Source of the DNA: Saprospiraceae bacterium
GTDB lineage: Bacteria; Bacteroidota; Bacteroidia; Chitinophagales; Saprospiraceae
Reading direction: 5' to 3'
Length of the DNA: 64,000 nucleotides
Assembly: GCA_026982695.1 (NCBI GenBank)
Contig: JALSGS010000045.1
Location: forward strand, 186,001-250,000
The stretch's first letter is position 1. The number at the start of each line of letters is the position of its first letter. The notes under the pieces were generated by a model. It did no database searches and was not told the origin of the DNA. It saw only the letters and a program-made list of their open reading frames with translations. A program made the position numbers and the translations under genes. Shown here in pieces: positions 1 through 64,000 of this stretch.

Positions 1-2052
1 GGCACGCCAAGGTATCAGCCGGCTGCGTTGCCATTGTGTCCCCACTTCAAACTGATGGCGCACCAAGGGAGCAGCCAAGCCATAGGTGAGCTGACAGCGG
101 CTAGTAAACCGCCAGCTGTCGAGCTGCATGAGTGGCGAAGGCACGCTTTTGCGAAAGCGCAACCACATCTCGACATTTGCTCCCACGCCGCCCTTTTTCA
201 GACGAATGCCGCCATTGACATAGGGCAACTGCTGATCGATCAAAAACGCATTGTCTGCTCCTCTACCCAATCGGTAGTGGAGCCATCCCAGCTGGGCATC
301 GCCCAACAATTGCCAATGGTGCCACATGCGCTGATGCTGGATATACACACCAGTTTCACGACTCGAAGTAGTGCGCAACACGTCCACTGACAGGGAAGTG
401 TTGGGCGAAGAGAGCCACTGCAATAGTTGCCACTGGCCGTAGCGCTCCGTCCAGCTTAGTCCTGCAGCCAAGCTGCCTTTTTCCATTTTGCGCATATAGT
501 GCTTCGACAGCCGCCAGCTAGTGTGATGCACCTGATCGTGCTGGCGCAAGCTCGCCCAGTATTGAGCGAGTAGCATTTCAAAGACTGGTGTTTCTAAATC
601 CAATTTAAAAGACATGGTCTGCCGCGCCTCCAGGTATTCGGCCGAGAAGACAGAAGCACTGCGGCGCTCCCATTGGTGCGTCAGTGAAAAAAGGCCCATC
701 ACATGGGTCCAATCGGGGTTAGTATAGCGCATTTCTCGAGCCTGCAACATTTGTTCGCCCATTTCAGCTCTGCGCGCATATTCCACACCCGTCTTGACCC
801 ATGTGCGATCGGCGGCCAGGCCAGTAAGCCACCCCCAGGCACGCCCGCCTTGCAAGGACCGATTCTGTTTGATGGTATCTGTACGATTGAGCGAGTGCTC
901 CGGCCCATACCACCAATCTTTAGTAGTGTATTGGTCGAACTGCTCGTGCGGCAAGACCCCACCGGCACGAAGGCGCCAGCTACTTCCTAAACGCCACGTA
1001 CCCACAGTAGACACTTCAGCCATCTTGTTGTATCGGGTGAGATCTATTTGCTGGGTTTCACTGACAAATTGGGCAAAGTGTATAACCTGGAGGCACCAAT
1101 GAGACAAGCGTAGGCGCTGCCAGGTCGGGCTGCTCCCCACCGGGCTTATAGCACAAGGTGGCAGGTCGCCCTATATTGGAGGCACTGACTGTAGCGATCT
1201 GTTTGACGCGCCCAAACAATGCGACCAAATGTAGCCGGCCGTCGTAGAAGCTCCTCGTGCCACCTCCTACATCCAGTTCGCCACTGAGGCTGCTTTAGCG
1301 ATCATTTTTCAAGTTGAGATTGACAGCTACCTCTTCCTTTTCGAATAGGCTCGTCAGTACGGGATTGTCGCCATAGTTGAACAATACCTGCACCGGTTCG
1401 AGCGCGTCAGCCGTATAAGGGTACGCATAATGAGCTGGTAGTTGCGGCCTGCGACATCTTCGCCATCGATGAGTAGCCGCTGTACGGGCATCCCATCACT
1501 TTGATATCGCCCTAGTTCGATACCTCAGACCCCGGCAGCTTGGCCAATACATCGCCTACAGTTACTTCCGTAGAGTCGATAAAGGGTGCCAGTTGATAAT
1601 TCAAGGTGTCGCCTCGCCGCCGAATGGGCTGTCGCGCCCGAATAGTCACCTCTTCGAGCTGGGTTTGCAATGGCTGCAACTCAATGCGGTATAGTGTGTC
1701 AGGACTCAGCGCGACAAGTGGGGAAAACAGGTAGGCATAGCCAAATGCCTGAATTACCAGTACATATCGCTCAGGATCCTGAGGAAAAGGGAGCTCAAAG
1801 TGTCCTTGCTCATCAGTGAAGGCATAATAGCGCACTGTACTATCAGGTAAACGCAATAGCGAAGCAGAAGTATAGGGCAATGGCTCACCCGTCACCTGAT
1901 CGAAAACCTCTGCCTGAAGGCGAGTATCCGACTGCGCCAAGGCCTCCCCACCATACATTGTCCAGCACAACACATAGTAAGGTTACTGCCCACATAGTAC
2001 TCAACGCTGTGGGCTCTTTTCTTTTAAAAATCATCCACGTGACTGTTGCCAT
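1..2052 (-). pseudogene. Degraded outer-membrane beta-barrel (TonB-receptor-like) gene, 3' end outside window
   Basis: The minus strand encodes a Bacteroidota outer-membrane barrel of the type with an N-terminal carboxypeptidase-regulatory fold and a TonB plug, but in several frames. A signal-peptide-like start at 2052 (MATVTWMIF) runs out of frame near 1975. The regulatory domain is open from 1973 to 1512 (EVTVGDVLAKLPG near its end). The plug continues in another frame (GMPVQRLLIDGEDVAGRNYQ, about 1500-1440), then in a third frame (ALEPVQVLFNYGDNP, SLFEKEEVAVNLNLKNDR) with an in-frame TAA at 1295-1297. The barrel is open again in a further frame from about 1140 to base 1 (HFAQFVSETQQIDLTRYNKM). 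That makes about four frameshifts and one stop. It follows the GLPGLI remnant in what looks like one former operon. A functional protein from this locus is very unlikely unless the assembly is wrong here. Confidence 0.82.
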
Positions 2053-2055
2053 TAT

Positions 2056-2506
2056 TCAGGATTGAGAGAGTAGGGACTCAAAAGTTTTGCTGGGCAGCTG
2101 CATCAACATCCCGTCTATGTGCCGGCATAGATCGGTGGCCCGATCCACCGATTGCTGTTGTACGGCCTGTTCCAGTTGTTCCATAAGCGTCAGCAGCTCG
2201 AGAGCTTTGCTCGTGCCATCCTCCTTGAGGATGGCGCGCACAGCCGCCAGTTGATCTTCAGAGGCCAATTGTACCACGGCCCCATCGTCTGGGAAATTTG
2301 CACAGTGGCAAATACATGCCAGAAAGTGTGCAACATATTTGAATGGTTTTTTGGCGTTTAGCAAATTATGGTGCTCGTGAAACAAGCGCACTCGGAAAGC
2401 TCACTCATTCATGTCGCTCGACATCATCAAAGCGCTCCATGAGGTTCCAATTAGCCCGCCACTTAGGCTGTTCCCCACCTGATGTTGATGTGGTGCGATC
2501 ACTCAT
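2056..2506 (-). pseudogene. Small ORF between the GLPGLI and barrel remnants, probably broken
   Basis: The TGA stop of the GLPGLI frame overlaps an ATG at 2506 (ATGA), which opens a 33-codon frame (MSDRTTSTSGGEQPKW...) ending at 2405. A second frame from about 2391 to 2056 then encodes a helical, Leu- and Gln-rich stretch (ALELLTLMEQLEQAVQQQSV). It stops 3 bases before the barrel start at 2052. The tight packing suggests one original gene between its neighbours, now split by a frameshift near 2400. Alternatively the two pieces are unrelated. I do not recognise a family. Confidence 0.35.
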
Positions 2507-3257
2507 CTCGAATTGGCTAAACGCTGCAGGCGCCGTATCACTTCAAGCTCATAGCTACGTGCCTGCTCAAAGGTCAACCACTCGCCGCTATGGGCAGGTG
2601 GCGGCACCACTTGCACACCTACATCAGGGCCATAGCGCACTTTTTTGCGAAAAATGCCACTTCGCCACTGGCATCGCTGGCTTCCAGAATCAGGCCCGGC
2701 AGGCCCACCAGCTTCCACGGGCCTAACGGCACAGGAATCGATGGGGCAAACCAAGCTGTCCAATCGCAGCCTCGGAAATGCGCCCTAGCCATCTGGCAGC
2801 ATAAGGGCCAATGGTGCGCGTGCTGCCGCCCAGTGTCCAGTTGATACGCAATAGGGGTTCACGATACAACACTTTGTCAGTGAAAATCAGACGACGCACC
2901 ACGAACCAACCCGAATCGAGCCGCGTATAAACGACTTCACCTAAGGAGTCGTGCATATAGCATTCGATAGGCGCCCCTTTATACTCGTGCCTCTCACCAT
3001 CCGCATTCACGCTCACCGTCGTCACGCTCAGCGTCTGATCACCTACATTGCCCAAAAAGTCCTTGCAGACCAACCCTTCTGGGCCCCGGCTATGGAAAAA
3101 ATACAGCTTCGGGCAGGCGAAATGCCAAAGTGGCTTCTCGCTCAATGGGAATTCCGCGCAGATTGAGGTAGAAATCGTATATCACTTCACCAACTGGAGG
3201 TTGAGCCACAGCGATCCAGGCCCATATGCCCCACAGCCACGTTAGCATCCATCGCAT
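2503..3257 (-). pseudogene. GLPGLI-family protein, frameshifted
   Basis: GLPGLI proteins are small exported Bacteroidota proteins, often next to outer-membrane barrels; their function is unknown. Here a signal peptide (MRWMLTWLWGIWAWIAVAQ) starts at 3257. The frame then moves at the A6/T6 run 3096-3101, again near 2765, and again at the T6 run 2641-2646. The diagnostic motif is clear in the middle frame: WFAPSIPVPLGPWKLVGLPG followed by LILEASD. The last frame (VRYGPDVGVQV) ends at the TGA at 2503. Two of the three shifts sit on six-base homopolymers, so slippage or base-calling error are both conceivable. The neighbouring barrel gene has non-homopolymer lesions too, which favours real decay. 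Confidence 0.82.
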
Positions 3258-3269
3258 ATGTATTTTTTC

Positions 3270-3320
3270 TTAAAAAAACGAAGGGAGAGGAATAGACTGT
3301 TTGAACAGCCTTTCCTCTCC
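3270..3320 (-). terminator. Rho-independent terminator, minus strand
   Basis: A perfect 9-bp inverted repeat (GGAGAGGAA 3284-3292, TTCCTCTCC 3312-3320) has an inner CTGTT/AACAG repeat. On the minus strand it is followed by CTTCGTTTTTTTAAG. It would end transcription of the small-protein cluster at 3379-4863 before the GLPGLI remnant. Confidence 0.7.
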
Positions 3321-3378
3321 AAAGGAAATCAACAATTAACTTCTTTACTCCTCACCATCCACTTCTTTTCTTATTTTC

Positions 3379-3549
3379 TTAATCTACATTATTATTTCTC
3401 ATCAAACGCAATTGTTCTAAAATAGCAGAATCTAACCGCAAAGCAAGTTCATCTAAAGCCAATAGCTTTGCCTTAACAACCTCTGGTTGTACAGATGGGC
3501 TTAAGCTCCTTAACTCACGGAGCTTTTGCACTATTTCGGTAAATAGCAT
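3379..3549 (-). CDS. 56-residue helical protein, unknown
   Basis: This short frame starts with ATG at 3549 and ends with TAA at 3379. The product begins MLFTEIVQKLRELRSL and is rich in Leu, Glu, Lys and Val, predicted almost all helix, with no signal peptide or membrane segment. It is the third member of an AT-rich minus-strand cluster after two Cys-rich exported proteins. Its Leu/Glu-rich helix is loosely like the C-terminal helix of the gene at 4438-4863 (EEILLEVEELLGKLRTD). The start codon abuts the 15-bp inverted repeat at 3548-3582. Function is unknown; it is judged coding from its composition and length only. Confidence 0.5.
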   Translation of the reverse strand: MLFTEIVQKLRELRSLSPSVQPEVVKAKLLALDELALRLDSAILEQLRLMRNNNVD

Positions 3550-3582
3550 GCGCCGTCCTGCCTAAACGGCAGGACGGCGCAT
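3548..3582. repeat. Perfect 15-bp inverted repeat, 5-nt loop
   Basis: ATGCGCCGTCCTGCC at 3548-3562 is exactly complementary to GGCAGGACGGCGCAT at 3568-3582. It is very GC-rich inside an AT-rich region and lacks a T-tract on either side. It lies between the lipoprotein gene and the 56-codon ORF and includes two bases of that ORF's ATG. It may be an mRNA hairpin controlling the downstream ORF, an RNA stabiliser or processing site, or a dispersed palindromic element. Confidence 0.75.
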
Positions 3583-3609
3583 ACGAAATGTTGGCAGTAG
3601 TTGTCTTCT

Positions 3610-4257
3610 TTAATCCTTATACGTAATGGTCATTTCACAGTTTCCTTCACAAGTACATTCTACATCACCCGTTGAAATAATATAACGTTCTCGACAGGTT
3701 TCAGTATCATTTCCACATTCGCCAGAGCAATCTACTTCAATTGTTGGACCCACCCTGTTTCCATCATTATCATAGTTTAGAACATACATTACACTACCAA
3801 TTTCATCCGTATCTACAATCTTAAAATCCAGTAATATTGTCTTCGCTTGTTCAAACCGATTTACTTCAATTGATGTTAAAACGAAATCAGTTGACCCATA
3901 GGTCAATGTAAGGTATTCTTCAAAATAATCAGCGATAGAATTTAAGTCACCAATTATACGCCCTTCGTCATTGGTAGCAATACTATTCGATAATTCCATT
4001 GCACATCCAGCACAAGAGCACTCAATAGTTCCTCCTTTTAAGTCCCCAATTATTACGCATTCACTACCATCATCACACCTATTGATACATCTAATAGTTA
4101 TTGCGGTATTACTTCTAGACTCTACTACCATTTCAGCTTCAATGGATTTTTCCAGTTCCTCTGTACTGCTAAGTTCGTCAATAACAGGCTTATCATCACA
4201 AGAAATGGTAAACTGCATCATTAAAACTGCTATTGCCAGGAATGCCAACTTTTTCAT
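3610..4257 (-). CDS. Lipoprotein with duplicated six-cysteine motif
   Basis: The 215-residue product has a lipoprotein signal peptide (MKKLAFLAIAVLMMQFTISC, lipidated Cys at 20), so it is probably a membrane-anchored envelope lipoprotein. It has two copies of a cysteine pattern, at about residues 56-85 and 177-206: CINRCDDGSEC then ECSCAGC, and CSGECGNDTETC then ECTCEGNC. Both copies have exactly 12 residues between the third and fourth Cys. This suggests tandem disulfide-bonded or metal-binding modules separated by an acidic beta-rich linker. The gene is AT-rich compared with neighbours. A Cys-rich gene precedes it and a 56-codon ORF follows it on the same strand. I know no family for it. 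Confidence 0.8.
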   Translation of the reverse strand: MKKLAFLAIAVLMMQFTISCDDKPVIDELSSTEELEKSIEAEMVVESRSNTAITIRCINRCDDGSECVIIGDLKGGTIECSCAGCAMELSNSIATNDEGRIIGDLNSIADYFEEYLTLTYGSTDFVLTSIEVNRFEQAKTILLDFKIVDTDEIGSVMYVLNYDNDGNRVGPTIEVDCSGECGNDTETCRERYIISTGDVECTCEGNCEMTITYKD

Positions 4258-4437
4258 CTTTTAAAAATTTAAATATCACCCCGCATTTGTTTTAGGTTGC
4301 TTTGGGAATTCCAACCGTTGGTCTGAATTAAATCTTAGTGAATTGATTTCTTTCCTACTGAGACTTTCACTAATCGTGTTAATTTGCCTTTACCAAGATT
4401 ACAATTTCATCTCTCAAATTCTATCGTTTCACCTTAT

Positions 4438-4863
4438 TTAATTACTGCCAACTACAGCAATATCTGTTCTCAATTTTCCCAATAACTCTTCTACTTCTAG
4501 TAAAATTTCTTCAGGTACTACTTCCACGATGGTAACCTGTTCATCATCACCATCATTGCATCCGATACAAGTACATGAGCATCCAAATAAGTACGACGAG
4601 CAACTACATCCACAACCAGGCGGACAAATAATTGAACACGCCCCCCCTAAAGCGCCATTCCCCTGGCAAGGAGAAGCTACCTCCTTTCCTTCGTTGTCGT
4701 TGTGATTGTTGCGAAGACGATAGACGATTCCCTTATTACTTCCCTCTTGACTTTTTCGCTGGGCGAGGATCTAATGTTGTAATTCTGATGTAGGATAATA
4801 GGAAGAAGGGAAGGAACACCACGTTAGCACTAAAAATGCGCTACCCCTTACAAATAGCTTCAT
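4438..4863 (-). pseudogene. Cys-rich exported protein interrupted by one amber codon
   Basis: From ATG at 4863 to TAA at 4438 a single frame of 142 codons has only one interruption, TAG at 4771-4773 (codon 31). Before it lies a lipoprotein-like signal sequence (MKLFVRGSAFLVLTWC). After it the same frame reads through a hydrophilic stretch (NNHNDNEGKEVASP) into a dense cysteine region (CPPGCGCSCSSYLFGCSCTC) and an acidic Leu-rich helix (EEILLEVEELLGKLRTD). Continuity of frame on both sides argues for a recent nonsense mutation or readthrough. A second view is that only the part after the stop is translated. It lies upstream of the six-Cys lipoprotein, so the two may act together. Confidence 0.55.
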
Positions 4864-5109
4864 GAGTTCTAAGATTTTAGGTTGAAAGATAAACGCTTTA
4901 CTGCACCGGTGCTATCGCAAAAAAAAACAACCAAATAACGAGCATTTTTTTTCCGCTTTTTATCAACATTCTTTCTTCCTACACGCTAGGCAAAAGACAC
5001 TTTCACCGAATGTCCCATTTACTGTGCATTATCCGTGTGAATCAAGCGGATACCGAGTTTACCACCAACATCCAGCACTACCACTTCATTCACAGGAGGC
5101 AACACGTGC

Positions 5110-5535
5110 TCAAGGCGTTGCCGCCACCCATACTTCGCCATCCTCAAAGATTTCTTTCTTCCAAATGGGGACCGTTTGTTTAAGCGTATCGATGGCAAAC
5201 TGACAAGCCTCAAAAGCCTCTTTGCGATGGGGTGAAGACACAGCAATCACTACGGGTAGTTGCCCAATGTCGAGCACACCCACGCGATGGTGGATAGCTA
5301 TAGCCAAAAGTGGCCAGCGGCGGGCAGCTTCTTCTGCTATCTTGCGCATCTCCGAAAGCGCCATAGGCTCATAGGCCTCAAACTCTAGGCGCAAGACGCG
5401 ACGTCCCTTTGTCTGGTTGCGCACAGCGCCTACAAACTGTACCATGCCTCCTGCTCCAGCTCCTTGTACAAAGGCTAAGGCCTCTGATGGATCAAGTGGC
5501 GTTTCTAACAGCTGCACATCGATACGGCAAGACAT
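5110..5535 (-). CDS. moaE: Molybdopterin synthase catalytic subunit MoaE
   Basis: MoaE works with the sulfur carrier MoaD to convert cyclic pyranopterin monophosphate to molybdopterin in the cytoplasm. The ~141-residue protein has the family landmarks: GGMVQFVGAVRNQTKGRRV (about 33-51), the YEPMALSEMRKI region, HRVGVLDIGQLPVVIAVSS, and the C-terminal catalytic-lysine region VPIWKKEIFEDG. Length is normal. I took ATG at 5535 because two earlier in-frame ATGs add only four non-conserved residues. The partner moaD is about 53 kb away at 58839. No other molybdenum-cofactor gene is in the window. Confidence 0.92.
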   Translation of the reverse strand: MSCRIDVQLLETPLDPSEALAFVQGAGAGGMVQFVGAVRNQTKGRRVLRLEFEAYEPMALSEMRKIAEEAARRWPLLAIAIHHRVGVLDIGQLPVVIAVSSPHRKEAFEACQFAIDTLKQTVPIWKKEIFEDGEVWVAATP

Positions 5536-5585
5536 AGGCATAAGCATTAAAAGGCAAACAAATACATACGACCAGCACCTATGGG

Positions 5586-7634
5586 TTACTCCTGATCGCG
5601 TTTTTTCACCATGGTAAGTATAGTGGCCAGTGCCACTGTCTCTCCTTTTTGATCATACACATCTACTACCCACTTGACGATGCCCTTGGCAATATCCTCT
5701 TCGCTGCGCTTTTCCTGATCAATTTTTTCCTTCACGGTCAGCTTGACGCCAATGGTCGTACCGGGATATACGGGCTTGGTAAAGCGACACTCGTCAATGC
5801 CGTAATTGAGCAACACAGGGCCTTTTCGCGGGTCCACAAACAAGCCTGCTGCCTTGGACAAAATATAGTAGCCATGAGCGACACGCCGCTCGAATATGGT
5901 ACCATCGAGTGAAGTCTCATCTACATGGGCGTAGAAATGATCGCCACTGACATTGGCAAAATTGACAATATCGGCCTCCGTGACGGTGTGACGCGCCGTG
6001 ACGAAAGTCTCACCTATCTGGAGGTCTTCGAAGTACTTCTGAAAAGGATGCACGACATCCTCTATAGTACGCGCACCAGGCTGATATTGGCGCGTGATTG
6101 CCGTAATCATCGTGGGATGCCCCTGAATGGCCGTGCGCTGCATATAGTGAAACACACCCCGCATGCCACCCAGCTCCTCGCCGCCACCTGCACGCCCAGG
6201 ACCACCATGCACCAGATAGGGCAAAGGAGACCCGTGCCCTGTGCTCTCTTTAGCACAAGCCTCATTGAGCACGAGCACCCGGCCATTATAGGGCGCCACA
6301 CCCAGCGTGAAGGTAGCTGCTACTTGCTCGTCTTGGGTGGCCACCGTAGAGACCAGCGAGCCCTTGCCCATATTGGCCAACGCAATGGCTTCGTCGAGCG
6401 TATCGTAGGGAATAAGGGTACTGATGGGACCAAAGGCCTCCACACTGTGAGTAGCTACATGCTCAAATGGATTGTCGTTGCGCAATAATAAGGGGGGCAA
6501 AAAAGCACCTTTCTCCTTGTCAGCACCTACTACTTCGTATTGTTCCAGATCGCCATAAACTAGCTCAGATGCTTGCAGCAACTCTTTCACGCGTTGCCGC
6601 ACTTCGGCCAACTGGCTGCGCGACACCAAAGCTCCCATGCGCACGCCCTCAACTTGCGGATCGCCTATGGTCACCTTGCTGAGCGCCTCAGACAATGCCA
6701 GCTGCACTTGGTCTTCCAAGGCTCGCGGCACGATAATGCGACGAATCGCCGTACACTTCTGCCCGGCCTTGACGGTCATCTCGCGCCGCACCTCTTTGAC
6801 AAACAGAGCAAACTCGGGCATATCGGGCGTCACGTCGGGGCCCAACACAGCCGCGTTGAGGCTATCGGCTTCCATGTTGAAGGGTACAGAGTTTTCAATA
6901 ATACTCGGATGTGTCTTGAGCTTTTTGCCCGTCTCGGCCGAGCCCGTAAAGGTCACTACATCTTGCTCGATCAGTGGATCCAAAATACCATGTCCCGGGC
7001 CACATACCAACTGAATAGCCCCTTTGGGCACAATCCCTGAAGCGACGATATCTTTGACCATGGCTTGCGTCAAAAAGCTCGTCAGCTCACTGGGCTTTAC
7101 AATAGCGGGCATGCCTGCCAACCAAGTGGGTGCCAATTTTTCGAGCATACCCCAAATGGGGAAGTTGAAGGCGTTGATGTGAATGGCTACGCCATGGCGT
7201 GGCACCAAAATGTGGTGCCCAATAAAAGTACCGCCTTTGCTGATCTTCTCCGGATCACCTTCTACATGGAAATATTCGTTGGAAAAGCGCCGCCGCAAAC
7301 TGGCATAGGAAAACAACGTGCCGATACCTCCTTCTATATCGATCCAGCTATCCGTGCGCGTAGCACCCGTCATAAAGCTGAGTGGGTAGTATTTGTCTTT
7401 TCGCTCAAATAAGTACAAGGCCAAGCGCTTCAACATGCGCCCCCGCTCTTGAAACGTCATCTTGCGCAAGGCTGGCCCACCTACGCGACGCGCATAATCG
7501 GCCATTGCAGCATAATCCAGCCCTTCGCTGCCCGCCGTAGCAATGAGCTCGCCCGTCACAGCATTGTACTGAGGCACTCCTTCTCCTTCATGGGGTATCC
7601 ATTGCCCCATCACGTAGTTCTCCAGTCGCTTCAT
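5586..7634 (-). CDS. paaZ: Bifunctional phenylacetate-degradation protein PaaZ
   Basis: The 682-residue protein matches PaaZ. This enzyme opens the oxepin-CoA ring with its hydratase domain and oxidises the resulting semialdehyde with its dehydrogenase domain in the phenylacetyl-CoA pathway. The N-terminal ~520 residues are an aldehyde dehydrogenase: INAFNFPIWGMLEKLAPT, TFTGSAETGKKLKT, and the catalytic cysteine in VKAGQKCTAIRR. The C-terminal ~150 residues are a MaoC-type hot-dog hydratase with FANVSGDHFYAHVDE and AHGYYILSKAAGLF. Start ATG at 7634 gives the usual N-terminus (RLENYVMGQW). No paaABCDE, paaG or paaK gene is nearby, so the rest of the pathway must be elsewhere if it is complete. 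It lies 51 bp downstream of the moaE start but is probably transcribed from its own promoter in the AT-rich gap. Confidence 0.95.
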   Translation of the reverse strand: MKRLENYVMGQWIPHEGEGVPQYNAVTGELIATAGSEGLDYAAMADYARRVGGPALRKMTFQERGRMLKRLALYLFERKDKYYPLSFMTGATRTDSWIDIEGGIGTLFSYASLRRRFSNEYFHVEGDPEKISKGGTFIGHHILVPRHGVAIHINAFNFPIWGMLEKLAPTWLAGMPAIVKPSELTSFLTQAMVKDIVASGIVPKGAIQLVCGPGHGILDPLIEQDVVTFTGSAETGKKLKTHPSIIENSVPFNMEADSLNAAVLGPDVTPDMPEFALFVKEVRREMTVKAGQKCTAIRRIIVPRALEDQVQLALSEALSKVTIGDPQVEGVRMGALVSRSQLAEVRQRVKELLQASELVYGDLEQYEVVGADKEKGAFLPPLLLRNDNPFEHVATHSVEAFGPISTLIPYDTLDEAIALANMGKGSLVSTVATQDEQVAATFTLGVAPYNGRVLVLNEACAKESTGHGSPLPYLVHGGPGRAGGGEELGGMRGVFHYMQRTAIQGHPTMITAITRQYQPGARTIEDVVHPFQKYFEDLQIGETFVTARHTVTEADIVNFANVSGDHFYAHVDETSLDGTIFERRVAHGYYILSKAAGLFVDPRKGPVLLNYGIDECRFTKPVYPGTTIGVKLTVKEKIDQEKRSEEDIAKGIVKWVVDVYDQKGETVALATILTMVKKRDQE

Positions 7635-8094
7635 TCGATTTGGTTTTGATTTGGTATTGCTCGCCTTTCGGCAAAAATGACATTGCCATTCGATACATCC
7701 AAAATAAAAAGGCGTGCTGAGTTGAGAGAACTACTGGCCGATCGCTCATTATTTTTCGAGATATACTTCCACCTAATAGTCTCTGCACTCAACAGGTTTA
7801 CACAAAAAATCGAATAAAATACACTATGAATAACAATCACAAAAACACAAAAGTATTGAAACAAAAATCACTTATTTACAGTGTAAAACAATCAAAATTA
7901 CAACACAAATATCACATAAGTTAATGTCACATATCTGCAAATATCACACAAACACATACAACAAAATGTACTTGTTTTGAAGTACAAAATCGATGCAAGA
8001 GCGCAAGTAGAACAGAAGCGGCGAAAAGCACACATGAATAAGCATCGACAGAAATGAGTCAAGACAATAGGGTGAGTGTTTGTTCATAGTTATC
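7635..8094. other. AT-rich intergenic region upstream of paaZ
   Basis: No convincing gene is seen in this gap. On the plus strand it is rich in CAAAA and ATCACA tracts. At 7967-7986 there is an inverted repeat TGTACTT-gttttg-AAGTACA, the right size for a dimeric repressor operator; a TetR-type regulator would be typical for paa genes. It is about 335 bp from the paaZ start, which is far for an operator. No -7 box was found near paaZ. Confidence 0.35.
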
Positions 8095-8121
8095 GCCCCG
8101 GCCTCGTGTCGGGGCTTTTTT
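8095..8121 (+). terminator. Terminator-like hairpin
   Basis: GCCCCG-gcctcgtgt-CGGGGC is followed by seven T residues. No annotated plus-strand gene precedes it, so it may end a small RNA or short transcript that starts in the 7.9-8.1 kb gap. Confidence 0.6.
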
Positions 8122-8316
8122 ATACCTATTCACTTGCGCACGCCTCTAACGCTCTTGAAGCACGTACTCATGCCAATCCATTTTTACATTGACAAAAATC
8201 ACTTCTCCAAATGACCTTTCTCATGATACGAACAGATGTTCGCTCCGATCTTTGACGTATCAATCGAAGACAAAGAGACAGCAATTTTCCATAGAGTGTG
8301 AGAGGTGTTCATTTGT

Positions 8317-8349
8317 GCCCCTTTCCGTATCCGCGGAAGGGGCTTTTTT
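8317..8349 (+). terminator. Terminator-like hairpin
   Basis: GCCCCTTTCCG and CGGAAGGGGC (one bulged base) flank a short loop and are followed by six T residues. Only very short frames lie between this and the hairpin at 8095. It could end a small RNA of up to about 200 nt. Confidence 0.6.
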
Positions 8350-8437
8350 GCTCCACTTGGTCTACAACGTGCGTGTATTGCGTAAAACGCGCGAAAAAAT
8401 CGACACTGGTCGGGCTGCGATAAATACATCGTATGTG

Positions 8438-8445
8438 TACATTTG
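8438..8445 (+). promoter_or_regulatory. Predicted -7 box for the 49-codon ORF
   Basis: TACATTTG matches the Bacteroidota -7 consensus TAnnTTTG and lies 20 bp before the ATG at 8466. No matching TTG -33 element was found. Confidence 0.35.
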
Positions 8446-8465
8446 CCACTCAAAATAGAAACGTC

Positions 8466-8615
8466 ATGGCCACGCAAAACAAAACACTTTACTGGTTGCT
8501 ATTTTTCGTGTCGTTTGCTGCTTTCTGGGCAATGCTTTTGTGGGCACCTCAATGGTTTTGGCTAGCGCTCCCCTTCTGGACGACCTTCTTGGTAAAAGCT
8601 GCCGACTTGATTTAA
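8466..8615 (+). CDS. 49-residue Trp-rich membrane peptide, unknown
   Basis: The frame starts ATG 8466 (MATQNKTLYWLLFFVSFAAF) and ends with TAA at 8613-8615. The product is almost entirely hydrophobic and aromatic, with two likely membrane segments around residues 8-26 and 28-44 (WAPQWFWLALPFWTTFLV). Its -7 box is 20 bp upstream. It sits alone between two terminator-like hairpins ahead of acs. Function is unknown. A membrane-inserted regulatory peptide is possible, but nothing in the sequence proves it. Confidence 0.55.
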   Translation: MATQNKTLYWLLFFVSFAAFWAMLLWAPQWFWLALPFWTTFLVKAADLI

Positions 8616-8762
8616 AGCAAATACGTGTAGGGTACCATATCCTTTCGTGGATAAACAAGGCACCGGGCAAGCCCATAACAAAAAGTCTCATTGCTCACTA
8701 CCAGCAGTGAGGTTTAGCGCTTTGTACGTATAGGAACACAATCCGAGCAGCTTCTCACTGCG

Positions 8763-8798
8763 AAAAGCCCTTGCTGCTATGAAGTAGTGAGGGCTTTT
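8763..8798 (+). terminator. Terminator-like hairpin
   Basis: AAAAGCCCT and AGGGCTTTT form a 9-bp stem with a long loop. It lies about 150 bp after the 49-codon ORF and 200 bp before the acs start, and would separate the two transcripts. A further hairpin (CAGGGAAAT 8926-8934 with ATTTCCCTG 8943-8951) lies in the acs leader. Confidence 0.5.
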
Positions 8799-9006
8799 GC
8801 ATTGTTCCAATGACGAGAAGCATAACAACATCTATCACTTTTGTCAATGCATGCCCACCTTCATCGAGCGAACTTACCGATACGCCATCCACTGCACACA
8901 AATAATTGAACACTCTGCGAAGGGACAGGGAAATGATATTATATTTCCCTGCTCTTTAGACAAAAGCTTTTTCGCGCAAAGCGACAACTACAAAAAGAAT
9001 CCGGTC

Positions 9007-10914
9007 ATGACAATGCAAATCAAATCTTGGGAAGCGTATCAATCAGCTTACCGGTGCAGTGTAGCAGATCCCGAAGGGTTTTGGGCTGAGCAAGCAAAGA
9101 GCTTCGTCTGGCGCAAGCCTTGGAGCAAAGTCCTCGAATGGGAGTTCGACACGCCGCGTGTTCAGTGGTTTATCGACGGCAAGCTCAACATCACTGAAAA
9201 CTGCCTAGACCGCCATCTCCCCCAACGCGCACAACAGCCCGCCATCATTTGGGAACCCAATGACCCCAATGCGCCCAATCGGGTGCTGACCTACGGTGAA
9301 CTGTACGAAGCCGTCAACAAAACTGCCAATGCACTCAAGGCCAATGGCATTGGCAAAGGCGACCGCGTGTGTTTCTACATGCCTATGGTGCCCGAGCTGG
9401 CCATTGGCGTATTGGCTTGTGCGCGCATCGGTGCAGTGCACTCCGTAGTCTTTGCAGGTTTTTCAGCCGCCGCTTTGGCCGACCGCATCAAGGATGCTGC
9501 TTGCAAAATGGTCATCTGCTCCGACTTCAACAACCGAGGAGCTAAGCACATCCCCGTCAAAGCTGTAGTGGATGAAGCCCTTCAAATGGGCTGCGACAGC
9601 GTACAGACCGTGCTGGTGCATCGCAACACAGGCGACGACATCGCCTGGATGCCAGCGCGCGACAAGTGGTGGCACGAACAGGTCGACTCCCAGCCAAGCG
9701 AATGCCCCGCTGAAGTAATGGACAGCGAAGACATGCTCTTCATTCTATATACCTCAGGATCGACGGGTAAGCCCAAAGGTGTAGTGCACACCATTGGTGG
9801 CTACATGGTATACACCTGTTTTACCTTCCGCAACGTCTTTCAATATCAGGAAGGCGATATCTACTGGTGCACCGCTGATATAGGCTGGATCACAGGCCAC
9901 AGCTACATCGTGTATGGCCCGCTACTGGCAGGTGCCACGACGATGATGTTTGAAGGAGTACCTACCTGGCCAGATCCCGGCCGTTTTTGGCAAATTGTAG
10001 AGAAATACAAAGTCAATCAGTTTTACACAGCACCTACAGCCATCCGCGCACTGATGGCTCATGGCGATGAGTGGGTCGAAAAATACGATCTCAGTTCGCT
10101 CAAAGTGATCGGCTCGGTAGGCGAACCTATCAATGAAGAAGCCTGGCGTTGGTACCACGACAAAGTGGGGCGAGGCAAAGCCCCCATAGTCGATACGTGG
10201 TGGCAAACCGAGACGGGAGGCATCATGATTTCGCCCATCCCGGGCGCCACCGACACCAAGCCCTGCTATGCCTCCTATCCCATGCCCGGCATACAACCCG
10301 TACTCGTCGACGCAGCAGGCAACGAGATCGAAGGCAACGATGTGGAAGGCCTATTGTGTATCAAATTCCCTTGGCCCTCGATCTTGCGCACCACCTATGG
10401 CGATCACGCGCGCTGCAAACAGACCTATTTTGCACCTTTTCCGGGCAAGTACTTCACTGGCGATGGCGCTCGCCGCGATGCCGAAGGGCGATATCGCATC
10501 ATTGGCCGCGTGGATGACGTGATCAACGTCTCGGGCCACCGAATCGGCACGGCTGAAGTGGAAAACGCCATCAACGAACACCCCCTTGTGGTGGAAAGTG
10601 CCGTAGTGGGCTTCCCGCACCCCATCAAAGGGCAAGGCATCTACGCCTTTGTCATTGTACAAGGACAGATAGCAGACACGGCTCAATTCGAGCAAGAAGT
10701 ACGTCAAGTCGTCAGCCGCGTCATTGGGCCCATCGCCAAGCCTGATTACATCCACATTGCGCCGGGGCTGCCCAAAACGCGCTCAGGCAAAATCATGCGC
10801 CGCATTCTGCGCAAAATCGCCTCTGGCGACACCGAGAACCTCGGCGATACCTCCACCCTACTCAACCCCGAAGTGGTGGAAGCACTCATTGCTTCGGCAA
10901 AAGCAGCACACTGA
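9007..10914 (+). CDS. acs: Acetyl-CoA synthetase
   Basis: This AMP-forming enzyme makes acetyl-CoA from acetate, ATP and CoA in the cytoplasm. The 635-residue length is typical. Motifs in order: FWAEQAKSFVWRKPW (N-terminal ACAS domain), the phosphate-binding loop ILYTSGSTGKPKGVVHT (about 244-260), DTWWQTETGG, YFTGDGARRD, and the adenylation lysine region LPKTRSGKIMRRILRK near the C-terminus. That lysine is the usual acetylation site controlling Acs activity. The upstream frame is open further, but ATG at 9007 gives the usual N-terminus, and the added segment has no conserved character. It converges on the CHAT gene across a terminator. Confidence 0.96.
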   Translation: MTMQIKSWEAYQSAYRCSVADPEGFWAEQAKSFVWRKPWSKVLEWEFDTPRVQWFIDGKLNITENCLDRHLPQRAQQPAIIWEPNDPNAPNRVLTYGELYEAVNKTANALKANGIGKGDRVCFYMPMVPELAIGVLACARIGAVHSVVFAGFSAAALADRIKDAACKMVICSDFNNRGAKHIPVKAVVDEALQMGCDSVQTVLVHRNTGDDIAWMPARDKWWHEQVDSQPSECPAEVMDSEDMLFILYTSGSTGKPKGVVHTIGGYMVYTCFTFRNVFQYQEGDIYWCTADIGWITGHSYIVYGPLLAGATTMMFEGVPTWPDPGRFWQIVEKYKVNQFYTAPTAIRALMAHGDEWVEKYDLSSLKVIGSVGEPINEEAWRWYHDKVGRGKAPIVDTWWQTETGGIMISPIPGATDTKPCYASYPMPGIQPVLVDAAGNEIEGNDVEGLLCIKFPWPSILRTTYGDHARCKQTYFAPFPGKYFTGDGARRDAEGRYRIIGRVDDVINVSGHRIGTAEVENAINEHPLVVESAVVGFPHPIKGQGIYAFVIVQGQIADTAQFEQEVRQVVSRVIGPIAKPDYIHIAPGLPKTRSGKIMRRILRKIASGDTENLGDTSTLLNPEVVEALIASAKAAH

Positions 10915-10937
10915 CCGAGTTGTGAAGAACTCAGCTT

Positions 10938-10966
10938 AAGGGCAGCCCTTTAGGCTGCCCTTCGTT
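10938..10966 (+). terminator. Terminator of acs
   Basis: AAGGGCAGCC-ctttа-type hairpin: AAGGGCAGCC at 10938-10947 pairs with GGCTGCCCTT at 10953-10962, followed by CGTTTTA. It lies 24 bp past the acs stop and abuts the convergent CHAT gene. Confidence 0.8.
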
Positions 10967-13597
10967 TTACTTTTTTGGTGTGCTTGCCCAAAAAAGGCTC
11001 ATAAATACCAACACAACCAGGAGCCCCCCCAAGAGCGCCCAATACATATGCCATTGAGCTGAGGGCAAAGCCACTACCTGCTCGGGTCCCAAGTAGATAA
11101 AAGCAGCCCAGTAATAGGGGGTTCGTTGATAATCGGGCCTACCTGGGGTGGTGAGAAAGTCGCGTTGTGCACGCCACAGGGCACGAGCAGGCGGAATGCC
11201 TTGCTCGAGGTAGCGGTAAAAAGCCTGCCACAAGTGAGCTGTAGTGGCATCGTTTACTTGCCAGAGCGAGGCTACCAGGCCACGTGCCCCTGCATAGGCA
11301 AAAGCTCTAGCCAAACCCATCACGCCCTCTCCCGAGATCTCTGCGCCCGTGAAAGTCTCACATGCGCTGAGCACTACCAGGGCCGCTCGTAGCTCCATGC
11401 GGTACAGGTCGGTCATAAACAGGGAGGAGTCGGCCAGTTCGATACGTGGCAAACCGCTACTATCTTCACCAGTCGCATGGGTAGCCAAGTGGATGAGCTC
11501 CGATCGGGATGCCATTTGCCGAAAGGCTGCAAGTGTAGCTGCTGAGCCGATAAAGGGCGTGTATCCTTTGGGCAAAGTCCCAATCTCCTGTTGGGTATAA
11601 GGCAGTGCAGCCAGGCCATCACGGCCTTTCGAGACAAAAGGCGCCCAGCCAGTAGCCAGCTTTCCTTCGTTTAGGCGGGGCTGAGCGCTAAGCGAGAGGA
11701 CAGCCAGCGAAAAGGCATACTGGGTAGGTATAGCCGGTAGCCCCAGGCTATCTGTCACCAACAGGCTAAAAGGCAAATAATGTAGTGCGCCATCGGGCAA
11801 GACGAGCAAGCGCTCTTTGCCAGCTACTTCAAGGGGTAATAATTGAAGGCGCAAACTGTCTAATAGTGGATGACGGGCGCCGCCATCAGGGCGCCGCAGC
11901 CAGTCCAGTAGATTTCCCATAGCAGGCAATGGCAACACTTCAAGCACCAATGTACTCGGCCCCGTCCATCTACAACGATACAGCGCCTGTGGGGCCTGAA
12001 AGTAGTAGCACATCGCGCCATGCATTCCCACTTGCGCCTGCAGCAAGCTATCGGATAAGGGTTGAAGGTGAAAAGCTCCTATCGAGAGATAGTCCGATTG
12101 GGCGGCCAAGGAGTCAAGTTCTTGAGTCAACTCGCGTTGCCGCTGTAGCCAAAATTCAGTCTGCTCGGGGTGCTGAATGAGCTGCTGCTCGTAATAAGCC
12201 AAGTGGCGACGCAAGCGCGCCCACTCGCGTGTAGTCGAATCGCGCATATTGTTTAGGCTGCTCACCGTCTCGGCCAGTACTACAGCTCTACTACGCTCCA
12301 TCCACTCGAGTGCTTGCCATGCTGCGGCCGTATCGGCTTGCGTCTGGTTGAGCCAGGTCAACAGCTCGAGTGCTTGGGCTGTGCGTTGCCGGTACAGTTG
12401 CTGGCGCAAAATTTGAGACGATTCAAACACCAGCATTTGCCGTAAGGCATATTCGATGCGTTGCGCCTGTGCCAAAGCGTGCAGTGCCTGACGTGCAGCC
12501 TGTTGCGTGGGTTGTTGTCGGAAGCGTGCTTGCCACACGCGTGCCAAGCCATCCCATGCTTCGGCCACCGTATTGTCTACCAAAAGTACCAACGCATGGG
12601 CCGCAAGGGCTCCCATCCCCTCGAGTACTTGGCGGAATAGGAGTTCTGCCTGCCCGAGCTGGCCTTGATCTAAGGCCAGCTCGCCTTGTACGATTTTAAT
12701 CTTGCCCAAGGTGCGGTGAAAGGTGTGCGGATAAGCCTTTTGGCAAAAGGAAGCACTACGAGCCAACCACTGGGCAATGCGGCGAGGCGTGTCCTGCCCC
12801 GTGCGATAAGCCAGCCGGGCCTTTAGGAGAAACAAACGGCTACGCAAATCGTCGTAGCGCGAGTCTGTGCCTTGAGAGGGCAATATCTTTTCTGCGTGCG
12901 CCAAATACTGCTGTGCCTGAGCATACTGTCCCTGGTCGAACAGCGTCTGTGCCAAACCAAAAGACAACATACTGCGCTGGAGAGCTGGCAAGTCGGGCAG
13001 TGAGAGACCTTTGCGAAACCAAAAGGCTGCTTCCTCATAGCGGCTTTCGTTCCAGTACGACAAAGCGATGTTGTTCATTAGCCCACCTATCACTTCGGCA
13101 CTTTCGTCAGGACATGCATCCAAAGCCTTCATGAGGACAAGGCGAGCCCGTTGGTTGTCGCCCAATCGAATGTAATGGCTGCCCAACGGCTTGTAGAGAT
13201 ATTCACAGACGGGGAAGTCTGTCAGTTGAAAGGTCATGTAGAGCTGCTGTGCAGCTTCGTAAGCATCTATGCTTGCCGGCACATCGCCCTGTTGGAAGCG
13301 CTGCCATCCCCGGCTCAGATGTACCCACATAAGCCCTTCGGCTTCAGCCTCATTGCGCACCTCACGCCACATGTTGGCCACTGCCCGATCCAGAATGGCC
13401 AAGCTCAGCGCCGTGGAGTCAAACCAAGCATCAGCTTGTTCCCAATAGCAGTCAAGCCATTGCCGCAAGCTGTCGCTTTGGCGAAACACTTGGCAATGGG
13501 CCACTATACTATCCACGTCTATTTGTAGCAGCTTCTGCGCTGCCTTCATTCGGCTCGCCAACCCCAAAAAAATGAGGGCGATGATCGTTGTCCTCAT
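10967..13597 (-). CDS. Exported TPR-CHAT caspase-like protein, membrane-anchored
   Basis: The 876-residue protein starts with a signal peptide (MRTTIIALIFLGLASRMKAA). About 400 residues of TPR-like helical repeats follow (for example NNIALSYWNESRYEEAAFWF), then a coiled-coil region. The C-terminal third is a CHAT domain with both catalytic motifs of caspase-like peptidases: histidine in LIHLATHATG (about 703) and cysteine in VVLSACETFTGAEISGEG (about 745). A single membrane helix (WALLGGLLVVLVFMSLFWA) and a short basic tail end the protein. With an N-terminal signal peptide and C-terminal anchor, the TPR and CHAT parts should be periplasmic. The PKD protein gene lies 33 bp upstream on the same strand. 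CHAT proteases such as the CRISPR-associated Craspase are activated through bound partners; the trigger and substrate here are unknown. Confidence 0.88.
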   Translation of the reverse strand: MRTTIIALIFLGLASRMKAAQKLLQIDVDSIVAHCQVFRQSDSLRQWLDCYWEQADAWFDSTALSLAILDRAVANMWREVRNEAEAEGLMWVHLSRGWQRFQQGDVPASIDAYEAAQQLYMTFQLTDFPVCEYLYKPLGSHYIRLGDNQRARLVLMKALDACPDESAEVIGGLMNNIALSYWNESRYEEAAFWFRKGLSLPDLPALQRSMLSFGLAQTLFDQGQYAQAQQYLAHAEKILPSQGTDSRYDDLRSRLFLLKARLAYRTGQDTPRRIAQWLARSASFCQKAYPHTFHRTLGKIKIVQGELALDQGQLGQAELLFRQVLEGMGALAAHALVLLVDNTVAEAWDGLARVWQARFRQQPTQQAARQALHALAQAQRIEYALRQMLVFESSQILRQQLYRQRTAQALELLTWLNQTQADTAAAWQALEWMERSRAVVLAETVSSLNNMRDSTTREWARLRRHLAYYEQQLIQHPEQTEFWLQRQRELTQELDSLAAQSDYLSIGAFHLQPLSDSLLQAQVGMHGAMCYYFQAPQALYRCRWTGPSTLVLEVLPLPAMGNLLDWLRRPDGGARHPLLDSLRLQLLPLEVAGKERLLVLPDGALHYLPFSLLVTDSLGLPAIPTQYAFSLAVLSLSAQPRLNEGKLATGWAPFVSKGRDGLAALPYTQQEIGTLPKGYTPFIGSAATLAAFRQMASRSELIHLATHATGEDSSGLPRIELADSSLFMTDLYRMELRAALVVLSACETFTGAEISGEGVMGLARAFAYAGARGLVASLWQVNDATTAHLWQAFYRYLEQGIPPARALWRAQRDFLTTPGRPDYQRTPYYWAAFIYLGPEQVVALPSAQWHMYWALLGGLLVVLVFMSLFWASTPKK

Positions 13598-13630
13598 CGC
13601 CCTAAAGCTATCAACATTTTCCCAAAAGGC

Positions 13631-15700
13631 TCAAAAGCGCCACTGCCCATAAAGCATCCATCGCCACTCGCGGCCACTAGTTTCCTTGAGTTGATAGCTG
13701 GCACGCAGCCCTACAGCAGGCCCCCAACGCACACTGAGTACTTGCAAGTCGACAAAAGGGTTGATCTGCATTTGTGTGAGGCGTTCGTCGAGCACTCGCG
13801 TCTGAGGTGGCAGGGTGATGGCATTTTGATACTCGAGTTGCCACATGCCTGCACTATTGTAGAAATATCCACTTATCCGATTCATAAAAACTTCCTTAAC
13901 AGTACCTTGCGTTCGATCGGTCTGCACAGTCAGCTCTGCACCTGCCCCTACTGAAAGCCAAGAGGTGAGGTTGTAGCGCAGGTGGAGTGGCACGATCCGC
14001 CACAGGCTATGCCGCATATTGCCAATGGTGGTGCGCATGAGGATGCTGTCGTGCACTTCTACAAAGTTGGCACCAGGTTGGGGATAGATTGAGTCTTGTT
14101 GAAGCAAAAATTCTTCACCTATTTCTACGGGTTTTTCACGCCCTTGTCCTCTCCACAGCTCGAATTGCCAATGAGCGCGTCGAGGCTTAAATGGCGCAAA
14201 CGCCAAGCCCATAACCGCCAGTGGTGCTTGTACATCGGAGTTACCCCCATTAATAGCCGAAGGCACTGCAGCATCTATACCACCAGTCTGGGCCTGCCAT
14301 CCAAACATGAGCGCTGGCGACAAACCCGGCTTGAAGCGCACACGTGCCCGGTTGGTGCGCATAGGGGGCTCTTTGTCAAAGACAATCTCGGCACGCGCCT
14401 TGATAGGGCGCTTGGGCCAATGTGGTTGTGGAAACAACCGCAACTTGACATGTCCCCTGGTCGAATCATAGTGGTGTACACCTTCCTGGCGGCTTCCCGG
14501 CAAATAGATGCGATGCAACACGATCTGCAAATGATCTTCAGAGAGCCATGAGTACGTATAACAACCCACTCGAAAACTGTCCGTACAAGGTGACATCTGG
14601 GGTACTACTTCTTTTATGCGCACATCCGAAGTATCCATACCTTGTACGTACATATCGAGCTGTACACGCTCGACAGGCCCTTTGCCGTCGTTCTGGAACT
14701 GGATGCGCCAATCAAAGTGTTGTTTGCGAAAGCGCCGATAGCTGCGCCGTGGGTTGCGCACCGACAGGCGATTAGGATCATTGCCCGTGGCAATACTCAT
14801 CTCCAGATCGTAGGCTTGGGGCATACCTTGCTCTGGTACCATCACTGCCCGCATATGGATAGTGGCATTTGTATCGGCCAACATCTGTGAGGTACCTTCA
14901 AGCACGAGCACCATATTGCGTTTCTCGCCAGGCAACAAATCGGCAAAATACCAGGCCTTGGCTTCGCGGTAGTCATTTTGCGCCTGTGCCAGCATTCGCA
15001 AAGCATCAGCGCTATGTACGCCATGCAGAGTAATGGGCTGTAGAGACGCCCAGAGCAACTCTGCTTCGCCTGGGGTAGCTGCCTGACCAAAGGCCAACGC
15101 TGGAGGTATCTCTTGCTCGCCCCACCAACTGTGTGCTTCGCGAAAGTCAAAATGGCGTGCAGTGTATACCTGCTCATTGAAAAAAAGGTACAGCTGCCCG
15201 CTGAATGGCACATTACCTGTGTTGGCATACGACACAATGACGGGCAAGGCCTGTTGGGGCACAGGCTCGCGTACCGCCTGCATGGCTAAACCAGGTGCTT
15301 CGGCAGTAAGCACGTCTTGCAATGGAAAGGCCGAAGCGTACTGACTGGGGCGCCCTGTGCGCACGCGCTTGTGCTTAGGACGATCTCGGGGAGGGCGACC
15401 ATTATCATAGGCACCGGTGGCCCAAAGTCGCACTTCATACGTACCCGTATCAGCCCAACTATAAGTGGGTGTGTGCTCAAAACTGAAGTTGCCATCACCC
15501 AATTCCCAGAACAGTCGCCAAAAAGGTGGTTGTGCTCCAGGAGTGGGTATGAGCGCTGGCAGTTGCGGCTCCAAGCGATACACGCCTGGTGACTGCTCAA
15601 CAAACTGAAAGTCTATAGTCCGCTCGGGTGACTGAAAGGACCAAACATGCGGTACGACCCCCCACAACCCCACTACGATGAAAAATAAATGACGGCACAT
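13631..15700 (-). CDS. PKD-domain protein with probable C-terminal beta-barrel
   Basis: The 689-residue product has a signal peptide (MCRHLFFIVVGLWGVVPHVW). A PKD-type domain at about 55-95 is recognised by LFWELGDGNFSFEHTPTYSW and DTGTYEVRLWATG. The middle resembles repeated beta-sandwich domains (VIVSYANTGNVPFSGQLYLF; WRIQFQNDGKGPVERVQLDM). The last ~190 residues alternate polar and hydrophobic residues and end in aromatic Phe (WRWMLYGQWRF), as in outer-membrane barrels. It probably sits in the outer membrane with PKD domains in the periplasm or on the surface. It is followed 33 bp later by the CHAT gene, so the two are likely one operon and may interact. Function is unknown. Confidence 0.75.
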   Translation of the reverse strand: MCRHLFFIVVGLWGVVPHVWSFQSPERTIDFQFVEQSPGVYRLEPQLPALIPTPGAQPPFWRLFWELGDGNFSFEHTPTYSWADTGTYEVRLWATGAYDNGRPPRDRPKHKRVRTGRPSQYASAFPLQDVLTAEAPGLAMQAVREPVPQQALPVIVSYANTGNVPFSGQLYLFFNEQVYTARHFDFREAHSWWGEQEIPPALAFGQAATPGEAELLWASLQPITLHGVHSADALRMLAQAQNDYREAKAWYFADLLPGEKRNMVLVLEGTSQMLADTNATIHMRAVMVPEQGMPQAYDLEMSIATGNDPNRLSVRNPRRSYRRFRKQHFDWRIQFQNDGKGPVERVQLDMYVQGMDTSDVRIKEVVPQMSPCTDSFRVGCYTYSWLSEDHLQIVLHRIYLPGSRQEGVHHYDSTRGHVKLRLFPQPHWPKRPIKARAEIVFDKEPPMRTNRARVRFKPGLSPALMFGWQAQTGGIDAAVPSAINGGNSDVQAPLAVMGLAFAPFKPRRAHWQFELWRGQGREKPVEIGEEFLLQQDSIYPQPGANFVEVHDSILMRTTIGNMRHSLWRIVPLHLRYNLTSWLSVGAGAELTVQTDRTQGTVKEVFMNRISGYFYNSAGMWQLEYQNAITLPPQTRVLDERLTQMQINPFVDLQVLSVRWGPAVGLRASYQLKETSGREWRWMLYGQWRF

Positions 15701-15749
15701 GATTGTATTGTTTTTTTAATTGCTTGCAAACAGATATGAATTGAGCCAC

Positions 15750-15785
15750 AAAAAAAAGCTACCGCATACACAAATAGTATGCGGT
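15750..15785 (-). terminator. Terminator of the lipoprotein gene
   Basis: ACCGCATAC-acaaata-GTATGCGGT (15761-15785) is followed on the minus strand by AGCTTTTTTTT. It separates the lipoprotein gene at 15821 from the PKD-CHAT pair. Confidence 0.85.
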
Positions 15786-15820
15786 GCTTTCGGGTTTTGG
15801 GGTTTTCGAGCCGAATTTAT

Positions 15821-16387
15821 TTACCAACGTATCTCAATACAGACATACCAACTATCGCCTTCTACACATACCTTGATCACTACGGCATACACGTTTCCGT
15901 CTGAGTCCTTGGCTATGACTACTGTATCGGGGTTGATTGGCCGAGTACGCGAAGCGTCTGGCACAACAGCTTTAGCTCGGCCAAATAGGGCAGCTAAATC
16001 CTCCTTAGTCTGAGGATTGACATCGTTGAATACGGAAGCACTCAACTCGCGCAATGATACCTGTGGGCGTGTGGGGAAATTCATTGCCATTGCTACACTG
16101 TCCAGCTGAGGATCAGCAGGTGAAGAAAAAATCCATTGAGGGGAAGACCCTTGGTGTGCTGCTCGCAATACCAGCCGGAGGTCTTCGGCACGTGCAGGAC
16201 CTTCTCCAAGAGGGAGCAAGTCAAATTTTCCATCGCCTAAAGCCAGCAGTGCGGCACCATTGTACTGTTGCATGTCAATCTGCAAGTCTTGAGTGGTTAG
16301 TTCATCGACTTGAATGGGGTCTTTTCCGCAGCTCGTCCACAAAAAAGTACCAAAAGCAAGAATCACTAAAACACGGATTGCATTCAT
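15821..16387 (-). CDS. Lipoprotein, unknown
   Basis: I start at ATG 16387 because it gives a clean lipoprotein signal (MNAIRVLVILAFGTFLWTSC, Cys at 20). The open frame upstream of it lacks one. The remaining ~169 residues are soluble, with a segment PLGEGPARAEDLRLVLRAAH, a Pro- and Asp-rich linker and a C-terminal beta region with two cysteines (VVIKVCVEGDSWYVCIEIRW). Nothing identifies a family. It precedes the PKD-CHAT pair but has its own terminator, so it may be functionally independent. Confidence 0.7.
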   Translation of the reverse strand: MNAIRVLVILAFGTFLWTSCGKDPIQVDELTTQDLQIDMQQYNGAALLALGDGKFDLLPLGEGPARAEDLRLVLRAAHQGSSPQWIFSSPADPQLDSVAMAMNFPTRPQVSLRELSASVFNDVNPQTKEDLAALFGRAKAVVPDASRTRPINPDTVVIAKDSDGNVYAVVIKVCVEGDSWYVCIEIRW

Positions 16388-16580
16388 GGGATAACAACTT
16401 TTTTGTTGATGATAAAAGAATGAAACTTGATTGCTTGAAAGCATAATCTACTCGATTTGCTTGTACATGTTTGTCTCGCGATTGATCTTATCTCTTTTTC
16501 GAAAAAAAATTCCACTTCCTCACACCACCACGCACAGCTCATTGAAAAAAAGTGAGTTGTGACATGAGTTTTTTTTACAC

Positions 16581-16608
16581 AAAAAGCCCTCACCTTTCGG
16601 CAAGGGCT
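16581..16608 (-). terminator. Terminator of ssb
   Basis: On the minus strand AGCCCTTGCC-gaaa-GGTGAGGGCT is followed by TTTTTG. It lies 30 bp past the ssb stop. Confidence 0.7.
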
Positions 16609-16640
16609 CCTCTCACGTGTCTGTCTCGATATATCAATAT

Positions 16641-16970
16641 TCAATTCAGAAGCATAAACTCATTGACCCAAATCTCAGTGGTATACCGCTTCACGCCCTC
16701 TTTGTCTTCCCAACTGCGATGGTGTAGTTTGCCCGTCACAGCTACGCGCTTGCCCTTCTTCATCAAGGTCTCCATGTGTTCGGCTACTTTGCCCCAACCA
16801 ATTAGTGTATGCCATTGCGTGGTGATCACTTGTTCCCCCTTGTCGTTGCGATATACATCGCGCGTAGCCAATGATACACGCGCCATTTTCCGGCCATTGG
16901 GTAATGCCTTACAATTGACCTCCTGGCCCAGGTTACCGATTAGTTGCACCTTGTTTACCATATTTTTCAT
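16641..16970 (-). CDS. ssb: Short single-stranded DNA-binding protein
   Basis: The 109-residue protein is an SSB OB-fold: VNKVQLIGNLGQEVNCKALP at the start, then ARVSLATRD, QWHTLIGWGKVAEHMETLMK and VAVTGKLHHRSWEDKEGVKR. Full-length SSBs add a disordered tail with an acidic tip that recruits partner proteins. Here the protein stops right after the OB-fold (TEIWVNEFMLLN), so that tail is missing. Short SSBs of this kind occur in Bacteroidota beside a full-length copy. Start could be ATG 16970 or 16961. Confidence 0.88.
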   Translation of the reverse strand: MKNMVNKVQLIGNLGQEVNCKALPNGRKMARVSLATRDVYRNDKGEQVITTQWHTLIGWGKVAEHMETLMKKGKRVAVTGKLHHRSWEDKEGVKRYTTEIWVNEFMLLN

Positions 16971-17421
16971 GACTTCGAGATTTTATGCCTAAAAAAGGCG
17001 CTTAGAAAATCAGGATCCAAGTGCCGTTACATAAGCGAGTTCCGGAACCACTGCTATCGGCTTGCAAGGCAAATATGTAGTACCTGCCTTCAAGTAATCG
17101 AAAATTACACATGTACTTCCGTTTTTAGACGTGTATATACGTTTAAAAACGATTTAATTGCTATAAATCAACATAATACACATATACAGAGAGAAGGATG
17201 GCATTTCCAATACGAAACGACTGCTGTCAATCTTCCCGTCCCAAAGTTGCTGGTAAATACGAGCGACGAGCGCGAAAAACAAATGGTCTTTTTCAAATTT
17301 CCACCTGGCTTTTCCAGTATTTACCACATCCACATTTACTCTTACCAATCATTAAAGGCCCTGGAATTAGTTGTGGACCCAATTTTTCATTAGCTGCTTT
17401 TGTTGCCAACTACTACTCTAC
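16971..17421. other. AT-rich gap between ssb and thx
   Basis: There is no convincing gene. A minus-strand frame at 17154-17348 (64 codons) and an overlapping plus-strand frame lack family features and look like chance frames. The divergent promoters of ssb and thx must lie here and just beyond. Confidence 0.4.
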
Positions 17422-17453
17422 TTGCCATTGGCTCAAAAAAAGCTGTACTTTTG
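17422..17453 (+). promoter_or_regulatory. Predicted promoter of thx
   Basis: TTG at 17422-17424, 21 bp spacing and TACTTTTG at 17446-17453 fit the Bacteroidota primary-sigma consensus (TTG-N17-23-TAnnTTTG). The thx ATG is 33 bp downstream. Confidence 0.6.
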
Positions 17454-17485
17454 CTCGCTCATTTTTCTCACATAAATTTTGAACC

Positions 17486-17605
17486 ATGGGTAAAGGAGAT
17501 AGAAGGACGCGCCGTGGCAAGTTGTGGCGGGGTTCTTATGGCAATACACGCTCGAAAAAGAACAACCGTCCAGTGCGCAAAGAAACACCTCAAACGACAT
17601 CCTGA
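17486..17605 (+). CDS. 30S ribosomal protein THX
   Basis: The 39-residue basic protein begins [20 protein letters not shown], the signature of the small ribosomal protein THX (bTHX), which sits in the head of the 30S subunit in Thermus and Bacteroidota. The conserved MGKGDxxTxRGKxxxGSYG core is complete, and the Lys/Arg-rich tail ([12 protein letters not shown]) is slightly longer than usual. A good promoter and a strong terminator flank it, so it is a single-gene transcript. Confidence 0.92.
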
Positions 17606-17643
17606 TCTTTGGTCGGGATAGTCCTTGCTATCGGTGCATGTAA

Positions 17644-17675
17644 AAAATGACGCCTCATGAATGAGGCGTCATTTT
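17644..17675. terminator. Bidirectional terminator
   Basis: AAAATGACGCCTCAT-ga-ATGAGGCGTCATTTT is a perfect 15-bp stem with T-rich sequence on both strands. It serves thx on the plus strand and the convergent outer-membrane gene at 17729. Confidence 0.92.
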
Positions 17676-17728
17676 GATTTTTAATGCATTGCCGCAAATT
17701 CCATGATTGGGGCACGATAGGATGCTGA

Positions 17729-18253
17729 CTAAAACCCCCAACCTATACTCAGACCGTAGTTTAACTCTGTTTGGCCTTCGATAAAATCGGCATTCAGTGT
17801 GGGAGACACGCTCAGATGATCGAAGTGGATATCGTAGGCAGCCCCGGCACGAAAAGCAGGGATGCGGCTCCATGCCTCAGCCTCGTGAGCCCATTTGAGT
17901 TCAGGTGCCAACAATAAGTGAAAATGGCTGAACGGATGGATGAACAAAGGCAAGCCCGTAAGCAAATAGGTTTGGGGTTGAGCAAAGAGCATTTCGGCAT
18001 ATACACCTACCCCCCAGACCTCACCCAGGTGTTCTTCGTAGTCTAAGCCAATACCCGCTATAGCTCCCGTTGCCTCCTCAGCACTTAGGGAAGAGGTAAG
18101 GCTTGGCGTAACAGCTACATGATGGCGAATATGTGCATGTGCTGGTTGCTCAGCATGCAATGGGGCCTCGGATGTTTCGTGTTCGTGTTGCGCCCATGCG
18201 TTATGGCCTATTGGCACCCAGGCCACAATAAGAAGAAGCAGTGTACTTTTCAT
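17729..18253 (-). CDS. Small outer-membrane protein with His-rich N-terminus
   Basis: Start ATG at 18253 gives a signal peptide (MKSTLLLLIVAWVPIGHNAWA). The mature N-terminus is rich in histidine (QHEHETSEAPLHAEQPAHAH followed by IRHH), which suggests metal binding. The remaining ~130 residues have alternating beta strands (GAIAGIGLDYEEHLGEVWGV; GLSIGWGF at the end), like an eight-stranded outer-membrane barrel. The total is 174 residues. The metal and role are unknown. Confidence 0.65.
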   Translation of the reverse strand: MKSTLLLLIVAWVPIGHNAWAQHEHETSEAPLHAEQPAHAHIRHHVAVTPSLTSSLSAEEATGAIAGIGLDYEEHLGEVWGVGVYAEMLFAQPQTYLLTGLPLFIHPFSHFHLLLAPELKWAHEAEAWSRIPAFRAGAAYDIHFDHLSVSPTLNADFIEGQTELNYGLSIGWGF

Positions 18254-18353
18254 ACGGCTTAGAGGGTTAGAGTGAACAAATAAATTTGCCCCCAAAGCTA
18301 TTCAGTGCTTAGAGGGAGCAATGTAATTTTCATCACGTACATACTACCTACAG

Positions 18354-18389
18354 AAAAGGGGCACCACATTGTAGTGCGGTCCCCCTTTT
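18354..18389 (-). terminator. Terminator of the bacilliredoxin gene
   Basis: A long imperfect hairpin, AAAAGGGGCACCACA paired with TGTAGTGCGGTCCCCCTTTT, is flanked by A- and T-rich sequence. On the minus strand it lies just after the stop at 18415. Confidence 0.7.
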
Positions 18390-18414
18390 CATCAGCACGA
18401 ATCAACACTTGAGC

Positions 18415-18828
18415 TCAGCAATAGGTATCGTAAGCCATTTTGAGGTTGGCAGCAATTACTTCAGCGGGGCGCCCTTCGATATGGTGGCGTTCGAGGAAGT
18501 GTACCAGCTTGCCGTCTTTGAACAGGGCAATAGAGGGCGAAGAAGGTGGATAAGGCACTAAGTACTCGCGCGCACGTGCCGTAGCTTCACGATCCACACC
18601 TGCAAAGACAGTAGCCAAAGTGTCGGGTTTTTTCTCATGTTCAAGCGACATGAGTGCTCCTGGCCTTGCATTGGCTGCCGCACAACCACAAACCGAATTG
18701 ATTACGAGTAATACCGTTCCCTTATCCTTGCCCAGCACTTCATCTACCTCTTGGGGCGAAGTCAGGGCGCGGAAACCGCGATCAGTGAGCTCTTTTGCCA
18801 TAGGTGCAGTGAGTTCAGCAGGATACAT
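18415..18828 (-). CDS. BrxA/BrxB-family bacilliredoxin
   Basis: The protein belongs to the BrxA/BrxB (UPF0403) thioredoxin-like family, which in Bacillus removes bacillithiol from oxidised protein thiols. The CGC motif is visible in VINSVCGCAAANARPGAL (about 50-67), followed by TVFAGVDREATARAREY and PSSPSIALFKDGKLVHFLER. I start at ATG 18828 (MYPAELTAPMAKEL), which matches the family N-terminus. The 137-residue length is normal. Whether this organism makes bacillithiol cannot be told from the window. Confidence 0.9.
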   Translation of the reverse strand: MYPAELTAPMAKELTDRGFRALTSPQEVDEVLGKDKGTVLLVINSVCGCAAANARPGALMSLEHEKKPDTLATVFAGVDREATARAREYLVPYPPSSPSIALFKDGKLVHFLERHHIEGRPAEVIAANLKMAYDTYC

Positions 18829-19092
18829 ATCGTTGATTTTTAGGTAAATAAATGGGAAATATAGGACAAAATTACGCACGTAATTTAGTTGGTACAGTAC
18901 TTTTATATGGCAAATTATATCTCGTCAGCCAATGCCCATAGGTAGCATAACTAACTACATAGTGTGGATTTTAGTTTTTGCTTTTAGACAAAAACTCGCA
19001 GCATTCATACGGGTTAAATACTGTTAAGGTAGCCTTCAAGCCCTATCAGCAAGTACTACCTTTACTCGCATGTTCACACTTGATTACCACAC

Positions 19093-20613
19093 ATGAGCAA
19101 GAAAACTTTTTGGTTCATCATTTCGCTGATGAGTATAGCTGTGATTGGCCTTAGTGCCCTACAATGGTACTGGGTAAGCTCCGCCGTCAAGCTCAACGAA
19201 GAAGAGTTTGACAACCGAGTTATTGCAGCCCTCAACGAAGTGGCCCGTCGATTGGAATATGACGAGCAGGTAGAGGCGTTCAACTATTTGGAGAATGGCT
19301 ACTCGCGCAGTTTTCTCGAAAACGAAGTACGTCAGAAGATCGAATCAGGACAGCTGGGCAAGCTCTCATTCACGCTCAAGGTAGAGCATTTTTCCACCCC
19401 ATCTATCATCATTAACAGAGATCAGTTGCTCGATTTACTACTCGACGAAGATGCATGCAATTGCCCCAAATGCCAAGCACAACGGCAGCAGCATTTTGCC
19501 AGCCTTATTACCTACTTTAAAGGACTCGACTTCACACCTATCGTAGAACGCATTAAGTTGCCCAATCTGGACAAGTATCTACACCAAGAGCTCCAGGACA
19601 GAGGCATCGACATTGGCTTCAAGTACGGGGTATACTCCAATCGGAAGCGCAGTTTCGTCATCGCTGATGGGCACTATGTAGTAGAAGATCCCACTACTCA
19701 GCCTACTCGCCAGGGCTATAAAAACCTCTATACGTCTCCTTATCGGGTATCTCTTTTTCCAAAGGAAGGTACTCCACCGGGCCTGCTCATGGTCTACTTT
19801 CCCAATCGTAGTAGTTTTGTATGGAGTAATGTGTGGAAGCTGTTATTGGCAAGTATCGTCTTCACCCTGATCATTTTGGGCACATTTAGCTGGACGATGC
19901 ACATTGTGTTTCGCCAAAAGAAGCTTTCCGAAATGAAGAACGACTTCATCAACAACATGACACACGAGTTCAAAACTCCTATTGCTACCATTTCATTGGC
20001 TGCCGATAGCATTCTCAACCCCAAGGTGTTACAAGCCCCTGACAAAATCACGCGCTTTGCCGATATCATCAAGCAAGAAAATCAGCGCATGAACGAACAG
20101 GTGGAACGCGTGCTGCAAATGGCCAAAATTGACAGGCGCGACCTCAACCTCAAGATCGAAGAAGTGGACATGCATCGAGTCATCGAACAAGCGGTAGAAA
20201 ACATCAGCCTACAGGTACAGCAACGCGACGGCCAGATACGTACTTTGCTGCAAGCAACGCAATCCGTAATTCGCGGCGACCATACCCACCTGACCAACAT
20301 CATCCACAATTTGCTGGACAACGCCAACAAATATTCCCCCGAACGACCTGAGATTACCGTAAGCACACGCAATGTAAAGGGCTATTTAGAAGTTAAAGTA
20401 GCGGATCGAGGCATTGGCATGAGCAAAGAGGTGCGTAAGCACATCTTTGACAAGTTTTATCGTGTGCCTACAGGCAATGTACACAACGTTAAAGGATTTG
20501 GTTTAGGCCTTAGCTATGTCAAAGCCATTGTCGATGCGCACCATGGCCAAATCCATGTAAAGAGCGAGCCCGGAAAAGGCAGTACCTTTACCCTGCGTTT
20601 TCCGCAAAGCTGA
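19093..20613 (+). CDS. Sensor histidine kinase
   Basis: The 506-residue kinase has an N-terminal membrane helix (FWFIISLMSIAVIGLSALQW) and a periplasmic sensor of about 220 residues containing a CxCxxC-like patch (DACNCPKCQ). A second membrane helix (LLASIVFTLIILGTFSWTMH) is followed by HisKA with the phospho-histidine in NNMTHEFKTPIATISLAADS (about 290). The HATPase domain shows N-box HNLLDNANKYSPE, VADRGIGMSKE and GFGLGLSYVKAIVDAHHG. It resembles the RprX type found in Bacteroidota. The cognate regulator follows 63 bp downstream. Confidence 0.94.
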   Translation: MSKKTFWFIISLMSIAVIGLSALQWYWVSSAVKLNEEEFDNRVIAALNEVARRLEYDEQVEAFNYLENGYSRSFLENEVRQKIESGQLGKLSFTLKVEHFSTPSIIINRDQLLDLLLDEDACNCPKCQAQRQQHFASLITYFKGLDFTPIVERIKLPNLDKYLHQELQDRGIDIGFKYGVYSNRKRSFVIADGHYVVEDPTTQPTRQGYKNLYTSPYRVSLFPKEGTPPGLLMVYFPNRSSFVWSNVWKLLLASIVFTLIILGTFSWTMHIVFRQKKLSEMKNDFINNMTHEFKTPIATISLAADSILNPKVLQAPDKITRFADIIKQENQRMNEQVERVLQMAKIDRRDLNLKIEEVDMHRVIEQAVENISLQVQQRDGQIRTLLQATQSVIRGDHTHLTNIIHNLLDNANKYSPERPEITVSTRNVKGYLEVKVADRGIGMSKEVRKHIFDKFYRVPTGNVHNVKGFGLGLSYVKAIVDAHHGQIHVKSEPGKGSTFTLRFPQS

Positions 20614-20676
20614 AAAGGACCATACCCTTGTACTCATCGTACGATGCACAAGTAACATTTGAAAAAGATCAGAGTC

Positions 20677-21408
20677 ATGAGCCACAATCCCATAGCCCAT
20701 ATCTTGTTAGTCGAAGATGACAAAAACTTCGGCGAAGTGCTAAGCTCCTACTTGGAAATGAGCGGCTATGCCGTAAGTCTGGCCACTGATGGCCTGGAAG
20801 GGCGATCGCTCTACGAGTCGGGGCAATACGACCTGTGCATCCTGGATGTGATGATGCCCAAGCTCGATGGCTTCTCATTAGCTCGCGAGATTAGGAGTAA
20901 AGACGAGCATATTCCCATTATTTTTCTCACAGCCAAAACGCTAAAGGAAGACGTACTGGAGGGGTTTCGGCTTGGAGCTGACGACTACATCACCAAGCCG
21001 TTCAGCTCGGAGGAGTTGCTGTATCGCATTCAAGCTATTCTCAAGCGCAGCAAGCCTGCTACCGACGCACGTAAGGAGCAAAAAGAATTCACATTTGGCC
21101 AATTTCACTTTCACTACCCCACCCGTATCCTCACCTTTGACCCCGGCGGGCCTAACGAGCACAAGCGCAAGCTCTCTCCCAAAGAGGCCCAGCTATTGCG
21201 TCTTTTTGCCATTCACCTCAACGAAGTATTGCCGCGCAGCGAAGCTTTGACCAAGATCTGGGGTGAAGACAACTACTTCACTGCTCGCAGCATGGATGTA
21301 TTTGTTACTAAGCTACGCAAATACCTACGCCTCGACCCCCAGCTCGAAATTGTCAACATCCATGGCAACGGCTTTCAACTCATCGTTAAGGATAAAGTGC
21401 AGAGCTAA
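20677..21408 (+). CDS. OmpR-type response regulator
   Basis: The receiver domain (residues 1-120) has the acidic pair in HILLVEDDKNFGE, phospho-acceptor Asp in CILDVMMPKLDGFSLAREI (about 55), and FLTAKTLKEDVLEGFRLGAD then YITKPFSSEEL with the conserved Lys. The C-terminal OmpR/PhoB winged helix shows LSPKEAQLLRLFAIHLNEVL and RSMDVFVTKLRKYL. It resembles RprY. ATG at 20677 was chosen over an earlier TTG. It should act with the upstream kinase; target genes are unknown. Confidence 0.94.
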   Translation: MSHNPIAHILLVEDDKNFGEVLSSYLEMSGYAVSLATDGLEGRSLYESGQYDLCILDVMMPKLDGFSLAREIRSKDEHIPIIFLTAKTLKEDVLEGFRLGADDYITKPFSSEELLYRIQAILKRSKPATDARKEQKEFTFGQFHFHYPTRILTFDPGGPNEHKRKLSPKEAQLLRLFAIHLNEVLPRSEALTKIWGEDNYFTARSMDVFVTKLRKYLRLDPQLEIVNIHGNGFQLIVKDKVQS

Positions 21409-21461
21409 AGCATGCCCACAGGCTGGCCAATGCTACTAAATAACACAATTTTTATCACACA

Positions 21462-22682
21462 ATGCCAAACTCCACCTCAATGATAAGCAACAAACTCCAT
21501 CTCGTTTTTCTATGTATCTGGCTCTTAGGAAGCCACCTTTTGGCACAAGAGGCGGGTATTCACTTCATCCATGAACAATGGCAGACTGCCTTAGCACAGG
21601 CCAAAGCACAAGACAAGCTCATCTTTGTAGATGCCTACACCACCTGGTGTGGGCCATGCAAATGGATGGCCAAGCATACTTTTACTGATGAGGAAGTAGG
21701 CAAATTCTATAATGAGCACTTCATCAACGTCAAACTCGATATGGAAAAGGGCGAAGGGCTTGAATTTGCTGAAAAGTACGACGTGCAAGCCTACCCTACG
21801 CTGCTCTTTCTCGACAAAGATGGGCAAGTGGTACACATAGGATTGGGTAGCCGACCGCCTAAAGAGTTTATCCAATTAGGACAAATCGCACTTGACCCCG
21901 AACGACGCGTGGGCGAACTGATACGCGCTTACGAACAAGGCACACGTGATCCAGATTTCTTGCGCAAGTACGCTTTAGCAGCGCTGGACGCTGGCCTTCC
22001 CCAAGCTGCGCACGTAGCTATTGAATATCTGAACACACAAGAAGACTGGCTCACCGAAGAAAACGCTTCGCTAATCCTTCAAGCCATCCAGGCTACACGC
22101 TACGACCAACTGGCACAATCACCACTTTTTGCCTTTGTAAAGGACCATTTAGATGAGTTGAGCCAATATCAGGATCGTACAGAATTGGAAAACGTGCTAT
22201 TTTACGGAGTGCTCTTCAGTTTTCCGCGCAACAAACGCCCTGATGATGCCACCCTGGAAAAGGCTGTGGAAGCAGTACTCCCTGGCAAAGGTGCGTTCTT
22301 TGTAGCGCGTAACAGGCTCTACGATCTGATGCGCGTACAAGGGGGCAAGCACGATGAGCGCTTTATGCAAGCAGCCATAGATTTCATGCAACAATATGCC
22401 GACCAAGCCGATTGGCAGCTACTCAACACGGTAGCATGGCGCTTTTACGAACTCACCGACGATACACAACGCCTTCAGCTGGCACATCAATGGGCCAGCC
22501 GATCAGTCTCGCTCGACAAAAACTATTTCAACATGGACACTTTGGCGGCTTTGTATTATAAGCTTGGCCAAAAGGATGAAGCGGTAAAGTGTGCCCGAGA
22601 GGCCATAACCTTAGCCCAAGCTCACGGCATCGACTACGAAGGCACACAAGAGCTACTTGAAAAAATTGAATCCGAACAGTAA
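21462..22682 (+). CDS. Exported thioredoxin-fold protein with helical C-terminus
   Basis: The 406-residue protein has a signal peptide (HLVFLCIWLLGSHLLAQ), so it acts in the periplasm. A thioredoxin domain follows with the CxxC active site in VDAYTTWCGPCKWMAKHTF (Cys near 63 and 66) and the cis-proline loop YDVQAYPTLLFLDKDG. The C-terminal ~230 residues are helical, TPR-like repeats (AHQWASRSVSLDKNYFNMDT; AALYYKLGQKDEAVKCAREA). It probably reduces or isomerises disulfides of envelope proteins. It follows the response regulator by 53 bp on the same strand and may share its transcript. Confidence 0.88.
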   Translation: MPNSTSMISNKLHLVFLCIWLLGSHLLAQEAGIHFIHEQWQTALAQAKAQDKLIFVDAYTTWCGPCKWMAKHTFTDEEVGKFYNEHFINVKLDMEKGEGLEFAEKYDVQAYPTLLFLDKDGQVVHIGLGSRPPKEFIQLGQIALDPERRVGELIRAYEQGTRDPDFLRKYALAALDAGLPQAAHVAIEYLNTQEDWLTEENASLILQAIQATRYDQLAQSPLFAFVKDHLDELSQYQDRTELENVLFYGVLFSFPRNKRPDDATLEKAVEAVLPGKGAFFVARNRLYDLMRVQGGKHDERFMQAAIDFMQQYADQADWQLLNTVAWRFYELTDDTQRLQLAHQWASRSVSLDKNYFNMDTLAALYYKLGQKDEAVKCAREAITLAQAHGIDYEGTQELLEKIESEQ

Positions 22683-22704
22683 ATTAATTTGCTTAGAGAT
22701 ATGA

Positions 22705-22741
22705 GCACGGCCATGTGTGGCACATGGCCGTGCCTGCTCTT
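22705..22741 (+). terminator. Terminator-like hairpin after the thioredoxin gene
   Basis: GCACGGCCATGTG-tgg-CACATGGCCGTGC is a perfect 13-bp stem (from 22705 to 22733) followed by CTGCTCTTTG. The T-tract is short. It lies between two convergent genes. Confidence 0.65.
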
Positions 22742-22746
22742 TGTAC

Positions 22747-24525
22747 TCAGTGCAAGAGCATGACCACGCCCTTTCGCTCATCTCGCTGGCCAGTGGGTTG
22801 CGTGAAGTGCACCACATAGGTATACACGCCAGCAGGCCAAAGCCGACCGCCATCGGTAATGCCCGTCCACCCCACTTCAGGATCTTGACTGCGAAAGATA
22901 AGCTGTCCATAGCGGTCAAAGATGAGCAACTCATAGTCTTGCACATTGCCAAATACTATAACGGGTTTAAACTCTTTGTTATACCCTCTGGGGGTCAAAG
23001 CATTGGGCAAGTACAGTGTTGCAGGTTGAGTAAGACACACCATATTAGACCGCTGCGCTATGGCATATTGTGAGCCATCGGGCAAGTCGATAGACGCATG
23101 TGCCATTACGTAGTAGCATGCAGATGCTTGTTGGGGCAAGCTGGGATCGAGCAAGTCAAAATGATTGGTGAAAAGAGGGCCATAGCTGGCCAGTAAGCTC
23201 TCCTGCCCACCTACAATGCGATACAAATCGTAACCTATCAGATGGGCACCTTCGATGTAGAAGTCCGTCCACTCGAGCAAGTTTTGGTGGGCAGGTAATA
23301 CCTGACCACTCAAATAGAGATTGCGCCCAATATTAGAACGATAAGATTGGCCACACGCATCAGTGGTTTGGATTTGATAGTAATACAGCCCTGCTGTCAC
23401 TGCGCTGTCTTGCCAGGAAAGCACAGGAGGTAAAAATGCAGGTACACTTGCCGAATACACATTTTGCGCGTCAACCAGGGAAGAGTCAGTAGCTCGCCAT
23501 ATACTATAGCTCTGTATTTCACCTTCGATATCCCACTGCCAGATGAGGTCCAGTGTACTATCAGGCCGCGTATCTATCTGTGTGAGCAACAAGTAGTCTT
23601 GAGGCTGCACTACATTGGGAGCGATACATCGCTCATTAGATCGCGAGGAAAAAGGTCGATTTTTGGCGAAGGCCTCTACAAAAAAGCAATAAGTAACGCC
23701 TTGTTGTGCATTTTCAAATGCAAACTGTGTAGCATCTGGCGGCAAGGTAGCTACCAACTGGGCAGGCGCACCATTAGCACTCATCCAGACTTCCTGACGC
23801 TCGATGCCTTCGGGCCACCCTTCGTAAGGGTCCCAACTCAATTGAATGGTGCGCGTACACGAATCGGCTGTAACTTGCAGCCAGACGGTCTGATGTGGTT
23901 GGTCGAAGATACTGGTATTGCCACAGGCATCCAGTGCATTGACATAGTACACCTCTGGTGTTACAGCGGGCTGTGCGGTGGTGTCCAGCAAGCTTAATGC
24001 GCCATACACCGTATCTATGGGTACTACGCCAATGTTAGTCTGGCGATATACGATATAGCCGATGACTTCAGGAGAAGCACTGGCCTGCCAGCTCACCCAT
24101 ACGTCGTCGTTCTGTACCGATACAAAGCTGATAGGCGACACGTCGGGTGGGTCGTTGCTCACCGTATCGGACGGCGCAGGCGGCGTGCCCCCACAGTCAT
24201 AGATGCTTTGCACGTAGTAGTACCAAGTGTCATTGCCAGCAGTGGCATGAAAAAAGAATCCCTGAGTTTCGTCGTTCACTGAGCCCAACAAGAGAAACGG
24301 CCCCGAAGCCGACATGCTGCCGTATACTTCAAAGGCCACAAAAGGGCCGCAGTTGTTGGCGGGAGCCAGCCAATAGAGCGTATCCTGGCTTACGCATAGT
24401 TGCGTCACAGGTTGAATTTGAGCCATACTTATGGTGCTCCAGGCAATACTCATGGCAGCAAACATCCACAAGCGTTGGGCTTGCTGCATAAGCATGATGT
24501 GTATCGAGTAAGCTGTATGCTTCAT
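22747..24525 (-). CDS. T9SS-exported protein with gliding-motility-type C-terminal domain
   Basis: The product has an N-terminal signal region ending near STISMAQ, followed by four or five fibronectin-type-III-like repeats (VWVSWQASASPEVIGYIVYR; TIQLSWDPYEGWPEGIERQE; LIWQWDIEGEIQSYSIWRAT; LLEWTDFYIEGAHLIGYDLY). The C-terminal ~85 residues are the type-B sorting signal of the type IX secretion system: LYLPNALTPRGYNKEFKPVI, YELLIFDRYGQLIFRS, WTGITDGGRLWPAGVYTYVV, ending KGVVMLLH. It should be secreted across the outer membrane by T9SS. ATG at 24525 overlaps the stop of the upstream lipoprotein gene (ATGA), so the two are coupled. Confidence 0.92.
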   Translation of the reverse strand: MKHTAYSIHIMLMQQAQRLWMFAAMSIAWSTISMAQIQPVTQLCVSQDTLYWLAPANNCGPFVAFEVYGSMSASGPFLLLGSVNDETQGFFFHATAGNDTWYYYVQSIYDCGGTPPAPSDTVSNDPPDVSPISFVSVQNDDVWVSWQASASPEVIGYIVYRQTNIGVVPIDTVYGALSLLDTTAQPAVTPEVYYVNALDACGNTSIFDQPHQTVWLQVTADSCTRTIQLSWDPYEGWPEGIERQEVWMSANGAPAQLVATLPPDATQFAFENAQQGVTYCFFVEAFAKNRPFSSRSNERCIAPNVVQPQDYLLLTQIDTRPDSTLDLIWQWDIEGEIQSYSIWRATDSSLVDAQNVYSASVPAFLPPVLSWQDSAVTAGLYYYQIQTTDACGQSYRSNIGRNLYLSGQVLPAHQNLLEWTDFYIEGAHLIGYDLYRIVGGQESLLASYGPLFTNHFDLLDPSLPQQASACYYVMAHASIDLPDGSQYAIAQRSNMVCLTQPATLYLPNALTPRGYNKEFKPVIVFGNVQDYELLIFDRYGQLIFRSQDPEVGWTGITDGGRLWPAGVYTYVVHFTQPTGQRDERKGVVMLLH

Positions 24526-25259
24526 TGAGGCAAAATTTGCGTGCGTCCGAGTTGTTTCCAAAGCCACGTTTCGGGCAAAATATCTTCAAGTCGGTATTCA
24601 ATTGTGAGTGATTCATCTACCTCTTTGCGGAAATAGACCATGCCCAAGTGACGGGCATATATTTCTTCGCCCGGATATTCATACTCCAAATGGCCTTCGC
24701 GCTCGTTGTCGATCAACTCTCGAACGGCAAAACGCACCGCATCGTATGTTTTTCCCTGAAAGACCCAAGTCGTATCGCCGGCAAATTGGCGGTTGCGCAC
24801 CAAGGTTATTGTACTCACTGTATCAAAAGGCAAACGCCATGACATGCGCGTGAGCAATACGCCAGGTTGAGGCCCTACCTCAAAGGGAAATACATTGCCA
24901 TAGAGTACTTCTACGGGCACCTCGATCAGGCAGCCGCTACTATCGCGCTCGAACAGGCGGCTTTCCACCAGCTTGATGCCATTGCGCACCACGCGCTCTT
25001 TGTTGATCTGAAACAGCTGAAAAGCATAGTCGAAATAAGCGCGCACGAACCAACAGTTATTCTGGCTATCTCTTTCAGCTTTGTAATAATAGAGAAAAGG
25101 CGGTTGTAGCGTGTCATGTACTGGCAGCCAGACGTATACTTTACCCACATGGCTCAGATCCTCAATGGGGAAAAAATAGGGGCGCAAATTGCGTTTGTCT
25201 TGCTGGCATGCTACTAGCCCCACCAGTGCCCAAAACACGAGAAAAAGGTTGCGATTCAT
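24522..25259 (-). CDS. Lipoprotein, unknown
   Basis: The 245-residue product carries a lipoprotein signal (MNRNLFLVFWALVGLVAC, Cys 18). The rest is soluble and mostly beta, with motifs such as GKVYVWLPVHDTLQPPFLYY and HLEYEYPGEEIYARHLGMVY. No family is recognised. Its stop overlaps the start of the T9SS cargo gene, so the two are translated together and may work together at the cell surface. Confidence 0.8.
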   Translation of the reverse strand: MNRNLFLVFWALVGLVACQQDKRNLRPYFFPIEDLSHVGKVYVWLPVHDTLQPPFLYYYKAERDSQNNCWFVRAYFDYAFQLFQINKERVVRNGIKLVESRLFERDSSGCLIEVPVEVLYGNVFPFEVGPQPGVLLTRMSWRLPFDTVSTITLVRNRQFAGDTTWVFQGKTYDAVRFAVRELIDNEREGHLEYEYPGEEIYARHLGMVYFRKEVDESLTIEYRLEDILPETWLWKQLGRTQILPQ

Positions 25260-25466
25260 AAGGTGTGTTTGTACAACTCTACTTAGGGCAAGTTGTTACT
25301 GTTTGGAGTCGTTTGTTGGCAGTTCATACCATTCAGTACAACAGCAGGTGGTGAAAAAACACTATAAAATGCAAACGCCAAAATTCCGATGCATAGCACA
25401 AGGCAAAAGTGAATGATTTTTGCCGAGCAAACAAAGACTTCCTCAATAGGCCGAGCAAATATATTC

Positions 25467-25474
25467 TATCTTTG
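25467..25474 (+). promoter_or_regulatory. Predicted -7 box of secA
   Basis: TATCTTTG matches TAnnTTTG. It lies 89 bp before the secA ATG, implying a leader of about 80 nt. No TTG lies at the usual distance. The 25260-25562 gap holds nothing else recognisable. Confidence 0.5.
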
Positions 25475-25562
25475 CCTGCCCAATTATCTCACTGAAAAGC
25501 CACCTTTAAGAGGTAACCTCAACACACTGCCTTTCAACAAATAGCGATAAAAAGAACTTCCC

Positions 25563-28500
25563 ATGTTTGGAATACTAAAAAAACTTTTCCCTTCTAAGCA
25601 CGAGCGTGACATCAAACGGATGTTACCTGTAGTAGATCAGATCAATGAGCATTTCGAAGCCTACCAGATGCTTTCCCACGACGAGCTGCGCCAAAAAACT
25701 GCAGAGTTTCGCCAACGCATTGCCGATTATCTGTCGGACATAGACGCCGAAATTGCACAGCTGGAGACACAAGCCAGCCAAGAAGAGGACGTCTATGAAA
25801 AAGAAGAGCTGTTTAAAGAAGTGGACAAGCTACGCGAAACCCGCGATGAACAGCTCGAAGAAGTGCTCAACGACATCTTACCCGAAGCCTTCGCCTTGGT
25901 CAAAGAAACTGCCCGGCGCTTTAAGGAAAATGAAACCCTTACCGTCACTGCTACTGAGCACGATCGCCAGTTAGCTGCTAAAGGCAAAGGCTACGTGCGC
26001 ATCGAAGGCGATAAAGCCATTTGGAAAAACACTTGGCAGGCAGGTGGATCGCCCATCAAGTGGGATATGGTACACTACGACGTACAGCTCATTGGTGGCA
26101 TTGTGCTACACGAAGGCAAAATTGCCGAAATGGCCACAGGAGAAGGTAAAACGCTGGTAGCTACGCTGCCGGCCTATCTCAACGGTCTGGCTGGCGAAGG
26201 AGTGCACATCGTGACTGTCAACGACTATCTAGCCAAACGCGACCAGGAATGGGTAGGCCCCATCTACGAATTTCTGTTGCTCACAGTAGACTGCATCGAC
26301 AAGTACCGACCACACAGCGAAGAGCGCAAAGCAGCCTATCGCTGCGACATCACTTATGGCACCAACAACGAGTTTGGCTTCGACTACTTGCGCGACAACA
26401 TGGTGCGCTCACTCGACGAAATCGTACAGCGCAAACACCATTATGCCATCGTCGATGAGGTGGACAGCGTACTGATCGACGACGCGCGCACGCCGCTGAT
26501 CATTTCGGGCCCCGTGGAAGCAGGGGCCGAAGAAGAAGAATACAAGCTGCTCAAGCCCCATGTAGAACGCCTAGTCAATGCACAGCGCAAATTGGTCACC
26601 CAATACTTGGCCGAAGCGCGCCAACTCTTTAAGGAAGGTAAAACAGGCTATCAGGAAGGTGAAGCAGGGCTTGCCCTGCTACGTGCCTATCGAGCTTTGC
26701 CCAAATACCGTCCACTCATCAAGTTTTTGAGTGAGGAGGGCGTTAAGGTCATGCTGCAAAAAGCCGAAAACTTCTATATGCAGGAGCAGTCTAAGCACAT
26801 GCACATCGTAGATGAACCTCTGTTCTTCACTATTGATGAGAAAAACCGCAGTGTAGAGCTCACAGATCGCGGTGCAGAGTTTTTGGCCAAATACGCTGAA
26901 GACCCCAACTTCTTCGTCGTGCCCGATTTGGCCAGTCGCATGGTCGAAATCGATAACGATCCAGCACTTTCGGAAGCTGAAAAAGCCGAAGCTCGCGCCC
27001 GCCTTTCACAAGACTATTCGCTCAAGGCACGGCGCTTACACGCTGTACACCAATTGCTGAAAGCCTATACTCTCTTTGAGCGAGATGAAGATTATGTGGT
27101 GATCGATGGCCAGGTAAAGATCGTCGATGAGCAGACAGGCCGTCTGATGGAAGGGCGCCGCTACTCCGATGGCTTGCACCAAGCACTTGAAGCCAAAGAA
27201 AACGTCAAGGTGGGCGAAATCACACAGACCTACGCGACCGTCACCTTACAGAACTACTTCCGCATGTATCACAAGCTGGCCGGCATGACAGGTACAGCCG
27301 AAACGGAAGCAGGCGAGTTTTGGGAGATTTACAAACTCGACGTAGTAGTCATTCCCACTAATAAGCCGGTGATTCGAAAAGATCACGAAGACCTGGTCTT
27401 TAAGACCGCCCGTGAAAAATTCAATGCTGTTATTGACGAGATCGAGAAGTTGCGCAATGCCGGACGCCCCGTACTAGTAGGTACAACCTCTGTAGATATA
27501 TCGGAAAAGCTTAGCCGCATGCTCAAGCTACGAGGCATACCACACAACGTACTCAACGCCAAGCACCACCAACGCGAAGCGGAAATCGTAGCTGAAGCCG
27601 GCAAGCCTGGCAAGGTCACCATTGCCACTAACATGGCCGGACGGGGTACCGACATTAAAATCACAGAAGAGGTGCGACAGGCTGGGGGCTTGGCCATCAT
27701 TGGCACAGAGCGCCACGAGTCACGCCGCGTAGACCGGCAGCTACGTGGTCGGGCAGGCCGTCAGGGCGATCCTGGATCCTCGCAGTTTTACGTATCGCTT
27801 GAAGACAACCTCATGCGTTTATTTCAGTCAGAGCGCATCGCCAAACTGATGGATCGCATGGGACACAAAGAAGGAGAGGTCATTCAGCATCCGATGGTCA
27901 CCAAGTCGATCGAGCGGGCACAAAAAAAGGTAGAAGAAAACAACTTCGGCATCCGCAAGCGGCTACTCGAATACGATGATGTGATGAACATCCAGCGAGA
28001 GGCCATCTACAAGAAGCGGCGCAACGCGCTGTCGGGTGAGCGCCTCGCCGTCGATCTCAACAACATGTTTCTGGGACTTATCGACGCATTAGTAGCCCCA
28101 TGGAAAGAAGCCGAAGACTACCAAGGCTTCGTACAACACACGTTAGCTACCATTGGTATAGAACCCCAGATCGACGAGCAGACTTTCCGCGAACGCAGCA
28201 CTGACGAGCTGGTCGAGATGTTGTACGGACAAGTCAAGGCAGCCTATCAGCAAAAGGCCGCACAGGTTACCGAAGTGCTGATGCCTTTTATCCGCGACGT
28301 ACACGAAAAGCAAGGCCACCGCTACAAACGCATCGCCATTCCCTTTACTAATGGCTCACGTCACCTACCCATCTCTGCGGATATCGAAGAGGCCGTGCGC
28401 ACCAACGGCAAATCGCTCATGCGCGACATCGAAAAAGCAGTGACGCTGGCCGTCATCGATGAAAAGTGGAAAGAGCATTTGCGCGCCATGGACGAGCTCA

Positions 28501-28904
28501 AAGAAGCTGTCCAGGCTGCCTCCTTTGAACAAAAGGACCCATTGGTCGTGTACAAAATGGAGGCGTACAATCTCTTCGAGCAGCTAATGCACCAGATCAA
28601 TGAAGAGGTCACTTCTTACCTTTTGCGCGGCACATTGGTGTTCCAAGACGGCCGCACCCTAGAGCAAGTTGTAGAAGAGCGCACGCAATGGCAGAAGATG
28701 CAAACCAGCCGCAATGATAGGCAGCGCCGCCAACCTCAAACAGCTCATGCAACTGCAGCTACAGCCCAACGCGCCGCTGCAGAAAGCGTTAGCCGACGCG
28801 CCAAACCCGAGACAATACGCCGTACCCAGCCTAAGGTAGGGCGCAACGATCCGTGCCCTTGCGGTAGCGGCAAAAAGTACAAGCACTGCCACGGTGGGCA
28901 GTAA
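25563..28904 (+). CDS. secA: Preprotein translocase ATPase SecA
   Basis: SecA drives Sec-dependent protein export at the inner membrane. The 1113-residue length is typical of Bacteroidota, which carry insertions in the nucleotide-binding region. Visible motifs: Walker [20 protein letters not shown] (about 189-207), [23 protein letters not shown]-type box [20 protein letters not shown] (about 296), [31 protein letters not shown], and [13 protein letters not shown]-type helicase motif ([20 protein letters not shown]). The C-terminus has the zinc-binding SecB/ribosome contact motif [18 protein letters not shown]. Nothing is missing. Confidence 0.98.
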
Positions 28905-28935
28905 GGCATATGGCAAACTCACACATTTGCTCCGC

Positions 28936-28971
28936 AAAAGAATATGGCCCTAAGAAGGGCTATATTCTTTT
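28936..28971 (+). terminator. Terminator of secA
   Basis: AAAAGAATATGGCCC pairs with GGGCTATATTCTTTT (15 bp with one G-U), ending in T-rich sequence. It lies 31 bp past the secA stop. Confidence 0.85.
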
Positions 28972-29120
28972 ATATATTTGATATGAGCTTACTTTCAGCA
29001 GCATAGCGGTATGCCACGCCATTGATAGAGCATTTTCTACACTTTCCTGAGCATGGCTGGCACTCAATACCGGTAAAACATCCCAGCAGCAAGTGCATTA
29101 CCATTCAAATCTTAGCAGCT

Positions 29121-29861
29121 ATGCTTGTCAAAACTCGCGGCATCGTCTTGCGACACATGAAATACGGCGAAACGAGTCTCATAGTCGACATTTTCAGCGA
29201 GGCACTTGGCATGCGCTCCTATCTGGTCAATGGCGTACGCACAGCACGTGCACGCAATAAAGCGGCACTATACCAACTCATGTCATTGCTCGATCTGGTC
29301 GTATACGAACGCGAAGGCAAATCGCTACAACGCATACGTGAAGCCAAACCAGCACATTTGTACACACGCCTGCCCTTCGAGTTGCCCCGTACAGCCATAG
29401 GAATGTTCATGGCAGAATTGGCGGGCAAAGTACTACGCGAGGCTAGCCCACAAGATGACCTGTTTGTCTTTCTATTTGAAGCATTTCGACAACTCGACCT
29501 CACAGCGCATTCCATAAGCAACTATCACTTGTCTTTTTTGGCACATTTCTGCGGTTGGCTTGGGTTTCAACCCGATGCGGCACCATGGGCTTCTACAACA
29601 CAAACAGCCGTCTTTTTCGACATGCAAGAGGGGGTTTTTCAGGATCAGGCCCCAGACCACCCTCACCATATTTCGCCTCCTCTGGCGCGCACATTTGCGG
29701 CTCTCATACAGCTCCCCCTCCAGGAAAGCTATCGGATACCCCTATCGCGTGCTCAACGCAAAGAATTATTGGACCGAATGCTGGAATTCTACTACTTACA
29801 CGTGGCGCATCTCAGCACCATTCGCTCACACGACATTTGGGCAGAAGTTTTACATGGCTAA
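29121..29861 (+). CDS. recO: DNA repair protein RecO
   Basis: RecO loads RecA at gaps with RecR (and RecF) in recombinational repair. The N-terminal OB-fold is clear: MLVKTRGIVLRHMKYGETSL, IVDIFSEALGMRSYLVNGVR, ARNKAALYQLMSLLDLVVYE. A helical C-terminal domain follows (FLAHFCGWLGFQPD). The four zinc-finger cysteines seen in some RecO proteins are absent, as in many Bacteroidota and in E. coli. The 246-residue length is normal. ATG 29121 was chosen because it begins the OB-fold; the open frame reaches further upstream without conserved sequence. A TATATTTG -7 box lies at 28973-28980. Confidence 0.92.
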   Translation: MLVKTRGIVLRHMKYGETSLIVDIFSEALGMRSYLVNGVRTARARNKAALYQLMSLLDLVVYEREGKSLQRIREAKPAHLYTRLPFELPRTAIGMFMAELAGKVLREASPQDDLFVFLFEAFRQLDLTAHSISNYHLSFLAHFCGWLGFQPDAAPWASTTQTAVFFDMQEGVFQDQAPDHPHHISPPLARTFAALIQLPLQESYRIPLSRAQRKELLDRMLEFYYLHVAHLSTIRSHDIWAEVLHG

Positions 29862-29983
29862 CCATTGCTGCTGCTCGAAATCTTTCCTATGCCCTACATT
29901 CAGGAGATGTTTTGCAGCTAGGCTGCCCAGCTACAACAACACCTTATTTGTCACTTTTTCAAACAAAAACCACATTCCATCAC

Positions 29984-30955
29984 ATGAAAACAATAGGTGT
30001 ATTTACCTCTGGCGGCGATGCACCAGGTATGAATGCTTGCTTGCGTGCCGTGGTACGCACTGCACGTCAATTCGGGATGCAAGTGTGGGGTATCTGCCGC
30101 GGATATCAAGGTATGATCGAAGGCGAGTTTCGCACCTTAAACATGCGAGATGTAAGCAACATCATCCAACTTGGTGGCACTATCTTACACTCGGCCCGCA
30201 GCGAAGCGTTTCGCACACCACAAGGACGCCAGCGAGCATGGGAAAATCTCAAAGCACGCGGCATCGAAGGACTAGTGGCCATAGGTGGCGACGGCACTTT
30301 TACGGGTGCCAAAGCATTTTTGGAAGAATACCCTGAGCTACGCATAGTGGGTGCCCCAGGTACCATCGACAACGACTTATACGGCACGGACTATACCATC
30401 GGCTATGACACTGCGATCAACACAGCCATGCACGCCATTGATCACATCAAGGATACAGCCAACTCACACGATCGCGTCTTTTTCGTAGAGGTCATGGGGC
30501 GCGATGCGGGCTTTATTGCATTAGCGAGTGGAATTGCTACGGGTGCCGAAGCAGTACTGATTCCAGAAAGCCGTACCAATATCGATGCGTTGGTAGAGCT
30601 GTTACGCCGCAACATTGCGCACAAAAAATGGGCGAACATTATCGTAGTGGCAGAAGGTGACGACGAAGGGGGGGCTTTTGAAGTGGCACGGAAAGTCAGT
30701 ACACGCTTACCGCAAATAGAAGCACGCGTCACGGTGTTAGGGCACGTACAACGCGGTGGGCGCCCTACCTGCATGGAAAGAATTCGAGCCAGTCGCATAG
30801 GTATGGAATGTGTGCGGGCCCTCAAAGAGGGCAAGAGCGGTATCATGGTAGGCATCGTCCATCGAGATATTGCTTATACCCCGTTTGAACAAGCTATCAA
30901 GCATCATCAGCAAATCAACCCCACTCTATTGGAGATTGTGCGAATACTGTCGTAA
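29984..30955 (+). CDS. pfkA: ATP-dependent 6-phosphofructokinase
   Basis: This is the committed step of glycolysis, fructose-6-phosphate to fructose-1,6-bisphosphate. The 323-residue protein has all family motifs: IGVFTSGGDAPGMNACLRAV (ATP loop), GLVAIGGDGTFTGAKAF, the catalytic PGTIDNDLYGTDYTIGYDTA, EVMGRDAGFIALASG, VVAEGDDEGGAF and VLGHVQRGGRPTCMERI. The GGDG context suggests ATP rather than pyrophosphate as donor. ATG at 29984 is the family start. Confidence 0.96.
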   Translation: MKTIGVFTSGGDAPGMNACLRAVVRTARQFGMQVWGICRGYQGMIEGEFRTLNMRDVSNIIQLGGTILHSARSEAFRTPQGRQRAWENLKARGIEGLVAIGGDGTFTGAKAFLEEYPELRIVGAPGTIDNDLYGTDYTIGYDTAINTAMHAIDHIKDTANSHDRVFFVEVMGRDAGFIALASGIATGAEAVLIPESRTNIDALVELLRRNIAHKKWANIIVVAEGDDEGGAFEVARKVSTRLPQIEARVTVLGHVQRGGRPTCMERIRASRIGMECVRALKEGKSGIMVGIVHRDIAYTPFEQAIKHHQQINPTLLEIVRILS

Positions 30956-30967
30956 AAACACATAGCC

Positions 30968-31678
30968 ATGATGCATTCACCACACACATCTACTCACAAC
31001 CCAACTACCATCCAATGGCAACGCGTGTTGCGTGGGCCTACCGTACTTTTGGCTATCATTTGGCTCATCCACCTGTTCCAAGTGATTACTGGTATTGAAC
31101 TGAGTGCTTTTGGCATTTATCCACGCGACATTTCAGGCTTGCGCGGCATTGCGCTGGCGCCGCTCATTCATGCCGATTTCCAGCACTTGTTTTCTAACTC
31201 TGTGCCTCTATTTTTACTCACCACCACACTGATTGCCTTTTACCCCAAAGCTGGTTGGGGTGCCTTTTGGCTCATTTACTTACTCACAGGCATGGGTGTG
31301 TGGCTCTTTGCCCGCTCGGTATACCACATTGGTGCCAGTGGCGTAGTCTATGGATTGGTAGCTTTCATTTTTTGGAGTGGTGTGTTTCGGCGCAATTTCA
31401 AAACCATAGTACTGGCGCTTGCAGTTACGTTGCTATATAGCGGATACATCGTAGGTATTTTGCCCAATCAAGAGGGTATCTCTTGGGAAAGCCATTTATT
31501 GGGAGGAATATCAGGCATTTTCACAGCATGGTGGTACAGGGCTGTCGTTGAAGAAGATGAACAACCTAAAAGCAAGCTGGATGAGGATGCCCCTGCGCAA
31601 AAGCGGTATTTCTTACCCCGAGATGTATTCGACAAGCCCGATGAGTCAACTGATTCGTGGTACTCAAACCATTCCTAA
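30968..31678 (+). CDS. Rhomboid-family intramembrane serine protease
   Basis: The 236-residue protein has about six membrane segments. The catalytic dyad is present: serine in HIGASGVVYGLVAF (about 122) and histidine in WESHLLGGISG (about 176). The usual HxxxN element is seen as HADFQHLFSNSVPLFL. Rhomboids cut substrates within the membrane. It follows pfkA by 12 bp and probably shares its transcript. A hydrophilic acidic C-terminal tail of about 50 residues is likely cytoplasmic. Confidence 0.93.
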   Translation: MMHSPHTSTHNPTTIQWQRVLRGPTVLLAIIWLIHLFQVITGIELSAFGIYPRDISGLRGIALAPLIHADFQHLFSNSVPLFLLTTTLIAFYPKAGWGAFWLIYLLTGMGVWLFARSVYHIGASGVVYGLVAFIFWSGVFRRNFKTIVLALAVTLLYSGYIVGILPNQEGISWESHLLGGISGIFTAWWYRAVVEEDEQPKSKLDEDAPAQKRYFLPRDVFDKPDESTDSWYSNHS

Positions 31679-31696
31679 ATTTTTGGCAAGAAAAGG

Positions 31697-32689
31697 CTAC
31701 TCGAATTGGGCGCAATTGTTGGGTACAAGTACTGGCGAAGTGTATTGTTGAGGTGGGAGCTTCAAGACGCGAAAGCGCGCAGCAGGTATCCGCGCCAACG
31801 ATACCAATGTCTGCTCTCCCCACCACCTAGCCCAAGGATTACCTTGAACGCAAATAGGATTAATTGCATATAGCTGCAGCCCACCACCATCATCGGCACA
31901 GATCATCCCATAGCGTTGTAAAGCTCGAGCTAACACGCGCTCGTAATCGGTAAGCCCCAAACTATCCAAGTCTAAATCGGGATCGAGCTGTAGACGTGCC
32001 CCTTCCGGGATAGCCCAAATGGCATCAGTTGTACCGTCGCTTTCGGTGGCTGGGGGTACTGGCCCTCCTGCCCGTGTATGGTCAAAGCTAAAGATAAGCG
32101 CATGCTCGATCGCACCTTGTGTCAGCTCCCACGGCCATACGACACCCTGCATCAGCTCAAAGCCCGAACCCCGTGCCGACAACCCCTTGGGAAATATGCC
32201 CTCACTGTCGAGTGGCAAAGCATTGCCCCAAGCTGCCTTCCAACCACGGCTCGTTGCACGCATCTTCCAAAAATCATACACACATCCCGCTGAGGTATCC
32301 ACAACAACCATGTGGCCATCTGCTTCAGGATCGGGTTCAGCCCATTCGGGTATGGGCACATCGCGTAGCCACTTTTTAGGCGCCCATCCAGCTGTGAGCT
32401 TCACATCGACCCGAGGCATCTGTGCATCGGCAAAATACACGGGCACCGTCCATTCCTTTACTGCCAGCACAAAGCCCTGTTGAGCCTGTGCCACTAATGC
32501 CTGAATCATCTGGTTTGAATGAGGATCTACAACAGCATTAGCAGCTATGGTATCGTAAAAAGGAGACTGAGGGTAAAAAGGCCGATAGTTCGGCAACGAC
32601 AATGGTTTGTTGGGCGACAGATCATCTACCTCGCGGCACCCCAGTAGAAGCCCAACGAACAACACTACAAGATGTTTAGCCGTGAGCAT
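31697..32689 (-). CDS. Conserved lipoprotein of unknown function
   Basis: The 330-residue product has a lipoprotein signal (MLTAKHLVVLFVGLLLGC). The mature part has strongly conserved-looking motifs: VPVYFADAQMPRVDVKLTAG, ADGHMVVVDTSAGCVYDFWK, GLSARGSGFELMQGVV, IEHALIFSFDHTRAGGPVPP and ARALQRYGMICADDGGGLQL. From memory this resembles secreted proteins common in Actinobacteria that have no assigned function. I cannot run the search to confirm. It may bind or process an extracellular polymer, but this is a guess. It converges on the rhomboid gene. Confidence 0.75.
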   Translation of the reverse strand: MLTAKHLVVLFVGLLLGCREVDDLSPNKPLSLPNYRPFYPQSPFYDTIAANAVVDPHSNQMIQALVAQAQQGFVLAVKEWTVPVYFADAQMPRVDVKLTAGWAPKKWLRDVPIPEWAEPDPEADGHMVVVDTSAGCVYDFWKMRATSRGWKAAWGNALPLDSEGIFPKGLSARGSGFELMQGVVWPWELTQGAIEHALIFSFDHTRAGGPVPPATESDGTTDAIWAIPEGARLQLDPDLDLDSLGLTDYERVLARALQRYGMICADDGGGLQLYAINPICVQGNPWARWWGEQTLVSLARIPAARFRVLKLPPQQYTSPVLVPNNCAQFE

Positions 32690-32823
32690 AAAAGGCGTTT
32701 TTTGTCAAGACGAGTCCACCTTTAGGTGTTCTACTTTGCCACTCCTTTGGAATAGTGTAAAAAGGTAAAGGATTTCGCTTTTTTGCGAAAGCCATGAAAC
32801 GCACTTATGCTCATTATGGCCAT

Positions 32824-34476
32824 TTAGGTCGCACAACAGCTCAACTTGCGCACATCTTTTCCAAAAGTCAGCGCAGCCAGCTTTATTCCTTCGCTTAGCG
32901 TCAGATAAGGACATAGGCCTGAGGCTAGCTCACTTACCGTAGCACCCATACGCATGGCGAGACTGAGTTGTTGTACTAACTCGCCGCCCTCTGTAGCTAC
33001 AATGCGCGCGCCCAGCAAGCGATCAGTTTCTACATGGCGAATAAGTTTGATAAAGCCACGCATATCGCGTGCAGCAATACTTCTAGGTACTTCACTGAGC
33101 GGCAAGCTGCGCACTTCAAAAGGTATACCTTGTACCTCAGCATCACGCTCATCAATACCTACTCCTGCCACTTGCGGATCGGTAAATACTACCCAAGGCA
33201 ATATTTCGTAATTGATGGGTTGCGGCTCGGCAGAAAAAGCGTTGTGCACAGCGGTCTTTCCTTCTAAAGCAGCGGTGTACACATAGGCTGGTGTAGTAGC
33301 TACATCACCTGCAGCGTATACATGGGGCAAGTTGGTACGGAGGTAGGAGTCGACTTGTATATGACCACGCGAATCTAGCTGGACACCTATGCGTGCCAAC
33401 TTCAGCTGATCCGTATTGGGGCGTATGCCTGTAGCAACCAGAATAGTACCTGGCTCTTCAAGCACTACATTGGTCCCGTCGGGTCGGCGGCAATGAATGC
33501 GCGTTAATCCATCTTTCGATTCAAATTTGTAAGGCTGGAAATTGGGCAACAGCTCTATGCCTTCTGCCTGCAAATGGCGCGTTAATTCTTCACTGATATC
33601 GGGTGAAAGTCGACGCAACACGCGCTCAGTATATGCCAGAATCCGTACGTGGGCGCCCAGTCGCTGGAAGCTCTGCCCCATTTCCAGGCCTACATACCCT
33701 GCCCCCAAAATAGTAAGGGTCTTGGGCAGCTGTGTAAGGGAAAAAATTGTGCGGCTCGTATGGTAATTCACGTGAGCTAAGCCTTCAAAATCGGGTACGT
33801 TGGGTCTTGCTCCCGTAGCAATGAGCAATTTGTGGCCGCGATAGTGCTGATGACCTACTGCTATAGTATGTGCATCTACAAATTGAGCGTGCCCCTGTAC
33901 TAGCGTTAAGCCTGAAAAGTCACGCACTACATCGAGATACTTGCGCTGGCGCATCTCGGCTACCAGCTCGCGCCCCTGCTGCATCAGTGCACCGAAATCC
34001 ACCTCAACACCCCGGGGGTGAATACCAGCAAACGGCGAATGCGTAGCTCGCCACACTGATTCAGCAGCCCGCACCAAAAACTTTGAAGGTACACAGCCCA
34101 CGTTCACACAGGTACCACCAATAGGCAAGCCATCATTGACCATGAGCGTGCGCAGCCCCAGCTCTTCTGCATGGATAGCAGCGGCAAAAGCTGCCGATCC
34201 CCCACCAATAATGATCAAATCAAATATCTCCTCACTCTTTCCCTGAGGAACGACTTCCTCCTCGCAATTCACAACTCGGTAGTGTCCTCCTTGTGCTACT
34301 ACAGCCACTATCTGATCTGCACGGATTTGTGTAGGGTCATAGAGCACTACTCCACTACCCTGCTCATAAGAAATATCGACTTGCAAGATGCCTTTCTCTC
34401 CAACTAAACGCTGAGCAATGCCACGTGCACAACTATCGCAGGTCATACCGGCTATTTTCATTTCTAATCGTCTCAT
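32824..34476 (-). CDS. merA: Mercuric reductase MerA with N-terminal HMA domain
   Basis: MerA reduces Hg(II) to volatile Hg(0) with NADPH and FAD in the cytoplasm. The 550-residue protein has an N-terminal heavy-metal domain (MKIAGMTCDSCARGIAQRL), FAD-binding IIIGGGSAAFAAAIHAEELG, the redox disulfide GGTCVNVGCVPSKFLVRAAE, the NADPH-site ILGAGYVGLEMGQSFQRLGA, and the C-terminal vicinal cysteine pair that delivers Hg (VRKLSCCAT at the very end). All catalytic cysteines are present. It is the last gene of arsR-merTP-merA, 47 bp after merTP. Confidence 0.96.
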   Translation of the reverse strand: MRRLEMKIAGMTCDSCARGIAQRLVGEKGILQVDISYEQGSGVVLYDPTQIRADQIVAVVAQGGHYRVVNCEEEVVPQGKSEEIFDLIIIGGGSAAFAAAIHAEELGLRTLMVNDGLPIGGTCVNVGCVPSKFLVRAAESVWRATHSPFAGIHPRGVEVDFGALMQQGRELVAEMRQRKYLDVVRDFSGLTLVQGHAQFVDAHTIAVGHQHYRGHKLLIATGARPNVPDFEGLAHVNYHTSRTIFSLTQLPKTLTILGAGYVGLEMGQSFQRLGAHVRILAYTERVLRRLSPDISEELTRHLQAEGIELLPNFQPYKFESKDGLTRIHCRRPDGTNVVLEEPGTILVATGIRPNTDQLKLARIGVQLDSRGHIQVDSYLRTNLPHVYAAGDVATTPAYVYTAALEGKTAVHNAFSAEPQPINYEILPWVVFTDPQVAGVGIDERDAEVQGIPFEVRSLPLSEVPRSIAARDMRGFIKLIRHVETDRLLGARIVATEGGELVQQLSLAMRMGATVSELASGLCPYLTLSEGIKLAALTFGKDVRKLSCCAT

Positions 34477-34523
34477 TTGATCGGTTTTTTACATGTAAAA
34501 CGCACGTGCGATAGCAGATGTAA

Positions 34524-35144
34524 TTATCGCCCTACTGCTTTCCAGTGCATTGCTTTGTATCCCGTACTGTCAATTACCTGCACAATCTGCTCGATCGAAA
34601 GCAGATGCTCGTCATAGACCACTTCAGCTTGCCCTTTTTCATAGCTTGCATCCACTGATACCACACCAGCCAATCCACTCACTGCATGTTCAATATGTGC
34701 CTCGCAACCACTACACGTCATACCTGTTACGTCAAACACCACTTTGCGCAAATCCGACTCCTTTACGACAAGTACCTCCTTTTGGGAGTTATCCGGGTAG
34801 AATATCTGGCTGTAATAAGGGAAGGCCAGCATCAGTACAGCAAATACTGTAACGATACCTAAAAAGGTCTTGCTTTGCCAAAAAGAGGCTTGTGTCGTTT
34901 CCTCACATGCGCAATCGACATCTGCCGGTTGAGGCTTCAGCTTCTGATACCACACCACGCCCAGTACTACAATGCTCAGCCCCGCTAACCAAGGGCGGAA
35001 TGGCTCTAACCACGAAAAGGACGCTGCCACCCCACTGGCACCTGCTAACATAGCCAATACCGGTGTAATGCAACACAGCGAGGCCACTATTGAGGCAAAT
35101 ACTCCCGTACTCACCCATGCCAATGGATTTTTTTGTGCATTCAT
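34524..35144 (-). CDS. merTP: MerT-MerP fusion mercuric transporter
   Basis: The 206-residue protein joins a MerT-like membrane part to a MerP-like HMA domain. The first membrane helix holds the vicinal pair that takes up Hg (VASLCCITPVLAMLAG). A second pair lies in the cytoplasmic loop (VDCACEETTQ), followed by further helices (FLGIVTVFAVLMLAFPYYSQ). The C-terminal HMA domain has FDVTGMTCSGCEAHIEHAVS. Such MerTP fusions are known in Bacteroidota mer operons, where one protein replaces MerT plus MerP. It lies between the regulator and merA. Confidence 0.93.
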   Translation of the reverse strand: MNAQKNPLAWVSTGVFASIVASLCCITPVLAMLAGASGVAASFSWLEPFRPWLAGLSIVVLGVVWYQKLKPQPADVDCACEETTQASFWQSKTFLGIVTVFAVLMLAFPYYSQIFYPDNSQKEVLVVKESDLRKVVFDVTGMTCSGCEAHIEHAVSGLAGVVSVDASYEKGQAEVVYDEHLLSIEQIVQVIDSTGYKAMHWKAVGR

Positions 35145-35198
35145 CGCTTTATATATTTAAGTACTTTATTAAATTATTGGTCAAAAAAAATTTTTTAA

Positions 35199-35576
35199 TT
35201 AAAAAAGGTCTATTGGCTCTTTTTTGGATATCTGACCAAATAAAGTATAGAGCAAAGGCTTAGCACTGGGGCGCAAATGGTAGAATACTGTTACGCCTTC
35301 CTGGATTTTATCAACCAGTTCTCCTTGGTACAGTTTTTTGAGATGTTGTGAAACTGCAGGTACGGTCATGCCTAAAATTTCTGAAAGATCGCACACACAC
35401 AACCGTGTTTCGCGATGTAATAACAGGAGTATTTTCAATCGAACCGGGTTAGCAATCAACTTCAAAGAGCGGACAAAAGTATCTACTAAGCCATCTACTT
35501 GGCGTACAAATCCTTGGGCGCGATGTATTTGGGACTCATCGCGATTGACGCGAATACATACATTTGTTTGCTTCAT
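35199..35576 (-). CDS. ArsR-family metal-responsive repressor of the mer operon
   Basis: This winged-helix repressor is an ArsR/SmtB protein: VRSLKLIANPVRLKILLLLH, the helix-alpha3 metal site RLCVCDLSEILGMTVP (CxC), the recognition helix VPAVSQHLKKLYQGELVDKI and VTVFYHLRPS. It replaces MerR as the regulator in this operon; ArsR-type mer regulators are known outside Proteobacteria. A further Cys near the N-terminus (KQTNVCIRVN) could complete the Hg site. I start at ATG 35576, because the predicted -7 box ends just 5 bp upstream. The transcript would therefore be nearly leaderless. Confidence 0.9.
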   Translation of the reverse strand: MKQTNVCIRVNRDESQIHRAQGFVRQVDGLVDTFVRSLKLIANPVRLKILLLLHRETRLCVCDLSEILGMTVPAVSQHLKKLYQGELVDKIQEGVTVFYHLRPSAKPLLYTLFGQISKKEPIDLF

Positions 35577-35580
35577 GGTA

Positions 35581-35622
35581 CAAATATAGTATTTACCCAA
35601 TTATTTAATAATATACTTAAAT
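35581..35622 (-). promoter_or_regulatory. Predicted mer promoter and operator
   Basis: On the minus strand TATATTTG (35581-35588) matches the -7 consensus. Just upstream an imperfect 20-bp palindrome, ATTTAATAATATACTTAAAT (plus strand, 35603-35622), has the size and AT-rich form of ArsR-family operators. Repressor bound there would overlap the promoter. Confidence 0.45.
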
Positions 35623-35671
35623 ATTCACTCATTTGTGCAAATGTGCAATTTTATTGCCTTTTCTCACTCCA

Positions 35672-36922
35672 TTAGGTCTCATCACGTGCTATCGATTTTG
35701 GGGGTTCTTTCCCGCCGATGAGATAATCTTGATAAGCCTTCAGCTTAGACCACTGACCTTGTACGGCCATTTGCGCTTGTTCGGGCCAAGTAGTGGGGTC
35801 ATGCTGTCTGAAGATGCCACCGGCTTCATCCAGGATAGTTCGCAGCTGTGCCACGCTAGCTTGTGCCAAATCGTGCCAAGTGCGGATCTGGCGTTGTCGG
35901 AGTAATTCGGCAATTTTGGGGCCAATGCCCTCGATGATGGTGAGATCTTCAGGATTGTTGGGGAAAGCCACGTTTTGTTTAAGTGCCTGTGGTTTTTCTG
36001 CTTTGATGGTACTGAGGCGCTGCGCCTGCCCGACCCAATCGTCGCGTTTGATACGCCCTGGGAAGAACTCTATGGCAGTGGTCAGCTGATCGATAAGTGC
36101 CTCATCGAGTGCAGCAATTTGTTCAAAAGTAAAGATACCCAACTCATTGAGTTTTCGTTCGATAAATGGGCCGATGCCCCGAATCAGTGTGAGGTCGTCT
36201 GGTTCATCGTTTTTGGGTTGTGGCAGCTGTTGGCGTACGGCCTCCATAATTTTTTGGCGTGCGGCAGCCACTTCATCACTCATATCGGATTGCGATGCAG
36301 GCTCTTTGGCAAGCAACTCAGGCTGTAGTTCATTGTCTTTAGTTGGGAGAAGCTGTTCTTGCAGCTGCTGGTAGGCCTGTGTCAAGCTCGCTATTTGTTG
36401 TTCCAGCTCAGACAGGCGTCTAAGAGAAGCCTGATGCGAGCTTTGCATCTCGGCCAAGAGGTTGGCAGCCACTTCTTCGCGTTCCACCTGCTCTATGAGC
36501 TGCCGGTTTTTGGTTTTTAATCCAACGATTTGATCGTTAAGGTCTTCTATAGTTTGTTGTAGTGAACAGATAGTAGTCTCTTTTTTTTCCAGCCTCTGTT
36601 TGAGGATGGTATGCTCGCTAGCTAATTCGCTTTTTTCCATACTCAGTTCTTCGAGTTGTAAGCGTGTACCATCAACCTCTCTAAGTGCCTTGGCCAAATC
36701 GGCTTCTTTGAGTTCGAGCAGTTCACCAAGTTCTTCAAGGCGATGCTCCAATTGTTGGTATGCAGCTTTGAGTTGCGTCAATGCAGCTTCAGCACGACGT
36801 GCACGCCCTCCCCACATGATCCAAGCTAATAAAAAGCCAAAGAGAAAAGAAAGCAACATGAAGACCAACAGTACAATGCTGTCTTCGTGCTGAAAGGCAG
36901 TAAAAAAAGTCGAAAAATCCAT
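35672..36922 (-). CDS. Membrane-anchored coiled-coil protein with two helix-hairpin-helix domains
   Basis: The 416-residue protein has one N-terminal membrane helix (SIVLLVFMLLSFLFGFLLAW), a ~180-residue coiled coil (for example LKAAYQQLEHRLEELGELLE), and two copies of a helix-hairpin-helix fold of the DUF4332 kind: LTLIRGIGPFIERKLNELGI (about 246) and LTIIEGIGPKIAELLRQRQI (about 326). The repeats resemble domains annotated as flap-endonuclease-like, but no nuclease residues are seen. It could tether DNA or another partner to the membrane. The downstream-start OmpA gene at 36951-37823 precedes it by 28 bp, so the two are likely co-transcribed. Confidence 0.78.
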   Translation of the reverse strand: MDFSTFFTAFQHEDSIVLLVFMLLSFLFGFLLAWIMWGGRARRAEAALTQLKAAYQQLEHRLEELGELLELKEADLAKALREVDGTRLQLEELSMEKSELASEHTILKQRLEKKETTICSLQQTIEDLNDQIVGLKTKNRQLIEQVEREEVAANLLAEMQSSHQASLRRLSELEQQIASLTQAYQQLQEQLLPTKDNELQPELLAKEPASQSDMSDEVAAARQKIMEAVRQQLPQPKNDEPDDLTLIRGIGPFIERKLNELGIFTFEQIAALDEALIDQLTTAIEFFPGRIKRDDWVGQAQRLSTIKAEKPQALKQNVAFPNNPEDLTIIEGIGPKIAELLRQRQIRTWHDLAQASVAQLRTILDEAGGIFRQHDPTTWPEQAQMAVQGQWSKLKAYQDYLIGGKEPPKSIARDET

Positions 36923-36950
36923 TACGCGTTCAATTTAAGAAATTGGACAT

Positions 36951-37823
36951 TTATTCTGATATGGACATGGGCAAGAGTTGTATTTCTACGCGTCGGTTTT
37001 TCAAGGAAGAAAGCGGATCGGACAGCGGAACGAGATGCTGCTGTACACCGCGGTTTGCTATTTCCATTTGCAGGCCAACGCCGTAAGCTTTTAAAAAATC
37101 GGCGATGTATTGAGCACGGCGCTGAGCACTTTCTGTAGAAGCTTCACTATCGGCATAAGCAGTGATGCGTAATTGCGCGTTGGGCAATGTCTTCGACCAA
37201 GCGCGCAGTGAATCTGCGTAGTAAAAAAAAGAAGGTGCCGGTTCAAATAAGTCGGAATTGGCCAAGAAATGGCGGTTGGTAAACGTCATATGCGAAAAGG
37301 TATAGGGTTGGTGGATGTGTGAACGATCGTCGAGCAAGGCTTGGCATGCAATGGGCTGGCTCAAGCCGATACTATCGGGGAGGAAGTCAAAGTCCAAATC
37401 GATCTGACTTGCCGAAGCACCCATTTGCACGAGGCTATCGCGCAAAGCTGCTGCACGGGCCAAAGCCAGCCAATCGTACCATCCAGCTCGTTCATTCGAC
37501 TCACTCAACAACTGATAACCTTTGATCTGTAGATGCCATTTGGGGAATGCCTGCATCCAAGCCAAAACGGTAGCCAAAAACACGCGGTTGTTTTCTGTAA
37601 AAATGGGCTCGGGACTGTTTTTTGCAAAAGCAAACTGCTGAAACTCATCAATTACAGCTGAATCGCCTTGCATCAAGGCCAACGTAAGAGGACGGCCTAA
37701 GAGCTGGGTAGCATTGGAAGTGTCCTGGGTAGCACAATGCCCCCGAAGATGGCATACATAGACCCATCGCGCCGTCAGGGCAAACCCACAAAACAACAAG
37801 AGCCCCAGCAAAAGTAGCCTCAT
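36951..37823 (-). CDS. OmpA-family protein, inner-membrane anchored
   Basis: ATG at 37823 gives an N-terminal hydrophobic segment (MRLLLLGLLLFCGFALTARW), either a signal anchor or signal peptide. Two OmpA-like domains seem present. The first, about 65-165, is divergent (LAWMQAFPKWHLQIKGYQLL). The second, at the C-terminus, is clear: SLRAWSKTLPNAQLRITAYA, STESAQRRAQYIADFLKAYG and NRRVEIQLLP. Such domains bind peptidoglycan. It is followed by the coiled-coil HhH gene. Confidence 0.8.
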   Translation of the reverse strand: MRLLLLGLLLFCGFALTARWVYVCHLRGHCATQDTSNATQLLGRPLTLALMQGDSAVIDEFQQFAFAKNSPEPIFTENNRVFLATVLAWMQAFPKWHLQIKGYQLLSESNERAGWYDWLALARAAALRDSLVQMGASASQIDLDFDFLPDSIGLSQPIACQALLDDRSHIHQPYTFSHMTFTNRHFLANSDLFEPAPSFFYYADSLRAWSKTLPNAQLRITAYADSEASTESAQRRAQYIADFLKAYGVGLQMEIANRGVQQHLVPLSDPLSSLKNRRVEIQLLPMSISE

Positions 37824-38002
37824 AGAATGCAGTTTTCTCAAAGTACACCAAGGCTTCGTCTTTCCCAAGAGCACTCTCAAAAGCAAGTTGTATCTATAGG
37901 GGACAAAGCCCTTGAGGCCCTAAATGTACAGAATAAAGGCTGTGAGTGCAACCAACCTTGCCAGCCTAGCAAAGAAAGGAACGATTACATAGCGCACCTC
38001 TT

Positions 38003-38033
38003 TTGCAAGGCCTTTTGGCAAACGCTACCTTTG
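38003..38033 (+). promoter_or_regulatory. Predicted promoter of the ROK kinase gene
   Basis: TTG at 38003-38005, 20-bp spacing and TACCTTTG at 38026-38033 fit the Bacteroidota consensus well. The ATG is 36 bp downstream. Confidence 0.6.
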
Positions 38034-38069
38034 CCATGTCCTTACTCATACACCAACACCTCTGCGATA

Positions 38070-38852
38070 ATGGATCCTCAAATAGTCTTGGGCATAGATA
38101 TAGGTGCATCAGGAATTAAAAGTGCACTAGTTGACGTGCATAAGGGTACATTGATCTCCAAACGAATGCGTTTGCCTACGCCCCAACCTGCTACGCCCAA
38201 GGCAGTCACGAAAGTAATTGTAGAATTGATGTCGCAATTGAAATACGAAGGCGAAGTTGTGGGTTGCGGTTTTCCGGCTATTATCAAGAATGGGGTGGCA
38301 TGGTCTGCTGCCAATATTTCCAAAAAATGGATTGGTCAAGACGTCGAGGCGCTCTTTAGTGAAGCGACGGGCAAACGCTTTAGCGTCATCAACGATGCCG
38401 ATGCTGCGGGTATTGCCGAGATGCGTTTTGGAAAAGGCATGGGGCACAAGGGCACTGTCATCCTCATCACGATTGGTTCGGGCTTAGGCTCGGCCCTGTT
38501 TACCGATGGGCATTTAGTGCGCAACACAGAACTGGGGCATTTCTATCTCAAGGGCGTATTGGCAGAACAATACGCTTCCAACAATGCGCGCAAACGCGAC
38601 AAGCTCAGCTGGGCAGCATGGGCAGTGCGTTTTAGCGAATATCTCAGTCACTTAGACCGCCTGTTTTCACCTGATTTGGTCATATTGGGTGGAGGGGGCA
38701 GCAAGAAATGGGATCAATTTCACGACCACCTTAAGACCAAGCTAAATGTTGTACCAGCCACGCTGGGCAATGAGGCGGGTATCATTGGTGCTGCTTGGCG
38801 TGCGCGCCCCGAAATCTGGCGTGCATCCGTTGCTCCACCTTCAGGCCAATAG
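38070..38852 (+). CDS. ROK-family kinase, probably polyphosphate glucokinase
   Basis: The 260-residue protein is an ASKHA/ROK sugar kinase like PpgK: phosphate-1 loop VLGIDIGASGIKSALVDV, VINDADAAGIAEMRFGKGMG with the catalytic Asp, ITIGSGLGSALFTDGHLVRN, NTELGHFYLKG and VILGGGGSKKWDQF. The small size and ELGHFYLKG-type loop favour a polyphosphate/ATP glucokinase, which phosphorylates glucose. The convergent MFS transporter gene downstream fits sugar use. Confidence 0.9.
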   Translation: MDPQIVLGIDIGASGIKSALVDVHKGTLISKRMRLPTPQPATPKAVTKVIVELMSQLKYEGEVVGCGFPAIIKNGVAWSAANISKKWIGQDVEALFSEATGKRFSVINDADAAGIAEMRFGKGMGHKGTVILITIGSGLGSALFTDGHLVRNTELGHFYLKGVLAEQYASNNARKRDKLSWAAWAVRFSEYLSHLDRLFSPDLVILGGGGSKKWDQFHDHLKTKLNVVPATLGNEAGIIGAAWRARPEIWRASVAPPSGQ

Positions 38853-38937
38853 CACAGGACTGCCAGCACGTACTGTAGGCAAGGCAAAATGGCGACACAA
38901 AGTTCTTGTCTTGCCTACGGGCACGGCCAAAGTATAC

Positions 38938-40443
38938 TTATTCCAAAGCTACAGCTTCATATCCCCCTTTGCGCCGCCGGAAGTAGTACAACAACCCCAA
39001 AAAGCAAATCAACATAAGTACAGGAATAATAGCTACTGTTCGCAGCGCTGCTTTTTTAGCATCGTTTTGCACTTGCTGGATAGCTGCTCTTTCTTTCGGG
39101 GTGGCCTGCTCGAGGCATTGAGGGTTGAGCGCGCGATAGTTGCCCAATATACTGCGCCTTACATCTGTAAGGCACTTTTCATGCAGTGTTGTGTGGTATT
39201 GCTGGTCGTATTGAATCAGCTCTTGCTCGATGGCCTTGTCTTGGACAAAGCCCAGGATAACCGCTCCAACAATGCCTACACCTATCATGCCCGTACCCCC
39301 CATTACGTTGAGTGTAAGAGCACCTCCTTTGGGAAATTGCTCTGCGGCCAAACCCAACATGGTCGGCCAGAAGAAAGCCTTACCCATACCATACACTGTA
39401 GCTGCTACCAATATGGCTATGCCCGCACTTTTCGACAACATAAATAGCCCCACCGCTGCCACAGCCGATGCCAACGACAACAACCCCAGGGGGTTGAGCC
39501 GATGCACAATGCTACCTGCATAAAAGCGCAATACCATCATGATAAAAGAAGTATAGACCAGCACCCAGCCGGCTTGCATGCCTAGCTGCTCCATTTCGGG
39601 CGTCATCAGATCAGTAATCCAGCTATCGGTACCCAGTTCTGTGGTAGCCACCAGAATCATGATCAGCAACAAGAATACATACAGTGGCCTGCCAAAAGAG
39701 CGCGTGTACCACCCCACGACAACTACCAACAACAGCGTCAGTGCGATATTCCACCAAATAGGCCAGCCAAACACCGTACCTAGCTGAAAAGCGATGAGCC
39801 CTCCAATAATCAGCGTTCCTCCCATGCCTACCTCCTGTATCATCTCCCGATAAGTGACACCAGCCGCCACGCGTTCGTGTACGGGAAAAGTCTTTCGCCA
39901 CAACATCGCACCGTACACAAATACAGGGATGAGAATCAATCCAATTTTGAGCTGCCAGCTAGTTTGTGGCCCCATAAGCAAGGCCAACACGCCGCCAATG
40001 ACCAAACCACCTGGCCAGCCTGCATGCAAGATGTTGAGCCACTTGGTTTTCTCCTTAGAAAACATCGTGGCAATTACCGGATTGATAAATGCCTCTACTG
40101 CCCCATTGCCCAAAGCCAAAACAAACGTACCAAGCCACAACATCCAATAGCCATCGGCAAAGATGGTAATAAACGCAGAGGCCACCTGGCACACCCACGC
40201 AAATATCATCGCGTTGCGATAGCCCCATTTGTCGATAAACAGGCTGAACACCACAATACTGATGGCAAAAGGCCACAAGCCAACCCCGGCAATCTCTCCC
40301 ATTTGGGTGTTAGACAACTGAAAGGCCTGCCCCCAGACTGGCAATAACAGCGCGCGTAGTATAAATCCAAAAGCAGTAGCCACCAAGGCGACAAAACACC
40401 CCCAAAATAACCCCATGTCCTTGGGTGGAGTCACACCATGCAT
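38938..40443 (-). CDS. MFS transporter
   Basis: The 501-residue protein has about 12 membrane helices and the MFS loop motif after helix 2 (SLFIDKWGYRNAMIFAWVCQ). An NPVIATMFSKEKTKWLNILH segment and GKAFFWPTMLGLAAEQFPKG resemble sugar or nucleoside permeases of the FucP/NupG side of the superfamily. A ~70-residue insert before the last helix (DQQYHTTLHEKCLTDVRRSI) is unusual. The neighbouring glucokinase suggests a sugar substrate; the sequence alone does not define it. Confidence 0.88.
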   Translation of the reverse strand: MHGVTPPKDMGLFWGCFVALVATAFGFILRALLLPVWGQAFQLSNTQMGEIAGVGLWPFAISIVVFSLFIDKWGYRNAMIFAWVCQVASAFITIFADGYWMLWLGTFVLALGNGAVEAFINPVIATMFSKEKTKWLNILHAGWPGGLVIGGVLALLMGPQTSWQLKIGLILIPVFVYGAMLWRKTFPVHERVAAGVTYREMIQEVGMGGTLIIGGLIAFQLGTVFGWPIWWNIALTLLLVVVVGWYTRSFGRPLYVFLLLIMILVATTELGTDSWITDLMTPEMEQLGMQAGWVLVYTSFIMMVLRFYAGSIVHRLNPLGLLSLASAVAAVGLFMLSKSAGIAILVAATVYGMGKAFFWPTMLGLAAEQFPKGGALTLNVMGGTGMIGVGIVGAVILGFVQDKAIEQELIQYDQQYHTTLHEKCLTDVRRSILGNYRALNPQCLEQATPKERAAIQQVQNDAKKAALRTVAIIPVLMLICFLGLLYYFRRRKGGYEAVALE

Positions 40444-40863
40444 CTTAATTAGTTTTTCGTTTTGAAATTGGGTGAAAGTCCAAATTTATGCGCGAAAAAT
40501 AACAATTACACCCAATACATATCACCTAAAAAACACTACCCGATATAACGATTTGAAAAACAGACCAACAGCTATAATGAGGATAACAAACAATCCTATT
40601 ATTTTTTATCTATAAAAAAGAATTCAATGAGGGTAACAATACAACAATACATGGCATCTTTATATTAAAAAGACAAACTCCATACTCATTAAACCAAAAT
40701 GACGTTTTTTTTATTTAAAAATTTAGCTTAGCTAACAAAAAACCACGTAAAATCATTAGAAAGTAAAAATATAGAAAGCCCATACCTAATTCAAATTATT
40801 TGTAGCTTTGGGGCACAACTAAGTTAAGTGTGTGGCTATTATTTAATAATAAACTGTTTAATC
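40444..40863. other. AT-rich intergenic region with -7 box
   Basis: No ORF or RNA gene is seen in this very AT-rich gap between divergent genes. A -7 box TAGCTTTG at 40803-40810 lies 53 bp before the ATG at 40864. Confidence 0.4.
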
Positions 40864-41517
40864 ATGGCAGATGTGTACCGCATAAAAGTGAAGACCGACA
40901 AGTTGGAAATGGAAGTAGAAGGCCCCAGCAAGGAGTTCGTAGAGACTTACGTCGATAAACTCATGGAGCAAGTACAACAACAAAAGGGGGTTGCTCAAAC
41001 TGCCACTTCTACTAAAGCACAGGCTACAAAAGCAAAAAGCAAGAGTAAAGCCGGCACAACGATGGATATAGTAGAAGAGAGAGGAGAAAAAGTAGTCATC
41101 GTTACGCCCCGTACTACTAGAAAACGCAAGACAAGCAAGAGCCAGGTAGTATCCAAAACTTCGGACGAAGCTAGCCAAATTGATCCGGTTCAGGTAGCAG
41201 CTGCTATACGCAACTCCGAGTACTACCCCATTGTTAAAGAAAAAGTACTCCAAGCACGCAATCAGCTCAACAAGATCCTCTTGGTGAGCTATTACATCCT
41301 CAAGACCTACAGCCGCCGTCCTGCTACTGTAGGCACCATTGAATCCATTACTGAAGAGCTGGGGGCAAGGCTAAAGAGTTCCAACATTGCTACCCAAATC
41401 AAGAAGCGACTCGATTTGTTCGAAGTTGTAGAAATCAAGCGCCGCAGAATAGTAAAAGGATATATCATTAACAAAGCTGGTGTGAAGTACGTAGAAAACA
41501 ACATTCTAAAAGGATAA
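40864..41517 (+). CDS. Lys-rich protein with probable C-terminal winged helix
   Basis: The 217-residue protein has three parts. The N-terminal ~40 residues (YRIKVKTDKLEMEVEGPSKE) form a small beta-helix domain. A low-complexity Thr/Lys/Ala linker (TSTKAQATKAKSKSKAG) and a second basic patch (TTRKRKTSKSQVVSK) follow. The C-terminal ~100 residues look like a winged helix: RPATVGTIESITEELGARLK, SNIATQIKKRLDLFEVVEIK and GYIINKAGVKYVENNILKG. This layout suggests a DNA- or RNA-binding nucleoid-like protein. It is a single-gene transcript with a clear terminator. I do not know a named family. Confidence 0.7.
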   Translation: MADVYRIKVKTDKLEMEVEGPSKEFVETYVDKLMEQVQQQKGVAQTATSTKAQATKAKSKSKAGTTMDIVEERGEKVVIVTPRTTRKRKTSKSQVVSKTSDEASQIDPVQVAAAIRNSEYYPIVKEKVLQARNQLNKILLVSYYILKTYSRRPATVGTIESITEELGARLKSSNIATQIKKRLDLFEVVEIKRRRIVKGYIINKAGVKYVENNILKG

Positions 41518-41545
41518 GTCAGAGCTCGAACGGAATACACGCCTA

Positions 41546-41579
41546 AAAAGCCTACTGATTTGGCGATCAGTAGGCTTTT
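41546..41579 (+). terminator. Terminator of the Lys-rich protein gene
   Basis: AAAAGCCTACTGA and TCAGTAGGCTTTT form a 13-bp perfect stem followed by C and T residues. It lies 28 bp past the stop. Confidence 0.88.
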
Positions 41580-42015
41580 CTATTGCTGGTCCTTTCACAC
41601 GTATTAATAATACTTACTTGTCTTGTGCTTCTTTAGTGCCAATCACTGCCAACAATAGCGGCAATAGCTGATCGATTCGATGCACTATCGATTGTGCAGC
41701 GTACTGCTTACAATTGAAACTCAACCAATAATCAAGACACTCACACCTAACTTCTCCATCGAGGCACTCACTCAACCCATTCCCACGAGCTATTTGGCAA
41801 ATAGCACTACCAAAGCACTAATATTTTTACATCACATCCAAAGCAAATATGCATTAAACTCGGTATATCGAGTTTACTTTTTACCTTGTGTGGTGAGGAC
41901 CTATGACCCACTTCTGTTATGGCCAAACACGGCATTCACAAAAATCAGCACGTGACAAGGCGGGTCCTCTACTCACGTCCATCTCAGTTTTTTTGACACT
42001 AAAAAAGAGCACACC
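41580..42015 (+). other. Intergenic region with terminator-like hairpin, possible small RNA or leader
   Basis: AAACTCG-gtatat-CGAGTTT (41856-41875) is followed by ACTTTTTACC, like a terminator. GAGGACC (41895-41901) can pair with GGTCCTC (41963-41969). The open plus-strand frame at 41680-41955 lacks protein-like features. The segment is either a small RNA or the structured leader of the aminotransferase gene at 42016. Confidence 0.4.
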
Positions 42016-43125
42016 ATGCCTACACTCACCCGACGTGATTGGCTACACACGGCTGCTTTGGGCAGCTTAGCTGCGCTATGGCACACGCCACAATCGCTTG
42101 TGGCTCAGCCTACGCCTTTTACCAATCCGCAATCGCTTATTCGGCTCAACGCCAATGAAAATCCTTATTCACCTTCAGCACACGTGCAGCAAGCACTGAT
42201 AGATGCTTTTGCCAAAGTATCGCGCTATCCGTATTTAGAACGCCCTGTTTTGCGCCAGCACTTGGCTGAAAAATTTGGGCTCTCACCTCAACACGTTCTC
42301 GACACTGTAGGCTCTACTGAGGGGCTAAAGATCGCAGGTTTAGTATTAGGCGGTAGTACTGGGAGTATACTCGCAGCCCAACCTACTTTCCTAGCTATGC
42401 TTTCTTTCGCACAGAAATTTGGCAGCTACATCGACTTTGTACCACTGGGCAGCGAATTAGTACACGACCTAGATGCCATGGAAAAGCGCCTTACACACCA
42501 AACACAGCTGGTATTCGTGTGCAATCCGAACAATCCAACAGGCACATTATTACCTGCCGACGAGCTTGAAGCCTTCTGTCGGCGCGTAGCGCAGCGCTGC
42601 TATGTGTTTGTAGATGAAGCTTATATCGACTACGTGACACAAGCCAACTACCCCAGTATGGTCAAGTTAGTCAAAGAAGGGCTCAATGTCATCGTAGCGC
42701 GCACCTTCTCCAAGGTATACGGCTTGGCAGGTTTACGAGTGGGCTATCTGTTGGCCCGTCCCGACATTATAGAGCGCTTAGCAACACACCAAGTGGAACG
42801 CCCCAATCAATTAGGTATTGCCGCAGCACTAGCAGCACTCCAAGACGAAGCATTTTATCACTACAGCCTGGAGCAAAACGAAAAAGTCAAGCGTTATATC
42901 TACGAGCTACTCGACGAGTTGGGGCGCCGATACGTGCGCTCACATGCCAATTTTGTCTTTTTCCACACCGGACGCGACATCGATGAGGTAGTGTCGTTTA
43001 TGCAAGCGGAAGGCTTATGGGTAGGGCGCCCATTTCCTCCATTGCGCGATTGGTGCCGAGTAAGCTTGGGTACTTTTGAGCAGATGGAGCGCTTTGCCGC
43101 AGCCTTGCGCAAAATGTATGCTTGA
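42016..43125 (+). CDS. Tat-exported HisC-like aminotransferase
   Basis: The 369-residue protein is a PLP-dependent class-I/II aminotransferase of the HisC type: RLNANENPYSPSAHVQQALI, CNPNNPTGTLLPADELEAFC, VFVDEAYIDYV, PLP lysine in ARTFSKVYGLAGLRVGYLLA (about 236), and SHANFVFFHTGRDIDEVVSF. It starts with a twin-arginine signal, TRRDWLHTAALGSLAALWHT, so it is predicted to be folded with cofactor in the cytoplasm and exported to the periplasm. The true biosynthetic hisC is at 52684. The substrate here is unknown; a periplasmic aminotransferase acting on an imported amino acid or peptide is one possibility. Confidence 0.88.
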   Translation: MPTLTRRDWLHTAALGSLAALWHTPQSLVAQPTPFTNPQSLIRLNANENPYSPSAHVQQALIDAFAKVSRYPYLERPVLRQHLAEKFGLSPQHVLDTVGSTEGLKIAGLVLGGSTGSILAAQPTFLAMLSFAQKFGSYIDFVPLGSELVHDLDAMEKRLTHQTQLVFVCNPNNPTGTLLPADELEAFCRRVAQRCYVFVDEAYIDYVTQANYPSMVKLVKEGLNVIVARTFSKVYGLAGLRVGYLLARPDIIERLATHQVERPNQLGIAAALAALQDEAFYHYSLEQNEKVKRYIYELLDELGRRYVRSHANFVFFHTGRDIDEVVSFMQAEGLWVGRPFPPLRDWCRVSLGTFEQMERFAAALRKMYA

Positions 43126-43155
43126 GATACATTTTAGTCTTCTACCGTTACGATT

Positions 43156-43190
43156 AGTCGTCTTGTATACAAGGCGACTTTTCTTTTTGA
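43156..43190 (+). terminator. Terminator after the Tat-aminotransferase gene
   Basis: AGTCGTCTTG-tata-CAAGGCGACT (one mismatch) is followed by TTTCTTTTT. It lies 30 bp after the stop. Confidence 0.82.
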
Positions 43191-43302
43191 GCCTTTAGCA
43201 AGGCTGCCAAAACGCACCTGTAGATACTGATTTTTCCCATTGAGTTTGCTTGGGAAGTACTCCAATTTTATGGACAGATGAACAGATCAAAACCAATGTG
43301 TC

Positions 43303-43896
43303 ATGATTCCCGAACCATTGCTCCGAGTGCACGAATGGATCAGCCAGCCGTGGCCTTGGTATGTAGCAGGGCCTATGATCGCACTGATTATGTTCATCTT
43401 GTTGTTTTTCGGCAAAGAGTTTGGCATATCGGCCAATTTCAGGGTGATGTGTGCTGCTGATGGCGCCGACCAGTTTGCCGATTTTTTCAAATTCGACTGG
43501 CAATCACAAGGGTGGAATTTGCTGGTGGCCGTAGGTGCCATGTTTGGTGGTTACATTGCTGCTCATTACTTCACACCTGCCGATGGGCATATCGCTCATG
43601 TATCGGCTGCGACGGTTAACAGTTTGCGACAACTGGGCATGACCTATGAGCCTGGACAAGTACCATTGATGCCCGAGTGGTATTGTTGGCTCAGCCTATT
43701 CACCTGGCGTGGTTGGCTTATCCTGGCTGGTGGTGGGTTTCTGGTGGGCTTTGGTGCTCGTTATGCGGGGGGATGCACTTCGGGCCACGCCATCAGTGGG
43801 ATGTCGGCTCTACAGCTGGGTTCGCTCTACGCCGTGATTGGCTTCTTCCTCGGCGGGCTGTTCATGACTTACCTCATTTTTCCCTTGATTTTTTAA
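43303..43896 (+). CDS. YeeE/YedE-family sulfur transporter, first half
   Basis: The 197-residue membrane protein has YeeE/YedE motifs: WVAGP-like start (YVAGPMIALIMFILLFFGKE), FGGYIAAHYFT, LAGGGFLVGFGARYAGGCTS then GHAISGMSALQLGS. The conserved cysteine in GGCTSGH is used for sulfur-compound transport in this family (thiosulfate or related). The second half is the next gene, 16 bp downstream. Split two-gene forms like PmpA/PmpB are known. Confidence 0.88.
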   Translation: MIPEPLLRVHEWISQPWPWYVAGPMIALIMFILLFFGKEFGISANFRVMCAADGADQFADFFKFDWQSQGWNLLVAVGAMFGGYIAAHYFTPADGHIAHVSAATVNSLRQLGMTYEPGQVPLMPEWYCWLSLFTWRGWLILAGGGFLVGFGARYAGGCTSGHAISGMSALQLGSLYAVIGFFLGGLFMTYLIFPLIF

Positions 43897-43912
43897 CCCA
43901 AACCCGAAGCTC

Positions 43913-44329
43913 ATGATGCGCATGTCGCGATATATTTTGGTAGGTATGCTTTTCGGCCTCACCATGTACAAATCAGAGGCAGTATCGTGGTTTCGCATTT
44001 TCGAAATGTTCCACTTTCAATCATTTCACATGTATGGCATCATCGGCTCTGCCGTGGGACTGGGTATCCTGATCGTACAATGGATCAAGCGAGCGCGTCT
44101 GCGCTCATTGGAAGGCAAAGAGATCATCATTCCACTTAAGGACAAAAGTTGGAAGCGCTATATCTTCGGGGGCTTTATTTTCGGGCTGGGTTGGGCATTG
44201 ACGGGTGCATGCCCAGGCCCTATGTTCGTGCTGTTGGGTAGCGGCTACACGGTATTGGTCATCTATTTGTTGGCAGCCATTACGGGCACCTTTGTTTATG
44301 GGTTGCTACGCAACAAGCTTCCACATTGA
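43913..44329 (+). CDS. YeeE/YedE-family sulfur transporter, second half
   Basis: The 138-residue protein completes the pair with MFHFQSFHMYGIIGSAVGLG and the cysteine motif FGLGWALTGACPGPMFVLLG. It has about four membrane helices. The first gene of the pair ends 16 bp upstream. Both keep their conserved cysteine, so the transporter should work. Confidence 0.88.
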   Translation: MMRMSRYILVGMLFGLTMYKSEAVSWFRIFEMFHFQSFHMYGIIGSAVGLGILIVQWIKRARLRSLEGKEIIIPLKDKSWKRYIFGGFIFGLGWALTGACPGPMFVLLGSGYTVLVIYLLAAITGTFVYGLLRNKLPH

Positions 44330-44335
44330 ACGTGC

Positions 44336-44764
44336 TCACAAGAAGCGCTTTTCAAAAGCATAGCGCTTCATATAGAAGTTGTAGAAAAACAAGATTGTCG
44401 TAACGAGCAGCTTGGTCAAATACTGATACTGATTAAAAAAAAGATGTTGCGTCAAAGCCCAGATAAGGGCAGTGCCCAATGCCAGACCTCCAAGCGACAC
44501 GCCCATAGCCAGTACAAAGGCATGGCTTAGTTTTCGCTGGAGCGAGAAGATAAAACGGCGTTGTAAGACAAAATTAACCCCCACAGCAATGGAATAACTG
44601 AGCACATGGCTGACCACCGGCGAAAAAAGCGTGTAGACCAAACACACGTACAGGCCATAGTCGATGGCAGTGGCGAGTGCACTGGTTAGGGCAAATCGCA
44701 GTTTGAGATGCAGCAGTGCCACCAGTCGATGATACCAGCCACAAGAAGAGGTTTTTTGATTCAT
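44336..44764 (-). CDS. GtrA-family membrane protein
   Basis: The 142-residue protein has four membrane helices and GtrA landmarks: LRFALTSALATAIDYGLYVC, AVGVNFVLQRRFIFS and KLLVTTILFFYNFYMKRYAF. GtrA-like proteins flip or help assemble lipid-linked sugars for cell-surface polysaccharides. Its start overlaps the stop of the upstream nucleotidase gene by 4 bp. Confidence 0.9.
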   Translation of the reverse strand: MNQKTSSCGWYHRLVALLHLKLRFALTSALATAIDYGLYVCLVYTLFSPVVSHVLSYSIAVGVNFVLQRRFIFSLQRKLSHAFVLAMGVSLGGLALGTALIWALTQHLFFNQYQYLTKLLVTTILFFYNFYMKRYAFEKRFL

Positions 44765-45312
44765 GAGATAGCCTGTTGGCGTTGAAGCTCCTTTTCAAAA
44801 AAAGCGCGCACTTCCAGCCAGTTATTTACACGCGTAAAACGCCTTTCATGTAGATTGTGCGAAGCCGTATAGAGCAAGGGCTTGCCACCAAAACGCGCTA
44901 CATTGCTGACGTGATCGTCGATCATGTAGTCGCCGGTCAATATCTCTTTGCTTCCGCAAAAAATGAGGTTGCGCCAGTGGATAAAGGGAAATTCACGGCG
45001 CAGCCATTCATACTTATCAGGCAAAGAGTTGGGAAATTCCATAGCAGAAGTAGCAATATAGATATCGTAGTGGCCACTAAGCCAACGCACCACTTCACGT
45101 GCATGTGGCATCACGGGCAAATCCAGAAAAAAACCTTTGTCGTGCAAATGGTTTCGGATGTGTGCGGCCCCCGGCAAGTCGTAAATTTTCATACCTGCAT
45201 AGTCGGCAGGCTGTAACTCTTTGCCAAAATATTTTTTATACAAAGTAGTAAACTTCGGAATCACATCTGCCAACACTTCGTCCATGTCGATGATGATGCG
45301 TTTTCGGGGCAT
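44761..45312 (-). CDS. 5'(3')-deoxyribonucleotidase-like HAD phosphatase
   Basis: The 183-residue protein has the HAD nucleophile motif IIIDMDEVLADVIPKFTTLY (DxD at about 9-11), IATSAMEFPNSLPDKYEWLR (motif II Ser/Thr), and a C-terminal Lys/Asp region with GDYMIDDHVSNVARFGGKPL (motif III/IV). It probably dephosphorylates nucleotides such as dUMP and dTMP. It overlaps gtrA-like gene downstream by 4 bp. Confidence 0.85.
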   Translation of the reverse strand: MPRKRIIIDMDEVLADVIPKFTTLYKKYFGKELQPADYAGMKIYDLPGAAHIRNHLHDKGFFLDLPVMPHAREVVRWLSGHYDIYIATSAMEFPNSLPDKYEWLRREFPFIHWRNLIFCGSKEILTGDYMIDDHVSNVARFGGKPLLYTASHNLHERRFTRVNNWLEVRAFFEKELQRQQAIS

Positions 45313-45485
45313 AGCATTTTGCGTTTTGGGTTCGCAATGGCAAGGGCGAAGGTAAGGCCAACACCAGCAGCAAACAATTCCTACATTTGAACAATTCGTG
45401 CACCTAAGTATTATTAGGCAGAAAACCCCCTTGTATCACTCACAGGGTACTTTGCGCCATTTTTCCTCACTCAAAAAAAGCCACC

Positions 45486-45935
45486 ATGTCCTTGGAAAAA
45501 CAAATCAACGACGACATAAAAAAAGCCATGAAAGCTGGCGATAAAGCCGCCATGCGGGCACTGCGCGCAGTAAAGTCAGCCATTCAACTGGCCAAAGCAG
45601 AAAAAGGAACGCAAACGCTATCTGCCGAGCGCGAAATGGCCATCTTGCAAAAGCAAGTCAAGCAGCGAAAGGATTCACTGGCCATTTATGAAAGAGAAAA
45701 CCGAACAGACCTGGCCCAGAAAGAAGCAGAAGAGATCGCTGTACTAGAACGCTATTTGCCCCAACCACTAAGCGAAGAAGAGCTTGAAGCTGCACTTAAG
45801 CGCATCATCAGTGAGGTGGGTGCCAGCTCTATGAAAGACATGGGCAAAGTGATGGGCCGTGCCACCAAAGAGCTGGCTGGCAGAGCCGATGGCAAAGTGA
45901 TATCGGCCAAAGTACGTACATTATTAAACTCATAA
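45486..45935 (+). CDS. GatB/YqeY domain protein
   Basis: The 149-residue protein begins MSLEKQINDDIKKAMKAGDK and has MRALRAVKSAIQLAKAEKG and MGKVMGRATKELAGRADGKV, typical of YqeY-like proteins. The fold is the helical tail domain shared with the GatB subunit of tRNA amidotransferase, and it may act on tRNA. Exact role is not known. Confidence 0.92.
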   Translation: MSLEKQINDDIKKAMKAGDKAAMRALRAVKSAIQLAKAEKGTQTLSAEREMAILQKQVKQRKDSLAIYERENRTDLAQKEAEEIAVLERYLPQPLSEEELEAALKRIISEVGASSMKDMGKVMGRATKELAGRADGKVISAKVRTLLNS

Positions 45936-46142
45936 GCTACCTTTACTGTAGCAGTAAAAGGCACAACTTTTGCATTTGAAGCCTTGACTGGCATCGAAAA
46001 AAGGCCGAAATTGCGGTTTGTGCCTGTAGTGCAACTACAGTTCTCCCCTTGAACATACCATGAACATGCTTCCTAAAAGCCCAAATACAGAGCTGTACAC
46101 ACAGCTCGGACGAAACTCATTCACGAACACAATCATCTATTC

Positions 46143-46547
46143 ATGGTTCGTCATCAAGCGCTTACCCTCGCCTCTGATTTGTGCAGCGTGCGAGAAGTAG
46201 AACGGCTGCTACAGCAAATCATTGAACAATACGACATTAGCCCCGACAAATATGGCGACATGCTCATCAGCCTTACAGAAGCTGTAACCAATGCCATTTG
46301 CCATGGCAACCGCCACGATAAGCGCAAGTGCGTGCGGCTTACCTATTCATATCATCAGGGTGAGATCCACTTTCAAGTAATGGACGAAGGACAAGGCTTC
46401 GACTACGAAAGCTTACCCGACCCTACTACTGTAGACCACCTCATGGAAGTGGGCGGCCGAGGCGTTTTTCTAATGAAACAGCTGAGCGATCGCTTTTCGT
46501 TTAAAAACAATGGGAGCACCGTGGAAATGTGCTTTAAAACCGAATGA
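46143..46547 (+). CDS. RsbW-like anti-sigma/ATP-binding protein
   Basis: The 134-residue protein is a GHKL-type kinase fold like RsbW/SpoIIAB: LISLTEAVTNAICHGNRHDK (N-box), FQVMDEGQGFDYESLPDP (G1) and GGRGVFLMKQLSDRFSFKNN (G2). Such proteins bind and inhibit sigma factors or phosphorylate anti-anti-sigma STAS proteins. No partner sigma or STAS gene is adjacent; ybeY follows 148 bp downstream. Confidence 0.88.
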   Translation: MVRHQALTLASDLCSVREVERLLQQIIEQYDISPDKYGDMLISLTEAVTNAICHGNRHDKRKCVRLTYSYHQGEIHFQVMDEGQGFDYESLPDPTTVDHLMEVGGRGVFLMKQLSDRFSFKNNGSTVEMCFKTE

Positions 46548-46695
46548 TATTTCCTCTTTCATCGGTGATTTCCTCAAAAGTCCGCGCAATCTTTCACGCG
46601 TGGGCTTTTTTGCTATAGAGTACTTGGGCGCCCACTACTTTGGCAACAAGCGCGCCTATTTAACTCTATCTTGGCCTCGACAAATTGCATCAGTC

Positions 46696-47181
46696 ATGTC
46701 ATTCGACCCATTTTCATCGCTGCATCAAGGGCCTTATTTGCCGAAAGGCCAAATCGATTTTACCTCTGTAGAGCTAGACTTTGCACCTGCTCAGGCCCAG
46801 TTATTGCGTCAATGGATCAAAACAGTCATCCAACGCGAGGGGGCCGAGCTGTACCAGTTGCAGTACGTTTTCTGTAGTGATGCTTATTTGTATCAGCTCA
46901 ATGTGGAATATCTCAACCACCATACCCTCACCGATATCATTACTTTTCCATATGCCGATCCGCCAGCTGTCTATGGCGACTTGTTTATCAGCATAGAACG
47001 AATACGCGACAACGCCCAAAGCCTAAAGGTATCTTTCAGCGAAGAGTTGCGCCGTGTGATGATTCACGGCGTATTGCACTTATGTGGTTATGGCGATAAA
47101 AGCGAGGCACAAGCCCAGCAGATGCGCACCAAAGAAGATGAGGCATTGGCACTGTTGCATCAACTAATGGTATCTGAATAG
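46696..47181 (+). CDS. ybeY: Endoribonuclease YbeY
   Basis: YbeY is a zinc-dependent RNase that matures 16S rRNA and acts in ribosome quality control. The 161-residue protein has LNVEYLNHHTLTDIITFPYA (DxxTDVLxFP-type motif) and the zinc motif MIHGVLHLCGYGDKSE. The third ligand is Asp in place of the common second His (HxxxHxxxGYxD). ATG at 46696 was chosen because earlier in-frame sequence overlaps the previous gene and is not conserved. Confidence 0.9.
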   Translation: MSFDPFSSLHQGPYLPKGQIDFTSVELDFAPAQAQLLRQWIKTVIQREGAELYQLQYVFCSDAYLYQLNVEYLNHHTLTDIITFPYADPPAVYGDLFISIERIRDNAQSLKVSFSEELRRVMIHGVLHLCGYGDKSEAQAQQMRTKEDEALALLHQLMVSE

Positions 47182-47298
47182 TACAAACGTCTGTCAATAT
47201 GAGCCGGCTTGCCTTTCGGCAAACCTGGCTCCACATACACCTGGCCACATTTTTTTCGCCAAAAAAGGAGACTTTTGCCACAGCCAAATCAAAGTCTC

Positions 47299-48831
47299 AT
47301 GTCCCTAACCTACGCAGATCAAGATTTCATACTAGGCGATCAGCCCTTAAGCCTCGATCAGTTAGCCGATTTGGCCGAACACCCTAGGCCCATCGCATTG
47401 TCCGATGCAGCCCGCGCACGCATCCAACGCAGCCATGCGTTCCTACAATCACAACTCGAACGCACGGACAAGGCCTTCTACGGCATCAACACGGGCTTTG
47501 GTGCTCTATGCCAGGTGCGGATCTCGCCTGCCGAGCTGCAGCAGCTACAGCACAACTTGGTCGTATCGCACGCTTGTGGTGCAGGCGCTGAAGTACCACC
47601 ACACATCGTGAGGCTCATGCTCATACTCAAAGCCTGGAATCTGGCTCAAGGTTATTCTGGCGTACGCGAAGTACTAGTGATGCGCTTGCTCGACATGTAC
47701 CGCTACGACCTGCTACCTGTAGTGTACGAGCAAGGATCGCTAGGTGCTTCGGGCGATCTGGCCCCACTGGCTCATTTGGCACTGCCATTGATTGGACAAG
47801 GGCAAGTGCTTTTTCGGGGGCAACGCCTAGAAGCCAGCCAAGCGCTTCAGGCGTTAGGTTGGCATCCTTTGTCGTTGGCGCCCAAAGAGGGGCTAGCCCT
47901 GCTCAATGGCACGCAGTTCTCGCAGGCCTATGGCCTTTGGTGCCTTGTAGAAGGCAAAAGGTTGTGGGAAGTAGCACTACTGACTGCCGCACTTGCTACC
48001 GATGCCTTTTACTGCCTGGCTACCCCCTTCGACGAGCGTCTACACCGCATACGTCCCCATCGAGGGCAGATCGAAGCAGCTGCACGCCTACGGAAATGGC
48101 TACAAAACAGCCCACTGCAAGCACAACCCAAAGAGCAAGTCCAAGATCCCTATGCGTTTCGCTGTATGCCACAAGTGGCGGGCGCTAGCTACGATGCGCT
48201 GAGCTATGTAGATGGGGTACTCCATACCGAAGTGAATGGCGTGACGGACAACCCCAGCCTTTTTGCCGACAGTGGCGCCATCTTGTCGGGTGGCAACTTT
48301 CACGCACAGCCACTAGCGCTGGCCTCGGACTTCTTGTCGATTGCATTGGCCGAGTTAGGTAGCATATCGGAGCGCCGTACCTTTCAGTTGCTCAGTGGGC
48401 AGCGGGGCTTACCGCCTTTTCTGAGCCCTCGCCCCGGCATCAACTCAGGGCTGATGATCCCACAATACACGGCCGCATCCATCGTCAGTCAGAACAAGCA
48501 GTTGTGTACGCCCGCCTCAGTCGATACGATCGTATCGAGCAATGGGCAAGAAGATCACGTCAGTATGGCCGCCAATGCTGCGACCAAAGTACTGCGCGTG
48601 CTCGACAACTGCTGGCAACTCATAGGCATCGAATGGCTTACAGCCTGCCAAGCTCTTTATCTACGCCGACCGTTGCGAAGCAGCCCACAACTGGAAGCAT
48701 GGGTAGCGCGCTTTCGCGAAAAAGTGCCGCCAATAAAAGATGATCGACTGCTTCAGCCCGACTTGCAAGCTGCTCGTGATTTTTGCCGCAAGGCAGGAAA
48801 AGAACTGGCCACAGACGCCATCGTCACATAA
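47299..48831 (+). CDS. hutH: Histidine ammonia-lyase
   Basis: This enzyme deaminates histidine to urocanate. The 510-residue protein has the MIO-forming Ala-Ser-Gly in QGSLGASGDLAPLAHLALPL (about 150), the Tyr loop FYGINTGFGAL, substrate-selecting Ser-His in LVVSHACGAG (histidine type rather than tyrosine or phenylalanine type) and SSNGQEDHVSMAANAATKVL. hutU and hutI are not in the window, so the complete Hut pathway cannot be shown. It lies near, and convergent to, the histidine biosynthesis operon. Confidence 0.93.
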   Translation: MSLTYADQDFILGDQPLSLDQLADLAEHPRPIALSDAARARIQRSHAFLQSQLERTDKAFYGINTGFGALCQVRISPAELQQLQHNLVVSHACGAGAEVPPHIVRLMLILKAWNLAQGYSGVREVLVMRLLDMYRYDLLPVVYEQGSLGASGDLAPLAHLALPLIGQGQVLFRGQRLEASQALQALGWHPLSLAPKEGLALLNGTQFSQAYGLWCLVEGKRLWEVALLTAALATDAFYCLATPFDERLHRIRPHRGQIEAAARLRKWLQNSPLQAQPKEQVQDPYAFRCMPQVAGASYDALSYVDGVLHTEVNGVTDNPSLFADSGAILSGGNFHAQPLALASDFLSIALAELGSISERRTFQLLSGQRGLPPFLSPRPGINSGLMIPQYTAASIVSQNKQLCTPASVDTIVSSNGQEDHVSMAANAATKVLRVLDNCWQLIGIEWLTACQALYLRRPLRSSPQLEAWVARFREKVPPIKDDRLLQPDLQAARDFCRKAGKELATDAIVT

Positions 48832-48853
48832 CCCCTTTTAATGCCGTTGTGCT

Positions 48854-49963
48854 ATGATGGACCGCTATGCACACCTGTTGGTGCACTACTGCCTCGAGCT
48901 CAAAAAGGGACAGACGCTCTATCTATCATCCACGACATTGGCCGAACCATTGGTGCGCGAAGTATTCCGCGAGGCGGTTAAAGTAGGTGCACATCCTATT
49001 GTTGAGTTGAGCTTCCGCGAGCAAAACCGCATCTTTTTGCTACATGCCGATGATGCACAACTCGAACAAGTGCCACCGCTCTTTCAATACGCCATGAACC
49101 AAGCCGATGCATTTCTCAACATTCGGGCCCCCTTCAACCTGCGCGAAGACCAGGACGTACCGGCAGAAAAGATACAACGGCGGAAACAAGCTCTGGAACA
49201 GCCCTACAAAGCGTACTTTACACGCACGGCCAGTGGCGCCATGAAACGCTGCCTGTGTCAATATCCCACACAAGCTAATGCCCAAGAGGCCGGAATGGCC
49301 CTGGAAGCCTACGAGCAGTTCGTCTTTGAGGCTTGCCGCCTCTATGAGGAAGACCCCATTGGTGCCTGGCGCGAACTGCGCCAGCGCCAGCAATACATCG
49401 TCGACTATCTCAATGCGCGTGAGCGCATACGCTTTGAAGGGCCTCAGACCGACATCACTTTCTCGACCAAAGGCCGATGCTGGATCAATTCCGATGGGCG
49501 CGCCAACATGCCCTCTGGCGAGGTATTCACTGCGCCAGTAGAGGACGCCGTCGATGGGCACATCCATTTTCAATATCCCGCCATCTATATGGGCCACGAA
49601 GTGGAAGGTGTCACGCTGTGGGTAAAAGAGGGTTATATCGAACGTTGGGAAGCAAAGCGAGGAAAAGAATTTTTAGACCGCATCTTTGAAACGCCCGGCA
49701 CGCGCCGTTTTGGCGAAGCTGCCATAGGTACCAACTATCGTATTGACCGCTTCACAAAAAATATCCTATTCGACGAGAAGATCGGAGGCACTGTGCATAT
49801 GGCTATTGGGCAATCTTATCCGCAAGCTGGGGGCAAAAACACCTCAACGGTACACTGGGACATGATAGCCGATATGCGAACAGGTGGCTGTATTTATGCC
49901 GATGGGGTGCTCATTTGCGAAAATGGCTACTTTACAGGGCCTTTCGCAGGCATCGAATTGTAA
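48854..49963 (+). CDS. M29-family aminopeptidase
   Basis: The 369-residue protein matches M29 (AmpS/aminopeptidase II) metallopeptidases: MDRYAHLLVHYCLELKKGQT, NMPSGEVFTAPVEDAVDGHI (metal Glu), YMGHEVEGVTLWVKEG, GGTVHMAIGQSYPQAGGKNT and VHWDMIADMRTGG. The metal-binding Glu, His and Asp residues are all visible. It follows hutH by 22 bp on the same strand and is likely co-transcribed, which would supply free amino acids including histidine. Confidence 0.92.
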   Translation: MMDRYAHLLVHYCLELKKGQTLYLSSTTLAEPLVREVFREAVKVGAHPIVELSFREQNRIFLLHADDAQLEQVPPLFQYAMNQADAFLNIRAPFNLREDQDVPAEKIQRRKQALEQPYKAYFTRTASGAMKRCLCQYPTQANAQEAGMALEAYEQFVFEACRLYEEDPIGAWRELRQRQQYIVDYLNARERIRFEGPQTDITFSTKGRCWINSDGRANMPSGEVFTAPVEDAVDGHIHFQYPAIYMGHEVEGVTLWVKEGYIERWEAKRGKEFLDRIFETPGTRRFGEAAIGTNYRIDRFTKNILFDEKIGGTVHMAIGQSYPQAGGKNTSTVHWDMIADMRTGGCIYADGVLICENGYFTGPFAGIEL

Positions 49964-49976
49964 GTAACATTACGTC

Positions 49977-50693
49977 ATGCGGCTTCAATCTTTTTTATCT
50001 GCACAACTGCTCGTGTTCATCCTCACGTTGGGGGTAGTGATCGCCCTGTTATGGGGACTGCACAAAGCAGCAAGTCGCATTGGCATGGCGCACACAGCGC
50101 GTCGCCAGCTATTGAGCTATACGGGCTTGGGCATCTTATTATGGCTTTCTATACTCACCGAGTTGAGCCGCATGGGACTGCTACTCAATGCTACGAGCAT
50201 CCCTGTTTTGGCATGGGTGTTCATACCGGTACTCGTGATGGGATTGTGGCTGGCGCGCAGCCCTACTTTTGGTTTGTTGTTGCGCTTTGTGGGGCCAGCT
50301 TGGCTGGTGTGGATTCATACTTTTCGAGCGTTCCTAGCCCTAACTTTCTACTTGAGTTGGCGGGCTGGTCTATTGCCAGTCCATCTCAGTGTACAAGGTC
50401 TCAATCAAGATTTTATTGTAGGGATCACGGCCCCTATGGCAGGTCTGCTCTTTTTCAACCGGCGTTTTTACCTACTCCAAGCCCTGCTGTGGCACTTGTT
50501 CGGCTTATTACTGGCTGCCGCCGTATTATTGCTGATCGTGTGGTCTACACCTTCGGCGCATGCCGCATTTGCCCAGACCACCACGCTATTCACGGAATTC
50601 CCTTTCGTATGGATTCCGGGGTTTCTCTTGCCTTTAGCCATGGTATTGCATGGTTGGGCACTATGGCAACTCAAACTTTTTTGGAAAAAGTAA
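49977..50693 (+). CDS. Polytopic membrane protein, unknown
   Basis: The 238-residue protein has about seven membrane helices (for example LLVFILTLGVVIALLWGLHK and LLWHLFGLLLAAAVLLLIVW) and no recognised motif. It follows the M29 peptidase by 13 bp and probably belongs to the same transcript. Function is unknown. Confidence 0.75.
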   Translation: MRLQSFLSAQLLVFILTLGVVIALLWGLHKAASRIGMAHTARRQLLSYTGLGILLWLSILTELSRMGLLLNATSIPVLAWVFIPVLVMGLWLARSPTFGLLLRFVGPAWLVWIHTFRAFLALTFYLSWRAGLLPVHLSVQGLNQDFIVGITAPMAGLLFFNRRFYLLQALLWHLFGLLLAAAVLLLIVWSTPSAHAAFAQTTTLFTEFPFVWIPGFLLPLAMVLHGWALWQLKLFWKK

Positions 50694-50926
50694 AGCAAAC
50701 ATGAGAGCTGCTTGTACAGAGACACTGCTTGGAGTCAGGGGGAAAATAAAGTGAGCCTTAACACTTCACACCGTCGTTTTTTCATCTAACCAATGTTGTA
50801 AGCACCTTCTCCAGACAAGTAGCCTACTATTTTATTTAGCTGGATGTACGCCCATCAACATATGGAAGGCATCAAATGATATCAAACGGCTCATGTACTG
50901 CTGCCGAACTACTGGAAAAGGAGTGC

Positions 50927-51514
50927 TCAAAGTGCTAAAAAGCGCTGCAAAAGTCGGGTACCTGCTTCTCCTGATTTTTCCGGATGGAATTGAGTAGCAA
51001 AGAAGTTTTCGTGTTGAATCGCTGCGCTAAAAGGGTGAATGTAGTGGGTGGTTGCAATAGTCCAAGGTCCTGTTTCTACGTAATAGCTATGTACGAAATA
51101 CATCCACTGACCTTCATCAGAAGGCGCAAAGAGTGGTGCACGCACTTGCTCGAGGGTATTCCATCCCATATGAGGTACTTTTTCTCCTGCTGCTCGTGGC
51201 ACAAATTGCTTCACTTTGGCAGGCACGATGCCCAAGCAAGGCGTGTCGCCCTCTTCCGAATAGTGGCACAGCAGCTGCATACCCAGGCAAATGCCCAATA
51301 CGGGCTGGCGCAACGATCGGATCACCTCGTCGAGCTGATGGTCGCACAGCCACTGCATGGTAGCAGCAGCCTGTCCTACACCGGGAAAGATCACCTTGTC
51401 GGCTTGGCGAATCTGTTGCGCATCGGCGGTGAGCTTAGCCTCAACCTGTAAGCGTTCTAGCGCATGCATCACCGAACGGATGTTGCCAGCATTGTAGTCG
51501 ATCACTGCAATCAT
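50927..51514 (-). CDS. hisH: Imidazole glycerol phosphate synthase glutaminase subunit HisH
   Basis: HisH releases ammonia from glutamine for HisF. The 195-residue class-I glutamine amidotransferase has VIDYNAGNIRSVMHALERL, the catalytic Cys in PVLGICLGMQLLCHYSEEGD (about 77) and the His/Glu pair in FFATQFHPEKSGEAGTRLLQ. It is the last gene of the his cluster in the window; hisA, hisF and hisIE, which usually follow, are not here. Confidence 0.96.
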   Translation of the reverse strand: MIAVIDYNAGNIRSVMHALERLQVEAKLTADAQQIRQADKVIFPGVGQAAATMQWLCDHQLDEVIRSLRQPVLGICLGMQLLCHYSEEGDTPCLGIVPAKVKQFVPRAAGEKVPHMGWNTLEQVRAPLFAPSDEGQWMYFVHSYYVETGPWTIATTHYIHPFSAAIQHENFFATQFHPEKSGEAGTRLLQRFLAL

Positions 51515-51540
51515 AGTCTGTAGAGTGTGTAAAAAGATGG

Positions 51541-52680
51541 CTACAAAGTTCCTTTAGTAGAAGGCAAGGTGGGATCGTCGGCGTCGTAGCTTTTGGCCAT
51601 GCGAATTGCTCGAGCCAGCGCCTTGAAGATTGCTTCAATCTTGTGATGTTCGTTTTGGCCTGCAGCGCGAATGTGGATATTGGCCGCTGCTGTATCGGAA
51701 AGCGATTTAAAAAAGTGAAAGAACATCTCTGTTGGCATTTTGCCAATGCACTCTCTTTTGAACTCAGCCTCCCACACCAACCAGGGGCGCCCTCCGAAAT
51801 CTATGGCTACTTGTGCCAAGCAGTCGTCCATGGGCAAGCAGAAGCCATAGCGGCTGATACCGCGCTTGTCGCCCAAAGCTTGTCGCAATGCCTGCCCCAG
51901 CGCCAGTGCCGTATCTTCGATGGTGTGGTGTGCATCCACGTGTAGGTCACCTTTGGTGCGGATGCGCAAGTCGAGGCCTCCGTGCCGTGCGATCTGTTCG
52001 AGCATGTGGTCGAAAAAGCCTATGCCTGTGCGAATGTCAGCTTGTCCTGTGCCGTCCAGATCAAGCTGGACGAGCACGTCGGTCTCTTTGGTAGTGCGAT
52101 GCACTGTAGCGGTGCGCACACCTCGGCGCAGCAAGGTCCAGATATCGGCCCAAGAAGTGGTCTGCACCACTTCTCGGGCTAACCATTGGCGCAAGTCGTC
52201 AGAAGCCTCGTCGGCGCCCAGCTCGGGATCATTAGCAAGGAATATGCCCTTACAACCTAAGTTGCGCGCCAGCTCCATATCAGTGAGGCGGTCGCCGATC
52301 ACCCAAGAATGAGCCAAATCCCACTCATCGGAATTGAGGTAATGCGTCAGCAAGCCAGTACGGGGCTTGCGCGTAGGCGCTTGTTCGTGTGGGAAACTAC
52401 GATCGATCAGTATTTCGCGAAAGCGAATGCCCTCGCCTTCCAGCGTACGCACGATCAACTCGTGTATAGGCCAAAAGCTCGACTCGGGAAAAGACTCAGT
52501 ACCCAACCCATCCTGATTGGTCACCATGACCAGCTCGTAGTCAAGCATGCGCGCTACCTTGCCCAAGTATTGAAAAACCCCTGGGTAAAAGCGCAGCTTT
52601 TCAAAGCTGTCGAGCTGGTAATCGGGGGGTTCGAGCACTAAAGTACCATCTCGATCGATAAACAACAACTTGCGTGGCAT
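51541..52680 (-). CDS. hisB: Bifunctional histidinol-phosphatase / imidazoleglycerol-phosphate dehydratase HisB
   Basis: The 379-residue fusion has an N-terminal HAD phosphatase ([20 protein letters not shown] at the start, [20 protein letters not shown]) and a C-terminal IGPD domain with metal motifs [37 protein letters not shown] and [20 protein letters not shown]. It performs the seventh and ninth steps. It lies 3 bp after the hisC stop. Confidence 0.97.
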
Positions 52681-52683
52681 AGT

Positions 52684-53733
52684 CTATCTGTTTTCCACAA
52701 CCTCAATTTGTCGCAATGCTTTCAGGAGTACATCGTTTTGCTCAGGTGTGCCTACGCTGATGCGCAAGCACTCGGCACAAAGCGGCTGACGCGAGCGATC
52801 GCGTACCACGATACCGCGCGCTGCTAATGCCTCGTATATTTTGCGCGCCGCCCGCATGCGCACCAACAGGAAGTTGGCCTGTGAGGGAAATACTTTTTCT
52901 ACAAAGGGAAGCTCAGTGAGCGCTTGTGCCAGCCGCTGGCGCTCGCCTACCAATACCTCGACCACTTGCTCCACTTGCTCGGGCTGTTGCAATGCCTCAA
53001 GAGCCACTTTTTGCGTGAGCTGATTGACGTTGTACGGCGGCTTGACGGCATCGAGCCAACGGATAAGTGGTGCTTGCGCAAAAGCCATCCCCAAGCGAAT
53101 ACCGGCTAGCCCCCAAGCTTTGGACAGCGTCTGCAGTACTACCAGATTGGGGTAGGCATCGATCCAAGGTAATAGGGAGGCCGAAGGACAAAAGTCGATG
53201 TAGGCTTCATCGATCACGACGATCCCCTCGAATTGTTCCAACAGTGTGCGCACTTGCCTTTCGGCAAAAAGGTTGCCCGTGGGGTTGTTGGGGCGGCAAA
53301 GAAACAACAGGCATGCACGATGCTGCTGCGTGGCTGCCAATATGGCGGGTAGATCGAGCTCGAAATTGGTCTGTAACGGCACGTGCACCACCTCTACATC
53401 AGCGATGCCGGCACTCACTTCGTACATGCCATAAGTAGGTGGCAACGTAATAATGGCATCTTTTCGCGGCTCACAGAACAAGCGCAACAACAAATCGATA
53501 GCTTCGTCGCTACCATTAGCTGTAAAGACATGGTCGGGCCTCACCCCTTTCAGCTCGGCTAGGCGCTGACGCAAGGGCGTAGCCAGAGGGTCGGGATACC
53601 GGTTTAAGCCCGAATCGAACGGGTTTTCGTTGGCATCCAGAAAGATACGGGCATCACCCGTAAACTCATGTCGCGCCGAAGCATAAGGCTTCAGCTTCTT
53701 GATATTGTTGCGCAATAGCGTCTCAAGCTCCAT
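52684..53733 (-). CDS. hisC: Histidinol-phosphate aminotransferase HisC
   Basis: The 349-residue PLP enzyme shows IFLDANENPFDSGLNRYPDP, VFTANGSDEAIDLLLRLFCE, LCRPNNPTGNLFAERQVRTL, VVIDEAYIDFCP and PLP lysine in LQTLSKAWGLAGIRLGMAFA. ATG at 53733 gives the normal start (MELETLLRNNIKKLKPYASA) and overlaps the end of hisD by 11 bp. Confidence 0.96.
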   Translation of the reverse strand: MELETLLRNNIKKLKPYASARHEFTGDARIFLDANENPFDSGLNRYPDPLATPLRQRLAELKGVRPDHVFTANGSDEAIDLLLRLFCEPRKDAIITLPPTYGMYEVSAGIADVEVVHVPLQTNFELDLPAILAATQQHRACLLFLCRPNNPTGNLFAERQVRTLLEQFEGIVVIDEAYIDFCPSASLLPWIDAYPNLVVLQTLSKAWGLAGIRLGMAFAQAPLIRWLDAVKPPYNVNQLTQKVALEALQQPEQVEQVVEVLVGERQRLAQALTELPFVEKVFPSQANFLLVRMRAARKIYEALAARGIVVRDRSRQPLCAECLRISVGTPEQNDVLLKALRQIEVVENR

Positions 53734-55048
53734 TCGTTCCTTTTTTTGCGTGAGCCAAACGTACGGAAACAGCACGGCGATGCGCTTCTAACGCTTCAGC
53801 TTGTGCCATACGCTCCACTATGGGTCCGAGTTGCTGCAGCCCCAGCTCACTGATATGTTGAAAGGTGACCTTGCGCACGAAGCTGTCGAGCGACACACCG
53901 CTCCAGGCCCGAGCCCAGCCATTGGTTGGCAAAGTGTGGTTAGTACCCGAAGCATAGTCGCCTGCCGCCTCGGGCGTATAATGCCCCAAAAAGACGGAGC
54001 CTGCATGCCGCACCTCCTCGGCCCATGTTTCGGCTTGGTCTACAGCCAGGATGAGATGTTCAGGGGCATAGGCATTGGCGAAGTCCATTGCTTCACGTAC
54101 TGAGCTCACCAAGATGGCGCGGCTGTGTTGAAGTGCCTGGTGCGCTACTGCAGCACGCGGCAAGCTGGCCAACTGGTGGGTCAATGCCTCAAGTGTAGCC
54201 TTCAGCACAGCAGCAGAAGTAGTTACCAATACGACCTGACTGTCGGGACCATGTTCGGCCTGCGACAGTAGATCGGCAGCCACAAACTCAGGCACAGCAG
54301 AGCCGTCGGCTACTACCAACACCTCTGAAGGGCCTGCCGGCAAATCGATGGCTATGCCTTCGCGCTGTACCCATTGCTTGGCAGCAGTGACATATTGATT
54401 GCCTGGGCCAAAGATCTTGTCTACACGTGGAATACTTTGCGTGCCATAGGCCAAGGCGGCAATGGCTTGAGCTCCACCCACTCGGTATACCTCTGTCGTG
54501 CCCGCCAGCCTAGCGGCAAAAAGGATAGCAGGATGTACTCGGCCATCGGCCTGAGGCGGCGTACACAGCACGATGCGCTGACAGCCGGCCAGACGTGCAG
54601 GCACAGCCAACATCAGTACCGTACTGAACAGCGGTGCCGATCCACCCGGAATGTACAGGCCTACTCGCGATATAGGTATCGATTTGCGCCAACAGCGTAC
54701 CCCTTCCATGGGCATTACAACCTGCATGGCTTCAGCCTGAACAGCGTGAAACTGTTCGATATGATGGGCGGCATGGCCAATGGCCTCCTTCAGCTCGGCA
54801 TCGAGGGCCACTTCTGCTTCAGCAAAGGCCTGCTCGGGCACAGCCAACGCTCGGCCATCCCAACCATCGAATTGCCTATTGAAGCGCCATAAAGCCTCGT
54901 CGCCTTCTCGACGCACGGCTTCTATAATAGGATGCACTTGCACTTCGAGCTCTTCCCAGTCGATTACTGGGCGACGCACCAGTGCCGGCCACTGGTCGCG
55001 CGAAGGGTAATGCATCACCTGAACGTGAATGGGTGTAGCGGTATTCAT
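53723..55048 (-). CDS. hisD: Histidinol dehydrogenase HisD
   Basis: The 441-residue NAD enzyme performs the last two oxidations of the pathway. Motifs include PISRVGLYIPGGSAPLFSTV, GGAQAIAALAYGTQSIPRVD, KIFGPGNQYVTAAKQWVQRE, DLLSQAEHGPDSQVVLVTTS (zinc/catalytic Glu-His) and YAPEHLILAVDQAETWAEEV. Start overlaps the hisG stop by 1 bp (TAATG). Confidence 0.97.
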   Translation of the reverse strand: MNTATPIHVQVMHYPSRDQWPALVRRPVIDWEELEVQVHPIIEAVRREGDEALWRFNRQFDGWDGRALAVPEQAFAEAEVALDAELKEAIGHAAHHIEQFHAVQAEAMQVVMPMEGVRCWRKSIPISRVGLYIPGGSAPLFSTVLMLAVPARLAGCQRIVLCTPPQADGRVHPAILFAARLAGTTEVYRVGGAQAIAALAYGTQSIPRVDKIFGPGNQYVTAAKQWVQREGIAIDLPAGPSEVLVVADGSAVPEFVAADLLSQAEHGPDSQVVLVTTSAAVLKATLEALTHQLASLPRAAVAHQALQHSRAILVSSVREAMDFANAYAPEHLILAVDQAETWAEEVRHAGSVFLGHYTPEAAGDYASGTNHTLPTNGWARAWSGVSLDSFVRKVTFQHISELGLQQLGPIVERMAQAEALEAHRRAVSVRLAHAKKGTNGA

Positions 55049-55914
55049 TATCGAATCATTTTTTCAATGGGCACGACCAAAATACCCTGAGCACCTACTG
55101 CCTTGAGCTCATCGATGACCTCCCAAAACTCGTCTTCATTGATGACCGAGTGCAGTGCACTCCAGCCAGCTTCTGCCAGAGGCACTACAGTGGGGCTTTT
55201 CATGCCTGGCAAAATGCGACTGATAGCTTCAATGCGGTCGTTAGGCGCATTGAGCACTACGTATTTGCTACGCGCAGCGCGCTGCACCGCATCAATGCGA
55301 AAGAGCAGTTTGTCGAGCAAGGCTTGTTTGCCTTTTGACAAATAAGGATTGGCCACCAAGGTGGCTTCCGAGTACATGATCACTTCCACCTCTTTAAGGC
55401 CATTGCTAAACAGTGTGGTGCCCGAGCTGACCAAGTCCGCGATGGCATCAGCCAAGCCAATATTAGGCGCAATCTCCACCGACCCACTGATGGTATGCAC
55501 TTCAGCATCAATATCATGAGCCTGGAGGAAACGCTTCAGGAGGCGCGGATAGGAGGTAGCTATCTTGCGCCCCTCAAACCATGTCAAACCATCGTAGGCC
55601 ACTGCCTTAGGCACAGCTAGGCTTAGGCGGCAACTGCCAAAGCCCAAAGGGCGCAATTCCTCTACCTTACAGGCTGCTTCAGCTACCACGTTCTGGCCCA
55701 CAATACCCACATCAGCAGTGCCATCAGCTACGTATTGCGGGATGTCGTCGTCGCGCAGATACAACACTTCGAGAGGGAAGTTGTGAGCACGCGCTATGAG
55801 GGCATGCTTGCCATTCTGCACCGAGATGCCACACTCGCGCAGCAGCTGCCGGCTGTCATCGCTCAGCCGTCCCGATTTCTGAATGGCGATCTTGAGTGGT
55901 TGGTCATGCGTCAT
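55048..55914 (-). CDS. hisG: ATP phosphoribosyltransferase HisG, long form
   Basis: HisG catalyses the first, feedback-controlled step. The 288-residue length and C-terminal ACT-like domain (SPTVVPLAEAGWSALHSVIN; VGAQGILVVPIEKMIR) mark the long form, which needs no HisZ. N-terminal motifs: LKIAIQKSGRLSDDSRQLLR, ADVGIVGQNVVAE, and PRPP loop ISGSVEIAPNIGLADAIADL. ATG at 55914 (MTHDQPLKIAIQ) was chosen because it lies just after the attenuator terminator; the longer open frame would run through that hairpin. Confidence 0.96.
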   Translation of the reverse strand: MTHDQPLKIAIQKSGRLSDDSRQLLRECGISVQNGKHALIARAHNFPLEVLYLRDDDIPQYVADGTADVGIVGQNVVAEAACKVEELRPLGFGSCRLSLAVPKAVAYDGLTWFEGRKIATSYPRLLKRFLQAHDIDAEVHTISGSVEIAPNIGLADAIADLVSSGTTLFSNGLKEVEVIMYSEATLVANPYLSKGKQALLDKLLFRIDAVQRAARSKYVVLNAPNDRIEAISRILPGMKSPTVVPLAEAGWSALHSVINEDEFWEVIDELKAVGAQGILVVPIEKMIR

Positions 55915-55943
55915 GTAGTCAGTTTGAAATTGAATGTGAGCAA

Positions 55944-55982
55944 ACAAAAAAAGAGGTTTACCGGGCAAGTGGTAAACCTCTT
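55944..55982 (-). terminator. Attenuator terminator of the his operon
   Basis: On the minus strand AAGAGGTTTACC-acttgccc-GGTAAACCTCTT is a perfect 12-bp stem followed by a run of T (seven T in total with the stem end), then GTTTG. It lies 30 bp after the leader ORF stop and 30 bp before the hisG start. The loop and 5' arm (CCACTTGCCC, plus 55963-55972) can instead pair over 10 bp, with one G-U, with GGGCAGGTGG at the end of the leader ORF (plus 56016-56025). That pairing would block the terminator. Confidence 0.88.
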
Positions 55983-56012
55983 TTTCCAATAAAGGTACAA
56001 CGCGCAAACGCC

Positions 56013-56072
56013 TCACCACCTGCCCTTCGGGCTAGCATGAACATGGTGATGATGGCGATGCGTACGATTCAT
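56013..56072 (-). CDS. hisL: His-operon leader peptide
   Basis: The 19-codon ORF (ATG 56072, TGA at 56013-56015) encodes MNRTHRHHHHVHASPKGRW, with six histidine codons, four of them consecutive. This is the hallmark of a ribosome-mediated attenuator leader. If charged tRNA-His is scarce the ribosome stalls at codons 5-12 and leaves the last codons free to form the antiterminator. If it reads on to the stop it covers them and the terminator forms. A small hairpin GCCC-gaa-GGGC within codons 14-17 could hold the same segment when no ribosome is present. ATG starts 26 nt after the tRNA-Phe 3' end. Confidence 0.88.
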   Translation of the reverse strand: MNRTHRHHHHVHASPKGRW

Positions 56073-56098
56073 GTCTGCGTATGTATGGGCAAAAAATG

Positions 56099-56171
56099 TG
56101 GTACGGGGCGGAATCGAACCGCCGACACCAGGATTTTCAGTCCTGTGCTCTACCAACTGAGCTACCGTACC
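56099..56171 (-). tRNA. tRNA-Phe (GAA)
   Basis: The minus strand reads GGTACGGTAGCTCAGTTGG, then the anticodon arm CAGGACTGAAAATCCTG (anticodon GAA), TTCGATTC in the T arm and CCGTACC closing the 7-bp acceptor stem, with A as discriminator. CCA is not encoded. Folding is complete. The his leader ORF starts 26 nt downstream, too close for a separate normal promoter between them. Confidence 0.97.
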
Positions 56172-56196
56172 TCAAAGCGCGTTTCAAAATCGGTGG

Positions 56197-56226
56197 CAAA
56201 TTTATAGCTATTTTCCGATTTAACAA
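56197..56226 (-). promoter_or_regulatory. Predicted promoter of tRNA-Phe and the his operon
   Basis: On the minus strand TTG (plus 56224-56226), 19-bp spacing and TAAATTTG (plus 56197-56204) match the Bacteroidota consensus exactly. The predicted start is about 20 nt before the tRNA. Confidence 0.7.
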
Positions 56227-56406
56227 TCTACCCTACCATTTTTTTCGTCCTAGCATACTTTAGGAGCACACATGCCAATCTGCGTTTTTGTTCTATATTC
56301 AGAGAATTGGCAAGTTAGGTAAAACGATTGTGCTGCATACAAACAAGCAACTCACCTCGACTCAGAATCGCTACATTCGCCTATCAAACCAATCTACACA
56401 TAATAG

Positions 56407-57264
56407 ATGGCTGCACGACTACTCGCTTTACCCTTTATTTTAGCCTCAGCAATCTTACTGTGGTTGGCCTTTGAGCGCAGTGAAGATTACGCCTGGGGGC
56501 TAGCCATTACCTTGCCTGTATTGGCAGTCATTTACATTCTTTCCAACGAAATCAACTGGTGGTGGTATCAGAAGCATCCCCCTGATCTACCAAGCAAAGT
56601 ACGCGCTATGCTGGCCATGCAACATGCATGGTACCAAAACCTTCCGCTCGACCTTAAAGCGCGTTTCCGACACAGAGTAGCCCTCATGATGCAGGCCACC
56701 GACTTTATTCCGCGCATACCGCTTGAAGAAGTGCCTCCCGACCTGAAAGCACTTTCGGTAGCAGGTGCCGTGCAACTCACTTTGGGGCTGGAAGAATGGC
56801 TCATGCCACCATACGAACACGTGGTGATATACACCCATCCATTTCCTTCGCCCCAATACCCAGATAGGTTACACATTTCCGAGATAGAAGACGAAGATGG
56901 TACCTTGCTATTCAGTGCGCCTCACCTGGTTAAAGGGTTTATGGAGCCCCATCGATATTTTCACATTGGCCTTTACGAGTGGAGCCGAGCATGGCGGCGC
57001 ACGCATCCCAAAGTGCAGTTTCCCGACCTTGTACCTCATTTTTCCGAAAAGCTGGAAAAAATCAGTGGTGTACCCAGTAGCCGATTGCTGGAATACATGG
57101 GCTTGCCCGAAGTAGATTGGCTATCGGTAGCCATAGTGTGGTACTTTACCTTCCCCGATTCATTTGCTGCCGAACTGCCGCAAATGGCACAAGCATTTGC
57201 CAATATTTTCCAGTGCCGCAATTTTGTTGGCTTGTCTCTTAATCAGTCGATAGGCCATCCATAA
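56407..57264 (+). CDS. MtfA-like protein lacking the zinc-peptidase motif
   Basis: The 285-residue protein has two N-terminal membrane helices (LLALPFILASAILLWLAFER; AITLPVLAVIYILSNEINWW) and a domain like MtfA, a zinc peptidase (M90) known to bind the Mlc repressor. Family-like segments are LDLKARFRHRVALMMQATDF, AGAVQLTLGLEEW and HVVIYTHPFPSPQYPDR. MtfA proteins carry HExxH in a context like GLHEFAHALD. Here the equivalent stretch reads HIGLYEWSRAWRRTHP, without HExxH. It is therefore probably not a peptidase and may be a structural or binding relative. Its 3' end overlaps the convergent gene by 22 bp. Confidence 0.72.
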   Translation: MAARLLALPFILASAILLWLAFERSEDYAWGLAITLPVLAVIYILSNEINWWWYQKHPPDLPSKVRAMLAMQHAWYQNLPLDLKARFRHRVALMMQATDFIPRIPLEEVPPDLKALSVAGAVQLTLGLEEWLMPPYEHVVIYTHPFPSPQYPDRLHISEIEDEDGTLLFSAPHLVKGFMEPHRYFHIGLYEWSRAWRRTHPKVQFPDLVPHFSEKLEKISGVPSSRLLEYMGLPEVDWLSVAIVWYFTFPDSFAAELPQMAQAFANIFQCRNFVGLSLNQSIGHP

Positions 57265-57842
57265 CGATCCCAGTCTTGCTCGTAGTCGACATCGGCCAAT
57301 GGCTCGATGAGCGCATGAGTCAATCCCAATTGTTCGATGCGCTCTACAGTGCGTTGCAGTACTAAAGGTGTACTCCACTCGATATCGGTAAAAAGTGTAG
57401 TATGCAGCTGCCTCATGCCGATGAGATAGTAGCCACCGTCCAGTGCAGGACCTAGCACTACATCGCGTTGGTCGAGCCAGTGGAAAGCCCGATCCAAATG
57501 ATGAGGCTGCAAGCCAGGAATGTCGCTGCCTATAAGTAGCGCTTTTTCGTGCAAGGCGAGCACTTCGCCCAATGCATGGGCCATGCGACTTCCCAGATCA
57601 TTGCCCTGCTGGAGGCGTTTGGCAAAGTCTGGGCTAAACCACAAATCCGGTTGTCGTGGAATGGCCGAATCGCAATATACATACCTATGGGCTGACACAC
57701 GCAAACATACTGCATGGGTATGGCGCAATAGTTCTTGGTAAATGCGCAGTGCTTTTTCCGATCCCGCTGTCTGAGCCACTCGCGTTTTGACTTTCCCTGC
57801 CACAGGTGTTTTCACAAAAATGATCAAGGCTCGGGAATCCAT
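57243..57842 (-). CDS. DUF2064 / TIGR04282-type glycosyltransferase
   Basis: The 199-residue protein has the GT-A-like fold of this family: LIIFVKTPVAGKVKTRVAQT, ALLIGSDIPGLQPHHLDRAF (metal DxD-like) and DVVLGPALDGGYYLIGMRQL, ending TPLVLQRTVER. Members are sometimes linked to arsenosugar or glycolipid synthesis; none of those partners is nearby. It starts at 57842. Confidence 0.88.
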   Translation of the reverse strand: MDSRALIIFVKTPVAGKVKTRVAQTAGSEKALRIYQELLRHTHAVCLRVSAHRYVYCDSAIPRQPDLWFSPDFAKRLQQGNDLGSRMAHALGEVLALHEKALLIGSDIPGLQPHHLDRAFHWLDQRDVVLGPALDGGYYLIGMRQLHTTLFTDIEWSTPLVLQRTVERIEQLGLTHALIEPLADVDYEQDWDRYGWPID

Positions 57843-58016
57843 ATTTACAAATCATGGTGTACAAAAAATAATAATGTGGTGCTCTGTTCCTAAAGCACCA
57901 CACCGACAAAGTTAGGGGTAAAAAGGCGCAATACGCTTCCCCGTACGTAGACTACTTCAGCTTGCTGTAGTACTGCCCAGCTAAAGGAACTGAATGGTAC
58001 AGGCAGTGAGACTTTG

Positions 58017-58024
58017 TATCTTTG
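58017..58024 (+). promoter_or_regulatory. Predicted -7 box of the AMP nucleosidase gene
   Basis: TATCTTTG matches TAnnTTTG and lies 12 bp before the ATG at 58037, so the mRNA leader would be only a few nucleotides long. No TTG at the usual distance was found. Confidence 0.5.
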
Positions 58025-58036
58025 CGCGAAAAAATC

Positions 58037-58807
58037 ATGAAAACCAAAGAGGAGATCGTCAATAATTGGCTGCCCCGCTATACGGGCATGTCTTTGGAAG
58101 CTTTCGGAAAATACATTCTGCTGACCAACTTCACCAACTACGTAGAGCTATTTGCCAATCGATTTGATGTACCCATCTATGGCGAAGGCAAGCCCTTTCA
58201 GTGCACGACTGCTGAAGGGATTACAATGATCAACTTTGGCATGGGCAGCCCCAACGCTGCTACAATCATGGACTTGCTATCAGCTATCAGTCCAAAAGCC
58301 GCGCTCTTCTTAGGTAAATGTGGCGGATTGAAGAAAAAGACACGCATCGGCGACTTAATCCTGCCCATTGCTGCCATCAGGGGGGAGGGTACTTCCAACG
58401 ATTACATGCCGCCTGAAGTGCCCGCCCTACCAGCCTTCGCCTTGCAAAAAGCCGTTTCGACCACTATCCGTGATTATGCTCGCGACTACTGGACGGGTAC
58501 GGTGTACACCACTAACCGCCGCGTATGGGAACACGACAAGGCCTTTAAAAAATACCTGCGCACGTTGCGCTGTATGGCCATCGATATGGAAACAGCTACA
58601 CTCTTTACCGTAGCCTTCAAGAACAAAATTCCGGCTGGTGCTTTATTGCTCGTATCGGACACGCCAATGATTCCCGAAGGAGTAAAAACCGACGAGAGTG
58701 ATCGAAAAGTGACCGAACAATTTGTGGACTTGCACGTCAGTATCGGCATCGATAGCCTCAAGCAACTGATCAATAATGGATTGACAGTAAAACACCTGAA
58801 GTTTTGA
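58037..58807 (+). CDS. amn: AMP nucleosidase
   Basis: The 256-residue protein is a short-type AMP nucleosidase, which cuts AMP to adenine and ribose-5-phosphate. Motifs: INFGMGSPNAATIMDLLSAI, LFLGKCGGLKKKTRIGDLIL, AIRGEGTSNDYMPPEVPALP, and MAIDMETATLFTVAFKNKIP with the nucleoside-site Glu. LLVSDTPMIPEGVKTDESDR near the end has the catalytic Asp. ATG at 58037 begins MKTKEEIVNNWLPRYTG, as in homologues. Confidence 0.93.
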   Translation: MKTKEEIVNNWLPRYTGMSLEAFGKYILLTNFTNYVELFANRFDVPIYGEGKPFQCTTAEGITMINFGMGSPNAATIMDLLSAISPKAALFLGKCGGLKKKTRIGDLILPIAAIRGEGTSNDYMPPEVPALPAFALQKAVSTTIRDYARDYWTGTVYTTNRRVWEHDKAFKKYLRTLRCMAIDMETATLFTVAFKNKIPAGALLLVSDTPMIPEGVKTDESDRKVTEQFVDLHVSIGIDSLKQLINNGLTVKHLKF

Positions 58808-58838
58808 CAGCTATGCTTCCATCAAAACACACACTGCT

Positions 58839-59096
58839 ATGAGCCAACCAGATATGGCTATCCGTGTGCTTGCCTTTGGCATTGCCAAGGATATTCTTGG
58901 CGCTACTCAGATAACAGTCAAATTGCCCCCAAATGCGACCGTAAAGATGTTGCGCCAAACCCTACTCAAACGCTATCCACGCCTGCTCGATCTGCGCGCT
59001 ATAGCCATAGCTGTAAACAATGAATATGCGCGCGATGAGCAGGTGCTCTCCCCACAAGACGAAGTAGCTCTCATTCCTCCTGTGAGCGGCGGATAA
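58839..59096 (+). CDS. moaD: Molybdopterin synthase sulfur-carrier subunit MoaD
   Basis: The 85-residue ubiquitin-like protein ends in the Gly-Gly needed for thiocarboxylation (DEVALIPPVSGG). The beta-grasp fold is clear (IRVLAFGIAKDILGATQITV, LRAIAIAVNNEYA). It should work with MoaE at 5110. It follows amn by 31 bp. Confidence 0.92.
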   Translation: MSQPDMAIRVLAFGIAKDILGATQITVKLPPNATVKMLRQTLLKRYPRLLDLRAIAIAVNNEYARDEQVLSPQDEVALIPPVSGG

Positions 59097-59203
59097 AATG
59101 AGCCTACTCACAATTGTTATGTCCCATTTTGGGCACTTTACCCAAGTATGGCCTTTTATCCATCCGACGATTTTGCCAACTTTATGGCCTCACCCCAGTT
59201 AAT

Positions 59204-61510
59204 ATGCGCTTCATCATCACAACTGCACTGCTGTGTCTGTACTCATGGCTCTGCGCCCAGCAAGCACCCGTGGCAACTCCTGAAGCCCTACCTGAGGGAG
59301 GCTTTTATTCGGGCCGCATAAGCGTACAACTACTGGCAGCTGAGGGTAGCATATTCTTTACGCTAGACGGCAAGGATCCCAGGGGTAAGCACAAACAACG
59401 ATATACTCAACCTATCGATCTTGCGCGCACCACTGTGGTGCGTGCTTGCGTGCGCCATGAGGGGCGCTGGGGACCCGTCGTATCGCACACTTATTTTATC
59501 GACGAACCATCTACTACGCTGCCTATTGTATCCATTTCTCTCGATCCCAATGTGCTTTTCCATCCCATTTACGGTTTGTTCGTGTCGGGGCCTAACACTG
59601 TGGACTCCCTTTGGCAAAAGCCCGGCGCCAACTTCTGGTCAAAAAAAGAAGTAGCTGCCAGTGTAGAGATCTTCGAGACCACCGGTCAATGTGTATATCG
59701 CAGCCTATCGGGCTTGAGACTGTTTGGCGGCATGAGCCGCCTGTTTCCACAAAAATCCTTGGCCATTGTGGCACGCCGACGTTATGGTGCCCGGCGTATC
59801 GCACATCGCATCTTTGGCAAAGACGGGCCACGCAAATTCAAGTATTTGGTATTGCGCAATGCCGGTAGTGATTGGGGTAAAGCCCACTTCCGCGATGCAC
59901 TAATGCATAGCCTACTCGAAGGATGGGACGTAGACCGGCAAGCCGAACGGCTAGCCATTGCCTACATCAACGGTAAGTATTGGGGCATTTACCACTTGCG
60001 CGAAAAGATCAACCGCTATTTTATTGCTGCGCACCACGAAGTGGACAAAGACAGTATCGACTTGTTGGAGCACCGAGGCTACCGCAAGCGAGGCAGCACT
60101 TATCACTACCTTCGCCTACTCAACTACTTGCGGCAACGCGATTCGCTCGACGATGCTGCTATGGCATGGGTCGCCTCACAAATGGAAGTGGACAACTTCA
60201 TCGACTATCAGATTGCACAAATATTCTTCGACAACCGCGATGCTGGTGGCAACATCAAATACTGGCGGCCTCAGCAATCCAACGGCCGCTGGCGTTGGAT
60301 TCTCTACGACACCGATTGGGGCTTTGGGCTACACGATAGTACTGCTTACCAGTTCAACACCTTGGCCTTTCACACTGAGCCCAATGGCTCTGCCTGGCCC
60401 AATCCGCCTTGGAGCACCTTTCTCTTGCGCAAGTTGTTGACCAACGATGGCTTTCGCCAAAAGTTCGTACAACGGTTTGCCGACAGGCTCAATACCTCTT
60501 TTCGCACTGAGCATATGCTGGCCAAGATCGACTCCTTTTATCGCGTACTACTGCCCGAAATGCCCCGCCATTTGGCGCGATGGCACTTGAACCGCCAGCG
60601 ATGGGAGGAAGAAGTCGCGCGCTTGCGCACCTTTGCCCGCCTTCGCCCTCAATACATGTGGCAGCATTTGCGCACATACTTTCAGCTATCCGACCCCATC
60701 GAACTGCAGCTGAGCACCACGCCTGGAGGTTACATCAAAGTCAATGGGTTAGTCAGCATACCACCCGGGCAGACATTTGACGCCCAATACTTTCCCAATA
60801 TCCCACTCACACTGCAAGCCGAACCCAAGTTGGGATTTCGATTTGTTGGGTGGGAAGGGCTTGATAGCCAAGATCCCATCTTGCACCTCCTACCCCAACA
60901 ACTGCCTACACACGCAATCAAGGCGACCTTTGAGCCCTATCAGCATCCGCTGACAGGCAAACTGTTTTTCAATGAAGTGTGCCCCTACAATCCACACACA
61001 AACGACTGGATAGAATTGTACAATGCCGCTGCACACCCCATCTGGCTCGATGGCTGGATTCTGACCGACAAGAAAAACCGCGCGGAGCTGCCCCACCTTG
61101 TTGTGCCAGCCAATGGTTATTTGGTCTTGGCACGCGATTCTGTCGCAATGGCAAAAAAACACCCCTACATCTACAACTTGAGTGGATCGCTACAGTTTGG
61201 GCTCAATAAGTACAGTGACCACTTAGCTCTGTTTGATCCACAAGGTGCAATGGTAAGCACCACGAGCTGGCAAATCACTCCTATGGACACGGCCTTTACC
61301 CTTAGCCTCATGCTGCCTTGGCTAGATGCTGCGCAACCCGACAACTGGGAGCTACGGCCGGGACATGGCACGCCTTGTGGTGCCAACAGCTACTATCTGG
61401 AGAATCAAATTGCCTCGCGTCAAAAGCTGTGGAGCGAAGTAGGCGGAGCGGCAGGTGTTTTAGCTTTAGCATTGCTATTACTCGTGTTGCGCTTGCGAGG
61501 TCATATCTGA
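59204..61510 (+). CDS. CotH-kinase protein with chitobiase, InlB-like and lamin-tail domains
   Basis: ATG at 59204 gives a signal peptide (MRFIITTALLCLYSWLCAQ). Domains in order: a chitobiase/FN3-like strand domain (about 30-100, FYSGRISVQLLAAEGSIFFT), the CotH protein-kinase fold (about 130-450; ANFWSKKEVAASVEIFETTG, FKYLVLRNAGSDWGKAHFRD, and DTDWGFGLHDS with metal Asp residues), an InlB B-repeat-like segment (TTPGGYIKVNGLVS, KLGFRFVGWEG), a lamin-tail domain (FNEVCPYNPHTNDWIELYNA, DGWILTDKKN), and a C-terminal membrane helix (AAGVLALALLLLVLRLRG). The protein should be membrane-anchored with its domains outside. CotH kinases phosphorylate exported proteins in Bacillus. Confidence 0.88.
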   Translation: MRFIITTALLCLYSWLCAQQAPVATPEALPEGGFYSGRISVQLLAAEGSIFFTLDGKDPRGKHKQRYTQPIDLARTTVVRACVRHEGRWGPVVSHTYFIDEPSTTLPIVSISLDPNVLFHPIYGLFVSGPNTVDSLWQKPGANFWSKKEVAASVEIFETTGQCVYRSLSGLRLFGGMSRLFPQKSLAIVARRRYGARRIAHRIFGKDGPRKFKYLVLRNAGSDWGKAHFRDALMHSLLEGWDVDRQAERLAIAYINGKYWGIYHLREKINRYFIAAHHEVDKDSIDLLEHRGYRKRGSTYHYLRLLNYLRQRDSLDDAAMAWVASQMEVDNFIDYQIAQIFFDNRDAGGNIKYWRPQQSNGRWRWILYDTDWGFGLHDSTAYQFNTLAFHTEPNGSAWPNPPWSTFLLRKLLTNDGFRQKFVQRFADRLNTSFRTEHMLAKIDSFYRVLLPEMPRHLARWHLNRQRWEEEVARLRTFARLRPQYMWQHLRTYFQLSDPIELQLSTTPGGYIKVNGLVSIPPGQTFDAQYFPNIPLTLQAEPKLGFRFVGWEGLDSQDPILHLLPQQLPTHAIKATFEPYQHPLTGKLFFNEVCPYNPHTNDWIELYNAAAHPIWLDGWILTDKKNRAELPHLVVPANGYLVLARDSVAMAKKHPYIYNLSGSLQFGLNKYSDHLALFDPQGAMVSTTSWQITPMDTAFTLSLMLPWLDAAQPDNWELRPGHGTPCGANSYYLENQIASRQKLWSEVGGAAGVLALALLLLVLRLRGHI

Positions 61511-61521
61511 AGCAGATGCTT

Positions 61522-61529
61522 TATCTTTG
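61522..61529 (+). promoter_or_regulatory. Predicted -7 box of the EamA-SET-lptC operon
   Basis: TATCTTTG matches TAnnTTTG, 27 bp before the ATG at 61557. Confidence 0.5.
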
Positions 61530-61556
61530 CCGGCCTTTTGCGCAAGCATCGCTCTT

Positions 61557-62453
61557 ATGGCACAGTTAAAACCACATACTTCCGTTTCCACATCGCTTCA
61601 AGCATGGTTGCTTTTGGTAGCTGTCAGTATACTATGGGGTAGTTCCTACATCCTCATCAAGCGGGCCCTTGTTGGCTTCGATCCTCTCCAGATGGCTGCC
61701 TGGCGCATTGTGATTACTGGCATGTTTGTTTTACCACTTTTTTTGAGACACATGCATCATTTTGCGTGGCAGCATTGGAAGGGGTTACTCGTAGTAGGTC
61801 TGTTCGGCACAGCCATACCTTCGTGGTTGTTTGCATTGGCACAAACGCAGATCAGCAGTTCACTGTCGGGGCTACTCAGCTCCCTCACGCCCTTGTTCAC
61901 CTTGTTATTGGGCATATGCTGCTTTCACCTACCCATGGCTTGGAGCAAAGTAGTAGGGGTGATCGTCGGTTTAATAGGAGCCGCATGGTTGCTTTTGGGG
62001 CAAGACGGAAGTCTCAGCGGTTCGACTCGCTATGGTTTGTTTGCCGTATTGGGCGCGCTGTGCTATGGCATCAATGCCAATGCCATCAAGGCATGGCTAC
62101 AAGACATGTCCCCTCGCGATATCAGCATCGCGTCTTTTGTGCTCATTATCCCCTTTGGCTTGCTGATGGGTATCTACACCCAGGCATGGCAACCCCTCAG
62201 TAGCCACCCTCAAGGCTGGATTTCACTGCTGTGGGTGGCATTACTAGCGCTTGGTGGCACGCTCATTGCCTCGTTTTTGTTTTTCAGCCTGGTACAACTA
62301 ACTACCGCTGTTTTTGGTTCCATGACCAGCTACCTGGTACCTGTAGTAGCCGTGTTGTGGGGTTGGTTAGATGGCGAACCCATCACCTTCCACTTTTTTG
62401 CTGGCATGGCACTCATTCTCATTGGGTTGTGGCTGTCGCAAAAAAACAACTGA
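61557..62453 (+). CDS. EamA-family (DMT) transporter
   Basis: The 298-residue protein has ten membrane helices in two EamA repeats: ILWGSSYILIKRALVGFDPL, SSLSGLLSSLTPLFTLLLGI in the first; YGINANAIKAWLQD and TTAVFGSMTSYLVPVVAVLW in the second. Members export amino acids, metabolites or nucleotide sugars. Its stop TGA overlaps the ATG of the SET gene (TGATG). Confidence 0.92.
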   Translation: MAQLKPHTSVSTSLQAWLLLVAVSILWGSSYILIKRALVGFDPLQMAAWRIVITGMFVLPLFLRHMHHFAWQHWKGLLVVGLFGTAIPSWLFALAQTQISSSLSGLLSSLTPLFTLLLGICCFHLPMAWSKVVGVIVGLIGAAWLLLGQDGSLSGSTRYGLFAVLGALCYGINANAIKAWLQDMSPRDISIASFVLIIPFGLLMGIYTQAWQPLSSHPQGWISLLWVALLALGGTLIASFLFFSLVQLTTAVFGSMTSYLVPVVAVLWGWLDGEPITFHFFAGMALILIGLWLSQKNN

Positions 62454-62848
62454 TGCAACGATTGCCTTTCGTGTATTTTGCACCGAGCCAATTGCACGGG
62501 CGTGGGGTATTTACGGCCGAAAATATTGCTGAGGGCTCGCTCATAGAGATATGCCCAGTCATTGTCATGCCACGTGCACACGCTCCAATACTCGATCAAA
62601 CGGGCTTGCGCGACTACTACTTCGACTGGGGCGAAGACGACGAGCAAATCGCCTTGGCACTGGGCTTTGGTTCACTATACAACCACTCAGCTCACTCAAA
62701 TGCGCGATATTTGCTCGACTTCGAAATGGAAACCATCAGTATCGTGGCGATTCGCAACATCCGCGCTGGAGAGGAAATCACTGTCAATTACAACGGCGAC
62801 CCCAACGATCTTTCTCCTGTCTGGTTTGAAACCGAACAACGACAATGA
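62453..62848 (+). CDS. SET-domain protein
   Basis: The 131-residue protein is a minimal SET domain: LHGRGVFTAENIAEGSLIEI at the start, LGFGSLYNHSAHSNARYLLD (the NHS cofactor-site motif) and IRNIRAGEEITVNYNGDPND (the catalytic Tyr). SET proteins transfer methyl groups from S-adenosylmethionine to lysines. Bacterial substrates of such short forms are mostly unknown. Start and stop overlap its neighbours (TGATG and ATGA), so it is translated within the EamA-SET-lptC operon. Confidence 0.9.
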   Translation: MQRLPFVYFAPSQLHGRGVFTAENIAEGSLIEICPVIVMPRAHAPILDQTGLRDYYFDWGEDDEQIALALGFGSLYNHSAHSNARYLLDFEMETISIVAIRNIRAGEEITVNYNGDPNDLSPVWFETEQRQ

Positions 62849-63507
62849 GCAGCCCGCTATCAGATAGGCCATTGCCCCAACGCAGGCACTCATATCGAGG
62901 CTTGGCCATCGTGCTGTGGAGTATGGCATTGCTTGCAAGCGCGCTCATGAGCAGCTGCGAAAAAGATATTGCTGCAGTACAACGCAACATTTCAGAAGAA
63001 GATCTGGGTAAAGAGACAGCTACCGAGGTGGTGCTCTATTACTCGGACTCAGCCATAGTTCGCATTCAAGTGGAAAGCCCGCTTATGGTGCGCTACACCG
63101 ACAAAAATCAGCCTCGCCAAGTATTTCCACAAGGTCTCACTGTTCGATTTTTTGGTCCTAACCTACAGACTTCCAGCATCCTTACGGCTGGCTATGGCAT
63201 ACGGCTCGAGCGCGAAGCACGCGTCATTTTGCGCGATAGCGTCGTTTGGAGTAGTGTGGAGGGTGAACAGCTCGAAACCGAAGAGCTCATCTGGGATGAG
63301 CAAGAAGCACTCATTTATACTGATAAATTTGTGGTCATTCGCCGACCTGGTGAAATCATCTACGGCTATGGCTTTGAAGCCACTCAAGACTTCGATCAAG
63401 CACGCATCAAAGCTATAGAAGGACGCGTGCAAGTAGTACCACCTGCACCAGCCGATGCCCCCAAAAGACAACCTACTCGTAAGCAATCTGGCAAGGCGAT
63501 GCAGTAG
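62845..63507 (+). CDS. lptC: LPS export protein LptC
   Basis: The 220-residue protein has an N-terminal hydrophobic segment with a lipoprotein-like cysteine (ASALMSSCEKD) and the periplasmic LptC beta-jellyroll: VVLYYSDSAIVRIQVESPLM, QVFPQGLTVRFF, AGYGIRLEREARVILRDSVV and ETEELIWDEQEALIYTDKFV. LptC carries lipopolysaccharide from LptB2FG to LptA. It is followed by a CNNM/HlyC gene, the usual Bacteroidota neighbour. Confidence 0.9.
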   Translation: MSSPLSDRPLPQRRHSYRGLAIVLWSMALLASALMSSCEKDIAAVQRNISEEDLGKETATEVVLYYSDSAIVRIQVESPLMVRYTDKNQPRQVFPQGLTVRFFGPNLQTSSILTAGYGIRLEREARVILRDSVVWSSVEGEQLETEELIWDEQEALIYTDKFVVIRRPGEIIYGYGFEATQDFDQARIKAIEGRVQVVPPAPADAPKRQPTRKQSGKAMQ

Positions 63508-63533
63508 TATTTGCATTTGGAAAATCACGCTTC

Positions 63534-64000
63534 ATGGGCTTATTGATCGCAATTGTCATATCGTTACTACTTTCTGCACTGTTTAGCGGCACTGAAATCG
63601 CTTTCCTTTCGGCCAACCGCCTGGTTATCGAGCTAAAAAAGAACAATGGCTCGCGTCGTGCCGCCATCTTGGCCAGCTTCTACCAAAAGCCCTCCGAGTT
63701 TTTAGGCATCCTGCTGGTAGGCAATAACATCGCCTTAGTCGTCTTCACTACACTCATGACTGTACCCATCACGCACATACTACAAGCCATGGGCATACAG
63801 GGCGGCGTATGGCTGGGCTTACTCAATACCGTCATCATCACATTGATTGTCCTGGTGTTTGGCGAGTTTTTGCCCAAGACAATTTTTCGCCTCTTTGCCG
63901 ACCCATTGCTATTTAGCTTGGCGTGGCCCTTGAAAGTGATCAGTATCCTCCTGTCTTTGCCAGCACGCTTGATGACAGGCACCGCCGAACGGCTGCTGCG
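63534..64000 (+). CDS. CNNM/HlyC-CorC family protein, truncated by window end
   Basis: The frame starts at ATG 63534 and runs past the window end. The N-terminal CNNM transmembrane domain is visible: SLLLSALFSGTEIAFLSANR, LGILLVGNNIALVVFTTLM and LVFGEFLPKTIFRLFADPLL. CBS and CorC-type domains should follow outside. Members transport or regulate magnesium/cobalt. It lies 26 bp after lptC. Confidence 0.9.
   Translation, partial: MGLLIAIVISLLLSALFSGTEIAFLSANRLVIELKKNNGSRRAAILASFYQKPSEFLGILLVGNNIALVVFTTLMTVPITHILQAMGIQGGVWLGLLNTVIITLIVLVFGEFLPKTIFRLFADPLLFSLAWPLKVISILLSLPARLMTGTAERLL

Follow-up and report, generated by a model that had tools for sequence, protein, structure and literature searches.

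A histidine-rich leader reading frame and a predicted RNA switch precede the his genes in much of the Bacteroidota. For the locus described here, which lies in a window of 64,000 nucleotides (the whole stretch of DNA that was analysed) from a Saprospiraceae bacterium, the best explanation, and one that we regard as very probable, is a single unit extending from before a tRNA-Phe gene through leader and terminator into hisGDCBH, with ribosome-mediated attenuation. Comparison between genomes establishes, at the level of sequence, the leader, the predicted terminator, two competing pairings and the fusion to the tRNA gene. A sequence-resolved His attenuator recurs across the class of the source genome and partly beyond it, and in its fused form it brings together a tRNA gene that appears to be single-copy and the switch of an amino-acid pathway unrelated to it.

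Architecture of the his locus

All features lie on the minus strand of the window. The long-form hisG gene (55048..55914, start MTHDQPLK; NCBIfam TIGR00070 and TIGR03455 above cut-off) is the first of a same-strand run hisGDCBH, in which hisD, hisC, the bifunctional hisB and hisH occupy 50927..55048 (TIGR00069, TIGR01141, NF003937 and TIGR01855, likewise above cut-off). As part of the explanation given above, taken as a whole, this is with high probability the gene run that the His attenuator regulates. The original prediction had placed a His-rich leader with six His codons before hisG, and translation of 56072-56013 indeed yields MNRTHRHHHHVHASPKGRW followed by a stop codon; the frame (56013..56072) is kept in relatives as a His-rich short ORF. 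The terminator with a T-tract that was expected after the leader is recovered in the RNA fold as a 17-bp stem with an 8-nt loop (55987-55946), the stem including inner pairs as well as A-U pairs that reach into the T-tract. A simple terminator scan of 55700-56500 reported none; the T-tract, being part of the paired stem, probably escaped it. A combined sigma-70 and terminator scan, which is unsuited to Bacteroidota promoters, returned one promoter-like site on the opposite strand.

Absent from the original prediction is a tRNA-Phe(GAA) gene (56098..56171; ARAGORN, Rfam RF00005) directly upstream of the leader on the same strand, 25 nt separating its 3' end from the leader ATG. A probable Bacteroidota sigma-A -7 box, TAAATTTG (56197..56204, a match to TAnnTTTG), lies 25 nt upstream of the tRNA gene, and a TTG located 19 nt further upstream (56226-56224) is a candidate -33 element.

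Occurrence of the leader and the terminator

Regions upstream of hisG came from searches among relatives, where 28 of 60 genomes have the gene, in the family (122 of 199), in the class (127 of 295) and among named records. Automatically returned loci were combined with 60 from the family and 80 from the class, mostly the better matches, so that the weakest and partial ones are under-represented. The resulting 302 loci (L004-L305) were reduced to 291 by removal of 8 that could not be oriented and 3 with too little upstream DNA, and then to 268 distinct regions by removal of duplicates and of short or N-rich rows.

A strict leader, defined as at least four His within eight codons of a short ORF, is present in 227 of the 268 regions, and a relaxed test adds 24 to give 251 of 268, while dinucleotide shuffles yield 9/2680 strict and 68/2680 relaxed leaders; 17 of the 268 regions have no leader upstream of hisG by either test. 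Strict leaders, typically 19 residues long with 5 His (medians), occur in 22/28 regions of the order set, 62/71 of the family set, 74/93 of the class set and 69/76 of the named records, the last drawn from the best 80 of 593 stretches. These records include Chitinophaga japonensis, Taibaiella chishuiensis, Pontibacter ruber, Maribellus luteus, Myroides odoratimimus, Algoriphagus kandeliae and Winogradskyella bathintestinalis. The recurrence in relatives of the His-rich leader and, as described below, of both competing stems, which the original prediction proposed to look for by alignment, is thus borne out. Within the window itself, two of the mechanical ORFs of 150 aa or more, 50 in all, had a strict hit upstream, hisG and an ORF at + 32018; the latter is a TTG-start mechanical ORF, and the His-rich short ORF before it is probably due to chance.

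Outside the class, 24 regions derived from a phylum-wide search (hisG in 128 of 148 genomes) were read: among the 15 with a close type of HisG, 8 carry a strict and 1 a relaxed leader, and among the 9 with a distant HisG there is none. It seems from this small sample that the His switch goes with the close type of HisG. Three loci titled Pyrinomonadaceae or Acidobacteria (L045, L082, L106) have a His leader and a terminator together with a HisG of the close type, such that the operon may have been transferred together with its switch, or the assemblies may be mislabelled. Eight loci from Pontibacter, Algoriphagus and Cyclobacteriaceae records (L056, L057, L069, L094-L096, L103, L105) have leaders that finish with HHFHHSS or HHIHHSS, placing the His run at the extreme end; this is perhaps a variant layout, and one of its members, L094, has no terminator by the test given next.

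Of the 251 leader-bearing regions, 228 have a terminator (dG <= -8 plus a T-tract) after the leader stop and before hisG, compared with 129/502 in shuffles, and 23 lack one by this test. The distance from the leader stop to the terminator 5' arm has a median of 28 nt (quartiles 22-35). Four loci of the family set (L300-L303) all have strict His leaders, and L303 is the one among them that passes the terminator test; another stop signal or translational control is possible there.

Fusion to the tRNA-Phe gene

Thirty-seven of the 268 regions have a tRNA gene upstream (within 600 nt), and in all 37 it is a same-strand tRNA-Phe(GAA). At 24 of the loci that have a leader, 0-26 nt separate it from the tRNA; these loci, hereafter called fused, all belong to the family of the source bacterium. 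With the tRNA gene immediately upstream, a promoter would have no visible space ahead of the leader, and the distribution of the TAnnTTTG motif agrees with this: it is found within 100 nt before the tRNA in 24/24 fused loci (shuffles 25/480) and within 100 nt before the leader in 0/24 (shuffles 10/480). Judged by the motif, the fused loci hence show what characterizes a tRNA-mRNA unit, i.e. (i) a close tRNA gene, (ii) on the same strand, (iii) with a promoter before the tRNA only, and a terminator follows in 24/24. tRNA-Phe, leader and hisGDCBH thus appear to share one transcript; a transcription start within the tRNA-Phe gene may also be considered.

Other loci speak for the alternative that attenuation is real and that the leader has a start of its own, tRNA-Phe and his being merely adjacent. 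At 11 loci tRNA-Phe lies 44-209 nt from the leader, several of them having, on reading, a hairpin and T-tract of their own in the gap, and at loci without a tRNA the motif occurs within 100 nt before the leader in 154/215 (shuffles 380/4300). Given the narrow gap and the placement of the motif in the 24 fused loci, we consider this alternative unlikely for the fused arrangement and prefer the single unit starting before tRNA-Phe. The spacing of the motif adds to this picture. The distance from the end of the box to the leader ATG in loci without tRNA has a median of 15.5 nt (quartiles 8-20, n=154), and the motif has been placed at -12 to -5 (PMC9723704), from which a leader 5' UTR of ~11 nt is predicted for such loci. 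This is close to the median of 13 nt from tRNA to ATG in the fused loci, and it is thus tempting to speculate that tRNA processing replaced the promoter.

In the 24 fused genomes, some of which are incomplete, nothing but the copy at his matches the window's tRNA-Phe at 87% identity or more; in two of the 24 this match spans 55 of 74 nt. Second in rank come tRNA-Met, Thr, Lys or His and, in one case, a position at the end of a contig that holds no tRNA; in four of the 24 fused genomes no second tRNA-Phe match was found. The source genome, rated 100% complete and with 39 tRNA matches (anticodons read for part of them), has other matches to tRNA-Phe of at most 81% identity over at most 60 nt, the two best being tRNA-Met. 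The gene at his is apparently this genome's only tRNA-Phe gene, and the his attenuator is probably the terminator of its transcript. A more far-reaching proposal, namely that a sole tRNA-Phe gene without a terminator of its own has its transcript ended by the attenuator, that its promoter sets the supply of leader, and that its 3' processing makes the leader 5' end, seems to us about evenly balanced between right and wrong. A tree of 44 HisG proteins, which has unsettled bootstrap support and is not a species tree, places 13 fused rows in two regions and forces at least two changes.

If the attenuator ends the tRNA transcript, one may ask whether the hairpin is a plain tRNA-Phe terminator and the His-rich ORF accidental. 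The hairpin is in fact the first terminator after the tRNA and, by eye, locus L090 has upstream of hisG a tRNA-Phe directly followed by a similar, attenuator-like terminator; no His leader was found there, and its loss may have left a plain tRNA terminator. Yet 216 loci have the leader and no tRNA in the upstream stretch, leaders far exceed the shuffles, and the pairing between leader end and terminator co-varies (see below), so that this explanation is very improbable.

Competing pairings and their covariation

The window's sequence combines the elements of a classic attenuator: (i) a leader with tandem codons, (ii) a terminator, (iii) an antiterminator on the terminator 5' arm, and (iv) a sequestering helix that a ribosome can break. 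Region 1 (56045..56062) consists of Thr, His, Arg and His codons; region 2 (56003..56025) comprises the leader end and stop codon, its segment 56025-56013 being the predicted antiterminator 5' strand; region 3 (55963..55981) comprises the antiterminator 3' strand (55975-55963), assigned from fold and covariation, and the partner AGAGGU (55981-55976) of a helper strand ACCUUU (55991..55996) that is predicted from the window's sequence only. Region 3 sits inside the 5' arm and loop of the his terminator, the helix of regions 3 and 4 (55946..55987). The ribosome-free minimum free energy of the leader region is -51.6 kcal/mol (z = -5.16; 0/200 shuffles as stable), and in this fold the strand 56062-56045 pairs with 56020-56003 while the terminator is also formed. 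In the model, the main sequestering strand is the His-codon run itself. The original prediction had let a GCCC/GGGC hairpin hold the leader end; this hairpin is present in the same fold (56032-56029 with 56025-56022) as a minor part of it. Sequestration by that hairpin alone was rejected: it has 4 bp only and is nested within the His-codon helix.

The segments GGGCAGGTGG (56025-56016) and CCACTTGCCC (55972-55963), proposed earlier as a 10-bp antiterminator, do pair over 10 bp with one G-U, and this account was correct as far as it went. With the first 46 nt masked to represent a ribosome stalled on the His codons, nascent RNA up to the end of the terminator loop folds into an antiterminator (-27.5 kcal/mol) in which the helix extends to 13 bp (56025-56013 with 55975-55963) and is joined by a 6-bp helper helix (55996-55991 with 55981-55976). 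An antiterminator that touches the terminator tip only was therefore discarded, the nascent fold also tying up AGAGGU of the 5' arm. With nt 1-72 masked, corresponding to a ribosome at the stop codon, the terminator alone is left. In the complete RNA with nt 1-46 masked, the terminator is favoured over the antiterminator at equilibrium, which implies that the antiterminator would have to act kinetically, before the terminator 3' arm is made.

Pairing across species was assessed on the 228 loci with leader and terminator, 4 of which were dropped as having too short a region 2, and the remaining 224 were thinned to 161. Region 2 pairs with its own terminator arm at a mean of -13.7 kcal/mol, compared with -10.3 (sd 0.21) when arms are swapped between species, and 0/2000 permutations were as good (the best reaching -11.1 kcal/mol), figures to be read with the fact that the sets used here overlap in ancestry and that shuffles and permutations ignore relatedness. 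A control segment of equal length from before the leader gave no signal (own -6.88, swapped -6.84). The effect is seen in all six subgroups, at 0/2000 in five and at 24/2000 in the weakest, the loci with a separate tRNA (n=6). Likewise, region 1 pairs with region 2 at -16.9 kcal/mol for own and -13.4 (sd 0.24) for swapped partners in the 161 loci. When region 2 is not preset, the best partner of the terminator arm falls at a median of -14 to +4 around the leader stop and overlaps the footprint of a ribosome at the stop codon in 89%; at the median, half of the antiterminator 5' strand, not all of it, is also used by the sequestering helix.

Covariation was examined in 22 family sequences chosen for a common terminator motif (18 distinct rows; loops left-justified for counting). 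Compensatory changes that keep the pairing are found at columns 29, 31, 32, 33, 35 and 38 of region 2, and loop-side pairs are formed in 0.86 of cells as compared with 0.759 when arms are permuted, a value that 0/5000 permutations reached. A test anchored on leaders ending in Trp, for which the anchor is present in 15 of 18, was positive but weak: a mean of 3.1 contiguous pairs for own and 1.7 for swapped partners, with about half of the 18 showing none or one. A conserved TGGTG core at the leader end is read in frame 0 in 14 of the 22 sequences, in frame 2 in 4 and in frame 1 in 2, and lies past the stop in 2; since it is read in three frames, it is the RNA rather than the end of the peptide that is conserved. 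This bears directly on the thought that the His-rich ORF encodes a functional small protein, e.g. a metal-binding one, for which its many His (27% of leader residues after the start) would speak. Apart from the shifting frame of the core, residues outside the His run vary, and the ORF precedes hisG and ends in the antiterminator strand; such a function is hardly to be expected.

Proposed mechanism

Attenuation in enterobacterial his operons involves a leader peptide, competing helices and a terminator. That the same kind of ribosome-mediated control operates here, as the original prediction held, is well supported by the co-varying leader, terminator and antiterminator, while the layout with tRNA-Phe upstream is unlike the enterobacterial one. 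In the mechanism that we favour, RNA polymerase would make tRNA-Phe first; once the tRNA 3' end is processed, a leader mRNA with a 5' UTR of ~12-25 nt would remain, on which a ribosome would translate the His leader. With ample His-tRNA the ribosome would reach the stop codon and cover region 2, the terminator would form, and the product would be little more than tRNA-Phe, with the attenuator serving as its terminator. With scarce His-tRNA the ribosome would stall in the His codons of region 1 and free region 2, which could then pair with the emerging terminator 5' arm such that transcription continues into the his genes. If there were no translation, the His-codon helix would hold region 2 and lead to termination.

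This scheme presupposes that ribosome and polymerase are coupled in Bacteroidota. Attenuation needs a ribosome close behind RNA polymerase, and the switch hence makes transcription-translation coupling testable in Bacteroidota, bacteria that do not rely on Shine-Dalgarno signals. It also raises the question of how a steady supply of tRNA-Phe is kept while histidine opens and closes the terminator of its gene. A transcription unit in which a tRNA gene heads a protein operon is known from metY-nusA of E. coli; the present case differs in that the first terminator after the tRNA is the attenuator of another amino acid's pathway.

Relation to known systems

At gathering scores, Rfam matches in the window and in 18 source sequences are to tRNA only, with none to the T-box covariance model, so that control by a T-box or another metabolite-sensing RNA, as T-boxes serve his genes in Firmicutes and Actinobacteria (PMC9413887), may be set aside as negligible. 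The enterobacterial His_leader family (RF00514) likewise does not reach its gathering cut-off of 49 bits in the window or the 18 sources. A lax search of 10 sources (E up to 5) gave 16 matches, including sub-threshold matches to RF00514 at the leader in L107 (36.5 bits) and L078 (32.9 bits), sub-threshold Phe_leader and Thr_leader in L062, and chance-like families; RF00514 gave no match in L001, the locus of the window's leader. No Rfam family thus matched the attenuator at its cut-off in the sources scanned. Lopatovskaya 2010, on attenuation in bacteria, may contain further prior descriptions.

The enterobacterial his attenuator described in the portions of PMC9413887 on this topic is alike in having a leader with His codons, three competing helices and a terminator before hisG. 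In the present system, by contrast, the main sequestering strand is made up of the His codons, which usually form a shorter run, and a tRNA gene is fused upstream. The same source reports his attenuators in Proteobacteria and new ones in Firmicutes; the latter resemble the present leaders in their three to five consecutive His codons and their terminator and antiterminator, but belong to another phylum, and its passages on them mention no tRNA fusion. Attenuation is described for enterobacteria in a treatment of the his genes of this superphylum, as far as its relevant part goes (PMC8305728), and leader-peptide-like small ORFs are mentioned in general for B. thetaiotaomicron in the corresponding part of PMC7366714.

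Also close to our finding is a 2021 study of Flavobacterium (PMC9723704), whose main text describes, in genera of Flavobacteriaceae, a structured 5' element at hisG that is conserved and has no Rfam hit, and notes more generally that amino-acid operons show signs of control by leader-peptide attenuation. Gene, phylum and a conserved 5' structure are the same, and the main-text account of hisG gives, in the passages concerned, no leader sequence, antiterminator or tRNA. The earlier suggestion that the attenuator may be new for the phylum was therefore too strong, its presence there being hinted at in that study (PMC9723704), whereas its wide occurrence, the three helices resolved here and the fusion with tRNA-Phe, on top of a known kind of attenuator, do not appear in the literature searched. 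For the tRNA-Phe/his fusion, no description was found in the open-licence PMC literature, a body to which subscription papers and supplements mostly do not belong.

Other amino-acid operons of the source genome

Among other amino-acid operons of the same genome, a relative of ilvB has no convincing leader upstream. For tryptophan, a cis-regulatory RNA of an amino-acid operon in Bacteroidetes has been described as the Bacteroid-trp motif (Rfam RF01692; PMC2864571, in the section dealing with it), which concerns Trp and not His. On contig C21 of the source genome (locus L353, upstream of 150487), a trpE-like gene, whose best match, TIGR00564, is below its cut-off, is preceded by the short ORF MNFTFVHTNNWWWPRPSPTCRVR; this ORF contains three Trp codons in tandem and, on reading, is followed by a hairpin with a T-rich tail. 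This region is a probable trp attenuator and, with such a leader besides that of his, the source organism probably uses attenuation more than once.
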